Shown here: positions 1 through 64,000 of the stretch, piece after piece
Numbering within the stretch: position 1 is the stretch's first letter
Layout of the letters: each line of letters opens with the position of its first letter
Source of the DNA: Anaerolineaceae bacterium
GTDB lineage: Bacteria; Chloroflexota; Anaerolineae; Anaerolineales; Villigracilaceae
DNA: 64,000 nt
Direction: 5' to 3'
Assembly (NCBI GenBank): GCA_009885945.1
Contig: VFJR01000043.1
Coordinates: 1-64,000, forward strand
Notes under the pieces: generated by a model
What the model was told of the DNA's origin: nothing
Database searches by the model: none
What the model saw: only the letters and a program-made list of their open reading frames with translations
Translations under genes and position numbers: made by a program

Positions 1-180
1 CGTAAGCAAACGAGAAACCTTATTTACATTTCTCCGTAAGCATAATTATCAATTAAGTCTTATAATCACGCCTTGCTTTAACCCTTCAAAGTTAATTTGG
101 TATTCTTGAATACAATAAATGGATATACCTTCGTAATATTTAGTTGTAAATTTGATCAATGAATACCGTAAGTTGGAACT

Positions 181-2172
181 ATGAGTCACCCTGAACAGCC
201 AGACCATACACAACCGAACACCCAAAAAAATCCACAACCATCTATATTTGAGAGAAAGTCCAGCCACCAGCCAGAACGCACTTTGCGTTCACGCTTTATT
301 GGCAAGGCTCTCCCTACTGCAGATGCGGGCCACGAGACCATAGGAAAAACGGTCGGGCTGGCAGTTTTTGCATCCGATGCGCTTTCATCTAATGCCTATG
401 CCACTCAAGAAATTTTGGCAATTTTGGCAGCAGTTGGCTTGGAAAAAGGATTAGGCTACGTATTCCCGATCTCCATTGCGATTGTTCTACTCCTAATCAT
501 CGTGACAGTCTCCTATGAACAGATTATTCACTCATACCCAGATGGCGGCGGTGCCTATATTGTTGCCCGCGATAATCTTGGCGAACTCTCTGCCTTGATT
601 GCGGCGTCAGCACTGTTAATGGATTACATTCTCACAGTTTCAGTTTCCATATCATCCGGGGTGGCGCAAATTGTTTCAGCCTTCCCAGCCGTATTTGAAT
701 ATCGAGTTTACATTGCTGTAGTAGCAGTCTTCTTTATCATGCTGATCAATCTGCGTGGTGTAAGAGAATCTGGTGCGACAATTGCCATCCCAAGTTTTAT
801 GTTCATTATTGTTATGTTCGTTACGATAGCAGTTGGGTTGGTCAAATATTTGAGCGGCTCACTAGGCGTTGTGATTGACCCGCCTGAACTTGTTGAAGTG
901 CATGTTGGACTGACAGCCGTCACCCCATTCCTGCTTTTACACGCATTTTCAAGCGGCACATCCGCTTTGACAGGCATTGAAGCAATCTCTAATGGGATTA
1001 CCGCCTTTAAGGAACCCCGCAGTAAAAATGCGGCAATTACGCTAATCTGGATGTCGGTTATTCTCTCCAGTCTGTTTCTTGGAATATCATTCCTTTCGGC
1101 TCATATCTCTGCGGTACCCTCCGAATTTGAAACTGTTATTTCGCAATTGGCGCGTACTGTCTTCAACGGTCAAAACTTCTTTTATATCGTCGTAATTCTA
1201 TTTACCACTATCATTTTGCTGCTTGCCGCAAATACAGCCTTTGCTGGTTTTCCGCGCTTGAGCGCAATCATGGCAAAAGACGGCTTTTTGCCTCGTCAAT
1301 TAACGTACCGCGGCAGTCGGCTTGTTTATACACGCGGCATTGTAGCATTAACAATTATCGCATCCCTATTGATAATTCTTTTCCAAGCTAGTGTAACGCG
1401 CCTAATTCCTTTGTACGCCATCGGTGTTTTCCTTTCCTTCACCTTTTCACAGTTTGGCATGGCATTCCGCTGGTGGAGATGCGGACATCTTAAACTGGGT
1501 CAGGAAATCGTTGAGGCAGGTTCAACCTTGCGCTATGATCCTCGCTGGAAGTTAAAAATGGTAATGAATGGTTTTGGGGCAACATGTACCGCGTTGGTTA
1601 TGCTGGTTTTTGCTGTTACAAAATTTGTAGACGGCGCCTACGTTGTACTAATTCTCATCCCTGTTCTTGTTACTATTCTATGGTCGATTCACCGCCACTA
1701 TGTCAAACTTGCAGCAAAACTCTCCTTAGAAAACTTCGGGGCATTGCCGCCCCAAGCATCGCGCCATCGCATCATTATGCCTGTCAGCGGCGTACATCAA
1801 GGCTCACTGGCGGCACTGCGTTATGCACGCTCTCTTTCAGATGATGTCACGGCATTGCACGTTTCCACAGACCCCGAGGAAACAAAACGTGTGCGAGAGA
1901 AATGGAATTTATGGGGTGAAGGTGTGCGTTTAGTGGTCATTGATTCTCAATATCGCCTATTGCTTGAACCTTTGCTTGAATACATTGACGATATTCTAGA
2001 AAAACGCCAGCCGGGTGAAATCATCACCATTGTTGTGCCCGAGTTTGTATCCACTAACAAATTCAGCGGGGCTTTACATACAAACACAGCCAGTATATTA
2101 AGAAACAACCTGCGCTATCAAGAAGGTATTGTAATTACCAACGTACCTTATCATGTAAAAGAGAACATCTAA
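181..2172 (+). CDS. kimA: KimA-like potassium importer (APC superfamily)
   Basis: A 663-residue APC-superfamily transporter resembling Bacillus subtilis KimA (YdaO), a high-affinity K+/H+ symporter. The N-terminal ~55 residues are hydrophilic, residues ~60-510 hold about 12 membrane segments, and ~540-663 form a cytosolic domain that in KimA binds c-di-AMP. The SDALSSNAY motif supplies D66 and Y73, and LTGIE supplies T264 and E267; these match residues reported to line the K+ site of KimA. The ATG at 181 has only a weak GGAA ahead of it. A TATAAT lies at 61-66 without a convincing -35, and no c-di-AMP riboswitch was recognised in bases 1-180. Two RCK genes follow, fitting a K+ homeostasis locus. 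Family membership is fairly sure; another APC permease is the alternative. Confidence 0.85.
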   Translation: MSHPEQPDHTQPNTQKNPQPSIFERKSSHQPERTLRSRFIGKALPTADAGHETIGKTVGLAVFASDALSSNAYATQEILAILAAVGLEKGLGYVFPISIAIVLLLIIVTVSYEQIIHSYPDGGGAYIVARDNLGELSALIAASALLMDYILTVSVSISSGVAQIVSAFPAVFEYRVYIAVVAVFFIMLINLRGVRESGATIAIPSFMFIIVMFVTIAVGLVKYLSGSLGVVIDPPELVEVHVGLTAVTPFLLLHAFSSGTSALTGIEAISNGITAFKEPRSKNAAITLIWMSVILSSLFLGISFLSAHISAVPSEFETVISQLARTVFNGQNFFYIVVILFTTIILLLAANTAFAGFPRLSAIMAKDGFLPRQLTYRGSRLVYTRGIVALTIIASLLIILFQASVTRLIPLYAIGVFLSFTFSQFGMAFRWWRCGHLKLGQEIVEAGSTLRYDPRWKLKMVMNGFGATCTALVMLVFAVTKFVDGAYVVLILIPVLVTILWSIHRHYVKLAAKLSLENFGALPPQASRHRIIMPVSGVHQGSLAALRYARSLSDDVTALHVSTDPEETKRVREKWNLWGEGVRLVVIDSQYRLLLEPLLEYIDDILEKRQPGEIITIVVPEFVSTNKFSGALHTNTASILRNNLRYQEGIVITNVPYHVKENI

Positions 2173-2264
2173 AACCGTCTATCGTCTTACAAGTTTTATA
2201 AACAGTGTTGAGATGGAAAACTTGTGGATGTTTTGATCATTGAAAAAACTGTAAGGAGAATTTT

Positions 2265-2927
2265 ATGAATTTCGTTGTGATCGGATGCGGCCGTGTGGGC
2301 GCAGAACTTGCTTATAAACTTTATAAAAGCGGTCATCAAGTGGTGGTAGTTGATGCCAACCAAAAGTCCTTTGAAAGATTAGCGCCTGATTTTCGCGGAC
2401 GTACTACCGAGGGTCCCGCTCTTTCCAAAGACACCATGGACCGCGCAGGGCTAGATAAGGCAGATGGTGTTGCAGTCGTTACTAACATAGACACATTGAA
2501 TGCCGTCATCGGTCATACCGTACGCACTCAGTATCCAAATGTTAAACAGGTTTTGGTGCGCAACTACGATCCCGCCATGCGAAAAATGCTTGAGACTTTT
2601 AATTTGCAACTGGTCAGTTCCACAGCTTGGGGCGCAGAACGCTTGCAGGAATTGTTAATCGACCCTGACTTCCGTTCGGTCTTTTCGGCAGGAAATGGTG
2701 AAGTAGAGTTATATGAATTTACCATCACACCAGAATGGAACGAGCGCTCAATTTCCGATTTAATATCTGCCTGCAAAGACATCACCATGGTTGCTTTAAC
2801 ACGCGCGGGGCATGCCCACATGCCGGGTGTTATACCAACCTTTCAAGCTGGTGATATTTTGACCGTCAGCGCAACAATGGAGGGCGTAAAGGTTTTACGT
2901 TCGCAATTACATGGGGTGGAGGCTTAA
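2265..2927 (+). CDS. RCK protein, TrkA/KtrA type (first copy)
   Basis: A 220-residue cytosolic protein with an RCK_N Rossmann domain (GCGRVG near residue 8, acidic VVVVD at the end of the second strand) and an RCK_C domain from ~140. Such proteins bind NAD(H) or nucleotides and gate Trk/Ktr K+ channels; RCK_C domains of some Ktr proteins bind c-di-AMP. The start has a good AAGGAG. The stop TAA directly abuts the ATG of the second RCK gene, so the two are probably translated together. No TrkH or KtrB pore subunit is present nearby; the neighbour is the KimA-like importer instead. Confidence 0.85.
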   Translation: MNFVVIGCGRVGAELAYKLYKSGHQVVVVDANQKSFERLAPDFRGRTTEGPALSKDTMDRAGLDKADGVAVVTNIDTLNAVIGHTVRTQYPNVKQVLVRNYDPAMRKMLETFNLQLVSSTAWGAERLQELLIDPDFRSVFSAGNGEVELYEFTITPEWNERSISDLISACKDITMVALTRAGHAHMPGVIPTFQAGDILTVSATMEGVKVLRSQLHGVEA

Positions 2928-3644
2928 ATGATTAGCAAGGATAATAAAAAAATGTTTGTGATGATTGCCGGGGGCGGGCGCACTGGCTCACAGCTGGCTC
3001 AGTCACTGGTGGCGCAGGGATACAATGTGCGTCTGATCGAGAATCGCGCCGAGTTATTACCTCGTTTACATCGCGAACTGGAAACTGAAGTAATTTATCA
3101 GGGAAACCCTGCAGACCCGCAAGTGCTAGAAAACGCCGGCTTGCGTGAAGCTCAGGTAATGGTTGCTTGCACGACAGATGATGCAACCAATTTGGTTTTG
3201 TGCTACATGGCGCGCGAGATATTTAATGTAACCCGCACCATTGCAAGGATCAACAACCCTAATACAGCCTGGTTATACAACAATATATTCCATGTAGATG
3301 AGAAAATTAATCAAGCAGATGTCATGTCACGGCTGATTCAAGAGGAAATGTCGCTGGGCGATATGATGACTTTAATGAAACTGCGCCGCGGGAAATATTC
3401 CTTTGTAGAAGAAAAAGTACCGCCCGGCGCAAAAGCGATTGGCGTTGCGATTAAAGACCTAGGCTTGCCAGAACAATGTGTGATTGCGGGTATTTTCCGT
3501 AACGGGCAGATGACTCTGCCGCGCGGGATTACAACTTTAATGGAAGAGGATGAAGTCCTTGCTATTGCAGACCCGGAAGGCGCGGTTGCACTGGCAAAAC
3601 TACTGGAACCAGCTGAGTACCCTGCCAAACCCAGGAAAAAGTAG
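2928..3644 (+). CDS. RCK protein, TrkA/KtrA type (second copy)
   Basis: A 238-residue protein with RCK_N (GGGRTG near residue 17, acidic LIEN at the end of strand two) and RCK_C domains, ending in a basic tail. It is clearly diverged from the preceding RCK protein, so this is an old pair rather than a fresh duplication. It starts immediately after the upstream stop codon. Role by family: nucleotide-sensing regulator of K+ transport. Whether it works with the first RCK protein as a hetero-octamer, and whether the target is the KimA-like importer or a pore encoded elsewhere, cannot be told from sequence. Confidence 0.85.
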   Translation: MISKDNKKMFVMIAGGGRTGSQLAQSLVAQGYNVRLIENRAELLPRLHRELETEVIYQGNPADPQVLENAGLREAQVMVACTTDDATNLVLCYMAREIFNVTRTIARINNPNTAWLYNNIFHVDEKINQADVMSRLIQEEMSLGDMMTLMKLRRGKYSFVEEKVPPGAKAIGVAIKDLGLPEQCVIAGIFRNGQMTLPRGITTLMEEDEVLAIADPEGAVALAKLLEPAEYPAKPRKK

Positions 3645-3700
3645 ATGGGTAGAAGCAAGCCGCAGCGAGGCTTGAAGCGGGTTTATTTTTCAAATCCAAA

Positions 3701-3730
3701 TTGACCGATTCGAGATTCACACGTTATAAT
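3701..3730 (+). promoter_or_regulatory. Sigma-70-type promoter of the rpmH operon
   Basis: TTGACC at 3701-3706 and a perfect TATAAT at 3725-3730 are separated by 18 bp. They lie about 90 bp upstream of rpmH and 60-90 bp after the RCK stop codon. This is one of the best sigma-70-like promoters in the window and would drive rpmH-rnpA-yidD and perhaps genes to the terminator after jag. Confidence 0.75.
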
Positions 3731-3823
3731 AGCCCGCTTGTAAAAAATTCGAATGCTTGTTCTCCATGCGGAGAATTTCCCTTAATGGGCTGGCGTAATT
3801 ATCTAAAATGAGGAAGTAAAGAA

Positions 3824-3994
3824 ATGACGAAGCGTACATATCAACCCAAGATCCGCCGCCGCGTGCGTGTACACGGTTTTCGACAACGTATGTCAACTGC
3901 TGACGGACGCGCCGTGTTAAAGCGCCGCCGCCTTAAGGGTCGCTACAAATTAACCACCAAGTCCAACGAGCACGTAAAACGGACCCGCTGGTAA
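3824..3994 (+). CDS. rpmH: Ribosomal protein bL34
   Basis: A small gene of 56 residues, starting [20 protein letters not shown], which is the L34 signature, with the basic KRRRLKGR region following. L34 is a structural protein of the large ribosomal subunit. The C-terminus carries about ten extra residues (ending HVKRTRW) compared with the usual 44-47-residue L34. AGGAAG lies 9-10 bases before the ATG. It is followed by rnpA, the near-universal rpmH-rnpA order found close to many bacterial replication origins. dnaA and oriC are not in the window; the upstream neighbours are K+ transport genes. Confidence 0.95.
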
Positions 3995-4033
3995 ACGCGC
4001 GTATGCGCGGGATAATTTTGCGCTGAGGCGCCG

Positions 4034-4381
4034 GTGCAACGTAAATTTCGATTGACCCGGTCTGATGACTTCAAGCGGGTGCGGCGTTTGGGTAAGTCCT
4101 ACGCCCACCCGCTTGCTGTCTTGGTAGCTCAACCCGCTGAACATCCATTTACACGTGTAGGGGTTGCGGCAGGCAAAACCACTGGAACAGCAGTACACCG
4201 CAACCGAGCAAAACGACTGCTACGCGAGGCACTGCGGCCACTATTACCAACGCTCGCTTCAAGCTGGGACTTGATCTTGATTGCCCGCCCGGCGCTTGTA
4301 AAGTCTACGCTGACAGAAACCCGCTCTGCGCTAAAAAATTTACTCCGTCGCGCAAAACTAATCCCATTTGATGACAACTAA
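4034..4381 (+). CDS. rnpA: Ribonuclease P protein component
   Basis: A 115-residue basic protein that starts at GTG with GAGG just upstream. FRLTRSDDFKRVRRLGKS is the typical N-terminus of RnpA, and the RNA-binding block NRAKRLLREALR (RNR motif) sits mid-protein. It assists the RNase P RNA in removing 5' leaders from pre-tRNAs. The 3' end overlaps yidD by 14 bp, so translation is likely coupled. The catalytic RNA gene is not in the window. Confidence 0.93.
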   Translation: MQRKFRLTRSDDFKRVRRLGKSYAHPLAVLVAQPAEHPFTRVGVAAGKTTGTAVHRNRAKRLLREALRPLLPTLASSWDLILIARPALVKSTLTETRSALKNLLRRAKLIPFDDN

Positions 4382-4661
4382 TTTCCATATGCACGATTAT
4401 CCAAATGAGCCGCGCCTACGCGATATGCCGCGCACACTGGGGAATTTTGCGCGTATTGTTTTACTCTCGCTCATTCGTTTGTATCAAATGACTCTCTCAC
4501 GCATGATAGCGCAGAACACATGCCGCTTTTACCCATCTTGTTCACACTATGGCTATCAAGCTATTTATAAATATGGCGCGTTCAAAGGTTCGCTCATGGC
4601 AACTTGGCGCGTTTTTCGCTGCAACCCATTTACCCCCGGGGGCTACGACCCTGTTTTGTAA
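4368..4661 (+). CDS. yidD: Membrane protein insertion efficiency factor YidD
   Basis: A 97-residue protein with the YidD signatures CRFYPSCSHYGYQA and RCNPFTPGGYDPV. It is amphipathic and thought to associate with the inner membrane and help YidC-dependent insertion. The start at 4368 overlaps rnpA; an alternative ATG two residues on (the fourth base triplet) would change little. The N-terminal ~25 residues are longer than usual for the family. In most bacteria yidC follows directly; here a lipoprotein gene intervenes. Confidence 0.93.
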   Translation: MMTTNFHMHDYPNEPRLRDMPRTLGNFARIVLLSLIRLYQMTLSRMIAQNTCRFYPSCSHYGYQAIYKYGAFKGSLMATWRVFRCNPFTPGGYDPVL

Positions 4662-4721
4662 GGTTGTATTCAATATAAAAATATACCGCTCACTATAAAT
4701 TTTTGCGGTACAAGGAGTACG

Positions 4722-5813
4722 ATGAAAAAAATTGTTTTGGTTTCACTATTATTGATCAGCGCAATATTGTTGAGTTCCTGCGCGGGGGGCGGGTCTACAC
4801 GCGGCACAGCCGGTTGGACAGGGCTAGCCGCAGATGCTGATTATGTTTACATGGCAGATGGAAACGCAGTTTATGCTATAGACTTAAAAAATGGACAGGA
4901 AGTTTGGCGTTTCCCTGCCGAGTCTTCCACTGCTCAGGTATTTTTTGCTCCGCCCGTTTTAACTGAAGATGGGCAAGTACTGATCGGCAGTGAAGGCACA
5001 GATCATTCCTTTTACAGCCTTGATATTAAAACCGGCAAGGAAAATTGGGCTAAATCCTTTACAGAAGCAAAGGATCGTTGGATCGCTTCTCCACTGGTAC
5101 ATAATGAACTCATCTACGCTCCCAATGCAGATGGATTTTTATATGTGCTCAACATGGAAGGCAAACTAATTGATAAGATCGACTTAGGCGGCGAACTTTG
5201 GACAGCTCCTGTCACTGATGGCACAAGCATTTATGTTACATCTCACGCCCATCAATTACAAGTGGTTAATATCGCAACCAGAAAAATAACACAAACTCTG
5301 GAGTTAGACGGCGCCATTCCCGGCGGATTAACCAATGGAGAAAACGCAATCTATTTCGGCTCGTTCTCAAAAAAACTAACTGTCATTTCAAATGGAAGAC
5401 AAGCCACACTGACAGAAACTCCAAACTGGATTTGGGGTGCGCCCTTATTAGATGGTGATACTTTATATTATGCCGACCTGAACGGAAACGCATATTCCTA
5501 TAACCTAAGCTCTGCACAAAAAAACTGGGAGGTTGCTTTAGGAACTGCGATCATCGCCAGCCCCGTTCTATTTGAGGGCAATCTTATCGTTGCCACAGAA
5601 GGCACAGGAAAAGGCGCATTATCAGGTACTATAATTGCTCTCAACACAAAAGATGGCAGCCAAGTGTGGGAATATGCAACCGAAGGCAAGGTATACTCCA
5701 ATATGATTACAGCCAAAGGATTGATCTTGGTCTCGCCTATGTCTGCCGAATTTCATCTTATTGCTCTGGATATGAATGGTAAAGAAGAATGGACTTTTAC
5801 CCCAGGTCAATAA
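4722..5813 (+). CDS. PQQ-like beta-propeller lipoprotein (BamB-like fold)
   Basis: A 363-residue protein with a lipoprotein signal peptide (hydrophobic residues 4-19, lipobox LSSC, Cys20). The remainder is built of repeats such as VYAIDLKNGQEVWRF, FYSLDIKTGKENW, LYVLNMEGK and IIALNTKDGSQVWEY, the hallmark of PQQ-like beta-propeller blades, about seven to eight in number. The fold is shared with BamB, but a monoderm-like organism would lack a BAM complex, so orthology is not implied. The start has AAGGAG. It sits between yidD and yidC, 15 bp before yidC, suggesting an extracytoplasmic role linked to membrane protein or envelope assembly. No ligand can be assigned. Confidence 0.8.
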   Translation: MKKIVLVSLLLISAILLSSCAGGGSTRGTAGWTGLAADADYVYMADGNAVYAIDLKNGQEVWRFPAESSTAQVFFAPPVLTEDGQVLIGSEGTDHSFYSLDIKTGKENWAKSFTEAKDRWIASPLVHNELIYAPNADGFLYVLNMEGKLIDKIDLGGELWTAPVTDGTSIYVTSHAHQLQVVNIATRKITQTLELDGAIPGGLTNGENAIYFGSFSKKLTVISNGRQATLTETPNWIWGAPLLDGDTLYYADLNGNAYSYNLSSAQKNWEVALGTAIIASPVLFEGNLIVATEGTGKGALSGTIIALNTKDGSQVWEYATEGKVYSNMITAKGLILVSPMSAEFHLIALDMNGKEEWTFTPGQ

Positions 5814-5828
5814 AAAGGAAAGATATTA

Positions 5829-6719
5829 ATGAATAACTCCAAATCAAATCAGGCTGTACCTCAGGTATCAGCATCAGGCTCTGTAAAAACAATACTCGTT
5901 ATCACTATTCTTGCTCTCATTGCATGGCAATGGAATGGCTTTATTGCTATCTTTGTTAATGCTTTGGTATTAATCTATGGTCTCGTCGGCAACAACTTTG
6001 GGCTGGCGATCATCATCTTCACCATTCTTATTCGCGTGGTTACCTGGCCTCTCAACGCCCAGCAAATGAAAGGCGCGCAAGCCATGCAAGAATTGCAAAG
6101 CGACAAAGAATGGCAAGCGATTCAAAAGAAGTATGCAAAAGATCGTGAAAAGCTAGCCGCAGAACAAATGCGTATTTATAGCGAGCGCGGCATCAGCCCT
6201 TTTGCATCCTGCTTACCCACCCTAATTCAATTTCCAATTTTGATCGCCTTATACAATAGCGTTTCACGCGCGTTAGCAAACAACCCCGTCAGCATGTTGG
6301 ATTTTTCGCGAAAACTTTATTCCTTTGTAGATACATCTGCCTTGGTGCCGCTCAACAGCCACTTTTTATGGATGAACTTGGGCAAGCCAGAAGGCATTCC
6401 CCTGCCATTTGATGTTTCCTTCCTGCCAAATGGATTTCCTCTTTTGGCTTTGGTCGTAGCAATAACAACCTATGTTCAAGCCAAACTTACCATGCCGGCC
6501 AGCGCCAATCCAAACGATCAAAGCGCTGCAATCTCTGCTCAAATGGCAATTATGATGCCAATTATGCTGGGTTGGTTTGCGCTTACCTTTCCATCTGGTG
6601 TAGCAGTATACTTTGTCACTAGCAACTTGCTTGGCATTGCACAATATGCCATACAAGGCAAAGCCAACTGGAGCAATTTGTTGCCCGGCGGCAAAAATAA
6701 TTCTATAACAAAAAAATAG
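5829..6719 (+). CDS. yidC: Membrane protein insertase YidC/Oxa1
   Basis: A 296-residue insertase of the short, Gram-positive/Oxa1 type without the large periplasmic domain. It has hydrophobic segments at ~20-55, a core beginning LAIIIFTILIRVVTWPLNAQQ (the positive residue in the first core helix is the conserved groove arginine), a charged cytosolic hairpin (~80-115), then ISPFASCLPTLIQFPILIALY and two to three further segments, ending in a basic tail. It inserts and folds membrane proteins alone or with SecYEG. AAAGG precedes the ATG. jag follows 10 bp later, the conserved yidC-jag pair. Confidence 0.93.
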   Translation: MNNSKSNQAVPQVSASGSVKTILVITILALIAWQWNGFIAIFVNALVLIYGLVGNNFGLAIIIFTILIRVVTWPLNAQQMKGAQAMQELQSDKEWQAIQKKYAKDREKLAAEQMRIYSERGISPFASCLPTLIQFPILIALYNSVSRALANNPVSMLDFSRKLYSFVDTSALVPLNSHFLWMNLGKPEGIPLPFDVSFLPNGFPLLALVVAITTYVQAKLTMPASANPNDQSAAISAQMAIMMPIMLGWFALTFPSGVAVYFVTSNLLGIAQYAIQGKANWSNLLPGGKNNSITKK

Positions 6720-6729
6720 GGAGTTACTT

Positions 6730-7581
6730 ATGAATGAGCGAACCACACTCGAAGTTATCGCTCCAACTGTTGAAGAAGCCCTCATGCAAGGGCTTGCACA
6801 ACTTGGGCTAACCGCCGCAGATGTCTCTGTTGAAGTTTTAGATTCTGGCAGTAAAGGTTTGTTTGGATTAGGCGGAAGACAAGTACGCGTCCTGCTAAGC
6901 GTGAACCCTCCGCCCGGCTCATTGAAAGCTAAAACAGCACCCGCCTCCAAACCAGAACGGAAAGCGGCTCCTGCTCAAAAGGCAGAATCAAAGCCCAAGG
7001 CGTCCACTCCTGCTTCTGCTACAGTAGAGAAGCGCGATTCATCAAGACCAGCTCCCAAAGAAAACAAGCCTGCTCCAACTGCAGCCCCTGTTTCGCTCAA
7101 ACCCACAGTACATGATGAACTGATCGACAAAACAGAAGAGCTCATCTCCAAACTAATTCATCTAATGGGCATGCAAGCTCAAATCTCTGCCCACTACGCC
7201 GAGGACGACCGCGCAGACCGTCGTTCCATCGAAGTGGATATACGCGGCAATGACCTAAGCTCCCTCGTTGGTAAAAACGCTGAAACATTAAATTCACTTC
7301 AACATGTTGCCTCGCTTATGGTCGGCAAAGAAAGCGGTCAATGGGTCCAGCTCACGATTGATATTGAAGGCTTTCGCGCCCGCCGTGAAAAACAATTACA
7401 ACAATTAGCAAATCGTATGGCTGACCAAGTGATACGAACCAACCGCAAAGCTACCCTCGAACCCATGCCATCTGAAGACCGCCGCATTATACACATTGCC
7501 CTGCGCGGGCACCCAGCTGTTTCCACCGAAAGCGCTGGTGACGAGCCGCATCGCAAAGTTGTCATTCTGCCCAAAAAATAA
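6730..7581 (+). CDS. jag: RNA-binding protein KhpB/Jag (EloR)
   Basis: A 283-residue protein with an N-terminal Jag_N domain (residues 1-58, KGLFGLGGR near 43), an Ala/Pro/Lys-rich linker (~60-130), a KH domain (~135-205, with LVGKNAETLNSLQH) and a C-terminal R3H domain (~210-275). KhpB with KhpA binds RNA and in firmicutes influences cell elongation and division. The long low-complexity linker is the only unusual point. It ends the operon: a strong intrinsic terminator follows within 10 bp. Confidence 0.9.
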   Translation: MNERTTLEVIAPTVEEALMQGLAQLGLTAADVSVEVLDSGSKGLFGLGGRQVRVLLSVNPPPGSLKAKTAPASKPERKAAPAQKAESKPKASTPASATVEKRDSSRPAPKENKPAPTAAPVSLKPTVHDELIDKTEELISKLIHLMGMQAQISAHYAEDDRADRRSIEVDIRGNDLSSLVGKNAETLNSLQHVASLMVGKESGQWVQLTIDIEGFRARREKQLQQLANRMADQVIRTNRKATLEPMPSEDRRIIHIALRGHPAVSTESAGDEPHRKVVILPKK

Positions 7582-7589
7582 TAATAAAA

Positions 7590-7620
7590 AAACTCCGCAT
7601 AAATAACGCGGAGTTTTTTT
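7590..7620 (+). terminator. Intrinsic terminator after jag
   Basis: A 9-bp perfect stem (7590-7598 with 7608-7616, core ACTCCGC/GCGGAGT) followed by a run of seven or more T closes the rpmH-to-jag operon. Its stem resembles the terminators at 34651 and 40719. Confidence 0.9.
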
Positions 7621-7657
7621 ATTAAACAATGGTAGAATTATTTTACAAATTAATAAC

Positions 7658-7795
7658 GATCAACAAGCGGCGAAGTTGGTGAAAACCCAACACTGTCCCG
7701 CAACTGTAAATTAGCCATTAGTACTTTAGCAATTAGCCCAACCGCTAAAAGCTAACAACCTAAAAGCTAACAAGTCAGGTCGCCCGCTCTTGATC
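7658..7795 (+). ncRNA. Cobalamin riboswitch
   Basis: The aptamer carries the B12-box-type elements GGTGAAAACCC (7678-7688), CCCGCAACTGTAA (7697-7709) and AGTCAGGTCGCCC (7773-7785). The flanks 7658-7672 and 7781-7795 pair to close the P1 stem. It lies upstream of btuF, btuC, btuD and cobO. Family knowledge: AdoCbl binding normally shuts off such operons. The variable arm (7710-7770) is rich in short AGCTAA-like repeats. Confidence 0.92.
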
Positions 7796-7854
7796 AATTC
7801 ACCATACTCTCGTGGAAAGGAGGTGGAGGATGCTAACTTAGCGACCCTCTATCT

Positions 7855-7879
7855 CCCCTGTCATTTGGCAGGGGATTTT
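7855..7879 (+). terminator. Riboswitch expression-platform hairpin
   Basis: CCCCTG (7855-7860) pairs with CAGGGG (7869-7874), followed by ATTTTG. The purine-rich stretch GGAGGTGGAGG at 7820-7830 could pair with CCCTCTATCTCCCC (7845-7858) as an alternative fold, so ligand-dependent termination ahead of btuF is plausible. The T-run is short, so efficiency is uncertain. Confidence 0.55.
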
Positions 7880-7918
7880 GATTCATCATCTTATTATAAA
7901 AATTTCTTAGGAGAACAC

Positions 7919-8881
7919 ATGGTACGCAAAATTTTAATTTCGACCTTATTGCTGGCTCTATTCATCACAGGATGCGCCCCCGCTTCCAAACCTACCGAAG
8001 CGCCTGTTCCTGTTTCTACAGAAGCTCCCGCCACCGAAGCATCGTCCGCCATTGTTTTGAGCGACGGACTGGACCGCGAAGTAAAACTAGATTCACCCGC
8101 CCAAAAGATCGTTTCACTTGCCCCATCCAATACCGAAATATTATTTGCAGTCGGCGCTGGCGCGCAAGTGATCGCACGCGATGACTTTTCAGACTACCCC
8201 GAAGAAGCAAAAGCATTACCCGGCGTCGGCGGCTCGATGGGAGAATTTAACATCGAAGCCATTGTCGCCTTAGAACCTGACCTTGTACTTGCATCTGAGC
8301 TAAACACACCCGAGTTCATCAAATCACTAGAAGATTTAGGTATCACAGTCTATTATGTCGGCAACCCAAAAACATTCGAGGAGATGTATCAGCTTCTTGA
8401 AATAGTAGCCCAGCTTTCAGGTCACGAAGAAGAAGCGCAGACATTGGTAGAATCGCTTCAGGGGCGCGTCAAAGCAGTGGATGAGAAAATCATGCCATTA
8501 TCATCTCGCCCAACTGTTTTTTACGAATTAGACGCTACTGACTCCAATAAACCTTGGACATCTGGTCCCGGTACATTTGTAGACTTGCTGATCAACCGCG
8601 CCGGCGGATTCAATGTTGGCGCATCTTTGGATGGCGAATGGGCGCAAATCAGTTCTGAAGCGTTGATCGCCGCCAATCCACAAGTCATTTTATTAGGTGA
8701 CGCGCTATATGGTGTCACAGTTGAATCTGTTGCCGCTCGCCCAGGTTGGGATGCAATGCTGGCAGTACAAAGCAATGCCATCTTCCCCTTCAACCCAGAT
8801 ACCGCCACCCGCCCCGGTCCACGCCTTGTCGATGCGTTGGAAGAATTGGCAAAATTGTTACATGGTGGAGCGTTTCAATAA
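7919..8881 (+). CDS. btuF: Corrinoid-binding lipoprotein BtuF
   Basis: A 320-residue substrate-binding protein of the Peripla_BP_2 (class III) family. The start at 7919 was chosen because it has TAGGAGA upstream and begins a lipoprotein signal peptide (lipobox ITGC, Cys19); the reading frame stays open further upstream through the riboswitch platform but that is leader RNA. After a Pro/Thr/Glu-rich spacer, the two lobes begin near IVSLAPSNTEILFAVGA and contain TSGPGTFVDLLINRAGG. It would hand vitamin B12 to BtuC/BtuD. Control by the upstream riboswitch makes a corrinoid the likely ligand rather than haem or siderophore. Confidence 0.9.
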   Translation: MVRKILISTLLLALFITGCAPASKPTEAPVPVSTEAPATEASSAIVLSDGLDREVKLDSPAQKIVSLAPSNTEILFAVGAGAQVIARDDFSDYPEEAKALPGVGGSMGEFNIEAIVALEPDLVLASELNTPEFIKSLEDLGITVYYVGNPKTFEEMYQLLEIVAQLSGHEEEAQTLVESLQGRVKAVDEKIMPLSSRPTVFYELDATDSNKPWTSGPGTFVDLLINRAGGFNVGASLDGEWAQISSEALIAANPQVILLGDALYGVTVESVAARPGWDAMLAVQSNAIFPFNPDTATRPGPRLVDALEELAKLLHGGAFQ

Positions 8882-8890
8882 AAAGAAGTT

Positions 8891-8936
8891 ACAGGTTTGC
8901 AGGTTGAAAGTTGCAAGTCAAAACCTGTAAACCTGT
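8891..8936 (+). repeat. Intercistronic hairpin between btuF and btuC
   Basis: Two 15-base arms (8891-8905 and 8922-8936, AACCTGTAAACCTGT) pair fully in RNA with one G-U, enclosing a 16-base loop. It looks like a dispersed palindrome (ACAGGTTT...AAACCTGT) lodged inside the operon rather than a terminator, because no T-run follows. Confidence 0.75.
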
Positions 8937-8967
8937 TATTCATAATTTACTTCGTCTATTCTCACTC

Positions 8968-9963
8968 ATGCCCCGCATCTCTTATCTTTCTTCTTTCATC
9001 TTTCTTGTAATCGCTCTGACCCTTAGCATTGCGATTGGATCTGTATTCATTCCACTTAACGATTTATGGAATGTACTACATGGAAAAGGAAGCGCGGTCA
9101 TGCAAAGTATTATTTGGGATATTCGTATGCCGCGCACAGTGCTGGTCTTACTCACTGGCGCGGCATTAAGTATTAGCGGCGCATCGTATCAGGGCTTATT
9201 CCGCAATCCGCTCGCGGATCCATTTCTTATTGGGGTTGCATCAGGCGCTGGGCTTGGCGCTGTAATTGCATTATCGATTAAATGGCAATATTCATTCTGG
9301 GGCTTGATAGCAGTTCCACTTTCTGCATTTGGCATGGCATTAATTACAGTAGTCATCGTGTATTTCATGGCACGCATTGGTCAAACAGTCCCCACTACAA
9401 ACTTGATTCTTGCAGGCGTTGCGGTTTCCTCTTTTGCAACATCGTTAACTTCATTTCTTATGCTGCGTTCATCAGATGAATTACGCCGCGCACTAGGCTG
9501 GATGATGGGCGGCTCTATTCAAAATGGTTGGCAATCTGTTTTTGCAATTTTCCCTTTTCTCATCATTGGCACAACAATTCTGCTTCTCAGCGGACATGCA
9601 CTTAATCTCCTCCAATTTGGTGATGATCAAGCTCAACAACTTGGATTGAACGTCAGCCGCGCCCGCGCCTTGATTCTGATCGCCGCATCACTCGTCACAG
9701 CTACAGCCGTTTCTTTCTCGGGCATTATCGGCTTTATCGGCTTGGTTGTTCCTCACCTTATGCGCCTATGGTTCGGTGCAGACTATCGAAATTTATTGCC
9801 GCTTAGTTTAATCAACGGCGGAACAGCATTATTACTTGCAGATATTCTTTCACGTGTCGTGCTCGCCCCGCAAGAAATCCCCGTTGGCATCATCACCGCC
9901 CTAGCAGGCGCGCCATTTTTTTTGTGGGTGTTGCGCAGGTCAAAAAATCAAGGCTTTTGGTAA
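8968..9963 (+). CDS. btuC: Corrinoid ABC transporter permease BtuC
   Basis: A 331-residue FecCD-family permease with about ten membrane segments. Family signatures include RMPRTVLVLLTGAALSISGA, FRNPLADPFLIGVASGAG and GLVVPHLMRLWFGADYR (the coupling region that contacts BtuD). I place the start at ATG 8968, which matches family N-termini. An upstream in-frame TTG at 8911 lies in the loop of the intercistronic hairpin and would add 19 non-homologous residues. Neither start has a strong ribosome binding site. With btuF and btuD it completes a B12 importer. Confidence 0.88.
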   Translation: MPRISYLSSFIFLVIALTLSIAIGSVFIPLNDLWNVLHGKGSAVMQSIIWDIRMPRTVLVLLTGAALSISGASYQGLFRNPLADPFLIGVASGAGLGAVIALSIKWQYSFWGLIAVPLSAFGMALITVVIVYFMARIGQTVPTTNLILAGVAVSSFATSLTSFLMLRSSDELRRALGWMMGGSIQNGWQSVFAIFPFLIIGTTILLLSGHALNLLQFGDDQAQQLGLNVSRARALILIAASLVTATAVSFSGIIGFIGLVVPHLMRLWFGADYRNLLPLSLINGGTALLLADILSRVVLAPQEIPVGIITALAGAPFFLWVLRRSKNQGFW

Positions 9964-10009
9964 ACGCATCATATAATACCTGCTGCATAATAACAATTAA
10001 AATATAAAT

Positions 10010-10783
10010 ATGCTTACAATAAAAAACATCTCCGTCTTTTATGGAAAACGACAAATCCTGCATAACATCAACTTGGATGTAAACCCAGGGGAAATTCTCG
10101 CGCTGATCGGTCCCAACGGCGCGGGAAAATCAACATTGATCCGTGCCATCAGCGGAGTCATTCCCATTAAAAGTGGTGATGTCTATGTGGATGATATAAA
10201 TATTACATCTCTATCCTCTATGCAGCGCGCGCGAAAAATATCAGTGGTACCGCAAGCTGTATCAGTGCCGCCAGCCTTCACAGTTTGGGAAACGGTTTTG
10301 CTCGGACGGACACCCTATCTCAATTTTTTGGGGCAAGCCTCAGCGCAGGATGAGGCGTTGGCGCATCTCGTACTTGAACAGGTAGATTGCCTTCATCTGA
10401 TAAACTCCCACATCACCGAAATCTCTGGCGGTGAACAACAACGTGTCCTGCTGGCTCGTGCGCTTGTGCAAGATACACCAATTTTATTAATGGATGAACC
10501 CACGGCTCATCTTGATTTACGCCATCAGTTAGATTTATTGAAGCTGATCACCAAACATGCCCGTGAAAAAAATATAACCGTACTAATTGCACTGCATGAT
10601 TTAAATCTAGCATCTCTATTTGCAGATAAAATTGCTATTGTTCAAAATGGGCAACTTTGTGTAGCAGGCACGCCCAAAGAAACACTTACAGAAGAAATAT
10701 TAAATTCAATTTATAACGTACCGGTGCGTATCAGCCATCATCCAGATACCGGTACGCCTTTGGTTATTCCACAAATTGGATAA
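10010..10783 (+). CDS. btuD: Corrinoid ABC transporter ATPase BtuD
   Basis: A 257-residue ABC ATPase with Walker A GPNGAGKST, signature ISGGEQQRV, Walker B ILLMDEPTAHLD and the switch histidine in LIALHDLNLA. Its length and sequence fit the FecE/BtuD/HmuV group. It powers import through BtuC. The gene lies 46 bp after btuC and 27 bp before cobO, within the riboswitch-controlled operon. A TATAAT at 9972-9977 in the gap could be an internal promoter but has no clear -35. Confidence 0.9.
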   Translation: MLTIKNISVFYGKRQILHNINLDVNPGEILALIGPNGAGKSTLIRAISGVIPIKSGDVYVDDINITSLSSMQRARKISVVPQAVSVPPAFTVWETVLLGRTPYLNFLGQASAQDEALAHLVLEQVDCLHLINSHITEISGGEQQRVLLARALVQDTPILLMDEPTAHLDLRHQLDLLKLITKHAREKNITVLIALHDLNLASLFADKIAIVQNGQLCVAGTPKETLTEEILNSIYNVPVRISHHPDTGTPLVIPQIG

Positions 10784-10810
10784 CGAATCATCCTCTTTCA
10801 AGGAGAAAAA

Positions 10811-11332
10811 ATGAAAAAGGGATTGCTTATCGTAAATACAGGCGACGGAAAAGGAAAATCCACCGCTGCGTTCGGCATGGTCTTGCGCGCATGGGGACGT
10901 GGTTTTCGCATTTGCGTAATTCAGTTTATAAAAGCAGAAACAGGGCAATGGGGCGAGATCAAAGCTGCGAAAAAACTTGGCATCGAATGGCATACAACAG
11001 GCGATGGTTTTACGTGGACATCCAAAGATATGGACGAAACCATTGCGCGCGCGCGTCGTGGCTGGGAACTTGCCAAAGAAAAAATATCCAGCAATCAATA
11101 CGATTTGATCGTGCTAGATGAATTTACTTACACAATGGTATACGACTGGTTAAATATAGACGATGTAATGGAATGGCTGCGCCTCAATCGCCCCCCAAAC
11201 CTGCATCTTGTAATCACCGGCAGATCTGCCCCTCAAGCTTTAATTGAACACGCAGACCTTGTTACCGAAATGAATCCCGTTAAGCACCCTTATGATCAGG
11301 GAATCGTAGCACAGGCAGGAGTCGAGTTTTAA
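10811..11332 (+). CDS. cobO: Cob(I)alamin adenosyltransferase, CobA/CobO type
   Basis: A 173-residue P-loop enzyme ([10 protein letters not shown] at ~10-19) of the CobA/CobO/BtuR family, with [15 protein letters not shown] and [19 protein letters not shown]. It transfers the adenosyl group of ATP to cob(I)alamin, making the coenzyme form. AAGGAG precedes the ATG. As the last gene of the btu operon it turns salvaged corrinoid into AdoCbl. Its stop lies 8 bp from the convergent ABC-F stop; only a 6-bp hairpin (AGGGAT/ATCCCT) separates them. Confidence 0.93.
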
Positions 11333-11340
11333 GGGATTTT

Positions 11341-13356
11341 TTATCCCTGTAACTCTTCCCACTGCGCCAGTGTACCGTCCATTTCTTTTTGCACACGATC
11401 ATATTCTTTCGCTAGGTTTACCACTTCACCAGCATCTCTCGGAGGATTTCCCAACTTCAAGCCAAGTTCGCTTAGCAGCAACTCAAGCTCGGCGATCTTT
11501 TTTTCCAAGCCTTGCACTTGAGTGCTTTTTTTTCTATCATCTTTTTTACTCGCGCTTTTAGTACCTGCGCCTTTAGGTTTTTCAACAACAGTATGCAAAT
11601 TATTAGTAGCTTGTTTCTGCGCCGCCATAAATGCTAGATATTCTTTATTTTCGCGCTCTGCTCTTTGTTCTGAGTATGTTCCCTTAAAGACAGTCAAATG
11701 AGAATCATCCACGTCAATTTCCCATATCTGAGTAGCAACAGCATCCACCAAATAACGGTCATGCGTAACAAGCAGGATCGTTCCATCGAAATCATCCAAA
11801 ACCGATTCCAATACTTCTTGAGATGGAATATCCAAGTGATTCGTTGGCTCATCCAATAACAAAAAGTTTGTATCCTGTAAAGCAAGTTTCGCCAGCGCCA
11901 AACGCCCGCGCTCACCGCCAGAGAGCATGCCTACTTTTTTATGCACATCATCGCCGCTAAATAAATATTTACCAAGGTAATCGCGGATCTTGCCCGGCAG
12001 CCATTGCGGCGTCACGGTTTCTATTTCTTCGATAATTGTGTTTTTAGGATTCAAGCCTTCGTGCGCCTGCGCAAAATAACCAACATGCAAGCTTGTGCCA
12101 AGGATCACTTCGCCGCCTAGTGGTTCAAGCTGACCCAAAATTGTTTTCAAGAATGTAGATTTCCCAGCACCGTTGGGCCCAATTAAAGCAACACAATCCT
12201 GCCGTCGTAGTTCAAGGTTAGGAGTTTTAAATAATAATTTATCTGGGAAGCCCACTTGTAAATTTTTTGTACGAATCACCACATCCCCTGAGCGTTTTTC
12301 AGAACCAAGCCTCAAATGTAAATTAGGCAATTGACGTACAGGTGACCGCAACGCACGGATACGGCGATCTGCCTCATCTACCCCAAGGATAGAGGTCGTT
12401 ACAGAAATTTCGCCAGCGGTCTCGCTCCATTTTTGATTGAGCGCTGCTTCAAAGCCAATTTGTTCAATGGCTTGGATAATGCGCGACATTCTTTTTAGTT
12501 TGCCCTTGGCTTGTAAAACGTTTTGACCCGCCACATTTTTTCTGATGTATTCCATTTCCTTCATCAATTTTTCTTTTTCGCTTTCGAACACTTCTTGCCT
12601 GCGGGCAATTCGTTCTTCACGTTGTTTTAAATATGCGCTGTAATTTCCGTTATACATTTCATAACCGCCAGGCAGTAATTCCAAAATAACGTTGCTGGCT
12701 TTATCAAGAAAGTAACGGTCATGTGAAACAATAATGGCAGAACCTTCCCACTGATTCAAATACCCCTCAAGCCATTCCACGGCGCGAATGTCGAGGTGAT
12801 TGGTCGGCTCATCGAGCAGAAGCAAGTCTGGGTTCGAGAGCAGGAGGCGCGCTAAAAAGGCGCGGGTGCGCTGTCCGCCGGAGAGATGGTTTAAAGATAA
12901 AGTGTAATCATCTTCATCAAACCCTAAACCAGTAAGCACTTGTTTGATGCGTGTGGTGTACGTATATCCGCCGCGCCGTTCAAATTCTTCTTGCAATTTT
13001 CCATATTCTTCAAGCACTTCAGGCTGAGTCGCCATTAACTCTTCAAGGCGGTGCATTTCTTCCTGTTGTTTAATTAATTCATCAAAGGCAGAATGACACG
13101 CATCCCAAAGCGTGCCCGCCATTTTAAAATCTGCCTCTTGCGATAAATAACCGATTCGAACTCCGCGTGCGCGGGATACTGACCCCGCCGAGCTTTCATC
13201 TTCGCCTGCAACGATTCGAAGTAATGTCGTCTTGCCCACCCCATTTGGACCGACAAGCCCCAAGCGTGAACCCTTCTCAACAGAGAAGGTTAGGTTAGCG
13301 AAAATATCAGTCGCACCATAAGATTTTGTAAGAGATGACAGAGAAATAATTGACAT
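11341..13356 (-). CDS. ABC-F family ATPase (Uup/YdiF type)
   Basis: A 671-residue protein with two ABC ATPase domains (first ~1-250, second ~365-560), each with Walker A (GPNGVGKTT, GPNGAGKST), signature (LSGGQRTR, LSGGERGR) and Walker B ending LLDEPTNHLD. An interdomain linker (~240-320) is charged and helical, and a C-terminal Lys-rich segment plus coiled coil (~600-671) matches the Uup-type tail. No membrane segments are present, as expected for ABC-F ribosome-acting proteins. Which ABC-F subfamily it belongs to, and whether it gives antibiotic protection, cannot be decided by eye. Confidence 0.9.
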   Translation of the reverse strand: MSIISLSSLTKSYGATDIFANLTFSVEKGSRLGLVGPNGVGKTTLLRIVAGEDESSAGSVSRARGVRIGYLSQEADFKMAGTLWDACHSAFDELIKQQEEMHRLEELMATQPEVLEEYGKLQEEFERRGGYTYTTRIKQVLTGLGFDEDDYTLSLNHLSGGQRTRAFLARLLLSNPDLLLLDEPTNHLDIRAVEWLEGYLNQWEGSAIIVSHDRYFLDKASNVILELLPGGYEMYNGNYSAYLKQREERIARRQEVFESEKEKLMKEMEYIRKNVAGQNVLQAKGKLKRMSRIIQAIEQIGFEAALNQKWSETAGEISVTTSILGVDEADRRIRALRSPVRQLPNLHLRLGSEKRSGDVVIRTKNLQVGFPDKLLFKTPNLELRRQDCVALIGPNGAGKSTFLKTILGQLEPLGGEVILGTSLHVGYFAQAHEGLNPKNTIIEEIETVTPQWLPGKIRDYLGKYLFSGDDVHKKVGMLSGGERGRLALAKLALQDTNFLLLDEPTNHLDIPSQEVLESVLDDFDGTILLVTHDRYLVDAVATQIWEIDVDDSHLTVFKGTYSEQRAERENKEYLAFMAAQKQATNNLHTVVEKPKGAGTKSASKKDDRKKSTQVQGLEKKIAELELLLSELGLKLGNPPRDAGEVVNLAKEYDRVQKEMDGTLAQWEELQG

Positions 13357-13410
13357 GTTTTGTTTTCTTTAAACGACTGTGCATTTTATCTTAATTTGTG
13401 AAATTAAGGA

Positions 13411-13456
13411 CAAAAAAACAAGCAGGGAGTTTTTTCAATCTCCATTGCTTGTTTTG
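13411..13456 (-). terminator. Intrinsic terminator after the NBR1-Ig-like genes
   Basis: Read on the minus strand, AAAACAAGCA at 13446-13455 pairs with the complement at 13415-13424, with an inner GGAG/CTCC stem, and is followed by seven T. It lies 60 bp past the stop at 13518 and before the ABC-F gene. Confidence 0.75.
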
Positions 13457-13517
13457 TGAGCGACAGATACTATCTTTGTATTAGTGATTACTTAGCATAT
13501 TATATCTAACAATCCTA

Positions 13518-14318
13518 TTATTTAACCGTAATATTAACATTCAATGCGCAAAAGTAAACTTTTCCAACTCGCAGCTTCCACGTGATAGGAATTGTCCCTA
13601 TGATAGTAGCTTCCATGGGCACTGAAATTGTGATTTGTTCGCCACGATTAACATTCTTATCAATATCATAATCAACTTCAAACACCTTTACATTACCTGC
13701 CGCATACACAACATCAACTGAGGTTTGACTCCAATCGGGTCCTGTATTATTTACAACCCATTTAATTGTAAACCCTTGACCTATAGCGTAATCCATATTT
13801 GGCACGCGTTCTACCGATACTATTTGACAATTGTATCCCGCTGGATTCGTGAGGTAGGCGTTATCTTCCACTAGTGCCGTTTTGGTTTTCTTATTCGCCG
13901 GAGTGGTTGCAGCCACACCTTTCCTAGGAGTTTTAGTAGGAGTTCTAGAAGGTGTCCACTTTGGAACTATATATAAGGTTGGAGATTCATAAACAAAAGG
14001 AATGGATTCGCCAGGCAATGGTGTTTTATTCGATTTTGTTGGCGCCCCTCCAAGAGGAGTGTTAGTTAATGTAAACGTGGGAGTATAAAACTGAGACGTC
14101 TGTGTACCCGAAACACCTGCAGTTTGAGAGGCAGCTGCTATCGCTGTGTCAAAAATAATAGTGTTAATTGCTTCTGGTGCTAATGGGCTTGAGGTTGGGA
14201 CGTCTGGCAAAGAGGCGGGTACTGTATAAATTGTGCGCAAAAGCACAAAAATAATCGCACATCCCAACAGAAAGAATATGCCAAAACCTAAATACAATCT
14301 ATTATTTTTCTTTTTCAT
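13518..14318 (-). CDS. Membrane-anchored NBR1-Ig-like domain protein
   Basis: A 266-residue protein with a Lys/Asn N-terminus, a membrane segment at ~8-30, a long Thr/Pro/Ser-rich spacer (~35-155, with PTFTLTNTP and PSRTPTKTPRK) and a C-terminal beta domain (~160-266). That domain contains QGFTIKWVVNNTGPDWSQ, resembling NBR1-Ig-like (next-to-BRCA1 central) domains common in Anaerolineae surface proteins, and two cysteines (CQIV, CALN) that could bridge. LLGC inside the membrane segment is unlikely to be a lipobox because the hydrophobic stretch continues after it. Paralogue of the next gene; function unknown, probably exposed on the cell surface. Confidence 0.65.
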   Translation of the reverse strand: MKKKNNRLYLGFGIFFLLGCAIIFVLLRTIYTVPASLPDVPTSSPLAPEAINTIIFDTAIAAASQTAGVSGTQTSQFYTPTFTLTNTPLGGAPTKSNKTPLPGESIPFVYESPTLYIVPKWTPSRTPTKTPRKGVAATTPANKKTKTALVEDNAYLTNPAGYNCQIVSVERVPNMDYAIGQGFTIKWVVNNTGPDWSQTSVDVVYAAGNVKVFEVDYDIDKNVNRGEQITISVPMEATIIGTIPITWKLRVGKVYFCALNVNITVK

Positions 14319-14332
14319 TTCATTAATATTGT

Positions 14333-14364
14333 AATACAGGTTCGGAAATACCCGAACCTGTATT
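14333..14364 (-). repeat. Intercistronic hairpin between the two NBR1-Ig-like genes
   Basis: A perfect 13-bp inverted repeat (14333-14345 and 14352-14364, core CAGGTTCGG/CCGAACCTG) with a 6-base loop, about 15 bp ahead of the downstream start. There is no T-run, so it is more likely an RNA stability or attenuating structure than a terminator. Confidence 0.7.
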
Positions 14365-14374
14365 GAATATAAAA

Positions 14375-15061
14375 CTACTCAAATGAGACGATAATTGCCT
14401 TATAGGGTTTACAAAATCTAACGCCATCTCCTTGGATAGCCCATTGCATCAAAAATGTTACTGGGTGATCGTAGGTAACCCCTTCACTGGGAGATGTTGC
14501 ATCCAAGCGTAATACAATGCTTTCTCCAGGGGCTACATTCACCCCAAGAGGATAGGCTGGGGTGCTAGAATAATTTGTGCCAGTGAAGAACGAAAACATC
14601 CATGTTGCATCCCATTTTATTGTACCGGTGTTTTTGACAGTCCATGTGATATCAAATTCTTTATTGGGTTTAAATACCGTACCATCTCCGGGCTTCTCAT
14701 AGGTAACTGTACAATTATATTTTGAAGGGGTTGGCTGTGGTTTACTACCACCTCCACCTCCACCACTACTTGGAACATTCGTTGGAGACGGGATAAAAAC
14801 CGGTGTAAGCGTGGGAACAGGCGTTTCTGTGGCGGTTGGAGTTAAGGTCACTTGCGCTTGCAAAGTTTGCGCAACAGATGTTCCCACCTGATTTTGGGTA
14901 TCAATCGTTTGTGCGACTGCTGTGTCTACTTGAGCTTGGATGTCTACAGGCGTATTTTGCACCTGATTTGTATCCTCTGTAGGGGTGGCGGTAGTAATAC
15001 ACGCACTTAAGGATATTGCAAAAATAAGCAAAAGAATAGTCAATCGATTCGTGTTACGCAT
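14375..15061 (-). CDS. NBR1-Ig-like domain lipoprotein
   Basis: A 228-residue lipoprotein (signal residues 1-20, lipobox LSAC, Cys21). A Gln/Val/Thr-rich stretch with near repeats (QAQVDTAVAQTIDTQNQVG) and a Thr/Pro spacer with a run of six glycines lead to a C-terminal NBR1-Ig-like domain (~118-228, DITWTVKNTGTIKWDATW, PGESIVLRLDATSP). GAAGGAGAT precedes the start. It is paralogous to the adjacent membrane-anchored protein and lies downstream of kamA. NBR1-Ig-like domains are all-beta protein-binding modules; the partner is unknown. Confidence 0.7.
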   Translation of the reverse strand: MRNTNRLTILLLIFAISLSACITTATPTEDTNQVQNTPVDIQAQVDTAVAQTIDTQNQVGTSVAQTLQAQVTLTPTATETPVPTLTPVFIPSPTNVPSSGGGGGGSKPQPTPSKYNCTVTYEKPGDGTVFKPNKEFDITWTVKNTGTIKWDATWMFSFFTGTNYSSTPAYPLGVNVAPGESIVLRLDATSPSEGVTYDHPVTFLMQWAIQGDGVRFCKPYKAIIVSFE

Positions 15062-15081
15062 ATTTCATCTCCTTCATTATT

Positions 15082-15112
15082 GGGTATGGAAAATTTAGGA
15101 CTTTCCATACCC
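15082..15112 (-). repeat. Intercistronic hairpin after kamA
   Basis: An 11-bp perfect inverted repeat (15082-15092 with 15102-15112, core GGGTATGGAAA), with AT-rich extensions on both sides. It lies in the 60-bp gap between kamA and the lipoprotein gene, just before the lipoprotein's ribosome binding site, and lacks a T-run. Confidence 0.7.
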
Positions 15113-15121
15113 ATTATTAAA

Positions 15122-16453
15122 CTATTTTGGTTCGCTTGAACCAATACCAAGCGGTTTCCATTTTGCTTCATCTTTAAGGCGATGTTGCAATCCGCCACGC
15201 TCATGTAACGCATCAAAGCCTTCTGGCTTGATGAACATATTATCACCTTCAAGCAAACCTGTAATCCCAGACTGACCTGGCTCGGGTCTTTTATTCTGAC
15301 AAAACGCACAGGTCTTTGGATCATGTGACTTATATTCGGACGGCTCTTCGTACGAAGATATATATCCTTCATAGTTACGAACAATAATTTTGTGGTCAGA
15401 CATGCTCATAAGGTAGTTGGGCATAACTGGAATCTTACCACCTCCGCCGGGCGCATCCACGATAAATTGTGGAACTGCATAACCAGAAGTGTGACCTCGT
15501 AAAGCTTCAATAATCTCAATGCCTTTTGCAACAGGTGTGCGAAAATGTCCCGAACCTTCCACAAGGTCACATTGATATAAATAATAAGGGCGCACGCGAA
15601 TACGAGTGAGTTTTTGAACTAACTCGCGCTGCATATGTACGCAATCATTGACACCTGCGAGCAATACAGATTGGTTGCCTAAGGGAATTCCAACACGGCT
15701 CATACGATCACATGCATCGGCAAGCTCTTGTGTAATTTCAACTGGGTGATTGACGTGTATGTTTAACCACAATGGGTGGTACTTGGCCAGCATATCACAT
15801 AATTCTTGAGTGACGCGCATGGGCATAAAAACAGGCACCCGTGAACCAATACGGATGATTTCAATGTGCGGGATTTCACGTAAACGACTGAGCAATTCTT
15901 CCAAAATTTTGGGGGCGAGTACAAGCGGGTCGCCGCCAGAGAGCAGTACATCCCGAACTTGCGGGGTGCGCTTAAGATATTCGATTTGCATTTCAAAATC
16001 TTGGCGGTTAAAGGTTTGCCCTGGGTCACCTACAATGCGCGAGCGGGTGCAATAACGACAATAGGATGCACATTGAGTCGTTACCAGCATGAGAACTCTG
16101 TCAGGATAACGGTGAACAAGCCCGGGCACGGGAGAGTGGCGGTCTTCCGCAAGCGAATCTTCCATCATAGATGTAAAGGCATTCAACTCCTCAGACACAG
16201 GAATAATCTGCTTGCGAACTGGATCATTGGGGTCTTCTGGATCAATTAAGGAAATAAAGTAGGGCGTTACATCCACACGAAATAAACCTTGTGTATTTAA
16301 GGCTGTACGCTCAGACTCTGTGAGCGTAAGTACTTTATCAATATCTTCAGCAGAATTTAAGCGATGGCTTAATTGCCAGCGCCAATCGTTCCATTTTTCA
16401 TTGGGAACGTCTGCATAAATTGGGGCACGTTTTGAAATTATAGGGGTGGGCAT
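15122..16453 (-). CDS. kamA: Lysine 2,3-aminomutase, radical SAM
   Basis: A 443-residue radical SAM enzyme. CASYCRYC gives C128, C132 and C135 for the [4Fe-4S] cluster, SGGDPLVLAP is the SAM-contact region, and VDAPGGGGKIPV holds the PLP lysine. The C-terminal CAFCQNKRP fits the family's metal-binding tail. The enzyme interconverts L-alpha-lysine and L-beta-lysine, used in lysine fermentation or, with an acetyltransferase (AblB), to make the osmolyte N-epsilon-acetyl-beta-lysine. No ablB or fermentation gene is nearby, so the role is open; an EF-P-modifying EpmB is less likely because of the length and C-terminal extension. A strong GGAGG precedes the start. Confidence 0.9.
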   Translation of the reverse strand: MPTPIISKRAPIYADVPNEKWNDWRWQLSHRLNSAEDIDKVLTLTESERTALNTQGLFRVDVTPYFISLIDPEDPNDPVRKQIIPVSEELNAFTSMMEDSLAEDRHSPVPGLVHRYPDRVLMLVTTQCASYCRYCTRSRIVGDPGQTFNRQDFEMQIEYLKRTPQVRDVLLSGGDPLVLAPKILEELLSRLREIPHIEIIRIGSRVPVFMPMRVTQELCDMLAKYHPLWLNIHVNHPVEITQELADACDRMSRVGIPLGNQSVLLAGVNDCVHMQRELVQKLTRIRVRPYYLYQCDLVEGSGHFRTPVAKGIEIIEALRGHTSGYAVPQFIVDAPGGGGKIPVMPNYLMSMSDHKIIVRNYEGYISSYEEPSEYKSHDPKTCAFCQNKRPEPGQSGITGLLEGDNMFIKPEGFDALHERGGLQHRLKDEAKWKPLGIGSSEPK

Positions 16454-16495
16454 TTTTCCTCCGAAAGTTTTGGGATTGAACTTAAAACATTACAG

Positions 16496-16510
16496 GTGCA
16501 TACTATGCAC
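16496..16510. promoter_or_regulatory. Palindrome in the kamA/yebC divergent region
   Basis: GTGCATACTATGCAC is a perfect 7-bp inverted repeat around one base, 43 bp upstream of the kamA start. Size and position suit a dimeric repressor operator, but no regulator gene is adjacent. The rest of the 16454-16695 gap shows only a -10 candidate (TATAAT at 16630-16635) for yebC. Confidence 0.35.
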
Positions 16511-16629
16511 ACGGAGGGTCATGGTCAGGACGAAAAAATCCTGCGGTTAATAAAAATACATCTTGGAAAGACATAAATAACATTGTAAAAGCAAATGAGA
16601 AGCGGGTCAATGTGCTTTAACCTGCATGG

Positions 16630-16635
16630 TATAAT
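16630..16635 (+). promoter_or_regulatory. Candidate -10 element for yebC
   Basis: A perfect TATAAT lies 60 bp upstream of the yebC start and is preceded by a G/T-rich stretch, but no good -35 is found at 16-18 bp spacing. Confidence 0.45.
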
Positions 16636-16695
16636 CTCGGCGCATTTGAAAAATTCACCATTTATCTAGGTTTAAAAAATTGAAGGAGAACGAAT

Positions 16696-17451
16696 ATGTC
16701 AGGTCATTCAAAATGGTCAACGATTAAGCGTAAAAAAGGCGTGGCAGACGCAAAACGAGGCGCCATTTTTACACGTCTTGCCCGTGAAATCGTCATTTCA
16801 TCCCGCGAAGGCGGCAGCGACATTGATTCTAATTTTCGTTTGCGACTCGCAGTAGATAAAGCTCGCGCAGAAAACATGCCCAAAGATAACATCGAACGCG
16901 CCATCAAACGCGGCGCCGGCGAAGATAAAGATGGCACAGTGTTTGAAGAAATCACCTTCGAAGGGTATGGACCGCATGGCTCGGCACTGATGGTCAACTG
17001 CGTTACAGATAACCGCAACCGCACAGTCCCGGAGATGCGTCACGCCTTCACAAAATATGGCGGCAACATGGCAGAGCCCGGCGCGGTGGGTTGGCAATTT
17101 GAGCGCAAATCATATTTCGCCTTCCCCTCTAGTCAATTCTCTTTTGATAAAGCCTTTGAACTCGGCATCACTGTAGGCGCTGATGATGTAGTAGACGGAG
17201 GCGAAACAATTGATATCTATGGTCCCGTCGAATCCTTCAAAACCATCGCTACTGCACTTCATCAAGTCCACGTTCATCCAGACGAAGCCGGCTTGCGCAT
17301 GATCGCCAAACAAGAGATCGAACTGGATGTAGAATCAACTTTGAAGTTCATGAAAATGGTTGAAGCCATTGAAGAACTCGACGATGTGCAAGATGTTTTC
17401 CACAACGTCAAAGTTTCAGACGAAGCGCTTGCCGCTCTTGAAGCTTCTTAA
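16696..17451 (+). CDS. yebC: YebC/TACO1 family protein
   Basis: A 251-residue protein that begins MSGHSKWSTIKRKKGVADAK, the unmistakable YebC N-terminus, with GGNMAEPGAVGWQFERK in the middle. The family was annotated as a transcriptional regulator, and more recent work points to help with translation of polyproline stretches. GAAGGAGAA precedes the ATG. The order yebC-ruvC-ruvA is widely conserved. A perfect palindrome follows at once and may end the yebC transcript. Confidence 0.93.
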   Translation: MSGHSKWSTIKRKKGVADAKRGAIFTRLAREIVISSREGGSDIDSNFRLRLAVDKARAENMPKDNIERAIKRGAGEDKDGTVFEEITFEGYGPHGSALMVNCVTDNRNRTVPEMRHAFTKYGGNMAEPGAVGWQFERKSYFAFPSSQFSFDKAFELGITVGADDVVDGGETIDIYGPVESFKTIATALHQVHVHPDEAGLRMIAKQEIELDVESTLKFMKMVEAIEELDDVQDVFHNVKVSDEALAALEAS

Positions 17452-17456
17452 CTCAT

Positions 17457-17494
17457 AAATTCAGATTTCAGAATTCTGAAATCTGAATTTTTTA
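17457..17494 (+). terminator. Perfect 34-bp palindrome with T-run after yebC
   Basis: Bases 17457-17490 are a perfect palindrome (17 bp per arm, core CAGAATTCTG) followed by further T. It starts 6 bp after the yebC stop and ends 9 bp before the ruvC ATG, so it could end yebC transcripts while leaving no room for a ruvC ribosome binding site. Confidence 0.7.
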
Positions 17495-17498
17495 TCCC

Positions 17499-17981
17499 AT
17501 GACCCTCGCCCTCGGAATTGACCCCGGCACCGCCACAACTGGATACGGACTAGTGCGCCTCACCCGCGACGGAGACTTGGTCGCTGTTTCCTACGGCATT
17601 ATCTCCACTCCAAAAGAATCCACCCCAGCCGCGCGATTGGTCATGTTATTTGATCAGCTTAATAACCTGCTCAAGGAATACAAGCCCGATACAGCCGCAG
17701 TAGAAAAATTGTTTTTTCAAAGCAACGTCAAAACTGCTTTAGCGGTAGGGCAGGCGCGCGGAGTCATTATGCTGGCATTGCAAAAAGCAGGCACTGAGCC
17801 TTTTGAATACACCCCCAATGAAGTCAAACAAGCTGTAGCTGGATATGGCGGCGCAGATAAAAGACAAGTTCAAGACATGGTGCGCGCATTGTTGCAGCTG
17901 GAGAAAATCCCCAAGCCCGATGATGCCGCAGACGCACTGGCAATTGCCATTACTCATTTAAATACAAAGAGATATGAATAA
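17499..17981 (+). CDS. ruvC: Holliday junction resolvase RuvC
   Basis: A 160-residue RNase H-fold endonuclease that starts MTLALGIDPGTATTGYG, where D8 is the first catalytic acid. VEKLFFQSNVKTA supplies the second, and the C-terminal KPDDAADALAIAITH the last pair. It resolves Holliday junctions with RuvAB. The start is fixed by homology. Ahead of it lies the T-rich tail of a perfect palindrome with no Shine-Dalgarno sequence, so translation may rely on a leaderless transcript or a structured upstream junction. Confidence 0.93.
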   Translation: MTLALGIDPGTATTGYGLVRLTRDGDLVAVSYGIISTPKESTPAARLVMLFDQLNNLLKEYKPDTAAVEKLFFQSNVKTALAVGQARGVIMLALQKAGTEPFEYTPNEVKQAVAGYGGADKRQVQDMVRALLQLEKIPKPDDAADALAIAITHLNTKRYE

Positions 17982-18038
17982 TCTACTCATTATGAGATTG
18001 CTTCGCAAAGTGCGCTCGCAATGTCATATAATGACCCT

Positions 18039-18617
18039 ATGATAGCAACCCTGCGCGGAGAAATTACCCAAGTTGAAGACACCGCCCTCGTCGTTGAAGT
18101 TGGCGGTGTGGGATTGCGAGTCTTTGCGCCTGCGCCTGTGCGTGGGCGTGTAAAAGCCGGCGAAGCCGTATTTTTGTTCACTCACCTTGTCGTGCGAGAA
18201 GATGCGTTGATTCTCTATGGATTTGAATCTCAGGCTGATAGAGACCTCTTTAATATATTACTTGGCGTAGATGGCGTCGGTCCAAAAGTAGCCTTGTCGG
18301 TTCTATCTACAATGACCTTGGATGCCGTACAACGCGCCGTATTTGCTGAAGAAGCAGATATTATGAGCCGCGTACCCGGTGTAGGCAAAAAGACTGCCCA
18401 AAAAATTGTTTTGCATCTCAAAGATAAATTAAAACCATCAGACCCTCTCGCAAAATTTGCGGCGATGACTGATGTAGACTCGGAAGTATTGGCGGCGTTG
18501 ACTTCACTAGGCTATTCAGTGATCGAGGCACAAACCGCCATTCAATCACTACCAAAAGATGCACCAAAAGATGTGGGCGAAAGATTACGTGTGACATTGC
18601 AATATTTTACAGGTTAA
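18039..18617 (+). CDS. ruvA: Holliday junction branch migration protein RuvA
   Basis: A 192-residue protein with the N-terminal OB fold (MIATLRGEITQVEDTALVVEV), paired helix-hairpin-helix motifs (LLGVDGVGPKVALSVLSTM and RVPGVGKKTAQKIVLHLKDK) and the C-terminal RuvB-binding domain (~145-192). ATG 18039 is preferred because RuvA proteins begin MI.xLRG; an in-frame ATG at 18021 would add six residues. A TATAAT at 18027-18032 sits only 7 bp before the chosen start, which hints at a leaderless transcript. ruvB is not in the window. Confidence 0.92.
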   Translation: MIATLRGEITQVEDTALVVEVGGVGLRVFAPAPVRGRVKAGEAVFLFTHLVVREDALILYGFESQADRDLFNILLGVDGVGPKVALSVLSTMTLDAVQRAVFAEEADIMSRVPGVGKKTAQKIVLHLKDKLKPSDPLAKFAAMTDVDSEVLAALTSLGYSVIEAQTAIQSLPKDAPKDVGERLRVTLQYFTG

Positions 18618-18641
18618 TTTTTTTACGGCTTGACTGATACT

Positions 18642-18672
18642 GCAGGCGGATTAAATATCCGTCTGCTTTTTT
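18642..18672 (+). terminator. Intrinsic terminator after ruvA
   Basis: A 10-bp stem (18642-18651 with 18657-18666, core GCAGGCGGAT) with one G-U pair, a five-base loop and six T. It ends the yebC-ruvC-ruvA unit and lies just before the ribosome binding site of proC. Confidence 0.85.
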
Positions 18673-18688
18673 ATAAAAAGAGGAATAT

Positions 18689-19540
18689 ATGCAAAAAAAT
18701 AAAATCGCCTTCATTGGTCCCGGTGTTATGGCAGAAGCCATGATTGCTGGCTTGCTTAATAAGAAGCTGGCAAAACCTGAGAATATTATTGCATCCGGTC
18801 CACGCGAAGAACGCGGCGCTGAACTCTCTAAGAAATATTCAATAAAGGCAACCATCGATAATGCGTCTGCTGTTCATGATGCAAACATCGTTGTGCTTTC
18901 TGTCAAGCCGCAGAGATTAACAGAAGTAATGAAAGGACTCAAGGGCATTCGCTCAGAGGCTTTAGTCATATCTATTATTGCGGGTGCGAATATTAAAAAG
19001 TTAAGCACAGGCTTGAAGCATAAAACAATTGTGCGCTCCATGCCAAATACCCCAGGGCAAATTGGCGAAGGAATTACAGTTTGGACGGCTTCGAAAGAAA
19101 CCACAGAAGAACAGCAGGAGATGGCGCGCGCCATACTTGGCGCATTAGGTGATGAAGTTTTTGTAGAAGATGAAAGTTATTTAGATATGGCAACGGCATT
19201 ATCTGGTTCTGGACCCGCGTATGTTTTTCTGTTTACCGAAGCTCTGATCGACGCGGGCGTACACATGGGCTTTCCCCGCCGTATTGCAGAACAACTTGTA
19301 TTAAAGACGATTAAAGGTTCTGCCTCATTTTACGAATCTGCACAAAGGCATCCGGCTACTTTGCGAAATCAAGTGACCTCCCCCGGCGGGACTTCGGCTG
19401 AGGCGTTGTATTATCTTGAAAAGGCAGGCTTTCGTACAGCGATCTCAAGAGCTGTCTGGGCGGCATATCAACGCTCGCTGGAGTTGGGCAAGGAAAAGCC
19501 CGGGCATATTCCAGAAAATCTATCTCAGGATAGTGATTAA
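18689..19540 (+). CDS. proC: Pyrroline-5-carboxylate reductase
   Basis: A 283-residue NADPH-dependent reductase making L-proline. The N-terminal Rossmann motif reads AFIGPGVMAEAMIAGLL (G.G..A pattern), and the C-terminal dimerisation domain carries ALSGSGPAYVFLFTEALIDAG and LRNQVTSPGGTSAEALYYLEK, both family signatures. AGAGGAA precedes the start. It is separated from ruvA by a terminator, so it probably has its own promoter in the short gap. Its stop lies 21 bp from that of the convergent sulfotransferase gene, without an obvious terminator between. Confidence 0.93.
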   Translation: MQKNKIAFIGPGVMAEAMIAGLLNKKLAKPENIIASGPREERGAELSKKYSIKATIDNASAVHDANIVVLSVKPQRLTEVMKGLKGIRSEALVISIIAGANIKKLSTGLKHKTIVRSMPNTPGQIGEGITVWTASKETTEEQQEMARAILGALGDEVFVEDESYLDMATALSGSGPAYVFLFTEALIDAGVHMGFPRRIAEQLVLKTIKGSASFYESAQRHPATLRNQVTSPGGTSAEALYYLEKAGFRTAISRAVWAAYQRSLELGKEKPGHIPENLSQDSD

Positions 19541-19561
19541 GGAGATTAACGATAATAGATA

Positions 19562-20446
19562 CTACCAGTTATTGTTTTTTTCATACCCCAATCTTATCAA
19601 CAAATCGCCAGTGACATCTTTAAATAATTTTTTATGCTCCTCTGTGAAATGTTCATACCACTCGCCTGTTTTTCCTGAGCGGAAAGTGGGTGATCTCTGT
19701 GGGTTAATATTGTCTTGTAGGATTTTCACCCGTTCATCCCTAGAAAGGCTCAGCGTGGTTATGCGATCAGAAAAATGGCCTACAATTTTTATCAAGGTAT
19801 CATGTTGATGATTGATCAAGTCTTCATACTTGATCGCTAGAATTGTGGGGTGCTCAAGCCAGCCAGTAAACAATGAAATATATTTACCTATGTCTATTCC
19901 ATATTTCAATTCGGCAAATCCTTTGATAGTTGCTTTTATTCTATCTTCCATTCTAAGGGGTTGGAGATATGGATGAATATAACTATTTGTATCAATATCT
20001 CCAAAATAATGGCAATATGAAATTATAATGTCGCGTGGATCACGATAAATAAAATAACCAAAAAAATTATTACTTAAGATCAATTTTGCAGTTTCGGGAT
20101 AATACACTAAGTGAGCTACACTAACATCCATTGGAAGGAGTGAACTTAAGTACCTTACGGCATGACCTACAGGTAAGATTTCCCCAGTTTTGAAGTCGCG
20201 ACTGTTAAACACAAAAGGAATGCGCGGTGCAAAGGGAGAGAATTTTGAAAACCCAGTTAAGATTTGAGTGAGCAGGTGGGTTCCACTTTTCGGGATGGAA
20301 ATGCCTAATATGATTGGCCAGCCATCTTTCGGCTCGGCAATATTTTTATACTGTGTTTTATGTAATTTATGCTGAGCCCAGAAAAAATGAGTGCGCAATA
20401 TTTTTCTTAAGTTGGGCGACAATAAATTATATAATTTACTTTTCAT
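19562..20446 (-). CDS. PAPS-dependent sulfotransferase (downstream copy)
   Basis: A 294-residue sulfotransferase. ISIPKSGTHLLTQIL is the 5'-phosphosulfate loop and YRDPRDIIISYCHYFG the 3'-phosphate binding motif. FRSGKTGEWYEHFT near the C-terminus is the equivalent of the conserved RKGxxGDWKxxFT region. I chose ATG 20446 because it overlaps the preceding stop as ATGA with AGG upstream; an ATG at 20473 would give nine more residues and a longer overlap. The C-terminal ~45 residues are almost identical to those of the neighbouring sulfotransferase, marking a tandem duplication. The acceptor is unknown; context suggests a surface glycan. Confidence 0.85.
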   Translation of the reverse strand: MKSKLYNLLSPNLRKILRTHFFWAQHKLHKTQYKNIAEPKDGWPIILGISIPKSGTHLLTQILTGFSKFSPFAPRIPFVFNSRDFKTGEILPVGHAVRYLSSLLPMDVSVAHLVYYPETAKLILSNNFFGYFIYRDPRDIIISYCHYFGDIDTNSYIHPYLQPLRMEDRIKATIKGFAELKYGIDIGKYISLFTGWLEHPTILAIKYEDLINHQHDTLIKIVGHFSDRITTLSLSRDERVKILQDNINPQRSPTFRSGKTGEWYEHFTEEHKKLFKDVTGDLLIRLGYEKNNNW

Positions 20447-21321
20447 TGCTTCGACCTTTTCGTGTCCAGCCAATCATTATTCTTCTCATATCCTAATCTT
20501 ATTATTAAATCCCCAGTTACATCATTAAATAATTTCCTGTGCTCATCGGTGAAATACTCGCGCCAGCCGCCTGTTTTGCCTGAGCGAAAGGTATGACTTT
20601 TCTTCGGTTGAATCGCATCCACTAAAGTGGATAATGCTTTTTCTCGCGGTGTAGGGATTTTATAGCCTGTCTTTTCCACTTGATTGAGCATGGCGTTCAG
20701 TGTGGCATCTCGATTGTTGATCAAATCTTCAAAGCGCAAACACATTACATTTTTTTGTTCCAGCCATTGAAAGACGCTTTCATATCTTTGTTTAACACTG
20801 ACCATTTTCAAGCCGTTTTGGTCTATACCGGTAATAGCGATATTTAATCTTGCGCCAAAATCAGGCAATGATTTGTAATATTTATGCATCCCATGCTCTT
20901 CGTGCATATCGGTCGCGAAGAACACCTGTGAGACGAGCATATCCCTTGGGTCACGATACATGAAAAAGTTGGCGCGCCCAGCCTCGGTTAAGAAAGAAGC
21001 GTTTTCTTTTGTGGCGTCCACATATCCCCAACCGATCACGCCCTTTGGCAGATTCTGTAAATCGCGTAGGATTTCTTCATTTGTTTTTCTTCGTCCATTT
21101 TTCTCAATGGTTCTGACAGGTTCTGCATCAACGTATTGATAAGGCATGATCTGCGTAAAGCCATTAAGAATCTGCAATAATAAATGTGAGCCGCTCTTTG
21201 GTTTCGAGTTTCCAAAAATAGGCGGCGCTTCACTAAAAGAAAACCGCTTCCACCGTATGATGGCTTGAGCGGTTTTCCCTGCAGGTCGTAGAATTTTCCT
21301 TGCTTGTTGAATTAATCTCAT
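20443..21321 (-). CDS. PAPS-dependent sulfotransferase (upstream copy)
   Basis: A 292-residue sulfotransferase with NSKPKSGSHLLLQIL (5'-PSB), MYRDPRDMLVSQVFF (3'-PB) and FRSGKTGGWREYFT. It probably uses PAPS from the fused sat-cysC gene 5 kb upstream in the same gene series. It has no signal peptide or membrane segment, so it would act in the cytosol on a precursor such as a lipid-linked sugar. The N-terminal two thirds differ clearly from the adjacent copy, so the acceptors may differ. It follows neuB by 34 bp. Confidence 0.87.
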   Translation of the reverse strand: MRLIQQARKILRPAGKTAQAIIRWKRFSFSEAPPIFGNSKPKSGSHLLLQILNGFTQIMPYQYVDAEPVRTIEKNGRRKTNEEILRDLQNLPKGVIGWGYVDATKENASFLTEAGRANFFMYRDPRDMLVSQVFFATDMHEEHGMHKYYKSLPDFGARLNIAITGIDQNGLKMVSVKQRYESVFQWLEQKNVMCLRFEDLINNRDATLNAMLNQVEKTGYKIPTPREKALSTLVDAIQPKKSHTFRSGKTGGWREYFTDEHRKLFNDVTGDLIIRLGYEKNNDWLDTKRSKQ

Positions 21322-21355
21322 TGAAACATTTTACGAATTACGAGTTACATAATAA

Positions 21356-22237
21356 TTATTCACTAATAACACGGCGAAGTTTCTTCATCGGACCTTTTTC
21401 CGATTCGTAAACTCTTTTCACGCCATCGCCAAGTGAGGCTTCGGTAACACGAATGTATTTGACAAGTTTTTCAAAACCGCCTGGCTCTACAGATGAGGCA
21501 TGGTCACTGCCCCACATCGAGCGGTCTAGAGTGATGTGACGTTCAATGGATGTGGCGCCCAAAGCAATTGCAACAGCAGAAGGCACGAGCCCAACTTCAT
21601 GACCTGAATAACCAATTGGGTTATTTGGAAATTCTTTAAGCAGAGTTTCGATCATACGCAGGTTTAATTCTTCGGGTTCGCACGGGTAAGTGCTGGTGCA
21701 ATGCATGATGACAAGGTTATCCGCGCCCACAACTTCTACGCCACGCTTGATCTGATCCATTGTAGACATGCCAGAAGAAATAATAACGGGCTTGCCTGTC
21801 TTACGCACATATTTTAATAAATTATGATCAGTCAGCGATGCAGAAGGAACTTTATACGCGGGGGTATCAAATTTCTCCATGAAATCAACAGAAGGTTCAT
21901 CCCAGACAGAGACCATCCAGTCAATTTTCTTTTCTTTGCAATAGCGGTCAATCTCGCGGTATTGCTCTTCGCTGAACTCAACCTTATAACGATAATCCAA
22001 ATAGGTAATATAACCCCAAGGTGTTTCACGCATTTGCTTTTGTTGTTCGAGCGGGGTGCATACTTCGGGTGTACGCTTCTGAAACTTCACAGCATTTGCG
22101 CCGGCATGTGCCGCGGCATCAATAATCTTCTTTGCAACATCAAGATCACCATTGTGATTAATACCTACTTCGGCAATAATGTAAGCAGGATGCCCATCGC
22201 CCATCATTCGATTTCCAAATTTAATTTCACGAGCCAT
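21356..22237 (-). CDS. neuB: Nonulosonic acid synthase, NeuB family (short form)
   Basis: A 293-residue TIM-barrel enzyme that condenses PEP with an N-acetylated hexose to a nine-carbon sialic, legionaminic or pseudaminic acid. IIAEVGINHNGDLDVAKKIID, VKFQKR, VPSASLTDHNLL, IISSGMST, HCTSTYPC and IGYSGHE are family motifs. The C-terminal SAF (antifreeze-like) domain, about 60 residues in typical ~345-residue NeuB proteins, is absent: the protein ends just after ...RRVISE, where the domain linker would begin. The missing SAF domain may be a subfamily trait or supplied elsewhere. A neighbouring NeuA-type gene supports nonulosonate synthesis. Confidence 0.85.
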   Translation of the reverse strand: MAREIKFGNRMMGDGHPAYIIAEVGINHNGDLDVAKKIIDAAAHAGANAVKFQKRTPEVCTPLEQQKQMRETPWGYITYLDYRYKVEFSEEQYREIDRYCKEKKIDWMVSVWDEPSVDFMEKFDTPAYKVPSASLTDHNLLKYVRKTGKPVIISSGMSTMDQIKRGVEVVGADNLVIMHCTSTYPCEPEELNLRMIETLLKEFPNNPIGYSGHEVGLVPSAVAIALGATSIERHITLDRSMWGSDHASSVEPGGFEKLVKYIRVTEASLGDGVKRVYESEKGPMKKLRRVISE

Positions 22238-22258
22238 TTTGTTTTCTCCTTATGTTTT

Positions 22259-22283
22259 ACGTATTATGCATTACATAATACGT
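22259..22283. repeat. Intergenic palindrome between neuA-type gene and neuB
   Basis: ACGTATTATG (22259-22268) and CATAATACGT (22274-22283) form a perfect 10-bp inverted repeat. It resembles in composition the ATTACG/TACG-rich palindrome at 25977, suggesting one dispersed family. Confidence 0.6.
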
Positions 22284-22300
22284 GATTCGCAATATGTAAT

Positions 22301-23521
22301 TTATTTAAAACGCTCTACAATAATCTCACAAACTTCACGGATCGCGCCATAGCCGCCATTCTTTTTTAACACATAATCTGCCGCGCGCAATACTTCAGGA
22401 TATGAGTCTGCCACAGCCATTGCCCAGCCTGCAATTTCAAAACAAGGCAAATCATTGATGTCATTGCCAACATAGACCACATTGGCAGGGTCTACATTTT
22501 TTTCTGCAAGCAATTTTTTGAGCGCCTCCCCTTTTGCAACAATTCCAACTCCATGAATTGCTTCAACACCCATTTTTTTTGCGCGAGCCTGCACGACCGA
22601 ATTTACCTCAGATGACAAAATCATGACTTCGATTCCATGTTCGCGCAGTTCCCTAAATCGCATCGAATCCGACCTCGAGGCGGCTACTGTTTCCCGTCCA
22701 TCTTGATCGGTCCAGACGCGGTTATCCGTAACGACCCCATCGAAATCACATATCAACATTTTAATTTGCTTTGGCATAGTACGGCGCGCTTTGCCCGGCG
22801 AAACCATTTCCAAGCCGCTATATACCAACGCCTCATATTTTACCCAATCTGCAGGAGTATCAATATCCACAGTATATTTTGGGTCAATCGTTATTGGGTA
22901 AATGACATCACCTGTTAACGAATGTTTCTGAACAATGGTGGCATAGCGTATCGTATCAATATGACCTGTTTGCCAATACACAGGCGGCAAAACCTGACGA
23001 GGCGCGTTATACGGCTCAGCGATTCCTGCAAGTTCAATCAATGGATTTAATGGTTTATTGTCACCATTGAATCTCCACATCTTAAACGGGTTTTGCGCGG
23101 CAGGCACAACGCCGCGCACGCAATCTGCATCTGCGTGGTTTATTAAAATGCGAATCGAATCATCCACCATTCCACGCGGGCGAATAGGGGAAGTAGGACG
23201 CAATTGCACAATCATCTCTGGGCGATAGCCTTCCACCTCTTCAAGAAATTTGAGTGTATGTTCAAAGACAGGCAGGTCTGTGGTTTGGTCTTGCGCAAGC
23301 TCGGCTGGGCGCAAGAAAGGCGTCTCTGCGCCATATTCACGCGCCACAGATGCAATTTCTTCATCGTCTGTTGAAACAATCACGCGAGTTACCAACGATG
23401 CTTGCTTTGCCGCGGCGATACTCCACGCAATAAGAGGGTAGCCAGCAAATAAGCGGATGTTCTTACGCGGAATGCCTTTGGAGCCGCCGCGAGCAGGAAT
23501 AATAGCAAGAACTTCTGTCAT
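22301..23521 (-). CDS. CMP-nonulosonate synthetase fused to KdsC-like HAD phosphatase
   Basis: A 406-residue fusion. Residues ~1-235 are a NeuA-type cytidylyltransferase (AIIPARGGSKGIPRKNIR, VSTDDEEIASVA, LRPTSPIR, YNAPRQ). Residues ~250-406 are a KdsC/8-phosphatase-like HAD domain with intact motifs DFDGVVTD, ILSSE, KGEAL and GNDINDLP. The first half activates a nonulosonic acid with CMP; the second may dephosphorylate the 9-phosphate precursor. Animal CMP-sialate synthetases share this two-domain plan. ATG 23521 is chosen because it forms a TAATG junction with the upstream SDR; a start 15 bp earlier is possible. It is transcribed just before neuB. Confidence 0.85.
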   Translation of the reverse strand: MTEVLAIIPARGGSKGIPRKNIRLFAGYPLIAWSIAAAKQASLVTRVIVSTDDEEIASVAREYGAETPFLRPAELAQDQTTDLPVFEHTLKFLEEVEGYRPEMIVQLRPTSPIRPRGMVDDSIRILINHADADCVRGVVPAAQNPFKMWRFNGDNKPLNPLIELAGIAEPYNAPRQVLPPVYWQTGHIDTIRYATIVQKHSLTGDVIYPITIDPKYTVDIDTPADWVKYEALVYSGLEMVSPGKARRTMPKQIKMLICDFDGVVTDNRVWTDQDGRETVAASRSDSMRFRELREHGIEVMILSSEVNSVVQARAKKMGVEAIHGVGIVAKGEALKKLLAEKNVDPANVVYVGNDINDLPCFEIAGWAMAVADSYPEVLRAADYVLKKNGGYGAIREVCEIIVERFK

Positions 23522-24351
23522 TACCATGCAGTCCAACCACCATCCACAATAAGGTTATTACCCGTCATATAAGATGAGGCATCAGATGCAAGGAATAATA
23601 ATGCGCCGTTCATCTCATCTTTTTTTGCCATACGCCCAACGATTGTTTTAGCAGAATAGTTTTTCACAAAGTAATCATCGTGATTATTGAAGACGCCGCC
23701 AGGTGTAAGTGCATTCACACGAATTTCGGTTTCTGCGTAGTACGCCGCAAGATATTTTGTAAAGCCCATCACCCCAGCCTTGGTGACAGTGTAATACACT
23801 GGTTTATATGCCACGCGTTTTCCATCTTTAATATAAATTCGTTGGTCTGGACCATTGAGCCCATAAGTGGAACAAATGTTAATGATACTTCCTTTTTTAC
23901 CCTGAGCAATCATCGGTTTGACGCAAGCTTGAGTAACTAAAAAAATGCCGGTGAGATTAACATTCAGCGCCGCATTCCATTGATCTAGTGGATAGTCTTC
24001 AAAGGCGCCGGGGGCGATGCCTTTTGCCGCCGCATCTGGATCAAATTTGGGGTCAAGCGCTGCGCTATTGACAAGCACATCTAGCGAACCAAAAGCGGCA
24101 AGCACAGTTGAGACCATAGCGTTCACAGAATCAGGTTTTGTAATGTCTGTTCCGACAGCAATAGCTTTGTAGCCGTCTTTAATAAGTCCCACAGCTACTT
24201 TATCAGCTGCTTCTAGGTTGATATCAACCACGGCGATGGAGGCGCCTGCTTCAGCAAGGGTTTTGCAAAATTCTGCACCCAACAAACCAACTCCACCAGT
24301 CACAACTGCAACACGATTTTTTAGCTCAAATTTTTCTTGAATTTTCATCAT
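23521..24351 (-). CDS. Short-chain dehydrogenase/reductase, PtmA-like context
   Basis: A 276-residue SDR with the cofactor loop TGGVGLLG, acidic VVDIN selecting NAD, VNSAAL, catalytic Ser in INICSTYG and Tyr/Lys in YYTVTKAG. An insertion around 95-120 and the YIKDGKR region are typical of the sugar-acting PtmA group near legionaminic acid genes. Here it is translationally joined to the CMP-nonulosonate synthetase, supporting a role in making or modifying the sugar. GAGG lies just before two consecutive ATGs; the second (24348) has the better spacing. Substrate unproven. Confidence 0.8.
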   Translation of the reverse strand: MMKIQEKFELKNRVAVVTGGVGLLGAEFCKTLAEAGASIAVVDINLEAADKVAVGLIKDGYKAIAVGTDITKPDSVNAMVSTVLAAFGSLDVLVNSAALDPKFDPDAAAKGIAPGAFEDYPLDQWNAALNVNLTGIFLVTQACVKPMIAQGKKGSIINICSTYGLNGPDQRIYIKDGKRVAYKPVYYTVTKAGVMGFTKYLAAYYAETEIRVNALTPGGVFNNHDDYFVKNYSAKTIVGRMAKKDEMNGALLFLASDASSYMTGNNLIVDGGWTAW

Positions 24352-24405
24352 TCCTCTTTATTAATTCTGGAATCAAACAGCTTGCTATTTGATTTTCTTT
24401 AAACT

Positions 24406-24423
24406 CGTTCAGCGAGCTGAACG
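24406..24423. repeat. Intergenic hairpin upstream of the SDR gene
   Basis: CGTTCAGC (24406-24413) and GCTGAACG (24416-24423) form a perfect 8-bp inverted repeat in the 87-bp gap between the membrane glycosyltransferase and the SDR gene. No T-run follows in either direction. Confidence 0.5.
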
Positions 24424-24438
24424 ACTCCAGAGGTTGCA

Positions 24439-25965
24439 TTATGGTTTAACATACATTACAAAAGGACCTTCACGAATTATTTTCAAACCATCACCAAGAC
24501 GTTTGTAATATTTTTCTTCTTCAGCGTCCATACCATTACTGAAAAACAAGACCATAACAGCATTATCATCTATGACATTTTGTCTTATTTTTTGCGCTTT
24601 ATCTTCACCTGGCATTAAATAACAAACTCGTTGAGTATAAAAATAAACCGCCTCTAATTGGTTGGTATAGATCACTGTTTCTGCTGGCAGGTTTCGCACA
24701 AGCGCAAGAATTTTGGAATCATACCATTTGTAACTAGCATATAGCTGCCCGCCCCTGCCCAAGTATTCCACATTTTGTTTTTGGGCAACAGAAAAATTAA
24801 AAAGAAATAAAATGCCAACAAGCGTGACCATTAATGCCCCTGTAACCGATGATCGTTTCGCAAAATAGCAACAGGCAATAACAACTAGAAACAACAATGA
24901 GACGAAAATTGGCGCAACAATACGAAGCTGGAATTTAGTGGCTGGGTCGAAAAAAGTCATCGTCACGATGAGGGAAGAGAAATACCCCAAAATATAGAGC
25001 GCATGCGTAAAAGGTATTAAAGGCGGGCGTAATGCGGATTTAGGCTTAAGGAAATATCTTATTCCAACAAACAAAACCCATGCAAAGAGAATACTTACTA
25101 TGACTGACGCAAAAATAAAGATTGTATCGCGCGAAAGACTTAACATGTTCGTTGGCATAAGAAATGCTGAAAACTCGCGTAAGCCCGTGTTAATGTTACT
25201 CTGCACAATAGGATGCCAGCTTGCCTGACGATTGGTCACAGAGCCGCCTACAACAGAATTGCGAATTGACCAGCCAAGGATCAATGGCAATGTACTAAGT
25301 ATAAAGATAATGGAACGAATAATGCGTTTACGCCATGTCCCATGGTGGACAAAGAGAACAATAATGCCAGTCATGATTAGGGCAAGTGCCGCATAACGTG
25401 TTAGATAAGCAAGACCCGCCAAGATGCCAGCCAGAACGATATATTTAATCTGATCGCGCTCAAAGTAAAGGTCAAATAAAAGGATAATGACAAGGGTTAA
25501 GAAAATATATTGCGGTTCACTCATTGCCATGGAGTGAACCTGTAAAAACCCCGGGGTTGCAACAAAAATAATAGAAGTAAATATAGACGCGAGCTGCGAC
25601 TTGGTGGCACGCCAACATAGAAATCCCAGTAAAAAAGCATTGCCCCCAAAATAAAAAGCATTCAATATTCTAGAAATGCGCAGCGGGTCGATTTGGGTGA
25701 TAAAACCCAAAAAAGCGAGCACACCAGGAAAACCCGGCGGGAAATGCAAGATGGGACCTTTGCTGATAATCCACAACTCGCGGTATCCATCACCTGAAAC
25801 AATGCCGCGCGCGCCGTTGATGTACGCAACTGAGTCGTCGTTGAGCCCCAGCCCCTCAGGGGTGGAAATTAAGAGCAACCAGACTCCAAAGATGAAGATC
25901 AGCCCAAGAGGCAGAATCAGGTTTATGGTTAAGGATGAAGCGAGGGGTTTTAATCTGGCGAGCAT
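24439..25965 (-). CDS. GT-C-type membrane glycosyltransferase (GT39/PMT-like)
   Basis: A 508-residue integral membrane protein with about ten to eleven hydrophobic segments up to ~residue 390 and a hydrophilic C-terminal part. Near the N-terminus, LNDDSVAYINGARGI in the first extracytoplasmic loop matches the acidic DD motif of GT-C enzymes that use polyprenyl-phosphate sugars. FPPGFPGVLAFLG and a later LTRYAA support this. It likely transfers a sugar to a lipid or protein on the outer face. It belongs to the nonulosonate and sulfation gene series. Sugar and acceptor unknown. Confidence 0.7.
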   Translation of the reverse strand: MLARLKPLASSLTINLILPLGLIFIFGVWLLLISTPEGLGLNDDSVAYINGARGIVSGDGYRELWIISKGPILHFPPGFPGVLAFLGFITQIDPLRISRILNAFYFGGNAFLLGFLCWRATKSQLASIFTSIIFVATPGFLQVHSMAMSEPQYIFLTLVIILLFDLYFERDQIKYIVLAGILAGLAYLTRYAALALIMTGIIVLFVHHGTWRKRIIRSIIFILSTLPLILGWSIRNSVVGGSVTNRQASWHPIVQSNINTGLREFSAFLMPTNMLSLSRDTIFIFASVIVSILFAWVLFVGIRYFLKPKSALRPPLIPFTHALYILGYFSSLIVTMTFFDPATKFQLRIVAPIFVSLLFLVVIACCYFAKRSSVTGALMVTLVGILFLFNFSVAQKQNVEYLGRGGQLYASYKWYDSKILALVRNLPAETVIYTNQLEAVYFYTQRVCYLMPGEDKAQKIRQNVIDDNAVMVLFFSNGMDAEEEKYYKRLGDGLKIIREGPFVMYVKP

Positions 25966-25976
25966 GAGTATTACGA

Positions 25977-26021
25977 ATTACGCAATACGGATTACTTAAT
26001 TCGTAATCCGTATTGCGTAAT
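25977..26021. repeat. Perfect 19-bp inverted repeat between sat-cysC and the GT-C gene
   Basis: Arms 25977-25995 and 26003-26021 are perfectly complementary (core GCAATACGGATTAC) with a 7-base loop. It fills the 62-bp gap between two minus-strand genes. The lack of a T-run argues for a dispersed palindrome rather than a designed terminator, though it could still affect the mRNA. Confidence 0.8.
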
Positions 26022-26027
26022 AGAATC

Positions 26028-27755
26028 TTAATTGTGGGGCAAGAGGAAGCCTTGCTCGGTTAAATAGTTAACAATGGCGCGGGCATTATCTTCAGGCGTT
26101 GAGTTGAAGCCTTGAAGTGTAATCTCGGGGTTGACGGGCGGCTCGTAGGGGTCATCTACGCCGGTGAAGCCCATTGGTTTGCCATCTTGCATAGCTTGGC
26201 GTGCCTTAGCATACAAACCTTTGACATCACGTTGCTCACAGACCTCAACAGGAGTGTCCATAAAAACTTCGATGAAATTCTCACCAACCATTTTGCGGGC
26301 TTCTTCGCGTGTTGAGCGATAAGGGCTAATTGCGGCGCAAACCACCGCGCCACCTGCATGAACAATTTCGCCAGCAACAAAACCGATGCGAATAATATTG
26401 GTGTCGCGATCTTCTTTGCTAAAACCAAGTCCCTTTGAAAGATGGGTACGAACAACATCGCCATCAAGGATGGCAGTTTCACGGCCGCGCTCGAGGAGTA
26501 ATGTTGTTAACACGGATGTTGTGGCAGATTTGCCAGAGCCGCTTAAGCCTGTGAACCAAATTCCAAAACCTTGTTTGTGGCGGGGTGGATACATCTCACG
26601 CAAAATTTCTGCGGTTTCGGGGCGCGTAAACCATTCGGGGAGCAGTTTGCCTTTTGCGAGATAATCATCGCGCACTTGTGTGCCGGAGATATTAGCAACC
26701 TTTGCGCCTTTAGGCACATCTTTTTCTTCGACATAGCGGCTTTCGTCGGGAAGATAGACCAACATTTCAAACGGAACCATTTTGACGCCGAGTTCTGCTT
26801 CGTGTTGAGTCATTACTTCTTGCGCATCATACGGACCGTAAAATGGCTTGCCCGTTGAATCGTTACCGGGTCCCGCATGATCGCGGCCTACAATGAAGTG
26901 ATTCGCGCCATGATTACGGCGAATAATGGCATGCAGCAACGCTTCTTTGGGTCCAGCCATACGCATGGCAAGCGGCAAAAGGCTGAGCATGGTGCTGTCT
27001 TTATCGTAATAATTTTCAACGAGCGCCTTGTAGGTGCGTACGCGGGTATAGTGATCCACATCGCCGGGCTTGGTCATGCCGACGACCGGGTGAACAATGA
27101 GAGAGCCATTCACTTGCGCGGCGGCACGTTTGGTCAACTCTTCATGAATGCGATGCAAAGGATTGCGGGTTTGGAATGCAACAACATTATCATGCCCCAT
27201 TTTCTCAAGCATTTCGCGCACTTGCGCGGGGGTGTGTCGCAGAGGAATAAAGTCGTAATATTTTGGCAGATTGACTACTTTGATGGGACCTGAAATACAA
27301 ACCTTGCCCCAACGCGCAATTTCTGAAACCATGGGGTGTTTTGTGTCTGTGGAACCATAAGCAAGCGCGGCTTCGGTGTTTGCATCCCAGTGATAGACTT
27401 CGTTAAGAGTCATGACTGCGATTAAGTCAAAATTTGTGTTGCGTAATGCAAGTTCTTCACCGACGGTGGGAAGCTCTTTAGGATCAGCTGTCAGCGTGAT
27501 GGGAAGCGGGTAGAGAGCTCCATCAGCGAGGCGCATTTCTTTTAATACGCGTTCATAATCGGCTTTGCCCATAAATGTATCTAATGGGGAAAATCCGCCA
27601 GTGGCTATCAATTCCAGATCGCACAAATTGCGCATGGTTATTTTGATGGAAGGAAGTTGAGCTGCGCGCTGAATTAAATCTTCGCGCTCCTTGCCTTCGA
27701 CCAGTAAATTAACCAGCTTGCCTCCATAAGGAGGGATGAGTTTTGCTTTTGCCAT
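26028..27755 (-). CDS. Bifunctional ATP sulfurylase/APS kinase
   Basis: A 575-residue fusion that makes PAPS from sulfate in two steps. Residues ~1-395 are ATP sulfurylase, with QTRNPLHRIHE and GRDHAGPG as active-site motifs. From ~400 comes APS kinase with P-loop GLSGSGKSA, DGDVVRTHLSKGLGFSKEDRDTN and FVDTP-like EVFMDTPVEVCEQRD. The Sat-CysC order is known from other bacteria. No cys reductase genes (cysH, aprAB) adjoin it, but two sulfotransferase genes lie downstream in the same series, so its product most likely feeds sulfation. GGAGC-like sequence precedes the start. Confidence 0.92.
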   Translation of the reverse strand: MAKAKLIPPYGGKLVNLLVEGKEREDLIQRAAQLPSIKITMRNLCDLELIATGGFSPLDTFMGKADYERVLKEMRLADGALYPLPITLTADPKELPTVGEELALRNTNFDLIAVMTLNEVYHWDANTEAALAYGSTDTKHPMVSEIARWGKVCISGPIKVVNLPKYYDFIPLRHTPAQVREMLEKMGHDNVVAFQTRNPLHRIHEELTKRAAAQVNGSLIVHPVVGMTKPGDVDHYTRVRTYKALVENYYDKDSTMLSLLPLAMRMAGPKEALLHAIIRRNHGANHFIVGRDHAGPGNDSTGKPFYGPYDAQEVMTQHEAELGVKMVPFEMLVYLPDESRYVEEKDVPKGAKVANISGTQVRDDYLAKGKLLPEWFTRPETAEILREMYPPRHKQGFGIWFTGLSGSGKSATTSVLTTLLLERGRETAILDGDVVRTHLSKGLGFSKEDRDTNIIRIGFVAGEIVHAGGAVVCAAISPYRSTREEARKMVGENFIEVFMDTPVEVCEQRDVKGLYAKARQAMQDGKPMGFTGVDDPYEPPVNPEITLQGFNSTPEDNARAIVNYLTEQGFLLPHN

Positions 27756-27873
27756 TTCTTTGCTCCAAAAAAATATAAACTAAACTTTAGAAGTCTACTT
27801 GTTGATAAACATATACATTAAGACAGAGTTCCTAAGTTTTATCTTGAAAGATCTCCAACAACGCTGCGAAATT

Positions 27874-27908
27874 ATACTCCAAAATTCAGCGGGTGAATTT
27901 TGGAGTAT
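27874..27908. terminator. Perfect 15-bp hairpin between the GT-C-like gene and sat-cysC
   Basis: Arms 27874-27888 and 27894-27908 (core ACTCCAAAATTCA) pair perfectly around a 5-base loop, in the 180-bp gap after the 27936 stop. The T-run on the minus strand is interrupted (ATAATTT), so termination there would be weak; the plus-strand side has TTTTT six bases later. The remaining part of the gap shows no other feature. Confidence 0.5.
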
Positions 27909-27935
27909 GGGCTTTTTACTGCTTTCAGATTTGAG

Positions 27936-29960
27936 CTATTCAAAGCAAAGTATAGCAATAGCATCCGAACGGTTTTTTGAGGGGAGGCTTTCCATGTCCT
28001 TAAAAATCTCGCAAACTTGTTTTTTGACCAAGCTATTTGTTAATTTGGTTTGAATTTCAGCCAGATGTGACAAATCATTTTTGGTTGCATACGCTTGTAA
28101 AAATGGTATCCATTCAATTTGATCCTTAGGGTATAAGCCCAGATTAAAGGCTTGCCCCGCTAGGCTGACTATTTCGTCCCAATTGTCTGCCTGGCGTGCC
28201 AGCGCTGCTTTTTGAAAATAAAAGCACCAGGAATGTTCGGGTTCAGCCCCAAAAGGGATTAGTGGGGGAGCGTGAAACGCATCTTGAGTAAGAATATGAT
28301 CAGCTTCGGAATGCATGCCAATTTGAATAATTCGATTATCTTCAAAAGTAGAGTATTCTGGCTGGCTGCCTAAAATCACTTGAACGCAAGAATCATTGGA
28401 GGGCAGTGTCAATATTAAGATATTGCTGTAATTTGAATATGTTCGAATGCTTCTTCTATTTCTGAAGTCTTGTTTTTCACCAGCCAAAATCTTTTGAATT
28501 GTCTCGTCATTAAGCACTAATGAATAAATGCTTGGCTGGGGATACTCTGCTCTCATTGATTGCGGGTAATAAATTAGGTTTGCAGGACCCCAAACAAAAT
28601 AGTCCTCTTGAAGGGCGATATCTGCGTAATTTACGACAAGGGTTGTACGTTGTTCTAATTGTGGAATACGCCAGCTAACCTGCCACCAGAATTGGTTGAT
28701 TAGGTTTGTTTCGCGCACTTTTGCAAATCCATTTGCGTAATGAGTCAACGATGCAGATAAAATCAGAATACTAAACAGCAGGTTTCTTAATCTCAAATTA
28801 TTAATATAGTTCAGCAAAGCAGGCAATAGCAATGCCGCGCCAATAGATGCAATCAATGTATATCTTGAGTAATTATGAAAATCAACACCTCGACCAGCCA
28901 AAAGAACTGGGAATAGCCCAAAGACAACAACGCCTACACCCGCTGTGATTGCCTCACGTCTCCACATCAATTCTTGGATTGATGCCGCTGTTTCATTTTT
29001 TGGCATTATTCTTGAAGATACCCGCAAGATGATCAATATAAACAACACGACACCAATAGCGGGTAACCAGTCTTGAATATTCATATTCAAAGAGAAGTTA
29101 TACAATGGTAAAAACCAAGCGCGTAGAAGTACATCTAAAAAATCATCAAAGAGAGTGGATAAAAAATTAAGGATGAAATTTAAAGGCGCTGATAACAAGC
29201 CGCTAAGCTGCAAACCCGCATCAGTTGCGCTTCTTTTACTTTCAAAGTAAAAAAGCCTCCACGCTAAGAACACGATGGGAATCATCAAAACAGGGAGTGA
29301 ACATTTAAAGAATTTTATTAACCTATGCCAGCTTGATTCATTAAATCGAAACACAATGATAAAAACACAAGTAAGCCTAAAGAATTCCAGCCCTATGTAC
29401 CATTCAATTTGACCAAGGTAAAACCAACCCAGCAAAATAGAGAATAGATAAAGTAATATTTTACGCATCCGGTTCGCGGCTTCGACTGCCTTGATCGTTA
29501 GAGCAATGGAAAACAGCCCCGCCGCAAACCCAGCTTGATGACACAGGTAATCAATCGCATTGGGTTGGGATAAAAAACCTGGATACAACATAAACAAAAG
29601 AGACATCCAGAAAGTAGTACGGGGAGCATCGCGCCAAAGAGTACGTACAATCCAAAAGAAAGAAAAACCGCCGATCAGCCGAAACAAAAATGCACTCAGG
29701 TTGTAATAGATCGGATTTGAGCCAAATATAGTGTACGCCGGTATCATTACTAGCGCGCGCAACGGACGATCAATACTAAAAATGCCCCAAAACACCTGCG
29801 GACCTTGTACTTTAGCCGCGTACATCAAGTACCAATCATCATTATAGTAACCAAATTTAGGCACAAATATCAAGTAAGTCAGCGCAGAGATAAGTATGAC
29901 AACTAGGCACTCAATAAAAACTTCGGAACGAAGGAATAATTTTATTTTTTGCATTTTCAT
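27936..29960 (-). CDS. Large membrane protein, GT-C-like
   Basis: A 674-residue membrane protein not assigned to a named family. About ten to twelve hydrophobic segments span ~12-440, and the first extracytoplasmic loop reads YYNDDWYLMYA followed by IDRPLRALVM, which looks like the DD active-site loop of GT-C glycosyltransferases. A soluble C-terminal region (~440-674) ends in an alpha-helical part with AALARQADNWDEIVSLAGQA, resembling a TPR-like repeat. Six base pairs separate it from the oxidoreductase gene upstream. It is probably a glycosyltransferase or glycan-handling protein of the same locus; this is inference. Confidence 0.6.
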   Translation of the reverse strand: MKMQKIKLFLRSEVFIECLVVILISALTYLIFVPKFGYYNDDWYLMYAAKVQGPQVFWGIFSIDRPLRALVMIPAYTIFGSNPIYYNLSAFLFRLIGGFSFFWIVRTLWRDAPRTTFWMSLLFMLYPGFLSQPNAIDYLCHQAGFAAGLFSIALTIKAVEAANRMRKILLYLFSILLGWFYLGQIEWYIGLEFFRLTCVFIIVFRFNESSWHRLIKFFKCSLPVLMIPIVFLAWRLFYFESKRSATDAGLQLSGLLSAPLNFILNFLSTLFDDFLDVLLRAWFLPLYNFSLNMNIQDWLPAIGVVLFILIILRVSSRIMPKNETAASIQELMWRREAITAGVGVVVFGLFPVLLAGRGVDFHNYSRYTLIASIGAALLLPALLNYINNLRLRNLLFSILILSASLTHYANGFAKVRETNLINQFWWQVSWRIPQLEQRTTLVVNYADIALQEDYFVWGPANLIYYPQSMRAEYPQPSIYSLVLNDETIQKILAGEKQDFRNRRSIRTYSNYSNILILTLPSNDSCVQVILGSQPEYSTFEDNRIIQIGMHSEADHILTQDAFHAPPLIPFGAEPEHSWCFYFQKAALARQADNWDEIVSLAGQAFNLGLYPKDQIEWIPFLQAYATKNDLSHLAEIQTKLTNSLVKKQVCEIFKDMESLPSKNRSDAIAILCFE

Positions 29961-29966
29961 TAACCA

Positions 29967-31004
29967 TTAATGAGCATCAAACTTCAAATTTATTTTACTC
30001 GCAGTACTCTCTGACTTGTGAATTGCGGCGGCAAGCTCTTGTGCATGAACACCGTCTTGCAGTGTACAAATAGGCTCTGCGCTGCCACGCACAATATCAG
30101 TAAAGTGCTGAGTCTGGGAGAGAAACAATTGATTACGCTCAAAGCCTGCGGGCGGATGAAACGATTCGATTTGCGGCGCAGATAGATCGTTGCTATATGT
30201 ACCAAATTCGGCGGGCATTTTATGAAAGTGTAAAACGCCATCAGCGTTGTCCCAGCGCAGGGTGCCTTTTACGCCAACAATTTCAAAATTATGCACAGGT
30301 GGTCTTTGGAAAAAATTTAAATGCAGGCCGCCAATTGCACCGCTTGAAAATTTTAAGCCGATTTCAGCCACATCTTCAACATCTATTTCAAGCGGGGAGA
30401 TATGCCCGCTGAACGACCATAGGGATTCAATTTCACCGAGCATGAAACGGAGATAATCAAGCGGATGAGTTAACGTGACGATAACTCCGCCGCCAAGATC
30501 GGCACGAGCGGCATAGCTCTGGCGATAATCTTCCCAGGGATGCCATTGCGGCAGATATTCTCCCCAATGAACGTGGGCAGTTAATATTTTGCCAAGTTCA
30601 TTTGCTTGAATCAATTCGCGCGCTTTATTCAGTGTAGGGTGATAACGAAATTGAAACCCCACTAGAATTTTGCTGCCACTGTTTTGCGCGGCAACCTGAA
30701 GTTCATCTACTCTATTTAAGGAGTTGGAAACTGGTTTTTCTAAAAGGATATGGCAGCCTGCCTGCGCGGCAGGAATGGCTATATCCAAATGCAAGGCAGT
30801 TGGATTGGCAACAATGACAGCATTTGGTTTGTGTTTTTTAAGAGCTTCTTGTAAATCAGTTTCAACTGGATAGCCCGCCAACTCATCATCGGGTAAAGTA
30901 GCCTGATGAGAACGAAGCAAGATGATGTCTTTTTCAGCAAGAGAAATTAAGTTACGGAAATGACGCCTGCCAATAGAGCCGAGTCCTGCAATCAAAAATT
31001 TCAT
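29967..31004 (-). CDS. Gfo/Idh/MocA-family oxidoreductase
   Basis: A 345-residue NAD(P)-dependent dehydrogenase: Rossmann motif GLGSIGRRHFRN at residue ~7, EKPVS at ~94 (conserved Lys), and LGGGVIVTLTHPLDYLRFM with the conserved His of the C-terminal alpha/beta domain. Such enzymes oxidise or reduce sugar rings, often nucleotide sugars, and recur in nonulosonate clusters. Its stop is 1 bp from the rhomboid gene start side (31006), so it is tightly linked upstream and downstream. The exact substrate cannot be read from sequence. Confidence 0.85.
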   Translation of the reverse strand: MKFLIAGLGSIGRRHFRNLISLAEKDIILLRSHQATLPDDELAGYPVETDLQEALKKHKPNAVIVANPTALHLDIAIPAAQAGCHILLEKPVSNSLNRVDELQVAAQNSGSKILVGFQFRYHPTLNKARELIQANELGKILTAHVHWGEYLPQWHPWEDYRQSYAARADLGGGVIVTLTHPLDYLRFMLGEIESLWSFSGHISPLEIDVEDVAEIGLKFSSGAIGGLHLNFFQRPPVHNFEIVGVKGTLRWDNADGVLHFHKMPAEFGTYSNDLSAPQIESFHPPAGFERNQLFLSQTQHFTDIVRGSAEPICTLQDGVHAQELAAAIHKSESTASKINLKFDAH

Positions 31005-31005
31005 T

Positions 31006-31803
31006 TTAGCTAAACAAAATGCCAGAAATAGTAAGAATGCTAAAAAAGACGAGTACCGTTACTGCACTGATTAAAAACTCGCGCGGTTCGCGTTTATCTA
31101 CAATTTGAATATTGGGGTGAATACCTTCTACTGCCCAGATGGGACCAGCCATCCAGCTAAAGATCAAGCCGCCGAGCAAGCCGCCAATGTGTCCCCAGTT
31201 ATCTATGCCAGGGATATTGCCAAGCACAAATAGATTAAGCGCTACAACAAAGAAAATGTTTCCAATGCCGCTTCTGGCTTGTTCGCCTAGTATTTTTCTA
31301 TTTTGAAATAAGAAAACACCTTCTGCGGCAGCCAAACCGAATATTGAGGTGGAGGCGCCAATCGAAATGCCATCTTGTGGACCCACTAAAAACGAGAAGG
31401 CGTTGCCAGCAAAACCAGCAAGTAAATATAGAAGAATAAATCTTTTATAACCGTAGAATTTTTCGAGTTGTGAGCCGAGGGAATATAAACTATACATATT
31501 GAACAAAATATGGGTAAGAGATCCATGTAAAAGGATGGGTGTAATCAATCTCCATACCTGCCCAGCTCTGATGGAATCATTAATACGCGCGCCAAAAAGC
31601 TCAAGCCAATCAAGTTGATAAACGGCGTAACCATATATACCCACGCTGGCAACCTGTAGGATGTAGAAAAAGATTGTGATGCCAATAATGATAAAGGTAA
31701 GGCGGGGAGGAGAAAAAGGAAACGGGACACGCGTAACTTGTTGAGCAGGAGCAGGTTGAGGCGCAGACGGAAGCGGTTCTTTATCTACAGGAGAATTGTT
31801 CAC
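31006..31803 (-). CDS. Rhomboid family intramembrane serine protease
   Basis: A 265-residue protein with a Pro-rich cytosolic N-terminus and seven or so membrane segments. HILFNMYSL gives the oxyanion His/Asn (H98, N102), GASTSIFG the nucleophile S151, and GHIGGLLGG the catalytic H205. The usual GxSG reads GAST here, with Thr replacing Gly after the serine, but both catalytic residues are present. The gene overlaps gmk by 4 bp (ATGA). Substrates are unknown; rhomboids cut single-pass membrane proteins. Confidence 0.88.
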   Translation of the reverse strand: MNNSPVDKEPLPSAPQPAPAQQVTRVPFPFSPPRLTFIIIGITIFFYILQVASVGIYGYAVYQLDWLELFGARINDSIRAGQVWRLITPILLHGSLTHILFNMYSLYSLGSQLEKFYGYKRFILLYLLAGFAGNAFSFLVGPQDGISIGASTSIFGLAAAEGVFLFQNRKILGEQARSGIGNIFFVVALNLFVLGNIPGIDNWGHIGGLLGGLIFSWMAGPIWAVEGIHPNIQIVDKREPREFLISAVTVLVFFSILTISGILFS

Positions 31804-32417
31804 AGGGTAACCTTTCGTTGTTGTACGCGATGATGTTCGGCTTCAATAATGGAACGAATGGCATCCACAGTTTCATCGAGATGGAAGTCGCGATTGATGA
31901 CGACGTAATCAAATGCTTCGATGCGTTGATGCTCCTTGCGCGCGGTGGCAATACGTAGTGCAAGCGAATCGTTGGTTTCGGTCTTGCGGTCTCTCAGGCG
32001 TCTTTCTAACTCTTGCTCATTTTCACTGGTGATAAAAATAAGCAGCGCCTCGGGTGCAAGCTTACGGACAGTTTCTGCGCCTTGCACATCAATGCGCATG
32101 ACAACATCATTTCCGCTGGCGAGAGCGGCGCGCACTTGGTCTTTGGGGATGCCTTTGTAATCGCCATAAACGATGGCGTATTCAATCAAATCATCATCTT
32201 CGATCATGCGCGCGAATTCTTCGTTGGAGAGGAACCAATAATCTTTGCCATGTACTTCATTATCTCGCTTTGCGCGCGTAGTGGCTGTAACCACAAAATG
32301 AAAGGGCAAGCCGCGCTCTTTCATACGCTGCATAACGGTGTCTTTGCCAGCCCCGGAGGGTCCGGATAGGATGATCAGTAATGGGCTTGGGGTATGTATG
32401 GTGAATTCAGATGTCAT
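31800..32417 (-). CDS. gmk: Guanylate kinase
   Basis: A 205-residue kinase converting GMP or dGMP to the diphosphate. The P-loop at ~19-27 reads GPSGAGKDT, with Asp where most guanylate kinases have Ser. ATTRAKRDNEVHGKDYWF is the GMP-binding region, and IDVQGAETVRK the conserved core. It begins the minus-strand series that continues with rhomboid and oxidoreductase genes. The upstream gap holds a long imperfect palindrome. Confidence 0.93.
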   Translation of the reverse strand: MTSEFTIHTPSPLLIILSGPSGAGKDTVMQRMKERGLPFHFVVTATTRAKRDNEVHGKDYWFLSNEEFARMIEDDDLIEYAIVYGDYKGIPKDQVRAALASGNDVVMRIDVQGAETVRKLAPEALLIFITSENEQELERRLRDRKTETNDSLALRIATARKEHQRIEAFDYVVINRDFHLDETVDAIRSIIEAEHHRVQQRKVTL

Positions 32418-32496
32418 GCTTTATTTTAGTATATAAACAGAGAAGTGCACAAGCAAACAGGCGGTGTAAAATAAAGAAGTGAAATGATATGGGTGT

Positions 32497-32595
32497 GTTT
32501 CAAATGAGTTGAAGGATGGAACGTCCCGAAGGTTTTCTCGAAGGCTTTGACCATTTTTCAAACCTTTGGGACGGTTGTTTCAACTGAAATGAAAC
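32497..32595. repeat. Imperfect long palindrome (about 99 bp)
   Basis: Outer arms around GTTTCAaatgAGTTGAA and TTCAACtgaaATGAAAC, and inner arms CGTCCCGAAGGTTTT (32522-32536) and AAACCTTTGGGACG (32560-32573), fold onto each other. It fills much of the 217-bp gap between the divergent gmk and zinc-ribbon genes. It looks like a non-autonomous dispersed element; no ORF inside. Confidence 0.6.
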
Positions 32596-32634
32596 GCGCG
32601 TAAATTATATTTTGATTTAAAAACGGAGAAAGCC

Positions 32635-33018
32635 ATGCCTGTTTATGATTACGATTGTAGAAATTGCACAAAACGCTTTGACATCTTCTTGACTTATGCC
32701 GAGTATGGGACCAAAGTTGTTAAATGTGTCCACTGCGGCAGCGACAAAGTAAAGCGCCGCTTGAATAAAGTGCGTATCGCCAAATCTGAAGAAAGCCGTA
32801 TGGAAAGTTTGGAGAGCAATTTTTCGGGAATGGAAGGCTTGGATGATGACCCACGCGCGCTAGCGCAAATGATGCGTAAAATGGGCAATGAAGCAGGCGA
32901 AGACCTGCCGCCCGAATTTAACGAGGTCGTAGACCGTTTAGACGCTGGGCAATCACCTGAGGAAATAGAATCTGCTGTGCCAAATTTGGGAGCGGGCATA
33001 GATGCTGATGATTCGTAG
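32635..33018 (+). CDS. FmdB-type zinc ribbon protein
   Basis: A 127-residue protein with an N-terminal FmdB/PF09723 zinc ribbon: MPVYDYDCRNCTKRFD gives the first CxxC (C8, C11) and KCVHCGSDKVKRR the second. The remaining ~85 residues are acidic and helical (MMRKMGNEAGEDLPPEFNEVVDRL). A GGAGAAAG ribosome site lies upstream. The family is widespread and mostly uncharacterised; it was once linked to amidase/formamidase regulation. Neighbour genes give no clear hint. Confidence 0.85.
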   Translation: MPVYDYDCRNCTKRFDIFLTYAEYGTKVVKCVHCGSDKVKRRLNKVRIAKSEESRMESLESNFSGMEGLDDDPRALAQMMRKMGNEAGEDLPPEFNEVVDRLDAGQSPEEIESAVPNLGAGIDADDS

Positions 33019-33030
33019 CCATTGCCTATA

Positions 33031-33126
33031 TGTTAGGACTTACGCAAACCCCATTTTAACCAGAGATAAACAGAGATGAACAAAAACAAAATCTTTTTTT
33101 ACCAAACGTGTTGTGTAAGCCTATGT
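33031..33126. repeat. MITE-like element
   Basis: The left end has AGGACTTACGCAA (33034-33046), and the right end is its imperfect inverted copy (33111-33123, one-base gap). TTAGGACTTACGCA-type ends recur at insertion sequences and MITEs of other genomes (recalled knowledge). Inside, TTTTAACCAGAGAT at 33054-33067 is shared with the repeat near 59355-59368. Confidence 0.5.
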
Positions 33127-33164
33127 TAAAGATTCGTGTGGAAAATTTCAGGTACAAAGTCACG

Positions 33165-33173
33165 TGATATAAT
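33165..33173 (+). promoter_or_regulatory. Extended -10 promoter, DsbA-like gene
   Basis: TGATATAAT is an extended -10 element (TGnTATAAT). It ends 8 bp before the ATG at 33182, so transcription would begin at or next to the start codon, suggesting leaderless mRNA. No -35 is seen, as often with extended -10 promoters. Confidence 0.5.
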
Positions 33174-33181
33174 GCCGCACT

Positions 33182-33937
33182 ATGGAAGATAAAATGATAC
33201 CTACTCAAGAAGAAGATACTATTACATTTAAGCGCACTCATTTCTACTCTGTATTGGTTGTGATGGCGTTTGGGCTTGGCATTCTCACAGGATATTTTGT
33301 GTGGGGACGCGGCGCAACAACCCAATACGCAGTTGCTCCCGCTCAACCTCCATCAGGAGCGCTTGCCGAAGCGCCAGTCAATGCCGCCCCTCCGGAATAT
33401 GTCCGTTACGATATTTCAACAGATGGGCGTCCAAGCACAGGTCCCGCAGATGCACCTATCACCATTGTGGAATTCAGTGATTTCCAATGCCCATTCTGCA
33501 GACGTTTTTATCAGGAAACATATCAAGCCTTACTGGCAGCATATCCTGGTCAGATCCGTTTTGTGTATCGCAACTTACCGCTTACATCGATTCATCCAGA
33601 AGCCATGCCATCCGCTATCGCGTCTCTGTGTGCGCAAGAACAAAGTGCAGATGTGTTCTGGTCTTTTCACGACAAATTATTGAGCAATGAACAACTTAAC
33701 CGAGATGTCTATCTTACCTACGCCAGCAATCTTGGCTTAGACATATCCAAATTTGAAGCATGTTTAGACAGTGGCAGTTACGATGCCATCATCAAAGAAG
33801 ATATGGATTTCGCGATTAATATGGGCGTAAACTCCACACCTACCTTTTTCGTAAATGGATTAGCCATCGTTGGCGCGCAGCCATTATCAGCCTTTCAGCA
33901 AGTTATAGACAAAGAATTGGCTGGAGAAATTCCGTAA
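33182..33937 (+). CDS. Membrane-anchored DsbA-like thiol oxidoreductase
   Basis: A 251-residue protein with one N-terminal membrane segment (~22-42), a Pro/Ala-rich linker, and a thioredoxin/DsbA domain (~75-251). DFQCPFCRRFY gives the redox pair C103 and C106; STPTFFVNG carries the cis-proline. It resembles BdbD/Thioredoxin_4 proteins that form disulfide bonds outside the membrane. A later Cys (CLDSGSY) is extra. No VKOR or DsbB partner is in the window. The start is uncertain by a few residues since M5 is also possible; no ribosome site is seen. Confidence 0.87.
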   Translation: MEDKMIPTQEEDTITFKRTHFYSVLVVMAFGLGILTGYFVWGRGATTQYAVAPAQPPSGALAEAPVNAAPPEYVRYDISTDGRPSTGPADAPITIVEFSDFQCPFCRRFYQETYQALLAAYPGQIRFVYRNLPLTSIHPEAMPSAIASLCAQEQSADVFWSFHDKLLSNEQLNRDVYLTYASNLGLDISKFEACLDSGSYDAIIKEDMDFAINMGVNSTPTFFVNGLAIVGAQPLSAFQQVIDKELAGEIP

Positions 33938-33965
33938 TTTAAATCCATTGGAAGCGGGTTGATTA

Positions 33966-34631
33966 ATGAAAAAATTTGTGGCAATTGCAGGCAACATTGG
34001 TGTAGGTAAATCTACTCTCGTCTCCATGTTATCCAAAAAATTAGAGTGGGAACCATTTTATGAACCTGTCGCAGAAAATCCGTATCTTGCGGACTTTTAT
34101 GGCGATATGTCCTCTTGGTCATTTCACTCGCAAATATTTTTTCTTACCCATCGCCTACGCTCCCATTTTGATTTAGGCTTACGCGACGGCTCCATCATTC
34201 AAGACCGCAGTATTTACGAAGACGCCGAAATCTTTGCACAGAATCTGTACATTCAAGGCAGTTTACAGCAGCGCGATTATCAAACCTATCGCGAACTCTA
34301 CGAAACAATGCTGCGCTTCCTCCCGCCCCCGGACCTGGTCATTTACCTGCGAGCCTCTGTGCCCACTCTGATGAATCGCATCTCCGGCAGAGGACGAGAC
34401 TACGAAAAGTCCATCGCCCCCGAATACCTTGAAGGCTTGAACACCCTCTACGAATCATGGATCGAAAACTTCACGCTCTGCCCTATGTTAGCCGTCCCCG
34501 CCGACGATCTTGATTTTGTTGCTCATCCTGGACATCTCAACTTGATCGCTGCTAAGGTGGCAGATAAATTAATGGGCAAGGAAGAAGTTGTGTTTGAGGC
34601 ACACGAACTCGCCAGAGCCGCAGACGATTAA
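33966..34631 (+). CDS. Deoxynucleoside kinase
   Basis: A 221-residue dNK-family kinase with P-loop GNIGVGKST, FHSQIFFLTHRLR, the DRS motif in IIQDRSIYED, and the LID arginines in MNRISGRGRDYEKS. Such enzymes salvage deoxyadenosine or deoxyguanosine (dAK/dGK type in bacteria). GAAGCGGG lies 8 bp upstream of the ATG. It lies 28 bp after the DsbA-like gene and ends at a strong bidirectional terminator. Confidence 0.88.
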   Translation: MKKFVAIAGNIGVGKSTLVSMLSKKLEWEPFYEPVAENPYLADFYGDMSSWSFHSQIFFLTHRLRSHFDLGLRDGSIIQDRSIYEDAEIFAQNLYIQGSLQQRDYQTYRELYETMLRFLPPPDLVIYLRASVPTLMNRISGRGRDYEKSIAPEYLEGLNTLYESWIENFTLCPMLAVPADDLDFVAHPGHLNLIAAKVADKLMGKEEVVFEAHELARAADD

Positions 34632-34650
34632 ATCCAAACACTATGCATAG

Positions 34651-34693
34651 AATATAAAAACTCGGAGCATTTTCAGCTCCGAGTTTTTATATT
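34651..34693. terminator. Bidirectional terminator between dNK and histidine kinase genes
   Basis: A perfect 18-bp stem (34651-34668 with 34676-34693; core AAAAACTCGGAGC) flanked by A- and T-runs serves both convergent genes. Confidence 0.92.
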
Positions 34694-34704
34694 CACTTTT
34701 TCTT

Positions 34705-36153
34705 TTATTCCGCCGCAGGCAAAACCACAAAAAAAGTAGAACCCACGCCGATGGTCGATTCAACCCAAACCCTGCCATTGTGACTATCTACAATAGATTT
34801 AACAATCGCTAAGCCAAGTCCTGTGCCAACAATATCATCAGATGCATTGGTTGCACGGTAAAACTTCTCAAAAATACGGCTTTGCTCATTTACTGGAATG
34901 CCAGGACCTGTATCTATTATGTTAAAAATAACCTGACGATCTTCGCTTCGTAAATTAATTTCAACAGTACCGTGAGTAGGCGTATATTTAATAGCATTTT
35001 CCAAGATATTATCCATCATTTGACGAATGCGAATTGGGTTAGCAGTGACAGATGGAATTATGTCTGCAATCTTTGCGTCCACTACTATTTTCTTCTTTTT
35101 CACCTGCCCATCCAGTGCGGTTAACGCTTGTTGCAGAATATTTTCCAACTGCACTGATTCGCGGCGGGTATCAAACCCTGCTTCCATACGGCTCAAATCC
35201 AACAAATCGTTCACCAGCGATGTAATGTGTTTTACCGCATCTTCGAGACGGCGCATAAAATCTTTTTGTTGTTCGTTTAATTCCCCAACACGTCCAATCA
35301 ATTCCGTATACCCAAGCACAGCAGTAAGCGGCGAGCGCAAATCATGCGACACAGTATTGATGAACTCGCTTTTCACTCGATCTGCTTCCCGTATATATGT
35401 TATATCTTGTAACGATAGAACAAACCCAACGTTTGGAATAGGGCTAAGTTGGGTATTAAAGACCTTTCCACCATCAAAATCAATTTCATGATTTTTCAGA
35501 ATTTGATCGTCCGCTCGGCTTAATAAAGCGATGACCTCCGGATGTGCGATCACATCTAGTAATAAGCGGCCAATTGCTTTGCTCTCGTCTACTTTAAAGA
35601 CTTGGCAAGCAGTGTTGTTGATTAAGACAACCTGCTTGTTTTCATCAAGAATAATTACCCCGTCTCGTGTATTGGCAAAAATTGCTTCGAGTTTCGCGCG
35701 CTCTGCTTCTGATATTTTTGCTTTTTCTGCCAGAGAAGATGTGGTCTTTTTAACTTCACGGCGAAGCCAGTCTCCCAACTTACGAGCGCGAGCAAGGCTG
35801 GCTTTTACAGCGTTAACAATGTCATCAGTTCGCAACGGAGGGTAAATATAGCCGCTCAACCCGCTGTACAGTACGGCTTTGGCAATATTACTTGTATCTT
35901 TTTCTGCATAAAGCAAAATAGGCAGTGTCGGAAAACGGTCCAGCATAACTTCCGCTTCTTCAAACCCATTCTTGCCATTGAATTTTTCCCCAATGAGTAC
36001 CAACGAAGGCGTTGATTCAGCCAACGCCTTAATCAGTCCGCTTGAGTCATGCACAATCGCAACTTGATACCCCGCCGCTTTCAGCGCAGGTTCCATTAGC
36101 TTCAATATAGGGGAGGCGTCTAGCGCCAGAAGAATTAATTCGCGTTTAGGCAT
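34705..36153 (-). CDS. Sensor histidine kinase with degenerate receiver and PAS domains
   Basis: A 482-residue soluble kinase. Residues 1-125 are a receiver-like fold in which the phosphoacceptor position reads LVLIGEKF (Gly55 instead of Asp). A helix (~126-150), a PAS domain (~153-255, DGVIILDENKQVVLINN), HisKA with VSHDLRSPL (H270) and HATPase_c with NAIKYTP, DTGPGIP and GTGLGLAIV follow. It lacks membrane segments, so it probably senses a cytosolic cue or a partner. It lies 18 bp after the receiver-GAF gene in the same direction. The catalytic kinase core is intact, but no response regulator with an intact Asp is nearby. Confidence 0.9.
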   Translation of the reverse strand: MPKRELILLALDASPILKLMEPALKAAGYQVAIVHDSSGLIKALAESTPSLVLIGEKFNGKNGFEEAEVMLDRFPTLPILLYAEKDTSNIAKAVLYSGLSGYIYPPLRTDDIVNAVKASLARARKLGDWLRREVKKTTSSLAEKAKISEAERAKLEAIFANTRDGVIILDENKQVVLINNTACQVFKVDESKAIGRLLLDVIAHPEVIALLSRADDQILKNHEIDFDGGKVFNTQLSPIPNVGFVLSLQDITYIREADRVKSEFINTVSHDLRSPLTAVLGYTELIGRVGELNEQQKDFMRRLEDAVKHITSLVNDLLDLSRMEAGFDTRRESVQLENILQQALTALDGQVKKKKIVVDAKIADIIPSVTANPIRIRQMMDNILENAIKYTPTHGTVEINLRSEDRQVIFNIIDTGPGIPVNEQSRIFEKFYRATNASDDIVGTGLGLAIVKSIVDSHNGRVWVESTIGVGSTFFVVLPAAE

Positions 36154-36171
36154 AAATAAAAATGTAATCTA

Positions 36172-37332
36172 TTAATTTTTTGTGTCCGCAGGATGAGGAA
36201 TCGTATTTTCAGAAGCGCGCCCTAAGCGCATCAATGAAGTATGGATCGTTTGCAACGCTTGGCGGTGAGGCTCACTCAATGTACTATCACCCAGCAAGGA
36301 ATTTAAAGGAAACATAGATGTTTGAATTTCTTGGCGAATGGCGTTACGCGCCGCGTCCAAGGCTGCCATACGGCTCTTTTCGCCGGCGCGAGCCATTTCC
36401 ATGTTAGTTTCCACCGCATGGAACAACCGCGCATTAACCAATGAAATTGCCGCGTAATCTGCAACGGCTTCCAACAAAACCAATGATGCTTTGGAAATTT
36501 CTGTATCTGCTTTACGCGCAATAATCAGCAAACCAATCACCTCGCCGCCCATTTTCAATGGAATCACACCAGCAGATTTCCCCAAGCCTGCAATTTTAAA
36601 CTTTTGCAAAGCAGCGCCATTCATTACCAAGCTTTCGCCAGAAAGCCCAACCATTGAGCTAATGCCATCATCCATAGGCTGACCCATTTTTTTTGACCAT
36701 GCGTCAGGCAAACCCCGATGCGCAGATAACAAAAACGCCTTTGTCTTATCATCCTTTAATACAAACCAAGCAACTTCAGCTTCTGCAATTTGCAATGAAC
36801 TTTCCAAAATACGGTCAAAGATCATACGTTGATCAGGGCTAGAGACAATTGCCTTGCCAATCGTCAGCAAACTAGTCAGGTCACGCACCCGCCGTTGAAG
36901 TTCATCATTCATACCCTTCACTTGCACATCTAATTTTTGGCGCGCACGTGTTTCGTGCGTTTGCCTTAATGCGCGCTCCACCGCAGAAACCACCTCTGCA
37001 TCACGCGCGGGCCAAAACAATACATCTGTGGCGCCAAGACGAAACGCTTGAATAATGTCGCCTTCCTGCCCTTTTTCTGCAATCACCATCATGGGCAGTC
37101 TTATCCCTTGCGAAGCAAGTGCAACCAGCAGGTCTTTCCCGCTCAAGCCTGGTAAATTTAAATTAAGCAGAAGCAGGTCTGGGGGCGATTGAAGCGCTTC
37201 TTTTATCGCAGAGCCAGAGTCACTCACAATCGTTACCTGATATCCAAGCGGCTGAAGAGATTGCCTGCCTATTAAATCGCTGATGTCTGGGTCAGTTTCA
37301 ATAATGAGAATGCGTTCCCCGGTGGGTTTCAT
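36172..37332 (-). CDS. Receiver-like plus GAF domain protein
   Basis: A 386-residue protein: receiver-like domain (1-125) with acidic ETDPD and the usual DLxLPG reading LLLLNLNLPG, so the phosphoacceptor Asp is replaced by Asn57. A helical linker (~128-155), a GAF domain (~155-310, DGISSMVGLSGESLVMN, GVIPLKMGGEVIGLLIIARK) and a C-terminal helical pair (~315-370) that looks like a HisKA dimerisation hairpin without its His follow. No HATPase. It is probably a phosphorylation-independent sensor acting with the adjacent kinase. Confidence 0.82.
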   Translation of the reverse strand: MKPTGERILIIETDPDISDLIGRQSLQPLGYQVTIVSDSGSAIKEALQSPPDLLLLNLNLPGLSGKDLLVALASQGIRLPMMVIAEKGQEGDIIQAFRLGATDVLFWPARDAEVVSAVERALRQTHETRARQKLDVQVKGMNDELQRRVRDLTSLLTIGKAIVSSPDQRMIFDRILESSLQIAEAEVAWFVLKDDKTKAFLLSAHRGLPDAWSKKMGQPMDDGISSMVGLSGESLVMNGAALQKFKIAGLGKSAGVIPLKMGGEVIGLLIIARKADTEISKASLVLLEAVADYAAISLVNARLFHAVETNMEMARAGEKSRMAALDAARNAIRQEIQTSMFPLNSLLGDSTLSEPHRQALQTIHTSLMRLGRASENTIPHPADTKN

Positions 37333-37408
37333 ATGTACCTATAATATTTCAAGTTGGGATTTGATTTGTGGATTGTAACACTATTAACACCTCAGGTACA
37401 ATCAAGGC

Positions 37409-38368
37409 ATGAGTGCCTCTCAATTTCGTAAGCACAATATTGCCGTGATCATTCCTGCTTATCGCGTAGAACGTGAGGTTGCAATGGTATTACGCGGATT
37501 GCCTGATTATTTGCGCTACATCATCGTAGTGGATGACGCTTCGCCCGACTCAACCTCCGCGCTGGTAGCTGGTATGGCAAAAAAAGACAAACGCATTACG
37601 CTGATTCGTCACTCGCAAAATCAAGGGGTGGGGGGCGCAATGGTCACTGGCTTTAAAAAAGCGCTCGAGCTTAACGCCGATGTCATTATTAAAATTGACG
37701 GCGATGGGCAGATGGATCCCGCTTACATCCCAGCATTGATCACACCCCTGCTTGGCAATCAAGCAGGATATGTGAAAGGCAATCGCTTTCGCGATTTTAC
37801 ATCCTTGAAACAAATGCCCATCATTCGGCGAGTGGGCAATCTAGGCTTAAGCTTTCTCACCAAAGCCGCCACAGGCTATTGGAATATTTTCGATCCTACC
37901 AATGGCTTCTTCGCCATTGATCGTGAAACACTTGAGCAATTGCCTCTGGATCTAATAGATCGCCGTTATTATTTTGAAACATCCATGCTCTCGAATTTAT
38001 ATTTACTCAATGCAATTGTCCTTGATGTATCCATTCCCGCCCGTTACGGCACAGAAATTTCAAGCCTGTCCATTCAACGCGTACTGTTTGAATTTCCATA
38101 TAAACTTACGCGTACACTTCTGCGGCGAATTATCCTAAAATATTTTCTGCTCGATTTTTCAATGACATCCATTTACATACTCACAGGAATTCCGCTGTTG
38201 CTATTTGGCTTATCTTTTGGCATCATCAAATGGATTCAATATGCCAACCTTGGTATCACTGCACCCACAGGCACTGTGATTTTGCCGACTTTATCTGTTA
38301 TCCTTGCAATACAAATTTTACTTTCTGCCATTGAAATGGATGTAAACGCCGCGCCGCGTTCTCGGTAA
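37409..38368 (+). CDS. GT2 glycosyltransferase with C-terminal membrane anchors
   Basis: A 319-residue DPM/GtrB-like family 2 glycosyltransferase: IIPAYRVEREV, VVDDASPDST and IKIDGDGQMDP (DxD) in the GT-A domain (~10-225), then two hydrophobic segments (~250-275 and ~285-310). It would transfer a sugar from a nucleotide donor to polyprenyl phosphate, the kind of donor GT-C enzymes use. It is divergent from the receiver-GAF gene. Directly after the stop lies a 116-bp REP-like palindrome. The last residues (AAPRSR) abut that element. Confidence 0.87.
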   Translation: MSASQFRKHNIAVIIPAYRVEREVAMVLRGLPDYLRYIIVVDDASPDSTSALVAGMAKKDKRITLIRHSQNQGVGGAMVTGFKKALELNADVIIKIDGDGQMDPAYIPALITPLLGNQAGYVKGNRFRDFTSLKQMPIIRRVGNLGLSFLTKAATGYWNIFDPTNGFFAIDRETLEQLPLDLIDRRYYFETSMLSNLYLLNAIVLDVSIPARYGTEISSLSIQRVLFEFPYKLTRTLLRRIILKYFLLDFSMTSIYILTGIPLLLFGLSFGIIKWIQYANLGITAPTGTVILPTLSVILAIQILLSAIEMDVNAAPRSR

Positions 38369-38371
38369 ATC

Positions 38372-38487
38372 ATGTCGCTGCGAGGCGCTCTTGTTCTTAG
38401 CCGAAGCAGTCTCCGCATCACATGAGATTGCTTACTCTGCGAGTACGATGTCGGCGGAAAGAGCACGAAACCGCCTCGCAACGACAT
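38372..38487. repeat. REP-like palindrome, copy 1 (TCGTTGCGAGG family)
   Basis: Outer arms ATGTCGCTGCGAGGCG (38372-38387) and its inverse at 38472-38487 differ at one base; inner arms around AAGCAGTCTC and GAGATTGCTT also pair. The same arm sequence type (ATGTCATTGCGAGG) recurs at 56685-56784. This is a widespread family of bacterial dispersed palindromes. Confidence 0.8.
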
Positions 38488-38510
38488 AGCTGAGTAGTTA
38501 GAATAAAAAA

Positions 38511-40715
38511 ATGAATCCGCAACCCTATATCCCAGGATTAGGACCTGCTGAGCCCGGTCCCCTTTCTCGATTTTTACCGCCTCTTGAACAGGGAGTTATC
38601 TCAACTTGGCTGTCGCTTCAATCTTTAAAAGGAAACTGGCTGCTGGATCCATTCGGCTTTTCTCCACGCCTGATCATTGAAGCGGCACGGGCTGGGTATC
38701 GCGTTTTGGTAACTGCGAACAATCCAGTCAACCGTTTTTTAATAGAGACCTTCGCCAACCCGCCCGCCGAATCAGAATTTGTTGCGGCGCTGGCAGATAT
38801 CGGCGCAGTCAAAAAAGGGGATGAAAGACTCGAAGTTCATTTTCAATCCTTATATAGTACAACTTGTGAAAAATGCAGTCAGCAGATCCAAGCGGAGTCT
38901 TTTTTATGGCGCAAAGGAGAAGATGCGCCCTATGCGCGTGTTTACGAATGTAAGTATTGCGGCGACTCAGGCGAAAGAATATCAACAGAAGATGATCTAG
39001 CGCGCGCAAAGAAAATTGCTGCAACCGATATATTGCACCGCTCACGCGCCTTTGAAAAAGTTGCCGCGCTACACGATCCAGATCGTGTTTACGCAGAAGA
39101 GGCTATTGAACATTATTTGCCGCGCCCTTTGTATGTGTTAACCACGATTATTAGCCGCTTAGACAGTTTGAAATTATCACCTGAACGCCTGCGGGCATTG
39201 CACGCTCTTTTACTAGTAGCTTGTGATGCAGGTAATACTTTGTGGGCGCATCCCGCAGAACGCCCGCGCCCAAAACAATTAACCACTTCAACTCAATTCC
39301 GCGAGCATAATGTGTGGCTTCAGCTTGAGCGTGGACTTAGTCTATGGACAGAAACAGGCTCATCTGTAGTATGTGAAGCGTGGCCCTCTAAAATTCCAGA
39401 GGAAGGCGGCATCTTAATCTATGAGGGGCGATTAAAAGAGTTGGCGCATGAAGTCAAAAAAGAAATTCCTGTTGCCGCTGTGATCACATCTGTGCCGCGA
39501 CCCAATCAAGCCTTTTGGACTCTCTCTGCATTGTGGGCAGGCTGGCTGTGGGGGCGCGAAGCAGTAGAGCCATACAAAGTTGCGTTACGCCGCCGCCGTT
39601 ATGATTGGGGTTGGAATGCAACGGCATTGAATTCTGCGTTTCATCATTTAAGTGAGTTACTGCCAGATAACACGCCCATGTTTGGTTTATTACCCGAACC
39701 CGAGCCGGCTTTCTTAACTTCTGTATTAAGCGCTGCGAACACATCGGGTTTCTTATTGCAAAGTATTGCGCTGCGCACAATCCATGATCCTGTTCAAGTG
39801 ATTTGGACGTGGAAGCCTATAAAGCGTACACATAGTATGCGTGATGAAACAAAAATAAAAAAAGCGATGATTACTTTTTTACAAAACAGAGGCGAGCCTG
39901 CAGGATATTTACATATTCACGCGGCTGGGCTGATATCCCTTACAAACGAAAATGCTTTAAAGCAACCTGCTGAAGAATTTGATGAATCAATACGTAATAC
40001 ACAGAACTTACTAGAGTCGATTTTAAAAGATGATCTCTCTTTTGTGCATTACTCAACAGGGGAAGGTGTAGAAACAGGTATGTGGGGCTTGAACCAGCCG
40101 AACACAGAAGAGTCATTATCAGACCGCGTTGAAATAGCGATTGTTACCTTTCTGCAGAAAAATCCCGACGCACTATTTTTGGATATCGAAAATGAGATCA
40201 ACCCGAAATTTACAGGATTAACTACACCGTCTAAAGGCTTAATCTATGCAATTCTTAATTCATATGCATTAAAAGAATCTGGGTATTGGAATTTACGTGC
40301 AGAGGATATGGCTTCTGCGCGAAAGGATGAACTAGCCAATATGTATGATTTGCTAGATGGCATAGGGAAAAGACTTGGTTATCAAACTGGCAGAGATGAA
40401 AAAACTTTATTCTGGGAGGATGATCAAAAGCCCGCATTTTTATTTTACCCGCTGGCTTCGGCTTTAATCGGGCGCGCGCTGGACGCATCGGCTGTGAACA
40501 CGATCATTGTTTTACCGGGCAGCCGCGCCGCGCTCGCCGCTTATAAACAACAGCGCGATCCTTCTCTTGCGGCGCGCACAAAAAATTATCGAATAGTAAA
40601 GTACCGTTTGTTACGAGCCATTGCTGAACTGCCAATTTTGACACGCGAGACATTTGAAGAGCAGCTCGCCAGCGATCCTGTTGAACATTCCAGCGGGCAA
40701 ATGATGATGTTTTAA
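38511..40715 (+). CDS. DNA-methylase-like protein with degenerate catalytic motifs
   Basis: A 734-residue protein I do not recognise by name. Residues 43-79 (LLDPFGFSPRLIIEAARAG, NNPVNRFL) look like motif I of DUF1156-type DNA methylases (DPFxGxG...NP). Four cysteines (C119, C122, C147, C150) form a zinc ribbon. Residues 322-348 (VITSVPRPNQAFWTLSALW) fall where active enzymes have DPPYY...LSDFFYVW, but DPPY is lost. The C-terminal part (~555-734) is helical with VEIAIVTFLQKNPDALF and a conserved-looking IIVLPGSRAALAAYKQQRDP. The frame is intact. It may be a DNA-binding, non-catalytic relative. Alternative: an unrelated Rossmann protein. Confidence 0.6.
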   Translation: MNPQPYIPGLGPAEPGPLSRFLPPLEQGVISTWLSLQSLKGNWLLDPFGFSPRLIIEAARAGYRVLVTANNPVNRFLIETFANPPAESEFVAALADIGAVKKGDERLEVHFQSLYSTTCEKCSQQIQAESFLWRKGEDAPYARVYECKYCGDSGERISTEDDLARAKKIAATDILHRSRAFEKVAALHDPDRVYAEEAIEHYLPRPLYVLTTIISRLDSLKLSPERLRALHALLLVACDAGNTLWAHPAERPRPKQLTTSTQFREHNVWLQLERGLSLWTETGSSVVCEAWPSKIPEEGGILIYEGRLKELAHEVKKEIPVAAVITSVPRPNQAFWTLSALWAGWLWGREAVEPYKVALRRRRYDWGWNATALNSAFHHLSELLPDNTPMFGLLPEPEPAFLTSVLSAANTSGFLLQSIALRTIHDPVQVIWTWKPIKRTHSMRDETKIKKAMITFLQNRGEPAGYLHIHAAGLISLTNENALKQPAEEFDESIRNTQNLLESILKDDLSFVHYSTGEGVETGMWGLNQPNTEESLSDRVEIAIVTFLQKNPDALFLDIENEINPKFTGLTTPSKGLIYAILNSYALKESGYWNLRAEDMASARKDELANMYDLLDGIGKRLGYQTGRDEKTLFWEDDQKPAFLFYPLASALIGRALDASAVNTIIVLPGSRAALAAYKQQRDPSLAARTKNYRIVKYRLLRAIAELPILTRETFEEQLASDPVEHSSGQMMMF

Positions 40716-40718
40716 ATA

Positions 40719-40760
40719 AAAACAAAAACTCCGAGACTAGCATCTCGGAGTTTTTGTTTT
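40719..40760. terminator. Bidirectional terminator before ftsZ end
   Basis: A perfect 18-bp stem (40719-40736 with 40743-40760, core AAAAACTCCGAGA) with a 6-base loop and flanking A/T runs, shared by the convergent methylase-like gene and the dcw cluster. Confidence 0.93.
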
Positions 40761-40773
40761 GAGAGCAGAAAAT

Positions 40774-41940
40774 TTATCTGCGGTTTCTTAAGAAAGTGGG
40801 GATATCTAAATCATCACTATTGATCGCAGATTGTGAAGCGGCTTTGTTATCCAATGAATTGGAACGGACCTCTGCATTGGAGCTGACCGATTCGCTTGGG
40901 CGTGCAAAAGGCGTATTGGCAACAGACATAGGCTTGTCTTTATGAGGGAGGCGTTCCAAAGGGCGGCGAAGGGCGGCGCTCCGTTCAAAGCCAGTGGCAA
41001 TCACAGTGACACGAATCTCATCACCCATTTCAGGATCAATCACTGCGCCGAAGATCATGTTCACGTCTGGATGGGCTGTTTCACGAATAATAGCGGCGGC
41101 TTGGTTGACCTCAAAGAGAGTCATATTGTTGCCGCCGGTGACATTGAAGAGCACACCGCGCGCGCCATCAATGGTGATATCGAGTAATTGACTTGATATA
41201 GCTTGCTCAGCGGCAATCTTAGCGCGATCGTCACCAGAGCCTTTACCAACAGCCATTAATGCCGCGCCGCCTTCAGACATAATAGCGCGCACATCTGCAA
41301 AATCCAGGTTGATTAAACCGGGGATGGTAATAAGTTCTGAGATGCCTTGAATACCTTGATGCAAAACTTCATCCGCCATACGGAAGGCATCTTGCAAAGA
41401 TGATTTTTTATCAGCAAGTTGTAAGAGACGATCATTTGGAATCGAGATGAGCGTGTGTGCATGTTCCTTCATCTTCGCCACACCAGCTTCAGCAGATTGT
41501 GAACGCTTGCCGCCTTCAAAGGTGAACGGACGAGTGACAACGCCAATGGTCAATGCGCCGCATTCTTTTGCAACTTGAGCCACAACAGGAGCCGCGCCAG
41601 TGCCAGTGCCGCCGCCCATGCCTGCAGTGACGAAGACCATATCTGCGCCTTTGAGCGCAGCATACAATTCATCAGCAGATTCTTCTGCGGCTTTACGACC
41701 CACTTCGGGGTCCCCGCCTGCGCCGAGTCCACGTGTTAATTTATCGCCAAGACGTATACGCACAGTCGCTTTTGAAAGGGTCAGCGCCTGCGCATCGGTA
41801 TTGCATGAAATAAATTCCACACCTTGAATACCTTCTTCGATCATACGGTTGACGGCATTTTGACCGCCTCCGCCCACACCAATCACTTTAATGCGGGCAA
41901 ACGATTCCACTGGTACTTGAGTCTTTTTTGTTGAGTCCAT
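40774..41940 (-). CDS. ftsZ: Cell division GTPase FtsZ
   Basis: A 388-residue tubulin homologue forming the Z-ring. Key motifs are [13 protein letters not shown], the tubulin signature [12 protein letters not shown], the T7 loop [11 protein letters not shown], and the C-terminal peptide [13 protein letters not shown] that binds FtsA and other partners after a variable linker (~330-375). AAGGAG lies 8 bp before the ATG. It is the last gene of the dcw cluster, separated from ftsA by 191 bp with a hairpin and a repeat, so it may have separate expression control. Confidence 0.97.
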
Positions 41941-41992
41941 GAGGTATCTCCTTACAAGCTTAGTTCTGATTTTAACAGACTTATTTTAAATT

Positions 41993-42010
41993 GAGGAGGT
42001 TTTGCTCCTC
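41993..42010. terminator. Hairpin in the ftsA-ftsZ gap
   Basis: GAGGAG (41993-41998) pairs with CTCCTC (42005-42010), with partly pairing AATT flanks. On the minus strand it is followed by AATTTAAAA, so it is at best a weak attenuator before ftsZ. A TAAAAT-like -10 on the minus strand (41969-41974) lies beyond it. Confidence 0.4.
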
Positions 42011-42062
42011 TTAATTCACATTTCTGACCATATCTTTGTCCCTTAAAAAGGGGTGAAATGTT

Positions 42063-42111
42063 GGTGGTTGAGTAGCCGCGCTTTTGTTCTTTGCGGCGTA
42101 TCGAAACCACC
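42063..42111. repeat. REP-like palindrome (GGTGGTTGAGTAG family)
   Basis: GGTGGTTGAGTAGCCGCG (42063-42080) and GCGGCGTATCGAAACCACC (42093-42111) form an imperfect hairpin. Palindromes of this GGTGGTTTCGATACG/GGTTGAGTAG type recur in other genomes. It lies 20 bp past the ftsA stop. Confidence 0.7.
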
Positions 42112-42131
42112 TGCCTGCTGGGCATTGGTCT

Positions 42132-43364
42132 TTACGGCAACAACCTCTTCATCCAGCCCTTCACCACATCGAAGTTTATCGTTCGATCTCCTCTTTTACG
42201 GCGGCGGCTGGAAGCGGCAAGATCATGCGCGTGCATAGTCAATGCCCAGCGCAATAACCCAACGCTTGTGGAATAAGAGGGTGAATTTAATTTATCCACT
42301 AGACCAATCAGATTTTCAGGCGCGGCTGTGCGGACCGGCATACCCAAGACTCTACTGGCAACTGTCTTAATGCCTGGCAATGCAGAAGTACCGCCAGTCA
42401 GCACCATACCAGCAGGTAATAAACCATCATAGCCAGAGCGCTTGATTTCCTGAAGAATTAAACCGAAAGTTTCTTCGACGCGTGCTTCAATGATATGCGC
42501 CAAATCATGGCGGCTGATCTGCACTGGATGATCCTCGCCAAATGGACGAATGCTAAAAAACTCTTCGCGTCCCACATCTGCTCGAATGGCATGACCTTGC
42601 TGTTTCTTCACTTCTTCAGCTTGTTGCACAGCCAAACGTAGCCCATGAGCAATATCCTGCGTAATGTGATTGCCGCCCACAGCCAGCACCATGGTATGCC
42701 ATACATCGCCATCTACATAAATAGCCAAGTCTGTTGTGCCGCCGCCAATATCGCACACTGCAACACCCATGTGGCGTTCTTCTTCAGTTAACACAACTTC
42801 AGCAGATGCAAGCGGGTTCAAAACAAATTGTTGAATCTCTACCCCAGCCGCACCCACTGCCTGACGCAGGTTATCTACTGTTGCACCAGCCGCAGTAATA
42901 ATATGTGTTTCCACTTCCAATTTATAACCGTGCATTCCAACAGGAGTACGAATGCCCGACTGCCCATCCACACTAAAGCCGCGTTGAACAACATGCACGA
43001 TCTCGCGGTCATGCGGAATGGCAACTGCTTGCGCTTGTTCCAACGCGCGCGTTACATCCACAGTGTCAATTAATCCGCTGGGCACGCCAGATGCACCGCG
43101 ACTATTGATCGAAGAAACATGCGCGCCCGCCAAACTCACTAAAGCAGTATTAATCTCCAAACCAGAAGTATGTTCTGCTTTTTCAACAGAACGGGTAATG
43201 GCGCGTGAGGCGGCAGTTAAATCAACGATCATGCCTTTCTTAATTCCGTCCGAAGGCTCGATGCCAACGCCAAGAATGCGAATCGTCTTTTCATCTTCCA
43301 CACGCCCCACCAATGTGCAGACCTTGGTCGTGCCTACATCAACGCCAACAATTATTTCATCCAT
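42132..43364 (-). CDS. ftsA: Cell division protein FtsA
   Basis: A 410-residue actin-fold ATPase that tethers FtsZ to the membrane. Phosphate-1 motif IVGVDVGTTKVCTLVG starts the protein, with VCDIGGGTTDLAIYVDG (phosphate 2) and LTGGTSALPGI (adenosine motif). The C-terminal KGWMKRLLP is the amphipathic membrane-targeting helix. Its start shares one base with the ftsQ stop (TAATG). Confidence 0.95.
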   Translation of the reverse strand: MDEIIVGVDVGTTKVCTLVGRVEDEKTIRILGVGIEPSDGIKKGMIVDLTAASRAITRSVEKAEHTSGLEINTALVSLAGAHVSSINSRGASGVPSGLIDTVDVTRALEQAQAVAIPHDREIVHVVQRGFSVDGQSGIRTPVGMHGYKLEVETHIITAAGATVDNLRQAVGAAGVEIQQFVLNPLASAEVVLTEEERHMGVAVCDIGGGTTDLAIYVDGDVWHTMVLAVGGNHITQDIAHGLRLAVQQAEEVKKQQGHAIRADVGREEFFSIRPFGEDHPVQISRHDLAHIIEARVEETFGLILQEIKRSGYDGLLPAGMVLTGGTSALPGIKTVASRVLGMPVRTAAPENLIGLVDKLNSPSYSTSVGLLRWALTMHAHDLAASSRRRKRGDRTINFDVVKGWMKRLLP

Positions 43365-44317
43365 TAGGGTTCCATCCGATAATAAGGCGCATCGGGATAT
43401 GCCACATTAATCAAAGCGGGATACACACCGCGTCCAATCAAAGTATCCACCAAAGCTTGATACACACGCACCTTCAAAGGCACGTCTTTCGGGCTGCTGC
43501 CAAAAAAAACTTTCCAACCACGCGGGTCTTCCCAACCTAGTCCACTACGCGCATCATAGATCATCGGCATTCCAGCGGGCACGCTCGGTGCAAATATTTT
43601 AATCGCGCCCACTAAATTTGGATCAACGAACGGCGGAGGTGAAAGCGGATCATCGGTTATTGCAACACCTGATGGCGGCACAGACAAAGCCACCACCGTG
43701 ATCAATCCTGCCACATCTCCGCGCGGGCGGAAAGCCACGCCCGTTGAATCGATCCATGTGAAGCCTTGATTCTGCTGCCAAAGAATGACGGGCTGACGCT
43801 CGCTCACACTCACCCAAACCTGATTCGGCAACCCAAGCGTCACCTGCACTGAATCAAGTTCAGGATAGTTGAGCCTCAAACGCGTTGCCAACTCATCAGG
43901 AGATAATGTAAACACTGGCTGATTTGTCACCGCTAAGGCGGCATTTAAATCATCACTGTTAATCCGCGCATTGCCAAACACCTGTGGGGCGCCGACACGA
44001 AAGAAAGGGGTAGATAAAAGCAAATAGATAGCAAGAGCAAACATCAGCGTAAGAAAGAGCGAAAGCATGCGATCGCCAATGCGAATATCAGGCAGAGTCA
44101 TGCGCGGTGTTGTTAATCGCATGGCAGGCATGCCCATCGCAATTTGATATCGGCGCGGCTTTCTCATCGCTGTTTGCGTTTTAACTGCTTGCGCTTTATT
44201 CGTCGCCGCAATTGGGCGATGCACACGCTCTGAGGTCTGCTTCATACGCTGTTCGTTTTGTTTTGTGCGGCGCAAACGGGCAGTTTCGGCGCGAGTGGGT
44301 AGGCGTGTATCGCTCAT
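43364..44317 (-). CDS. ftsQ: Cell division protein FtsQ/DivIB
   Basis: A 317-residue bitopic protein: an unusually long basic cytosolic N-terminus (~1-90, rich in Arg/Lys/Gln), one membrane segment (~85-107), a POTRA domain (FFRVGAPQVFGNARINSDDL...LNYPELDSVQVTLGLPNQVWVSVSERQPV) and the FtsQ beta domain, ending PYYRMEP. It links Z-ring assembly to septal peptidoglycan synthesis. It overlaps ddl by 4 bp (ATGA). Confidence 0.88.
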   Translation of the reverse strand: MSDTRLPTRAETARLRRTKQNEQRMKQTSERVHRPIAATNKAQAVKTQTAMRKPRRYQIAMGMPAMRLTTPRMTLPDIRIGDRMLSLFLTLMFALAIYLLLSTPFFRVGAPQVFGNARINSDDLNAALAVTNQPVFTLSPDELATRLRLNYPELDSVQVTLGLPNQVWVSVSERQPVILWQQNQGFTWIDSTGVAFRPRGDVAGLITVVALSVPPSGVAITDDPLSPPPFVDPNLVGAIKIFAPSVPAGMPMIYDARSGLGWEDPRGWKVFFGSSPKDVPLKVRVYQALVDTLIGRGVYPALINVAYPDAPYYRMEP

Positions 44318-45435
44318 GATTCACTCCGATACATTTTTTCTGTATGATCACGCTCACTTTTGCGTTCAAGCGCAAGTTCGATCAATCGATCGACAAGTTT
44401 TGCGTAAGGCAAACCACTTGCTTCCCAAAGCTTGGGATACATGCTAATAGAAGTAAAGCCAGGAATGGTATTTAACTCATTAAGAAAAATTCTATTAGTG
44501 TCTTTCTCAACAAAGAAATCTGCGCGTGCCATACCTGCGCAATCAATGGCTTTATAAGCGCGCACTGCGTAATCACGCACTTGATCTGTAACATCTTTTG
44601 GTAATTGAGAAGGAATTAGTAGACCCGATGTGCCATCAATATACTTTGATTCGTAAGAATAAAATTCACGGCTTGGCAACACTTCACCGCACACTGAAGC
44701 TTCAGGTAAGTCATTCCCCAACACACTCACTTCCACTTCGCGCGCATTGACTGCGCCCTGCTCAACGATCACACGGCGGTCAAAACGCGCGGCTTCCATG
44801 ATGCCTTCGCCCAAATCAGAACGCGATGAACATTTACTAACGCCCACAGAAGAACCTAAATTTGCAGGCTTGGTGAAAAATGGATACGCGCCCATCTGCT
44901 CTACTTTTTCAATGACAGCATTCATGTCTTTTTCAATCTCAGAGCGCAAAACAAGCACCGATTCAACAATTGGGATGTTATTAGCGCGCATCACATCTTT
45001 GAAGACACCCTTATCCATGCCCACTGATGAACCCACCACACCCGCGCCAACATAAGCAACATCCGCCAATTCCAGCAAGCCTTGTATCGTGCCATCTTCG
45101 CCAAAAGGTCCGTGCAAAACGGGGAAGAAGACATCCACAGGTGTCAGCGTTTCAAATTTAGCGCCCATTTTTGTAGGGCGCAAAACATATAACTCTGCCT
45201 GTTTCGGATTGCCAGACAAAATCACACGATCTAAATCACGCGTCTCGCCTTTTTCCATCGCTTCCAAAACATGCGCGCCCGTCACCCACTCCCCTTCACG
45301 GGTAATGCCAATGCAGGTCACTTCATAACGCGCAGGGGCCAGCACCGAAAGCACTGAACGCGCAGACATCAGGGAAACATCATGTTCTCCTGAGCGTCCG
45401 CCAAATAAAATTGCCACGCGAATTTTTTTATTCAT
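44314..45435 (-). CDS. ddl: D-alanine--D-alanine ligase
   Basis: An ATP-grasp ligase making the D-Ala-D-Ala dipeptide. With the start at ATG 45435 it has 373 residues, beginning MNKKIRVAILFGGRSGEHDVSL. Further motifs are GPFGEDGTIQGLLE, PFFTKPANLGSSVGVSK and RIFLNELNTIPGFTSISMYPKLWEASG. In-frame ATGs at 45462 and 45480 would add 9 or 15 residues and overlap a small hairpin and the murB end; none of the three has a good ribosome site, so the start is uncertain. Long Ddl forms (>360 aa) are the VanA/DdlA-like type. Confidence 0.85.
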   Translation of the reverse strand: MNKKIRVAILFGGRSGEHDVSLMSARSVLSVLAPARYEVTCIGITREGEWVTGAHVLEAMEKGETRDLDRVILSGNPKQAELYVLRPTKMGAKFETLTPVDVFFPVLHGPFGEDGTIQGLLELADVAYVGAGVVGSSVGMDKGVFKDVMRANNIPIVESVLVLRSEIEKDMNAVIEKVEQMGAYPFFTKPANLGSSVGVSKCSSRSDLGEGIMEAARFDRRVIVEQGAVNAREVEVSVLGNDLPEASVCGEVLPSREFYSYESKYIDGTSGLLIPSQLPKDVTDQVRDYAVRAYKAIDCAGMARADFFVEKDTNRIFLNELNTIPGFTSISMYPKLWEASGLPYAKLVDRLIELALERKSERDHTEKMYRSES

Positions 45436-45445
45436 ATCGTTTTTT

Positions 45446-45471
45446 CGTTTGAACGTTTGCATGTTCAAACG
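45446..45471. repeat. Small hairpin at the murB-ddl junction
   Basis: CGTTTGAAC (45446-45454) and GTTCAAACG (45463-45471) form a perfect 9-bp stem overlapping the murB stop codon and lying just before the preferred ddl start. Confidence 0.55.
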
Positions 45472-46391
45472 TTGTTCCATTCTCCAATTAATTCCACTTC
45501 CAATTCAAGTTGTATTGCAAACTTTTCTTTCACAGTCTTTTGTGCAAGCTCGATTAATACACGAACATCGCTTGCTTTTGTCTGACCATGATTGATGAAA
45601 AAATTTCCATGCACAGGGCTGATCTCTGCATTGCCAATTCGTTTGCCTTTCAAACCAGCGGCTTCAATCAATCTGCCTGCATAATCGCCTGCTGGATTTT
45701 TGAACATCGAACCCATACTCGCACCCGGCGGTTGTGTTGCCTTGCGCTTCTCACCGAATTGCTCAATTTTAACAGCGACTTCCTCTTTCGTAGAATTTTT
45801 TAACATAAGCTCAGCCGAAAGAACTATTGCTTTTATCTCACTTCTTTTAAAAATGCTGGTGCGATACCCATAGCCCATTTTTTCAACAGACCATTTTTCG
45901 CGTCCATGTTCCGTCAACAACTCAGCCCAAATCAAGTTACCAGACATATCACCATCAAACGCGCCTGCGTTACCAAACACTGCGCCGCCAATCGAACCCG
46001 GAACTGTGCACGCCCATTCGAGTCCTGCTAATCCTTTGGATGCACAGCGGTTTGCGAGATTGCTAAACACCACACCCGCTTCACACCAGACCTTCGGCTG
46101 GATACCGCTTTCGAAGCGCGTTTCCTTCGCCCGATTCAAAACCACGATCCCGCGCACACCTTGATCACTCACCAAGACATTTGAACCGCCGCCGAGAATA
46201 ACATAAGGCAAGTTTTGTTCCCAAATAAAAGAAACCATCTCAGCCAGTTCATCTGCTGAATTTGCTGTTAGTAAATAATCCGCGGGTCCACCAATACGAG
46301 CAGAGGTGTAAGCAGTAAGCGAAACATTCTGCTTCGCATTACGTCCAAATTTGGATTGTAAAACTTCAAAAGAAAGCGCGTTTATCATCAT
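45465..46391 (-). CDS. murB: UDP-N-acetylenolpyruvoylglucosamine reductase
   Basis: A 308-residue FAD enzyme reducing UDP-GlcNAc-enolpyruvate to UDP-MurNAc. FAD motifs SARIGGPADYLLTA, VILGGGSNVLVSDQGVRG and EWACTVPGSIGGAVFGNAGA are present, plus the catalytic YGYRTSIFK and GSMFKNPAGDYAGRLIEAAGLKG. The short length and absent Tyr loop suit the type II enzyme. A 58-bp gap precedes it, and no strong ribosome site is seen before the double ATG. Confidence 0.94.
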   Translation of the reverse strand: MMINALSFEVLQSKFGRNAKQNVSLTAYTSARIGGPADYLLTANSADELAEMVSFIWEQNLPYVILGGGSNVLVSDQGVRGIVVLNRAKETRFESGIQPKVWCEAGVVFSNLANRCASKGLAGLEWACTVPGSIGGAVFGNAGAFDGDMSGNLIWAELLTEHGREKWSVEKMGYGYRTSIFKRSEIKAIVLSAELMLKNSTKEEVAVKIEQFGEKRKATQPPGASMGSMFKNPAGDYAGRLIEAAGLKGKRIGNAEISPVHGNFFINHGQTKASDVRVLIELAQKTVKEKFAIQLELEVELIGEWNNV

Positions 46392-46449
46392 ATATTTATC
46401 AGGAAAACGATTTTATGGGCATGGATGTGATGACCAATTAAATCGTCCA

Positions 46450-47838
46450 CTAAATTACCAGCTTTGCAAAAACATCCGCGCTCACTTTATCGGCGTCGCC
46501 AGCAGAAAGCACCAGCACAACATCACCAGCACGCAGATTGTTAATCAAATAAGATGTGGTTTCCTCCAGCGTTTCAATATATCTCGCTGAAGAATGCGGC
46601 ATGGAACTCACTATCTCCGCAGATGAAAAATCCTGCTTGGGCTCGCGCGAAGCGTACACTTCGGTCACAATCACTTGATCGGCATCGCCAAAGGCTCGCG
46701 AAAATTCCTGAAACAAGGTTTGTGTACGGGAATATGTATGCGGCTGCCAGACAGCCCAAATTCTTTTTTGAGGATAACGCGCGCGCGCCGCTGCCAGTGT
46801 CGCTTTAATTTCAGTGGGATGATGAGCATAATCATCCACCACAATAATGCCCCGCGCTTCGCCTTTGACCTCAAAGCGGCGCCCCGTACCGGTAAACTGA
46901 CTCAACGCCTCAGCCGCTTCTTGCAAAGAGATACCCAGTGTACCGATGACACACAGCACCGCCAACGCATTGCGCACATTATGTTCACCCGGCACTTGCA
47001 AAGCAACATTAACTTTTTCGGTAGTTCCGCCCGCGTTGGTAATGAGATTAAAAGAGAAGCCACCTAATTCATTTGGCTTCAATCCGCCAGCCTGCATCCA
47101 ATTAGGGCTGTTGATAGTCATGTCACTTTTTACATTGAAAGAAATAACATTAATTCCCTTGCGGCGCGCATGGCTTAACAAGTTCAAGGAATTTTTGTCT
47201 TCTGCATTTACGATCAATGTGCCGTCCACAGGCAAGAGGTTTACAAAACTTTGAAAGGCAGAATACATGTCGTCAAACGTGGGGTAGCAATCCGGGTGAT
47301 CATGCTCCAGATTGGTGATGACCGCAATGTGCGGCTTAAGCCCAAGGAACATACGATCGTACTCATCCGCCTCGATCACAAAAGTATTGCCCTGCCCAAA
47401 ATGCGCGTTGACCTTGAGGTTGTTCATGACACTGCCAACAATGAAGGAAGGGTCACGCTGTAGGGCATGTAAGGTCCAGGCGAGCATGGCTGTGGTGGTA
47501 GTCTTGCCATGCGTACCGGCAATTGCAATACCCATTTTTTCTTCCATCAACTTGCCGAGAAAATCTGCGCGTTTATAAACGGGGATATTCAAACTCTGGG
47601 CGGCAATCACTTCCACATTGTCATCAGCAATCGCAGAGGAACGTACTACCCAATCTGCTCCTTGAATATGATCGGCGTGATGTCCAATAAAAATAAGGAT
47701 GCCTATTTTTTGCAAATCTTCAGCAAAGGGAGATAAAGCACGGTCTGAACCCGCAACTTCATAGCCGCTTTCTTTCAAGAGGCGGGCAATGGCTGATAAG
47801 CCAGACCCTCCGATGCCGACGAAATGAACTTTTGTCAT
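46450..47838 (-). CDS. murC: UDP-N-acetylmuramate--L-alanine ligase
   Basis: A 462-residue Mur ligase that adds L-Ala to UDP-MurNAc. HFVGIGGSGLSAIARLL is the N-terminal UDP-binding loop, GTHGKTTTTAMLAW the P-loop, EADEYDRMFL the Mg-binding region, and HNVRNALAV and DDYAHHPTEIKATL are MurC hallmarks. It lies 8 bp after cvpA. Confidence 0.95.
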   Translation of the reverse strand: MTKVHFVGIGGSGLSAIARLLKESGYEVAGSDRALSPFAEDLQKIGILIFIGHHADHIQGADWVVRSSAIADDNVEVIAAQSLNIPVYKRADFLGKLMEEKMGIAIAGTHGKTTTTAMLAWTLHALQRDPSFIVGSVMNNLKVNAHFGQGNTFVIEADEYDRMFLGLKPHIAVITNLEHDHPDCYPTFDDMYSAFQSFVNLLPVDGTLIVNAEDKNSLNLLSHARRKGINVISFNVKSDMTINSPNWMQAGGLKPNELGGFSFNLITNAGGTTEKVNVALQVPGEHNVRNALAVLCVIGTLGISLQEAAEALSQFTGTGRRFEVKGEARGIIVVDDYAHHPTEIKATLAAARARYPQKRIWAVWQPHTYSRTQTLFQEFSRAFGDADQVIVTEVYASREPKQDFSSAEIVSSMPHSSARYIETLEETTSYLINNLRAGDVVLVLSAGDADKVSADVFAKLVI

Positions 47839-47846
47839 AAAAATCT

Positions 47847-48380
47847 TTAGATGTACACCACAATAATAAATACAAACGCCAAAATAACAGCAAAATAAAT
47901 ACCGGGTTCACCCAATAAATTGGGCGGCATATATTGCATGACGTAGGCGATTGATTCTGCTTGAGGGCTGCCTAATGCGGGCGGCGAAACAATATTAGGG
48001 TAAGGATAATTCGCCTGCACTAGATAAAAAGCAAGCGAGCCGGCAATCAGGTATCCATTGACACCGCCAAGCACAGCGCCAAACAATGAATCCTGTAATT
48101 TGTCACGCCCTGCCTTTGAAGCAAGCCGCGCAATAGAAATCACAGTTTGATAGCCAAAGTACACCAAGACCACCAGAATCAAACCGCGGATCCAAAAGAG
48201 GGAACTGCTATCATCTGGCAGGCTATTAATTAATGGAATGTAGCGCTTGAGCACGTGATTCACTGCCAAAGCAAGAATCACGCTAAAGCCAACTAACAAC
48301 TCCTTTGCCCAGCCGCGCAATGCGCCGATAATGGCAAACACAATCACATACATCCAAACAACATAAACAAGGCTCATCAT
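47847..48380 (-). CDS. CvpA family membrane protein
   Basis: A 177-residue membrane protein with four hydrophobic segments (~3-20, 27-45, 62-85, 100-125) plus a C-terminal one (~160-177). GALRGWAKELLVGFSVILAL and FGAVLGGVNGYLIAGSL resemble CvpA/PF02674 (colicin V production) proteins. It overlaps murG by 4 bp and is tightly linked to murC, an unusual insertion into the dcw order that suggests a role in envelope growth. The family's biochemical function is not settled. Confidence 0.75.
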   Translation of the reverse strand: MMSLVYVVWMYVIVFAIIGALRGWAKELLVGFSVILALAVNHVLKRYIPLINSLPDDSSSLFWIRGLILVVLVYFGYQTVISIARLASKAGRDKLQDSLFGAVLGGVNGYLIAGSLAFYLVQANYPYPNIVSPPALGSPQAESIAYVMQYMPPNLLGEPGIYFAVILAFVFIIVVYI

Positions 48381-49483
48381 AGGCGGTACTCTCCAGCATT
48401 TTTTGCAATTTCAATTAATTGACCCGCGATTACAGATGCGGCATTAGGCAGTGATAACGTATTCATTGCGGCGCTCATTGCGGTGCGCTTTTCTGGTTTG
48501 GTTATTAAATCTTTGATCACAGAATAAAGCTCGCTTTCCAATCTTTCATCTTTCAACAATAAAGCCGCGCCGTGCGAAACAAGATACTCTGCGTTCACTT
48601 TTTGGTAGCGCCAAGCATAAGGATATGGCACAAGCACAGCGGGCAAACCAAACAATGGGTATTCACCTATTGTAGACGCACCTGCACGCGAAAGCACAAG
48701 GTCTGTTATGCGATACGCCGCGCCCATTTCGTGCAAGTATGGCATAGCACGATAACGTGCCGATAAGTTGTCAGGTAATTGTTTTGACGCGGCTTCGACT
48801 GTTTGCCAATCCAGGTTACCTGTGAGATGAATAATTTGCGTACACTCGAGCAATTCTTTTAAGTATTTAAGCACAGCCATATTAATGGAGCGTGCGCCTT
48901 TACTTCCGCCGGTGATTAATAGGACGGGCAAGTCTGGAGAAAGGTTGAAGCGGCGAAACGCATCGGCGCGGGACCAGGCTGAAAGGTCAGTGCGAAGCGG
49001 GTAGCCGCTGATGCGGATTCGGCTGAGGCGTGAAAAAAATTTCTTTGAGTCCTCGGCGGTCACAGCGATGGAATCAGCAAGAAAGCCTAATGCTTTTAAG
49101 GCGAGCCCGGGTTCGATATCAGGCACATATAAAAGAGAGCGCAAACGACGACCTGCAATTGCCATAGGAACGGCAACGTAACCGCCAGTGAAGAAGAGTG
49201 CATCTGGTTTAAAGTTTACCAAAATATTGCGCGAGGCAATCACGCCGCGCAATAGCTTTGTGATGTTACCTGGCAATGCGCGCAAGCCAACCCCATGCAA
49301 GCCTGCGGCTGGAATGGCACGAAATGAAATATGCTCGCGTTGTACGAGCTCAGCTTCCATGCCGCCTTCACCTCCAACCCACAGCACTTCAGCCTCGGGT
49401 TGTTGGGCGCGTAGAGCTTGCAGGACGGCGAGAGCGGGATACACGCCGCCGCCTGTCCCACCCGCGCAAATCAAATATCGCAC
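48377..49483 (-). CDS. murG: UDP-GlcNAc:lipid I transferase MurG
   Basis: A 368-residue GT28 enzyme making lipid II at the inner face of the membrane. The GTG start at 49483 is chosen because GGAGGT lies 6 bases before it and the protein then begins with the family motif; an ATG at 49507 would add eight residues. The first loop reads AGGTGGGVYPALAV, so Gly13 replaces the nearly invariant His (H19 in E. coli). GLHGVG, ITGGSKGARSIN and SRAGASTIGEYPLFGLPAVLVPYPYA are as expected. Its 5' end overlaps the end of ftsW by 95 bp. Confidence 0.93.
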   Translation of the reverse strand: MRYLICAGGTGGGVYPALAVLQALRAQQPEAEVLWVGGEGGMEAELVQREHISFRAIPAAGLHGVGLRALPGNITKLLRGVIASRNILVNFKPDALFFTGGYVAVPMAIAGRRLRSLLYVPDIEPGLALKALGFLADSIAVTAEDSKKFFSRLSRIRISGYPLRTDLSAWSRADAFRRFNLSPDLPVLLITGGSKGARSINMAVLKYLKELLECTQIIHLTGNLDWQTVEAASKQLPDNLSARYRAMPYLHEMGAAYRITDLVLSRAGASTIGEYPLFGLPAVLVPYPYAWRYQKVNAEYLVSHGAALLLKDERLESELYSVIKDLITKPEKRTAMSAAMNTLSLPNAASVIAGQLIEIAKNAGEYRL

Positions 49484-50615
49484 CGTAAGACCTCCAGTCT
49501 TCATCAACTACTGTGCCTTCGCCTGTCTGCCTCGAAATATTAAAGAGAATGCCAATTGCGGCAAGCGATGTAATTAAGTTTGAGCCGCCAGAACTTATAA
49601 AGGGAAGTGCATTACCGGCAAAAGGTAATAGCCCAACCATGACTGCCATATTAATCATAGCTTCAATGCCAATCCATAAGACAAGCCCAGCGGCAATAAT
49701 AGTACCGAGCATATCCGGCGCGCGCCGCGCAATGACCAAGCCGCGCCATACCAAACAGCCATATAAACCAATCAACAACGTTGAACCAACAACCCCAAGC
49801 TCTTCTGCGATCACTGCAAAAATACTATCAGTAGGCGGAACGGGTAAACCCGTTAATTTTGCTTGTCCATTTGCAAGCCCAACGCCAAACCAACCGCCAT
49901 TGACAATGGCTTCAAACGAACGGCGCACATGATACGAAGCCTGCAACGGGTCTTTAATACCTGCTACAAAATCGGTCACGCGCTGCTTGCCTGTCAGGCT
50001 GATGGAGCCAACAACCCAAGCGGCAATAACAGCAACGATAAGTAAAAAACCAATCTGCTTTAAGTCGCCGCCCGCTAAAAAGAAAAGCAAGCCGCCCATA
50101 ATCAAAACTGTTGCCGCCGCGCTAAGGTCTGGTTGTTGATAAATCAAGCCGCCCACTACACCCAAAATAACACCCATCGGAATGATTCCAAGTTGTATAT
50201 CATTTAATTGCTGTCGTTTGGCATATAACCAGACTGCCAAATATAAAATAGTGACAAGCTTTGCCAATTCTGAGGGTTGCACAGAGCCGTCAAAAAATGA
50301 ACGTTTGACACTAAAACGAATTTCGCTGACCAATAATAGTACAAACAACAAAAGGATCGTACCCAGCATGGCAGGTACTACCAGCCTGCGCCAGTGATGG
50401 TAATCAAAAAAAGTTAAGGCAGCTGCAACCACAAGCCCAATCGCAAGCCAGATTAATTGGCGGTTGAACATATAAGTTGATGAGCCATACGCGCCGAAGG
50501 AAAAGTCCCAAGACGCAGAATACAACATGATCAAACCAAAGATGATCAACACGACCATGGTGGCGAGCAAGGGCAAATCAATGCCTCGTTTTGAAACAGG
50601 AATATATTCGCTCAC
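49389..50615 (-). CDS. ftsW: Septal peptidoglycan glycosyltransferase FtsW
   Basis: A 408-residue SEDS protein with about ten membrane segments. PSELAKLVTILYLAVWL, QPDLSAAATVLIMGGLLFF, SYHVRRSFEAIVNGGWFGVGLANGQ and LPFISSGGSNLITSLAAIGILFNISR are SEDS signatures. I chose GTG 50615, which forms a GTGA junction with murD and has GGAG 5 bases upstream. After the last helix comes a ~40-residue Arg/Ser-rich tail, whose last 31 codons overlap the start of murG in another frame. A sequencing indel near 49480-49500 is a possible alternative explanation for that overlap. Confidence 0.92.
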   Translation of the reverse strand: MSEYIPVSKRGIDLPLLATMVVLIIFGLIMLYSASWDFSFGAYGSSTYMFNRQLIWLAIGLVVAAALTFFDYHHWRRLVVPAMLGTILLLFVLLLVSEIRFSVKRSFFDGSVQPSELAKLVTILYLAVWLYAKRQQLNDIQLGIIPMGVILGVVGGLIYQQPDLSAAATVLIMGGLLFFLAGGDLKQIGFLLIVAVIAAWVVGSISLTGKQRVTDFVAGIKDPLQASYHVRRSFEAIVNGGWFGVGLANGQAKLTGLPVPPTDSIFAVIAEELGVVGSTLLIGLYGCLVWRGLVIARRAPDMLGTIIAAGLVLWIGIEAMINMAVMVGLLPFAGNALPFISSGGSNLITSLAAIGILFNISRQTGEGTVVDEDWRSYGAIFDLRGWDRRRRVSRSRRPASSTRPTTRG

Positions 50616-52024
50616 GAAAGCTCCAGCACCCATTGGCGAAATTTTTCGCCACGTTCTGCAAAATCAATAAACTCATCGAAACTTGTTCCGCCGGGTGATA
50701 ACAAAACGACGTCACCACTTTTCGCAACTTGCGCCGCTTGTTGAATCGCTTCGCGCAAAGCGGCGCACACTTTCAGCGAGTACGGTCTTTCGCCGCTGGA
50801 AGCTGATACGGCTTTCTGAATCTTTTCCGCCGATTCCCCAAAAAGTACAAGATGATCTACGCGCTGGCGAATCAAATCTGCAAGATCATTCCATGGCAGG
50901 TCTTTATCACGCCCGCCGAGCATTAAAACAATCGGTTCTTCATATGCGCGAATGGCAGCCATAGCGCGCTCGGGCGCAGTTGCAATCGAGTCGTTGTACC
51001 AGCGTACCCCATGAAGATCACGCACCAATTCAAGTCTGTGTGCTACACCGTGAAAATCCTGCGCCGCTTGAATCATAGATTCTGTTTTAAATCCTGCTGC
51101 ATGACCAATGGTAAACGCCGCCAATACATTACTGACATTATGATCGCCGCGCAATAAAATCTTTTCACGGGAGAGCAAGGGTGTTTCTGTATTACCATCA
51201 CGAATGATCAACTGACCATTATGCAAGTACGCGCCATTCAGCCCATTTGCTAATTCATGCAAACTAAAGGTGGATAATTTTCCTTTGGCTTTGTCGCGCA
51301 AATTCCAAACGCCGTGATCATCACAGCCTAAGATAGTTTTATCCGCGCTGGTTTGAAACTCTAATAAACGCGCTTTGGCAGAAGTGTACGCATCCATTGT
51401 GCCGTGACGATCCAAATGATTGGGGGTGATATTTAAGATCGCGGCGATATTTGTTGAAAGGGTCATTTGCTCAAGTTGAAAAGAAGATATTTCCAAGATA
51501 GCGAGGTCGTCGGGTTTCATTTCATCTACATAATTGATGAGAGGATCCCCAATGTTGCCGCCAACAAATGCGGAGGAGAGAAGAGATGAGGTTTCATCCT
51601 TCATCCTTCTGCCTTCATCCTTATTAAGTTTCGCCATTTTTCCAACAAGGGTTGTGGTGGTTGTTTTGCCAGCAGAGCCGGTAATACCGATGGTTTTGCA
51701 CGGAACGACTTCCATGAATACTTGCGTATCGTTGGTGATTGGCATTCCGCGTTTGATGGCTTCTTGAATGATGGGCAAGGTTAAGGGCACGCCGCCGGAG
51801 AGGCATAACACATCAGCGTTGTCTAGTAATTCGATCGGGTGTCCACCCAAAGCCCATTGCAGTGGAATCCCGTTTAGGGCGGCGAGAGAGGCGCTTAGTT
51901 CTGCTTCAGTGCGGTGATCGCTAAGCGTTACTTTTGCGCCGTGTTTAGACATCCAGCGTGCGAGGGCAAGACCCTGACGGGCAGCTCCAAGCACGAGAAC
52001 GCGGGTGTCTTTCCAATTTCTCAT
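50612..52024 (-). CDS. murD: UDP-MurNAc-L-Ala--D-glutamate ligase
   Basis: A 470-residue Mur ligase adding D-Glu. VLVLGAARQGLALARW is the N-terminal UDP domain, GITGSAGKTTTTTLVGK the P-loop (Ala where most have Asn), LEISSFQLE and NITPNHLDRHGTMDAY are MurD hallmarks, and YNDSIATAPERAMAAI matches YNDSKATN. Between the P-loop helix and FVGGNIGDPL an extra ~18-residue charged segment (residues ~133-150, KDEGRRMKDE) is encoded by a heptanucleotide repeat; homologues have a short turn there. Confidence 0.94.
   Translation of the reverse strand: MRNWKDTRVLVLGAARQGLALARWMSKHGAKVTLSDHRTEAELSASLAALNGIPLQWALGGHPIELLDNADVLCLSGGVPLTLPIIQEAIKRGMPITNDTQVFMEVVPCKTIGITGSAGKTTTTTLVGKMAKLNKDEGRRMKDETSSLLSSAFVGGNIGDPLINYVDEMKPDDLAILEISSFQLEQMTLSTNIAAILNITPNHLDRHGTMDAYTSAKARLLEFQTSADKTILGCDDHGVWNLRDKAKGKLSTFSLHELANGLNGAYLHNGQLIIRDGNTETPLLSREKILLRGDHNVSNVLAAFTIGHAAGFKTESMIQAAQDFHGVAHRLELVRDLHGVRWYNDSIATAPERAMAAIRAYEEPIVLMLGGRDKDLPWNDLADLIRQRVDHLVLFGESAEKIQKAVSASSGERPYSLKVCAALREAIQQAAQVAKSGDVVLLSPGGTSFDEFIDFAERGEKFRQWVLELS
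51593..51620. repeat. Heptanucleotide repeat inside murD
   Basis: Four tandem heptamers, TTCATCC x2, TTCTGCC, TTCATCC (GGATGAA on the coding strand), lie in frame within murD and encode the KDEGRRMKDE stretch. Such GGATGAA-type short tandem repeats are usually intergenic. Confidence 0.8.
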
Positions 52025-52027
52025 GGG

Positions 52028-53035
52028 TTATACAATCGTAAGACCAAAGCCGAGCATGGCGGCGACCAAACCGATCAACCAAAAACGTTGCACGATCTGT
52101 GTTTCGCTCCAGCCGAGTAATTCAAAGTGTAAATGAATGGGCGTCATTTTGAAAAAGCGTTTGCCTTTGGTGGCTTTGAAATATAAAATTTGAATGACCA
52201 CGCTGACAATTTCAGCAACAGGAATTATTGCTATTACAGGTAAGACGACTGCCCAATGCCCGGTCATAAAAGCGACTGTGGCAAGAGTTGCGCCTAACGC
52301 CAGAGAGCCTGCGTCACCCATAAACAATTGGGCGGGGTGTGCGTTAAACCATAAAAATGCAAACAAACTACCGACAACCAAAAAACAAAAACGCGAAACA
52401 AAAACTTGGTCTTGATATAGCGCTATTAACCCATAGGTAAGAAAGGCAGTAGCAGAGATCATGCCTGCCAGCCCATCTAGCCCATCTGTAAAGTTCACTG
52501 CGTTTGAAAAAGCAACAATCACAAAAGCGGCTAAAGGCACATAAACATACCAAGGGAATTCAATTTCAAAACGGACACCCGGCAAGTACATCATGGGCGA
52601 ATCGAGTACAAACTTTAAGACCAGCGCGGTGCCAATTGCCAAAACCCATTGATAGAAAAATTTGGTGCGTGCGGGCATGCCTTCGCCTTTGCGAGGACCA
52701 CGGATACCCTGCCAGTCATCTACTGCGCCTAAAATCCCAAATAAGATTAAAACCACCATTGGAACCAATACCGAGCGACCTGCGCCAGAATCCTGCGCGA
52801 TGCCAAGAATATTTGCGGCATTTAACAATCCTGAAAAAAGTAGGACAGGCAAAATAAATAATACGCCGCCCATCGTAGGCGTACCCATCTTAATCCCATG
52901 CTGGCCGGGCTCTTCCACACGAATGATTTTGCCTACTTTAAAGTGACGCAAGACGCGCAATAATGGTTCACCCCAAATGACTGTCATCACAAACGAGAAA
53001 GCCGCAAGGCTAAAAGTGAATGCACTTTCTCTCAT
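52028..53035 (-). CDS. mraY: Phospho-MurNAc-pentapeptide transferase MraY
   Basis: A 335-residue membrane enzyme with about ten helices making lipid I from UDP-MurNAc-pentapeptide and undecaprenyl phosphate. KMGTPTMGGVLFILPVL, DDWQGIRGPRKGEGM (catalytic DD), NAVNFTDGLDGLAGM and MGDAGSLALGATLATVAF, with MTPIHLHFELLGWSE (HHH-like loop reading HLHFE), are family signatures. It overlaps murF by 4 bp and lies 3 bp before murD. Confidence 0.95.
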   Translation of the reverse strand: MRESAFTFSLAAFSFVMTVIWGEPLLRVLRHFKVGKIIRVEEPGQHGIKMGTPTMGGVLFILPVLLFSGLLNAANILGIAQDSGAGRSVLVPMVVLILFGILGAVDDWQGIRGPRKGEGMPARTKFFYQWVLAIGTALVLKFVLDSPMMYLPGVRFEIEFPWYVYVPLAAFVIVAFSNAVNFTDGLDGLAGMISATAFLTYGLIALYQDQVFVSRFCFLVVGSLFAFLWFNAHPAQLFMGDAGSLALGATLATVAFMTGHWAVVLPVIAIIPVAEIVSVVIQILYFKATKGKRFFKMTPIHLHFELLGWSETQIVQRFWLIGLVAAMLGFGLTIV

Positions 53036-54447
53036 TTAGTTATCTCCATGACTGAAGTAATACGATCCATGCGCAAACCACGAGAACCCTTTAACAATAC
53101 AGCATCATCTTTGGTCAGGTTTTTTTCAAGCCACGCGATCACAGGCTCAATCGCTTCAAATTCAAAAATGCGATTTGATTTAAAGTTTGCGCGGCGCGCA
53201 GATTCGGCATAGATATGTGCGCGAGTCCCGAGCGTGATCAACACATCTGCTATTTGAGCAGAACGCATCCCGACCATTTCATGTCCTTGTTTTTCATATT
53301 GACCCAGTTCTAGCATATCACCCAAAACAGCGATCTTTCTACCTGCCATTTCATCGAGCAGGTTTAATGCCGCCAGCATTGATTCGGGGGAGGCGTTATA
53401 GGTATCATCTAAAATCAAAGCGCCAACGCTGGAACGGACTGCCACGAGACGCAATTGGGAATGCCCATGCTTCAAACCTTCAATGATCTCTGTCCAACTT
53501 AATCCTTCTACTAAGCCAACCGCGGCGGCACGCAAGGCGGTATGAACAGAGTGCCTGCCGATCATAGGTACATGCACGTGCATGACCTCTTTTTTATAAT
53601 GCATACGAAAGCGGATGCCATCCAAGCCAAGCCCTTCCACTTCATCAGCCCATAAATGCGATTCGGATGACAGCCCGTAGAAGAATACTTGCGCTTTGGT
53701 CTTCTCTTCCATCTGTTGAACAAATGGATCATCAAAATTTAAAATAGCAAAACCTTCGGCGGGCAAAGCCTGAACTAATTCACTTTTTCCGCGCGCAATG
53801 GCTTCTTGCGAGCCGGCGCGTTCTGCGTGAACTGTACCCACATTGGTCACAACGCCAATATAAGGCTGGGCAATTTCACATAAGAAGGCGATTTCGCCGG
53901 GCACGTAAAATCCCATTTCCAAGACTGCACGCTCATAACTATGATCGAGTTTTAGAATGGAAAGGGGTAAGCCAATTTCATTATTTAAATTGCCGGGGCT
54001 TTTCAAGGTTCGATACTTCACCCCCAAAACCTCAGCAATCATTTCTTTGGTAGTAGATTTGCCGACACTGCCAGTCACGCCAATTACGCGCAAATCTAAT
54101 TTACGGCGCCAGAAGCGCGCAATTTGTTGAAGCGCCACAAGGGTATTATCAACGCGTAGGCAGAGAGGCGGGGTAAAGTCAAAGCTGGAATCAACTTGCA
54201 GATCGCCGCGCAGGTCGAGGGTGCGGAAAGAGGCGTCGACATCTTTTTGAATTAAAGCAAAAGATGCCCCCCGCTTAAAGGCGGCATCAATAAAGTCATG
54301 TCCATCTACATGCTCGCCGGGCATGGCAACAAAAAGCGAATCTGCAATCACCTGCCGAGAGTCAACTGCCGCCTCAGTGATCACTGTGGCGGCTTGCGCA
54401 AGTCGTTGTGCGGAAATGGCTTCAAGTACATCTGCAAGAGTTAACAT
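53032..54447 (-). CDS. murF: UDP-MurNAc-tripeptide--D-Ala-D-Ala ligase
   Basis: A 471-residue Mur ligase. The N-terminal domain has DSRQVIADSLFVAMPGEHVDGHDFI, shared by MurE and MurF; VTGSVGKSTTKEMIAEVL is the P-loop, and LILDDTYNASPESMLAALNLL is the MurF-specific NASPxS motif. It is adjacent to ftsI (stop and ATG abut). murE is missing from its usual place between ftsI and murF. Confidence 0.93.
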   Translation of the reverse strand: MLTLADVLEAISAQRLAQAATVITEAAVDSRQVIADSLFVAMPGEHVDGHDFIDAAFKRGASFALIQKDVDASFRTLDLRGDLQVDSSFDFTPPLCLRVDNTLVALQQIARFWRRKLDLRVIGVTGSVGKSTTKEMIAEVLGVKYRTLKSPGNLNNEIGLPLSILKLDHSYERAVLEMGFYVPGEIAFLCEIAQPYIGVVTNVGTVHAERAGSQEAIARGKSELVQALPAEGFAILNFDDPFVQQMEEKTKAQVFFYGLSSESHLWADEVEGLGLDGIRFRMHYKKEVMHVHVPMIGRHSVHTALRAAAVGLVEGLSWTEIIEGLKHGHSQLRLVAVRSSVGALILDDTYNASPESMLAALNLLDEMAGRKIAVLGDMLELGQYEKQGHEMVGMRSAQIADVLITLGTRAHIYAESARRANFKSNRIFEFEAIEPVIAWLEKNLTKDDAVLLKGSRGLRMDRITSVMEITK

Positions 54448-56199
54448 TTATTTGGATGCCAATGATAACCGGATGCGGTCTGGAGGAATATCCATAATCA
54501 CAACTGTTTGCTTCGCCATTTCTGAAAATACAGGCGCGGCAGTTTGTGAACCCCATATTGAAGCGGATGGTCTTTCAAGCCAAACATAGATCATAAAACG
54601 CGGATCATCCACAGGTCCCCAACCAATGAAGGATGCGTTTGTTTGTGTTTCGTCATAATATCCATCCACTGGAATTTGAGCCGTGCCGGTCTTACCCGCC
54701 ACACGATAGCCCGGCACAAGCGCGTTAGAAGATTCTAATTCTAATGAATAGGCGAGCATATCGCTTAAGGTATCGGCTGTTTCTGCGCGAATGGGCGTGC
54801 CTGCGTATTGCGCGGGCGCGTTATATTGACGTCCATCCCGCACCATTGCATACAAGACATGCGGCGTTACCATGCGTCCATGATTTGCAACAGCAGAGGT
54901 AGCAGTGAGCAATTGAATCGGTGTGACAGCCACGCCCTGACCAAACGCATTGGTACCCAAATCCACCGGATACCAATCCGCATCGCCCGGCACCTTGAGC
55001 CTGCCTGCCGCTTCCCCAGCCATATCCACCGCTGTGAGATGTCCCAGCCCAAAATTGTTCATATATCCGTAAAATGTTTCTGGACCCATTTGAGTGGAAA
55101 GCCAAGCCATGCAAACATTAAGCGAGTGTTGCAAACAACCTGTCATATCTTGATCGCCCCAGGCATTGTTATCCCAGTTGCGAATTTCGACACCGCCAAC
55201 AAGAATCGCGCCAGTGTCTAGATAACGAGTAGAACGAACAGCTGTTTGACTGTCTAAGGCAGCAGCCATGGTCAAAATCTTGATCACAGAGCCGGGTTCA
55301 TAAGGCTTTGAAATAGCAGGATTAAAGTCGCTGGCATTCTCGTACACCACACCATAATCCCAAAATTTATTCAAGTCCATGCGCTTGGAGGCGGCAACCG
55401 CAAGTGTTTCGCCGTTACGCGGATCAATGATCATTATGATTCCGTTTTGCGCACCGTAAAGCGCCAAAGCGTCATCCAATGTTTGTTCGGCGGCGGCTTG
55501 TAAATCACGGTCAATGGTTAGGATTAATGTAGAACCGTCTGGAATGCGTGGAATATTGATCGCTTGGTTAGGATCAGTAGGGATAGTGACCCGCACCGGG
55601 TTACCAGCGAGAATATCATTATATTTTTCTTCGACTCCAAAATAACCACGCCCTTCACGATTCACAAAGCCAAGAATATTAGAGCCTAAAGATTCTTCTG
55701 GATAACTGCGCATGGGATGTGACTTAAATTCCAAAGCATTCAAAGCGCCCGCCACACCGTCGGGAGCTTGCTCATCCATTTTTTGTCTAATTTCCATCAA
55801 GCGCTTGGCTTTAGGTTCATCCACAAAATCTGCCAGCACAAGATAGGAAAGGTTTGGAACAGGAGGGTTGGTAATATCGTACAGTAATTGGTTATAGTCC
55901 AAGCCCAGCACCGTGCTGACCGTAGACGCAATTACATTGATATCTTTATGCATGTTCAGGTTTACGCCCACCTCAAAAACAATTTGATTTCCTGCCAGTA
56001 AACTGCCATTACGATCATAAATCTCACCGCGATCTGGGTAAAAAGTTTTGGTTTCGCTAGAGTAACTTTTTGCCTGCACGCGGAACTCAGCGGCTTCCAC
56101 GCTCATTTGAATGCGGAACATTTGCGAGACGATCATTAAAGCAAAAAAAGCCAGCGCCCCCGCCAGCAGTTTAGATCGCCACGCGTACTGTTGTCTCAT
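54448..56199 (-). CDS. ftsI: Septal transpeptidase FtsI (PBP class B)
   Basis: A 583-residue class B penicillin-binding protein with an N-terminal membrane anchor (~9-28), the dimerisation domain starting FYPDRGEIYDRNGSLLA, and the transpeptidase domain with SVIK (catalytic Ser in YEPGSVIK), SLN (QHSLNVCM) and KTG (VAGKTGTAQ). It cross-links septal peptidoglycan with FtsW. No PASTA domains. It overlaps the ftsL-like gene by 4 bp. Confidence 0.95.
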   Translation of the reverse strand: MRQQYAWRSKLLAGALAFFALMIVSQMFRIQMSVEAAEFRVQAKSYSSETKTFYPDRGEIYDRNGSLLAGNQIVFEVGVNLNMHKDINVIASTVSTVLGLDYNQLLYDITNPPVPNLSYLVLADFVDEPKAKRLMEIRQKMDEQAPDGVAGALNALEFKSHPMRSYPEESLGSNILGFVNREGRGYFGVEEKYNDILAGNPVRVTIPTDPNQAINIPRIPDGSTLILTIDRDLQAAAEQTLDDALALYGAQNGIIMIIDPRNGETLAVAASKRMDLNKFWDYGVVYENASDFNPAISKPYEPGSVIKILTMAAALDSQTAVRSTRYLDTGAILVGGVEIRNWDNNAWGDQDMTGCLQHSLNVCMAWLSTQMGPETFYGYMNNFGLGHLTAVDMAGEAAGRLKVPGDADWYPVDLGTNAFGQGVAVTPIQLLTATSAVANHGRMVTPHVLYAMVRDGRQYNAPAQYAGTPIRAETADTLSDMLAYSLELESSNALVPGYRVAGKTGTAQIPVDGYYDETQTNASFIGWGPVDDPRFMIYVWLERPSASIWGSQTAAPVFSEMAKQTVVIMDIPPDRIRLSLASK

Positions 56200-56663
56200 T
56201 GCAGTCCCCCGATATGAATCTGTTGATCAAACCAATCTAACAACGATTCAGTATATTCAGGTGCGATATTGGGCGCGCGTAAACCAAGCTGAGGCACTAT
56301 AGCCAAAATCTCGGGCGCAGGTTTACGATAGCCCGCCACAAGTATGTAATCAATTTCTTGAGATTTCACAGGACGGAAGCCCAACGCTAGCGCACGCTGT
56401 TTCATCACGCGCATCGAAGTTAATCTTGCAAGCTGTGTTTCCAGATCGGCGCTGGAATGCTGACTGTTTAATGTTGCTAATTTCAAACCCTGAATTTCAC
56501 GCCCGGCAATCGCGGCGCGGGCAGTCACATCCAAATATAACGCCGCGATCATCGCCACACCTACTACAACCAGCAATATGTTACCTACCCATTGACGTTG
56601 AATACGCCACGGGGCAACTCGATATGCGTGAACTAAATGAGGTAATGAGGTTACATTTTGCAT
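56196..56663 (-). CDS. FtsL-like bitopic division protein
   Basis: A 155-residue protein with a basic N-terminus, one membrane segment (~28-48), a short coiled coil (~52-90, with QHSSADLETQLARLTSMR) and a C-terminal extension (PEYTESLLDWFDQQIHIG). Sequence similarity is low, but topology and position between rsmH and ftsI are those of FtsL, which with FtsB and FtsQ activates FtsWI. Confidence 0.7.
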   Translation of the reverse strand: MQNVTSLPHLVHAYRVAPWRIQRQWVGNILLVVVGVAMIAALYLDVTARAAIAGREIQGLKLATLNSQHSSADLETQLARLTSMRVMKQRALALGFRPVKSQEIDYILVAGYRKPAPEILAIVPQLGLRAPNIAPEYTESLLDWFDQQIHIGGLQ

Positions 56664-56684
56664 TTTATTTTTCTCTTATGCCTT

Positions 56685-56784
56685 ATGTCATTGCGAGGGC
56701 GGTTTTGCTTTTCGCCCGAAGCAATCCTTTGTATATTGGAGATTGCTTCGTCGGGAAAAGCAAGTGCCCTCCTCGCAATGACAT
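56685..56784. repeat. REP-like palindrome, copy 2 (TCATTGCGAGG family)
   Basis: ATGTCATTGCGAGGG at 56685-56699 and its inverse at 56767-56784 form the outer stem; GAAGCAATCC and GGAGATTGCTTC form the inner one. It occupies the rsmH-ftsL gap and ends 1 bp from the rsmH stop. Same family as 38372-38487. Confidence 0.85.
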
Positions 56785-56785
56785 T

Positions 56786-57697
56786 TCATATTTTTTCTAC
56801 AACTCTCAACTTTGCGCTTCTTGCTCTTGAATTACTTTGTATTTCTTCTTCACTGGCAACAATTGGCTTTCTATTTATTTCTTTCACTACAGCCTTACGC
56901 TCTACTTCATATAATTGTTCATAAGGCGGATTGATCATGTCTTTGCTTTGTTCGCGGAAATAATCCTTGACGATTCGATCTTCCAGGGAGTGGAAGGAAA
57001 TCACAGCGAGTCTGCCTCCGCGCCTGAGGCTGGCTACTGCCTGCGGAAGCACACTCTCCACTGAAGCCAGTTCCTCGTTAACCGCGATGCGAATGGCTTG
57101 GAAGGTTCGCGTTGCGGGGTGAACTCTGCTGTAGCCTGGATATACATGTTTTACAATCTCCGCTAGTTGCGCAGTGGATTGCAACGGTCGCGCACTGACA
57201 ATATCGCGGGCAATCTTTCTGGCTCTCGGCTCCTCGCCATATTTGAAGAGTATGTCGGCGAGCTCGCTTTCAGTGGCGGTATTGATCAGTTCTGCCGCAT
57301 CCAGCCCGCCCGTAGGATTGAAGCGCATGTCCAGCGGCGCATTGGCTTGGAAGGAGAATCCGCGTTCGGGTTGATCCAACTGCATAGAAGAGAGTCCCAA
57401 ATCTAGGACCATGCCATCTATTGCATCCCAGCCCAGTTGTTTCAACGCATCTGGCAAAGTGATGTAGGAGGCTTGCACGAGATGTACGCGCGGTTCATAA
57501 GGAGCCAAGGTCTCACGAGCCAACGCCAGCGCCTGAGGGTCAAGATCAAAACCCAGCAGTTGCCCATCTGGCGCACAAGCCTCCAAAATCCCGCGAGCGT
57601 GACCGCCCGCGCCCAGTGTGCCATCTACATAACGCTTTGCGCTGGTTGGTTGTAAGGCGTGTATAATTTCTTTGTAAAGTACAGGTGTGTGTTGCAT
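56786..57697 (-). CDS. rsmH: 16S rRNA m4C1402 methyltransferase RsmH
   Basis: A 303-residue SAM methyltransferase (MraW) beginning MQHTPVLYKEIIHALQP with the SAM loop VDGTLGAGGHARGILE, then LDLGLSSMQLDQPERGFSF, and SFHSLEDRIVKDYFRE near the C-terminus. It methylates 16S rRNA C1402. It follows mraZ in the standard dcw order, with a 73-bp gap containing repeats. Confidence 0.95.
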   Translation of the reverse strand: MQHTPVLYKEIIHALQPTSAKRYVDGTLGAGGHARGILEACAPDGQLLGFDLDPQALALARETLAPYEPRVHLVQASYITLPDALKQLGWDAIDGMVLDLGLSSMQLDQPERGFSFQANAPLDMRFNPTGGLDAAELINTATESELADILFKYGEEPRARKIARDIVSARPLQSTAQLAEIVKHVYPGYSRVHPATRTFQAIRIAVNEELASVESVLPQAVASLRRGGRLAVISFHSLEDRIVKDYFREQSKDMINPPYEQLYEVERKAVVKEINRKPIVASEEEIQSNSRARSAKLRVVEKI

Positions 57698-57708
57698 TGT
57701 TTTATTTT

Positions 57709-57775
57709 GTAGGGGCGGGGTTCACTCGCCCAATTAATCAACAGAGACCTAGGGCGACGAAACGTCGTCCCTACG
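57709..57775. repeat. Dispersed palindromes between mraZ and rsmH
   Basis: Two repeat-like units lie here. TAGGGGCGGGG with CTCGCCC (57709-57731) is one, and TAGGGCGACG with CGTCGTCCCTA (57750-57773) the other. The second reaches into mraZ and supplies its stop codon. Both are GC-rich in an AT-rich spacer. Confidence 0.6.
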
Positions 57776-58220
57776 CAGAATTGTTCTTTGAAAGATTAAG
57801 CGTGGAGAAGCGTTGGTTATTGGCTTCGACATCCTGCAGCATGTCCATTTGAGCTTTCCATGCGTCAGGCATCCACACTTCAAAATAATCGCCCTGCCCT
57901 GCTACAATAAGCTCGCCGTTTTCAATTGCAAGAAAAGCGCGCAAATTTTGCGGAACGAGGATGCGCCCAACTTTATCCACATCAATAGGATATGCATTGG
58001 AAAGGATCAAGCGGCGCAGTAAACGGGCAGTTGGATCAGTGAGGTTCATAGCATTGATTCGGTCGTATACTTCTTTGAAGTATGGCTCGGTCAAGACCAT
58101 CAAGCATTTATCGAAGCCTTGCGTAATGTACGCGCCGCCTTCCAACAACTCACGGAAGCGCGCTGGAATCATCAGGCGTCCTTTATCATCGAGATTGTGT
58201 TGGAATTGACCTAAGAACAT
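57771..58220 (-). CDS. mraZ: Transcriptional regulator MraZ
   Basis: A 149-residue protein with two SpoVT/AbrB-like domains: FLGQFQHNLDDKGRLMIPARFREL and, in the second half, NAYPIDVDKVGRILVPQNLRAFL. MraZ binds TGGGN/GTGG repeats in its own promoter and controls the dcw cluster. ATG 58220 is chosen because family members begin MF.G; an ATG four codons earlier lies directly on the AAGGA. The last codons and stop lie within a dispersed repeat. Confidence 0.93.
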   Translation of the reverse strand: MFLGQFQHNLDDKGRLMIPARFRELLEGGAYITQGFDKCLMVLTEPYFKEVYDRINAMNLTDPTARLLRRLILSNAYPIDVDKVGRILVPQNLRAFLAIENGELIVAGQGDYFEVWMPDAWKAQMDMLQDVEANNQRFSTLNLSKNNSA

Positions 58221-58244
58221 TTGTGCTAACATCCTTTTTAATCA

Positions 58245-58275
58245 GACGAACGCCAGGAATGACCCGGCGCTCGTC
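58245..58275 (-). promoter_or_regulatory. Leader hairpin upstream of mraZ
   Basis: Bases 58245-58257 and 58263-58275 (core ACGCCAGG/CCCGGCGC) pair along 13 positions in the minus-strand RNA, with two G-U pairs. It sits in the mraZ 5' leader about 15 bases before the ribosome site and might affect translation or RNA stability. Confidence 0.55.
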
Positions 58276-58276
58276 T

Positions 58277-58301
58277 ACCACTTCTTACCACTAATTCCCA
58301 C
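58277..58301 (-). promoter_or_regulatory. Three MraZ-box direct repeats
   Basis: On the minus strand GTGGG, GTGGT and GTGGT (plus positions 58297-58301, 58287-58291, 58277-58281) recur at an exact 10-bp period with 5-bp spacers. This matches the known MraZ operator: direct repeats with 5-bp spacing just downstream of the -10. Confidence 0.85.
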
Positions 58302-58329
58302 ATTATACGCCTTTAAGGGTAAAAATCAA
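58302..58329 (-). promoter_or_regulatory. Promoter of the dcw cluster
   Basis: On the minus strand TTGATT (58324-58329) and a perfect TATAAT (58302-58307) are 16 bp apart. The -10 directly abuts the MraZ boxes, so bound MraZ would block the transcription start. Confidence 0.8.
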
Positions 58330-58378
58330 GTGGTACATTTGGTTTACCCACATTCTGCAACTATCAGGCTGGTCACTT

Positions 58379-59302
58379 ATGCCCCCTACACATTTTTCTC
58401 TGCTCGAAGCCACCCGCTGGCAAGATTATGAATTGCTCGATTCTGGTGACGGATTAAAACTGGAACGCTTCGGCGCATACACATTCATCCGCCCGGAGGT
58501 GCAAGCCATGTGGAGCCGCAGCCTGCCCCAAAAAGATTGGGACGCCGCGCACGCGGTCTTTCAACCTACTGCCGAAGAAAGCGGCGGGCATTGGGTTGTT
58601 AAGAAAAAAATACCCGATTCATGGCAAATGAAATATTCATTGCCCCTCACCCCCAGCCCCTCTCCCACAGGGAGAGGGGAGTTAAGGTTCACCGTGATGA
58701 CCACGCCCGGGCGCCACTTGGGAGTTTTCCCTGAGGTCGCTTCGCACTGGGACTTTATGGTTGATCTCGTCCAAAAAGAGAATCAGCCTCCGAACGTGCT
58801 CAACCTATTTGGGTACACTGGCTTGGCAAGTCTCGCGGCGGCGGCGGCGGGCGCAAAAGTGACCCACGTAGACGCGTCTAAAAAATCCGTCAGCTGGGCA
58901 CGCGAAAATCAACAACTGTCTGGCTTAAGCGATAAACCCATCCGCTGGGTTGTGGAAGATGCCTTGAAATATGTTCAACGCGAAGAAAAACGCGGCGTAA
59001 AATATGACGGCATTATTTTAGACCCCCCCAAATTTGGACGCGGACCCAAAGGCGAGGTGTGGGAAATTTACAAGTCACTGCCCAACTTGCTGGAAACCTG
59101 CCGCGCAGTATTATCTGATTCGCCGCTCTTTCTGGCAGTGACGGTCTACGCCGTCAAAGCCTCTGCCATTCACGTTGGGCAAACCCTGGAAGAGATCATG
59201 AAAAAATATAAAGGCACTGTCGAAAGCGGGGAAATGGTCACGCGCGAAACCAGCGCGGGCAGGTTGTTATCTCAGGCTGTGTATGCAAGATGGAGTAAGT
59301 AA
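58379..59302 (+). CDS. Class I SAM-dependent methyltransferase, RlmI-like
   Basis: A 307-residue methyltransferase. The N-terminal ~100 residues have FGAYTFIRPEVQAMW, followed by GRHLGVFPEVASHWDFM, the SAM motif NLFGYTGLASLAAAAAGA, DASKKSVSWARENQ and the catalytic ILDPPKFGRGP. This is the PF10672/RlmI-RlmK-like group that methylates rRNA bases; the exact target is unknown. Residues 88-101 (LPLTPSPSPTGRGE) are encoded by an intergenic-type palindrome lodged in frame, so the linker is longer than in relatives. Divergent from mraZ. Confidence 0.85.
   Translation: MPPTHFSLLEATRWQDYELLDSGDGLKLERFGAYTFIRPEVQAMWSRSLPQKDWDAAHAVFQPTAEESGGHWVVKKKIPDSWQMKYSLPLTPSPSPTGRGELRFTVMTTPGRHLGVFPEVASHWDFMVDLVQKENQPPNVLNLFGYTGLASLAAAAAGAKVTHVDASKKSVSWARENQQLSGLSDKPIRWVVEDALKYVQREEKRGVKYDGIILDPPKFGRGPKGEVWEIYKSLPNLLETCRAVLSDSPLFLAVTVYAVKASAIHVGQTLEEIMKKYKGTVESGEMVTRETSAGRLLSQAVYARWSK
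58643..58687 (+). repeat. Palindromic repeat inserted in a coding sequence
   Basis: The 45-bp stretch contains CCCCTCTCCC (58657-58666) and GGGAGAGGGG (58670-58679), a perfect 10-bp stem, preceded by CCCCTCACCCCCAG. It translates in frame as TPSPSPTGRGE. This unit is a well-known dispersed element normally found between genes. Confidence 0.85.
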
Positions 59303-59308
59303 GAATCA

Positions 59309-59368
59309 AACGGAGATAAACAAAGATGTTTTAAATCTCTGTTTATCTCCGTTCATCTCTGGTTAAAA
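59309..59368. terminator. Inverted repeat between convergent methyltransferase and TPR genes
   Basis: Arms 59309-59327 and 59335-59353 pair over 19 positions with one mismatch (core GGAGATAAACA). It fills the gap between two convergent stops and may terminate both, although T-runs are poor. Its right part (59341-59368) is the inverse of the repeat at 33054-33081. Confidence 0.55.
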
Positions 59369-59374
59369 TTGCCT

Positions 59375-60799
59375 TCATTTACTTACTACATAAGCAGATA
59401 ACAAAGTCTCATAACGCGTATCTTCTCGCAGAGAATCTAGATCGGGGTCAATCTTTACCCAACTTATATCAGTCTGCTTGGCTTGCAGAGCAGTTTGCAA
59501 TAGCTCTAGCGCGCGGTCGTTGTTACCACAAATGGCTTCGAGACAGGCGCGGTTGTATTCATTCTCATCATCCAAGACTGAGCTCATGGCAATATCAATA
59601 TGTTTTTGGGCAAGATCATGCAAACCTACTTTGCGATAGTGACTGCCTAATGAAGCATGTGCCAAGGTATAGGTATTGTCTAATTCAAGAGTCTTTTGAA
59701 ACGATTTAATCGCCTGCGATTCTAATCTTTCGGCGGCAAACACTAAGCCAAGGCGGTAATATAACGACGGCTTGTTTGAACCTTCATTGATGGCGCGTTC
59801 GTAGGCACGAATAGAGTCTGTAAACCTACCCGCTTTTTTATATACATCACCCAATTCTTCCCAGGCAATCGTGCTTTTTGGGTTCTTCTCTGTCGCGCTT
59901 TTAAATTTTTCAATATCCGTTTTTAGAGTCTCAAACTCACTTGTCTCCACCAGCGGATATTCCACCTGAGAGTATTGCACAGCTTCAGGTTCAGTGACAT
60001 TCATCAGCGCTGGAATCGGAACTTCAACGCTTTCCAACACAAAAGACTGAATGGAGTCTGTCACAGATTCAAACACTCTGGAATTATCCTGATGATTCGA
60101 CATTGCAAAATCCTCCAGCGCCAAAGTTTCTGTTTCGATCTGCGCAGGCTTCCATTCGCCATAGGTCAGCGGGGTCACTTCGCTTTCAGCAGAATCTTCG
60201 TCAGCGGCGGGAAATGCCCCTAAAACAGAATCAACTTCGGGGTTGGGAGGCACGAAGCCTTCTTCATCAAACCATTGCAAGGTCAGTTCACTCGCAGAAA
60301 GTTGATCTTCATCAAGCGAGTCTTCTGCAAATACAAATTCTGTATTGATCTCGTCAACAATTTTTTCTTCGCCGACATCAAAAGCGCCTTGATCTTCCAT
60401 CAAGATGGATTGCAGATCAATCTCAGGCATAGAAACCGTAATAGGTCTGCGAGCTACATCTTCACGCTCTTGATCTTGAGTGCAGTCAAGGTCGTCCGCT
60501 TTTTGATAGGCAACCACTGCGCTGTGATAGTCTTTTAGCTGACGATATAAAATGCCAAGACGATTCCAGGTAACTGCCTTTTCTTTTTCATCGGCGAGCA
60601 ATTCAATGCCGCGATGATACAACTCGATGGCTTCTGTATATTTCCCAGTTTGGGTAAATGCCAGCGCCATGTTGCTATAAGACCTGCCAAACTTGCGGTT
60701 TGCTGTAATCGCTCGCGCATAGGCATGGATGGCTGGCTCATAATTACCAGACATATAATACAAGTTGCCAAGTTCATTCCAAAATTCATGATCACTCAT
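59375..60799 (-). CDS. TPR repeat protein, paralogue 1
   Basis: A 474-residue cytosolic protein with tetratricopeptide repeats at both ends: ~1-115 (FWNELGNLYYMSGNYEPAIHAYARAI, SNMALAFTQTGKYTEAIELYHRGIEL, NRLGILYRQLKDYHSAVVAYQ) and ~290-460 (WEELGDVYKKAGRFTDSIRAYERAI, YRLGLVFAAERLESQAIKSFQKTLELD). Between them is an acidic linker (~115-290). No enzymatic domain or signal peptide is visible. Its first TPR module is closely related to those of the two upstream genes, marking a tandem family. Likely a scaffold; partner unknown. Confidence 0.85.
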   Translation of the reverse strand: MSDHEFWNELGNLYYMSGNYEPAIHAYARAITANRKFGRSYSNMALAFTQTGKYTEAIELYHRGIELLADEKEKAVTWNRLGILYRQLKDYHSAVVAYQKADDLDCTQDQEREDVARRPITVSMPEIDLQSILMEDQGAFDVGEEKIVDEINTEFVFAEDSLDEDQLSASELTLQWFDEEGFVPPNPEVDSVLGAFPAADEDSAESEVTPLTYGEWKPAQIETETLALEDFAMSNHQDNSRVFESVTDSIQSFVLESVEVPIPALMNVTEPEAVQYSQVEYPLVETSEFETLKTDIEKFKSATEKNPKSTIAWEELGDVYKKAGRFTDSIRAYERAINEGSNKPSLYYRLGLVFAAERLESQAIKSFQKTLELDNTYTLAHASLGSHYRKVGLHDLAQKHIDIAMSSVLDDENEYNRACLEAICGNNDRALELLQTALQAKQTDISWVKIDPDLDSLREDTRYETLLSAYVVSK

Positions 60800-60825
60800 G
60801 GCTTCTCCTAGATATAAAAATCTTT

Positions 60826-60893
60826 TACCGCCAAGGCGCTACATTGTACTCGCAGAGTAAGAACGCCAAGTTTTTTAAAACGCCAAGAACAAA
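60826..60893. repeat. CGCCAAG-type repeat between TPR genes
   Basis: ACCGCCAAGGCGC, AAGAACGCCAAG and AACGCCAAGAAC recur in the 108-bp gap. This CGCCAAG unit is a common dispersed intergenic repeat. Confidence 0.6.
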
Positions 60894-60907
60894 GGCTCAA
60901 CAACATC

Positions 60908-62599
60908 TTATGAAACCAGAGCCGCCTTCTGCTCTACAATGTTGCCCAGCAAACCATAATGAGAGCGCAAAGAGATGGTTGTGTTATCGGGATCCAACTC
61001 ATCCGCATTGTGATAAGAAGAGATGGCGCGGGAATAATCATTTAAGCGGCGATAGACATTGCCAAGGCGATTCCAAGTGATAGCCTTATCTTTATCTTCG
61101 GCAAACAATTCAATGCCGCGTTGATATAAGACAATGGCTTCTGTAAACAATCCTTTTTGAACATACGCCAAAGCAAGATTGCTATAGGGCCAGGCAAACT
61201 GACGATCCAACTCAATGGCTTTTCGATACGCGTCAATTGCATCTTCACACGCGCCCGAATTCAAATACACGTTGCCCAATTCATTCCAAACATGCGCGTT
61301 ACGCGTGTCCATTGCAATACGCACATCCCCATTGGCGCTTACTTGCGTCTCAGGAGCCTGAGCATGTATCGCCTCAAAACGATCCGATAATGTTTGCACG
61401 GGCATGGCAGAATCTTTTAGATATTCTTCGTAAGCGGCTTCCAAATTTTGATCTTCAACATCCACGCCTGATTCAACTTCAGCAACAGATTCTTCAACTT
61501 GGAGTATTTCCTGCTCAACAATTGGCGCTTCCTCTTCAGCTTGAAGTTGAATCTCACTCACTGAATCATTCTCAGCGGCTGATTCAATTTTAGCGGCAGG
61601 CACAAATTCGGTAAAAGTTTCCACAGCTTCCATTGTCACATCTGAAGTGCTTGCAATGGTTTCTACAATATCCTGCTTTAGCGCTTCGGCTTCATCTTCA
61701 ATCTCAACTTCATCTTGAGCGATCAATTCTTCTAACCAAGCAGGAGATGGCGCGGCTTCAAGTACTTGCCCTGGTTGAACAGCGGGCAATTCTTCTACCA
61801 GCCAATTGGCATAATTTTCTTCCTCTGCCAGCGCTTTAATTTCTTGAAGCTCAATCGATAATTCAACTTCTTCGCTTGCTACTGGAGCAGACTCTTCCAG
61901 CACGATCATTTCTTCATTGGGCAAAATGCCAACTTGTTCAACTTCTGCAACATCATCTGTCACAACATGGACAATTGTTACTTCATCCGTAGCAGCGGGC
62001 TGATCAACGATCATCTGGTTTAGCAGTTCTCGCGGCGCAATGGTTGAATCCACTTCGACAGTTTCGTCCAATTGATCACGGAAGCCTGTGTTCTCGCCAT
62101 CCAACTCATCCGCTTTCTGAAAAGATTGAAAGGCATGTTCATAATCGTTGAGTTTGCGATATAAATTACCCAAACGATTCCATGTAATGGCTTTGTCTTT
62201 GTTATCTGCAAAGAGATCAATGCTCATCGCGTAGAGCGGAATCGCATCCTCATGCCTGCCTTGAGTTGCCAAGGTGAGGGCAAGGTTACTGAGCGGCCAG
62301 CCAGCTTTCGCGTCCAGCTCGACCGCTTTTTGGTAGGCAGAAATCGCATCATCGTAGGAGCCTGCTTTGAAGTGAGCATCTCCTAAGTCTGTCCAATTCT
62401 GCGCGCTAGCGGGATCAATATCAACAGCGTGGCGATACGCCTGCACTGCTTCTTTGTTGCGATCATCTTTATCAAAAACATTGCCCAGCCGAATCCAGGG
62501 ATTAATAAAGCGGTCGTTAAATTCAGCATTCTTCTTTTGATAGTGTAAGATCGAATCAAAGATATTGCCTAAATCTTTCCAAAATTCATAGTCACTCAT
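60908..62599 (-). CDS. TPR repeat protein, paralogue 2
   Basis: A 563-residue protein. TPRs at ~1-165 (FWKDLGNIFDSILHYQKKN, NWTDLGDAHFKAGSYDDAISAYQKAVELD, WNRLGNLYRKLNDYEHAFQSFQKADELD) and ~430-555 (WNELGNVYLNSGACEDAIDAYRKAIELD, SNLALAYVQKGLFTEAIVLYQRGIEL) flank a very acidic, Glu/Val/Ala-rich linker (~170-425) with low complexity. The TPR module of three repeats (~105 residues) recurs in all three neighbouring genes. It starts MSDYEFW, like MSDHEFW of paralogue 1. Role unknown. Confidence 0.85.
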   Translation of the reverse strand: MSDYEFWKDLGNIFDSILHYQKKNAEFNDRFINPWIRLGNVFDKDDRNKEAVQAYRHAVDIDPASAQNWTDLGDAHFKAGSYDDAISAYQKAVELDAKAGWPLSNLALTLATQGRHEDAIPLYAMSIDLFADNKDKAITWNRLGNLYRKLNDYEHAFQSFQKADELDGENTGFRDQLDETVEVDSTIAPRELLNQMIVDQPAATDEVTIVHVVTDDVAEVEQVGILPNEEMIVLEESAPVASEEVELSIELQEIKALAEEENYANWLVEELPAVQPGQVLEAAPSPAWLEELIAQDEVEIEDEAEALKQDIVETIASTSDVTMEAVETFTEFVPAAKIESAAENDSVSEIQLQAEEEAPIVEQEILQVEESVAEVESGVDVEDQNLEAAYEEYLKDSAMPVQTLSDRFEAIHAQAPETQVSANGDVRIAMDTRNAHVWNELGNVYLNSGACEDAIDAYRKAIELDRQFAWPYSNLALAYVQKGLFTEAIVLYQRGIELFAEDKDKAITWNRLGNVYRRLNDYSRAISSYHNADELDPDNTTISLRSHYGLLGNIVEQKAALVS

Positions 62600-62626
62600 T
62601 TTTACCTCCGTTGGCTAGTGAGTGGA

Positions 62627-64000
62627 TTAACCAGTGTAGCAATTGCCCAGCAGGGTTAAGCGCGTGCGTGCGAGCAATGATGGTTTTTCGTTCGAGAGTT
62701 TGAGCGCATTTTCATAAGCGGCGGCGGCACGATCAACATCGTTCAATTTGCGATAGACGTTGCCAAGCCGATTCCATGAAACAACTTTGTCTTTATCGCT
62801 AGTGAACAATTCAATGCTTTTTAAGTAAAGCGATTCGGCTTGCTTTAATTTTCCCTGAAAGACATACGCCATGGCAAGGTTACTTTGCGCCCAGCCAGAA
62901 TCGGGATCAATCTCCACTGCTTTGGTGTAAGCCTGCATTGCTTCAGTATAGGAACCCGACTTGAAGAACAAATTGCCAAGCTCTGTCCACACTTGCACAT
63001 TCTGCGAATTGGATTCGGAGTACGCCAGAGTGGCTTGGTCACGTCTGCCTGCATTTTGCGGGTCAAGATCATCTGCCATTTGGTAGGCTTTGACCGCATT
63101 CTCATAATCATTCATGTGACGATATAAATTACCCAAGCTGTTCCATGAAGCGGCTTTTTCAACATCATGTTCAAGCAATGTAATGCTATGTTGATAAAGA
63201 AGCACAGCTTCTGGATACTTGCTCTGTGCAAGATAAGTGAGCGCCAAATTGCTGTAGGGCCAGCCAAAAGAACGATCCAATTCAATAGCCTTGTTATAGG
63301 CACGAATGGCTTCGTCATAATTTTCATCGCGGAAATGAATGTTTCCTTTTTCATTCCACACGGCTGGGTTTTTTGAATCTGCCATTACATCCCGCCCTTC
63401 GCTATGCTCAGCCTGAGACACAGGCGCTGGGACAGTCATTTCGGCTGGGTAAGCAGTGGATACATACGAATGTGTGTTCATGAGCAAATCCTCCAATAAG
63501 TTTGCAGTCTCTTTATGTACAATTTCACTGGGCTGAACCATCCACATGGGCGTGTTTGTTTCTTCTCCCAGAATTTCCCTAGACAAAGGGTAAGGAAATA
63601 AATTATTTTTCAGCGCTGTATTTTGTTGTACGGCTACATCGCGCGAAATCAGCACATCAACATCAACTTCAACTTGCGATGCCGCAGGTTTTGTTACAGC
63701 ACGCCCGCTCAGTAAATCTGAGTTCTGATAAGCGCGCAGCGCTTTTTCATAGTCATTACTTGCACGATATAAACTTGCAAGACGATCCCAGGCAACCGCT
63801 TTGTCGCCATCATCATTGAAGAGCTCAATACTGCGCAAACACAAGTTAATGGCTTTTTCATTCATGTCTTTATTGGAATAAGCAAGCGCTAGGTTTGCAT
63901 AGGACCAGCCATTCCCGCGGTCCAACTCTATGGCTTTATTGAATGCATCAATCGATTCATCTAATTCGTTGATCTTCAAATACAACAAACCCAACTCATT
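62627..64000 (-). CDS. TPR repeat protein, paralogue 3 (5' end outside the window)
   Basis: The frame is open to the window edge (last codons read N-E-L-G-L-L-Y), so the N-terminus is missing; no start can be set. The visible ~457 residues hold a TPR module at the N-terminal side (ESIDAFNKAIELDRGNGWSY), a linker (~95-205) and two further modules in succession (WNEKGNIHFRDENYDEAIRAYNKAIELD; WTELGNLFFKSGSYTEAMQAYTKAVEID; WNRLGNVYRKLNDVDRAAAAYENALKL). It lies 27 bp upstream of paralogue 2 and is probably co-transcribed. Confidence 0.85.
   Translation of the reverse strand, partial: NELGLLYLKINELDESIDAFNKAIELDRGNGWSYANLALAYSNKDMNEKAINLCLRSIELFNDDGDKAVAWDRLASLYRASNDYEKALRAYQNSDLLSGRAVTKPAASQVEVDVDVLISRDVAVQQNTALKNNLFPYPLSREILGEETNTPMWMVQPSEIVHKETANLLEDLLMNTHSYVSTAYPAEMTVPAPVSQAEHSEGRDVMADSKNPAVWNEKGNIHFRDENYDEAIRAYNKAIELDRSFGWPYSNLALTYLAQSKYPEAVLLYQHSITLLEHDVEKAASWNSLGNLYRHMNDYENAVKAYQMADDLDPQNAGRRDQATLAYSESNSQNVQVWTELGNLFFKSGSYTEAMQAYTKAVEIDPDSGWAQSNLAMAYVFQGKLKQAESLYLKSIELFTSDKDKVVSWNRLGNVYRKLNDVDRAAAAYENALKLSNEKPSLLARTRLTLLGNCYTG

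Follow-up and report, generated by a model that had tools for sequence, protein, structure and literature searches.

A KimA-type K+ importer encoded with two RCK proteins suggests a widespread RCK-controlled KimA system, possibly including the mycobacterial "pore-less" Trk

Introduction

What do RCK proteins control when the gene beside them encodes a KimA-type importer instead of a Trk or Ktr pore? RCK proteins normally gate TrkH or KtrB, and RCK rings have been reported to gate channels and channel-like importers (Trk, Ktr, and MthK) as well as CPA-type exporters. In the 64,000-nucleotide stretch of Anaerolineaceae DNA analyzed here (the window), a KimA-like gene is followed by two different RCK genes, and the original prediction raised the possibility of a KimA regulated by RCK subunits. 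Bacillus subtilis KimA functions without an RCK pair, which means that KimA in general has no need of RCKs; to our knowledge, the B. subtilis protein has no RCK partner, in contrast to what the layout of the window would suggest.

Results

Positions 181 to 3644 of the window, whose start is the end of a contig (C192), are filled by three open reading frames on the + strand, encoding KimA, RCK1, and RCK2 (Table 1). Both the reading frames and their family matches agree with the predicted KimA-like importer and two RCK proteins. A gap of 92 nt separates the end of kimA from the start of RCK1, and RCK2 begins at the base directly after the RCK1 TAA.

Table 1. Features of the KimA-RCK locus in the window
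Feature	Position	Strand	Description
KimA-type K+/H+ symporter gene	181..2172	+	663 aa; APC/KUP-fold transmembrane domain and KimA cytosolic domain
Likely ribosome binding site of RCK1, AAGGAG	2253..2258	+	sequence read by eye
RCK1 gene	2265..2927	+	220 aa; RCK_N (Rossmann, GCGRVG) and predicted divergent RCK_C
Likely ribosome binding site of RCK2, GGAGG, within the RCK1 3' end	2918..2922	+	sequence read by eye
RCK2 gene	2928..3644	+	238 aa; RCK_N (GGGRTG) and RCK_C (TrkA_C)

The permease is a full-length homolog of B. subtilis KimA (YdaO; PDB ID 6s3k), a K+/H+ symporter of the KUP family (phmmer match over residues 36 to 660; E value, 2.6e-135), with a match to the AA_permease_2 domain and a conserved cytosolic domain. 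The K+ ligands of KimA are D36, Y43, T230, and Y377 (PMC10284832). Residues D36, Y43, T230, E233, and Y377 of the B. subtilis protein align with D66, Y73, T264, E267, and a tyrosine of the window protein, confirming all four K+-site residues that had been proposed from the window (D66, Y73, T264, and E267). The K+-coordinating residues are also kept in nearly all of the aligned RCK-linked KimA homologs. Judged by its sequence and its K+ site, the permease is a KimA, and its homology together with the intact site suggests that it imports K+ with protons. KimA-RCK gene fusions were considered and rejected: the four long actinobacterial KimA proteins examined end in a second KimA cytosolic domain, not in an RCK domain.

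Both downstream proteins carry the features of the RCK/KTN family, namely, a TrkA_N domain with its glycine-rich motif (Table 1) and an RCK_C domain, recognized by fold in RCK1 and by Pfam in RCK2. For RCK1, the Pfam domain search returned TrkA_N (6.6e-20) and no RCK_C match in the C-terminal half; its AlphaFold model (pLDDT, 86.5) nevertheless shows a complete RCK_N and RCK_C fold, with TM1088B (3l4b_C) as the best structural match, and the C-terminal half is therefore predicted to be a divergent RCK_C domain. The closest solved sequence to RCK1 is TM1088A (3l4b_A; 1.5e-20). RCK2 contains TrkA_N (3.4e-25) and TrkA_C (3.9e-14) and has TrkA as its closest solved sequence (4j9u; 9.1e-41), with TM1088B next (3l4b_C; 2.2e-20), so that by sequence it resembles one half of TrkA, or TM1088B. 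The nucleotide motif GxGxxG is present in 469 of 479 RCK sequences (234/239 for RCK1 and 235/240 for RCK2).

The window pair is reminiscent of the two-subunit TrkA gating ring of Thermotoga maritima, which is likewise encoded by two different adjacent RCK genes (TM1088A and TM1088B; PDB ID 3l4b; PMC4380455). With RCK1 nearest to TM1088A and RCK2 similar to TM1088B or TrkA, an octameric ring would be plausible here as well. TM1088A (143 aa) differs in lacking the C-terminal RCK_C domain that the model assigns to RCK1, and the partner of TM1088A/B is TrkH (TM1089), whereas the neighbor of the window pair is KimA. A joint model of RCK1 and RCK2, read through the TAA stop, was poor (pTM, 0.56), its alignment being just three sequences deep.

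Searching the window's genome (3.43 Mb in 209 contigs; 95.7% complete) with PF02386 gave no TrkH or KtrB match, while the same search was positive in 11 of 14 control genomes. The missing Trk/Ktr pore, first noted at the locus, is thus missing from the assembled genome too. Since this pore was searched for and is absent, the gene set does not qualify as a Trk or Ktr system. It shares with TrkH-TrkA and KtrB-KtrA the placement of RCK proteins with nucleotide-binding motifs beside a dimeric K+ importer, but this importer belongs to an unrelated family of APC-fold secondary transporters. The other RCK proteins inspected in the genome are a CASTOR/POLLUX-type channel and a 358-aa protein with hydrophobic N-terminal segments, which is probably a channel.

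The arrangement recurs among the relatives of the window's genome. In 61 genomes of its family and order (the Anaerolineales set; many of the genomes compared in this study are drafts), RCK2 is found in 42 genomes (E value below 1e-50) and TrkH in 7; both are present in 3 genomes and adjacent in none. The 42 genomes hold 48 RCK2 loci, 28 of them near KimA (within 8 kb), 17 near a KimA-related permease, 3 near neither, and none near TrkH. Chance coincidence within 8 kb is expected for about 1% of loci, as roughly estimated from the size of the genomes; the association of KimA with RCKs recurs far above chance. Closely spaced genes in the order KimA-RCK1-RCK2 are found in 23 of the best 30 KimA loci, the window's own included. 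Conversely, for 37 of the 70 KimA matches in this set, no RCK pair was located within 8 kb, some of these matches lying at contig edges; with about half of the KimA genes lacking RCKs, RCK control would mark only a subset of KimA proteins.

In the phylum Chloroflexota as a whole, 96 of 151 genomes encode RCK2-like proteins. In 20 newly fetched loci of this phylum, however, KimA accompanies the RCKs only within the window's family and in one genome further away (G230). RCK pairs from distant Chloroflexota mostly lack both KimA and a KimA-related permease alongside; several come after a P-type ATPase or TrkH, and for many no adjoining transporter is recognized.

The association reappears in Actinomycetota, where the first case, Nonomuraea gerenzanensis, has KimA divergent from RCK1-RCK2. 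In 80 named actinomycete RCK2 loci, spanning Nonomuraea, Actinomadura, Kribbella, Streptomyces, Kitasatospora, Nocardioides, and others, RCK1 lies alongside RCK2 in all 80, KimA lies within 5 kb in 67, and TrkH is found in none. Some of the 13 loci without KimA are cut by contig ends, and two are in genomes without a KimA match (G070 and G072). Actinomycete KimA is transcribed divergently from the RCK pair, so cotranscription of KimA and the RCKs is not universal.

An evenly drawn set of 149 Actinomycetota genomes was divided into clade A, defined as the RCK2s near that of Nonomuraea (E value cut, 1e-55; 49 loci in 48 genomes), and clade B, the more distant RCK2s (68 loci). At 39 of the 49 clade A loci, KimA lies within 8 kb of RCK2, and TrkH does so at none; clade B shows the opposite pattern (KimA, 0/68; TrkH, 36/68). 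KimA is present in 46 of the 48 clade A genomes, compared with 60 of all 149; for TrkH, the counts are 7 of 48 in clade A, 84 of 149 in the full set, and 77 of 101 in the remainder (Fisher P values, 2e-23 and 6e-13; numbers uncorrected for shared ancestry). Partner type tracks clade in a tree built from 89 RCK2 sequences, where the 8 labels require 7 changes versus 51 in shuffles. A single origin of the KimA-linked RCKs is not rejected (AU P value, 0.44), and one or two origins are both compatible with the tree. The KimA-RCK module, the conservation of which had been in question, thus recurs in Anaerolineae and Actinomycetota and is not private to the window's genome. The case against the original prediction had been a trkH or ktrB gene co-occurring with these RCK genes and a KimA link limited to one genome, and neither part of it held.

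One genome of the Actinomycetota set encodes KimA beside an RCK pair and no TrkH; it contains 49 PPE genes and was on this ground taken as mycobacterial. The gene order at this locus is suhB-like ... RCK2, RCK1 (reverse), KimA (forward), TRAM/methyltransferase, Na/H exchanger with TrkA_C, dxs, and HRDC nuclease, which we take to match the position of Rv2690c-ceoB-ceoC on the Mycobacterium tuberculosis H37Rv map. From this position and the mycobacterial-type relative, Rv2690c is possibly KimA-like. The M. tuberculosis CeoBC "Trk" would then resemble the window set, consisting of two TrkA-type proteins that adjoin Rv2690c and for which no pore has been described, with the difference that the actinomycete KimA-like gene is divergent from the RCK pair, whereas it is codirectional in Anaerolineae.

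Discussion

Our analysis suggests a widespread RCK-controlled KimA system, in which the mycobacterial "pore-less" Trk may possibly be included. We propose that KimA would bring K+ in with protons and that RCK1 and RCK2 would be the two unlike subunits of a cytosolic RCK assembly, similar to the two-subunit TrkA of the TM1088A/B type. Their GxGxxG motifs suggest the binding of an adenine nucleotide (ATP/ADP or NAD(H)), and the nucleotide-bound pair would set the activity of KimA, which would replace the usual TrkH/KtrB pore as the target. The RCK pair is probably a nucleotide-sensing regulator of KimA and, more specifically, an activator. Full uptake would most likely depend on it, which would couple K+ import to the energy state of the cell; we favor this direction by analogy with TrkA and because deletion of ceoBC in M. 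tuberculosis lowers intrabacterial K+ in K+-free medium (PMC12136442).

These proposals differ in strength. That KimA and the RCK pair are functional partners appears highly probable, and that the three genes together constitute an RCK-controlled KimA system appears reasonably likely. Gene adjacency indicates functional association, not contact, and we consider the chances of a direct KimA-RCK complex to be about even. Our opinion is equally divided on the more general reading, in which a heteromeric RCK assembly directly controls KimA in Chloroflexota and Actinomycetota, including mycobacteria, where it would constitute the true "Trk" system, with Rv2690c as the transporter and CeoB/CeoC as the nucleotide-sensing RCK subunits.

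TrkH and KtrB are dimers positioned under an eight-domain RCK ring. KimA also forms a dimer (PMC10284832), which makes the stoichiometry of a KimA-RCK ring assembly compatible with that of the known systems. The domain-swapped cytosolic domains of KimA take up the same cytosolic face, a counterpoint to the docking of a ring.

KimA and the RCK pair could instead be coregulated neighbors that both serve K+ homeostasis without touching, the RCKs acting on another transporter (P-type ATPase, CPA antiporter, or channel). In the type 2 loci of Anaerolineae and on a Streptomyces plasmid, the RCK pair indeed follows a P-type cation ATPase, and no permease is recognized alongside on the plasmid or at three Chloroflexota ATPase loci. 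The Na/H exchanger of the mycobacterial-type locus, which has a TrkA_C domain of its own, points in the same direction, as do the many KimA genes that stand alone. At type 1 loci, however, KimA is the membrane protein adjoining the RCK pair, and nearly all clade A genomes (46/48) keep it. Type 3 loci argue further against mere neighborhood, having retained the KimA-type cytosolic domain beside the RCKs although the transmembrane domain has been exchanged. Moreover, the further RCK proteins that were inspected, the 358-aa protein and the CASTOR/POLLUX-type channel of the window's genome, each carry their own RCK domains. On balance, we regard noncontacting neighbors as unlikely, though still a serious alternative.

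The RCK pair could also be a receptor specialized for c-di-AMP, switching KimA off alongside KimA's own c-di-AMP site. A diadenylate cyclase domain is encoded in the window's genome, and KtrA, KhtT, and CpeA all bind c-di-AMP through RCK_C domains (PMC10117811, PMC10284832). The full signature of such domains, (I/L)(I/L)x2DxRx5N(I/L)(I/L), is nevertheless absent from both RCK1 and RCK2. A loose DxR...N match in RCK1 (DFRSVFSAGN) precedes the RCK_C domain and is missing the flanking residues, and loose matches occur in only 3 of 239 RCK1 and 1 of 240 RCK2 sequences. In addition, for Streptomyces venezuelae Vnz_27460, the RCK_C protein encoded beside a KimA, c-di-AMP binding was reported to be absent (unpublished data cited in PMC10117811). 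This role for the RCK pair hence seems very improbable. Four of the seven c-di-AMP contacts are kept in the window KimA (R337, P479, V506, and H579), and three are changed (N580T, Q581N, and S582T). Of the idea that both families respond to c-di-AMP, then, the RCK half fails, and the KimA half is only partly preserved. If c-di-AMP acts at all in the proposed RCK-controlled KimA system, it would do so separately, on the cytosolic domain of KimA itself. Two related candidates were rejected. No Rfam match to a ydaO/c-di-AMP riboswitch was obtained in the 180 bases 5' of kimA or in 20 relatives, and an erosion of c-di-AMP residues in RCK-linked KimA (Q581 in 12/31 linked versus 25/33 unlinked Chloroflexota proteins) was not significant after accounting for relatedness.

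An ordinary Trk system with its TrkH elsewhere or missed, and with KimA nearby by accident, is hardly credible: one gene could be missing from a genome that is 95.7% complete, and TrkH-adjoining RCK pairs do exist in the same phyla, but 39 of the 42 RCK2-bearing relatives in the Anaerolineales set lack TrkH, clade A genomes are depleted of it (7/48 versus 77/101), and the TrkH-linked RCKs form a different clade.

The nearest precedents for control of KimA by the RCK pair are KhtTU and CpeAB, in which a soluble RCK_C protein governs a secondary active K+ transporter; that transporter is a CPA family exporter rather than a KUP-type importer, and KhtT and CpeA bind c-di-AMP. If our proposal is correct, the RCK principle would extend to an unrelated transporter fold, that of a KUP/APC importer, and the mycobacterial "Trk," long described as two TrkA proteins alone, would gain its transporting subunit. 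We found no link between KimA and RCK subunits, or mention of Rv2690c as the transporting subunit of CeoBC, in a literature search whose coverage largely excluded subscription journals and preprints.

Several observations from mycobacteria bear on this proposal. M. tuberculosis that has lost the mycobacterial "Trk" system is attenuated in mice (PMC6375644), Tn-seq independently grouped ceoB by phenotype with its neighbor Rv2690c (PMC12216072), and one late clinical isolate carried mutations in both rv2690c and ceoC at about 25% (PMC11878324). Rv2690c is not named as a KimA homolog or transporting subunit in PMC12136442, PMC12216072, or the other CeoBC literature found. A similar pairing can be read from a review of S. 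venezuelae, which reports no TrkH or KtrB and lists the KimA-like Vnz_27465 under a different heading from the RCK_C protein Vnz_27460 (PMC10117811); their consecutive tags indicate that the two genes are adjacent.

RCK pairs and their neighbors in other genomes

Besides KimA loci of the window's kind (type 1), the Anaerolineae hold two arrangements in which an RCK pair follows other transport genes. Type 2 loci (L074-L076, L078 and L080-L090, from Anaerolineae relatives) comprise a histidine kinase and a response regulator, a KimA-related permease and a P-type cation ATPase, and then RCK1-RCK2. The permease, of ~610 amino acids, gave no match in Pfam or NCBIfam, and its relation to KimA is seen in a match to the B. 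subtilis KimA structure (PDB ID 6s3k; E 6.5e-15). In type 3 loci (L077 and L079), RCK1-RCK2 directly follow a chimeric permease of 751 to 761 amino acids, whose transmembrane part resembles the type 2 permease and whose C-terminal domain shares 53 to 54% identity with window KimA. A KdpA-like gene adjoins one of the two copies.

RCK1-RCK2 also lie immediately after a P-type cation ATPase in L102 (a Streptomyces fungicidicus plasmid), L334, L337 and L352, with no permease recognized adjoining these three genes. The P-type cation ATPase is thus possibly another RCK partner.

Four KimA proteins of Actinomycetota that adjoin RCK pairs (L303, L304, L310 and L312) are 750 to 840 amino acids long and carry KimA's cytosolic, c-di-AMP-binding domain twice in tandem, with the second copy at the C terminus. 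In the mycobacterial-type locus L313, an Na/H exchanger lies two genes past KimA, ahead of dxs. Plasmid-borne KimA without RCK partners was seen in Leptolinea sp. HRD-7 (L094) and on Rhodococcus jostii pRHL1 (L098).

Neighborhood of the triplet

As read from the ORFs, KimA-RCK1-RCK2 lies directly upstream of an rpmH-rnpA-yidD-yidC-jag cluster, an origin-type neighborhood. A cobalamin riboswitch closely precedes genes for a binding protein like BtuF and a permease of the FecCD type.

Features in the window and in compared loci
Feature	Position	Remark
rpmH-rnpA-yidD-yidC-jag cluster	window 3824-7581	read from ORFs
Beta-propeller-like lipoprotein gene	window 4722-5813	separates yidD from yidC as an insertion; from ORF reading
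Cobalamin riboswitch	window 7613-7805	48 bits, above gathering score
Type 3 permease	L077:3651-5933	
Type 3 permease	L079:3673-5925	
Na/H exchanger	L313:12274-13803	own TrkA_C domain

Follow-up and report, generated by a model that had tools for sequence, protein, structure and literature searches.

An uninterrupted gene of 734 codons in a 64,000-nucleotide stretch of Anaerolineaceae DNA (the window; positions 1 to 64,000 of contig VFJR01000043.1) encodes what is, at a probability we put at roughly 0.6, a domesticated and putatively dead descendant of a methylase-nuclease fusion that would bind DNA, or help to maintain it, without catalysing a reaction. Its features are collected in Table 1.

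Table 1. Features of the 734-aa protein and its gene, in window coordinates.
Feature	Position	Strand	Basis
Pseudo-methyltransferase/pseudo-nuclease gene (putative), 734 aa	38511..40715	+	Open frame; stop-free orthologues; dN/dS 0.08-0.14
Class I methyltransferase-like domain (predicted), residues 1-436	38511..39818	+	AF2 pLDDT 71, pTM 0.70; VIA-align; profile match to 2zie, RsrI
Altered motif I, D46-P-F-G-F-S-P52 (canonical DPFxGxG)	38646..38666	+	A3 alignment; DPFGxxP nearly invariant across Anaerolineae
TANNP after strand 2; A69 in place of acidic ribose-binding residue	38712..38726	+	A3 alignment
Zinc ribbon, Cys119/122/147/150, within insertion after strand 2	38865..38960	+	Four Cys invariant, 33-sequence family alignments
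Altered motif IV block, S327-V-P-R-P-N-Q...ALWAGWL (canonical DPPY...)	39477..39548	+	A3 alignment; conservation 0.92 vs mean 0.72
Conserved basic RRRRYDW patch, residues 360-366, next to old motif IV	39588..39608	+	Family conservation
Conserved DRVE...TP...SY segment, residues 536-596, winged-helix-like by pattern only	40116..40298	+	Family alignment; low model confidence
PD-(D/E)XK nuclease-like domain (probable), residues 600-712	40308..40646	+	pLDDT about 68-87 over 601-710 (full model); VIA-align
Degenerate nuclease core, T632, Y646, L648 vs D, E, E of relatives	40404..40454	+	Alignment with relatives

The frame is intact, as the initial annotation had stated: its ATG start and full length are kept in orthologues from 24 Chloroflexota contigs, which are 55-71% identical to it and nearly all full-length, and none of the 22 complete copies among them contains an internal stop. 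Whole-genome searches place one copy on the chromosome of each genome, second rows (e.g. in G224) being other fragments of the one gene rather than extra copies. With a profile built from the protein's family (A3, used for alignments and genome counts), full-length members were found in nearly every genome of at least 90% completeness from the window's family (28 of 30) and from a sister family, f2 (12 of 13), and in several further Chloroflexota families as well; most other families of Anaerolineae lack a member, so this is a core gene of part of the class and not of the whole. Close orthologues differ with a dN/dS of 0.08-0.14, and the gene is under purifying selection and apparently vertically inherited. 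One family member (L142) has its two halves in separate, overlapping frames, at 1221-2234 and at 2116-3105, which may reflect a gene split or a frameshift. In a frame of 1045 aa elsewhere (L072:2347-5481), an N-terminus resembling DNA methylases continues into a C-terminus of the dihydroorotate dehydrogenase electron-transfer-like type, through either fusion or assembly error.

Scans of the window protein alone against Pfam and NCBIfam return no confident family, and PADLOC gives a weak match to MTase_II (E 0.0014), likewise no confident family. The family profile reaches further: it matches the solved N4/N6 methylases 2zie (E 1e-5) and RsrI (5e-5), both at motif I, in a register that puts the PRP motif on SPPY/DPPY, and the Pfam N6_N4_Mtase domain is matched in 7 of 33 family members and relatives. 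Against short DUF1156 proteins the profile scores 45-76 bits from motif I to motif IV, a match spanning the whole methylase region, and against motif-intact methylases of 549-949 aa it scores higher, 90-157 bits. By these profile matches and the predicted fold described below, the protein shares its ancestry with the DNA amino-methylases of the DUF1156-like/N4-N6 group, which have the class I fold.

The motif register of the initial annotation holds in the A3 alignment, where DPFGFSP falls on DPFMGGGTT/DPFCGSGVT of active enzymes, NNPV on D-x-NPV, the four cysteines on a zinc ribbon, and TSVPRPNQAFWTLSALWAGWL on TDPPYFD...ELSNFFYVWL or TDPPHGN..ELSLMWNAWL. Read along the same columns, active enzymes have DPFMGGGTT...DLNPV...TDPPYFD..ELSNFFYVWL or DPFCGSGVT...DINPT...TDPPHGN..ELSLMWNSWL, and the window protein DPFGFSPRL...ANNPV...TSVPRPNQAFWTLSALWAGWL. 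Column by column, therefore, other residues stand in for the glycine loop, for the acidic residue that follows strand 2 and for DPPY. The DPFxGxG SAM loop is replaced by D46-PFGFSP52; A69 occupies the place, three residues ahead of the proline, at which active enzymes and distant relatives alike have D or E; and motif IV, [DNS]PP[YFW] in amino-methyltransferases, reads SVPR, its first position being S in the window protein, while orthologues show A, G, I or V. Serine at this position, a residue used by some m4C enzymes, counts against inactivity. The earlier reading of an altered DPFxGxG and of SVPRP in place of DPPY is thus borne out, and the replacement residues are fixed across the order.

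Because the full-length AF2 model (pLDDT 57.8) is too weak in the methylase half, residues 1-436 were modelled separately. Strands and helices of the predicted structure follow the class I order, in its best 50 rows (Z 10.5-12.5) a VIA-align search with it gives chains of this methyltransferase fold nearly without exception, and Foldseek concurs. RNA methyltransferases, Trm14/TrmN and 2cww for instance, account for several of the highest-ranking structures. The initial annotation had called for such a prediction and fold search, reasoning that a model lacking the class I fold would tell against it; as the model has this fold, that objection falls away.

How closely the protein belongs with the DUF1156-type methylases, to which it had been assigned, needs qualifying. 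Homology by profile stands. Both also show the order motif I, zinc ribbon, motif IV and aromatic/Leu-rich helix, the ribbon lying in the insertion that follows strand 2, which is where DUF1156-type and BREX type 3 methylases have their target recognition insert (PMC12839542). Strict membership does not stand, since the N-terminal PF06634 domain of these enzymes has no match in the window protein or anywhere in the genome; the protein further differs from them in its substituted catalytic motifs, its location outside any defence cluster and its additional PD-(D/E)XK-like C-terminus. The closest motif-intact relatives are N4/N6 methylases of other Chloroflexota (L128-L135, the 549-949 aa proteins mentioned above, with Pfam N6_N4_Mtase), which share the motif order but, unlike the window protein, keep DPFxGxG, DPPH/DPPF/DPPY and mostly the acidic residue after strand 2; none of them significantly matches its nuclease-like C-terminus. 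Within Chloroflexota a series can be laid out from motif-intact methylases, through intermediates with the SAM loop and without DPPY, to the fully altered Anaerolineales proteins, and in a tree the monophyly of the family against 16 motif-intact methylases is only moderately supported (0.75).

The C-terminal domain was overlooked in the initial annotation. In VIA-align, residues 593-712 give Z of 4.8-7.3 to several independent families (EcoT38I 7.3, Tk-TIP26 6.8, YaeQ 5.7, Cdn1 5.4, DrdV 5.0, Card1 5.0, Bax1 and BstEII 4.8, with Can2 also among the rows), all of which we take to be members of the PD-(D/E)XK superfamily. Given these modest Z values and the diversity of the superfamily, residues 600-712 of the model are graded as probably PD-(D/E)XK-like, an assignment of moderate strength. 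Relatives outside Anaerolineae (L057, for instance) have a D-x13-E-V-E core in this domain, of the same kind as the D94...E111-x-E113 core of BamHI. EcoT38I and BamHI-like nucleases thus share the predicted fold, and their D-x13-E-x-E type of core recurs in the distant relatives, whereas the window protein lacks their acidic core residues: the D...(D/E)x(K/E) catalytic set is lost in the Anaerolineae members. A methylase and a nuclease fold on one chain also occur in Type IIG/IIL fusion enzymes such as DrdV or the TspDTI family (PMC3384240); the nuclease domain of DrdV is N-terminal (chain range 14-138), that of the window protein C-terminal, and the Anaerolineae members have neither set of catalytic residues.

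Conservation is distributed in a telling way along the protein. In 41 Anaerolineae-clade sequences, the altered motifs I and IV are its best-conserved stretches (0.87 for the motif I segment and 0.92 for motif IV, against a mean of 0.72), whereas the nuclease core, at 0.61, is among the lowest. Simple decay predicts the reverse, which argues that the pocket has been repurposed; we infer that rebuilding has made it critical to the protein's present function, with the nuclease domain as a scaffold. The initial proposal, that selection maintains the fold for a role other than methylation, gains support from the predicted class I fold, the low dN/dS and the fixed replacements, and the DNA binding or regulation then suggested as its role is plausible. 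Inactive relatives of enzymes frequently turn into regulators.

The proposed course of events starts from a fused methylase-nuclease that would have lost both catalytic residue sets in Anaerolineae. Its descendant would bind nucleic acid via the kept recognition insertion and zinc ribbon, the basic RRRRYDW patch and the C-terminal domains, while the remodelled pocket, now lined by PRPNQAFW and carrying P52 where the glycine loop used to be, may hold another ligand, a base or a protein partner in place of SAM, and the protein would act non-catalytically in DNA binding or DNA maintenance. A more specific version, possible and advanced here tentatively, is a phylum-specific core DNA-maintenance factor whose SAM/base-flipping pocket was rebuilt, without catalysis, for a new ligand such as a flipped or damaged base, perhaps, in other classes, as a partner of PolX and a TPR protein.

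The neighbourhoods differ between clades. In the window's family the gene adjoins a conserved group of histidine kinase, response-regulator-GAF and glycosyltransferase 2 genes; the first two form a pair on the opposite strand (34705-37332 in the window) that lies beside the gene in most orthologous loci. The ftsZ gene 3' of it was dismissed as a functional neighbour, its downstream position not being conserved, and in many family genomes, the window's not among them, the homologue is followed by a gene for a secreted CAP-like protein (L001:10243-11274 and equivalents). Two other family-level clades (f19 and f31) have the homologue behind a gene for an acidic-tailed TPR protein, and polX directly upstream of the TPR gene where the contig extends far enough, a recurrent same-strand cluster (L059:1426-7744, L055-L057, L060, L061, L063, L068, L071, L073, L074); in a third (f41) the TPR gene and the homologue are separated by a SPOR/WD40 lipoprotein-like gene. 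The polX-TPR cluster hints, by gene order, at DNA maintenance in other classes; it is absent in Anaerolineae, so its meaning may not carry over. A single-sequence search of the window genome returned no TPR partner, and in Anaerolineae a TPR profile met only generic TPR stretches, the TPR protein's own C-terminal domain not being found there. That domain, of about 110 aa (FIEEMGKTG...GxVEPRV...GN.Y; L057:1892-2716), is conserved and has no Pfam name; a HIRAN-like domain, suspected from its pattern, is not claimed, as Pfam and PDB profiles show TPR alone.

Other explanations account for parts of this evidence. The main rival of a non-catalytic role is that the conserved pocket could instead signal new catalytic activity, DPFGxxP and PRPNQAFWxLSALWAGWL together forming a site that acts on nucleic acid or a small molecule. 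Conservation of the altered motifs beyond what scaffolding needs speaks for it, yet we consider it unlikely, given that the SAM-loop glycines have given way to bulky residues and proline and the acidic ribose ligand to alanine, that there is no recognisable alternative active site, and that the protein falls into no Pfam or NCBIfam family with confidence. Binding of RNA, in ribosome or tRNA maturation, would suit the RNA methyltransferases among the top structural matches; since that fold class is widely shared, the significant sequence relatives are DNA N4/N6 methylases and the fused domain resembles DNA nucleases, this is quite improbable.

Genome defence, raised in the initial annotation, would cast the protein as, say, a sensor that evolved from a methylase of restriction or BREX-related type. 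In favour of this, DUF1156-type methylases, which occur in BREX-related systems (PMC12839542), are among its relatives, and there is the weak PADLOC match. The idea has found no support and is very doubtful: the gene is single-copy, order-wide and slow-evolving, its homologues sit beside housekeeping genes (kinase/regulator/glycosyltransferase or PolX/TPR) and not in defence islands, and neither a defence-gene neighbourhood nor a patchy, mobile distribution was seen at the loci examined. Plasmid and phage collections do not contain the protein, and two scans with motif-intact relatives as queries returned no viral relatives. Hardly credible, finally, is a decaying relic under relaxed selection, which the variable nuclease core might suggest, against frames intact everywhere, invariant altered motifs and the dN/dS values given above.

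As a pseudoenzyme seemingly derived from a methylase-nuclease fusion, the protein would be of a kind already known, and its component folds are known too; what the open-access literature seems not to have described is that one chain has lost both catalytic sets, that the replacement pocket is conserved and that these changes are fixed throughout the order, and no account of the family was found there. It is unusual that a core gene should carry two DNA-acting enzyme domains on one chain, both without catalytic residues, with the replaced pocket as the best-conserved part. A widespread unnamed protein that none of the searched libraries describes is now given a domain architecture and an ancestry, and the graded natural series within one phylum, from motif-intact methylases through intermediates to the altered Anaerolineales proteins, makes the loss of catalysis and the gain of a new role directly testable.
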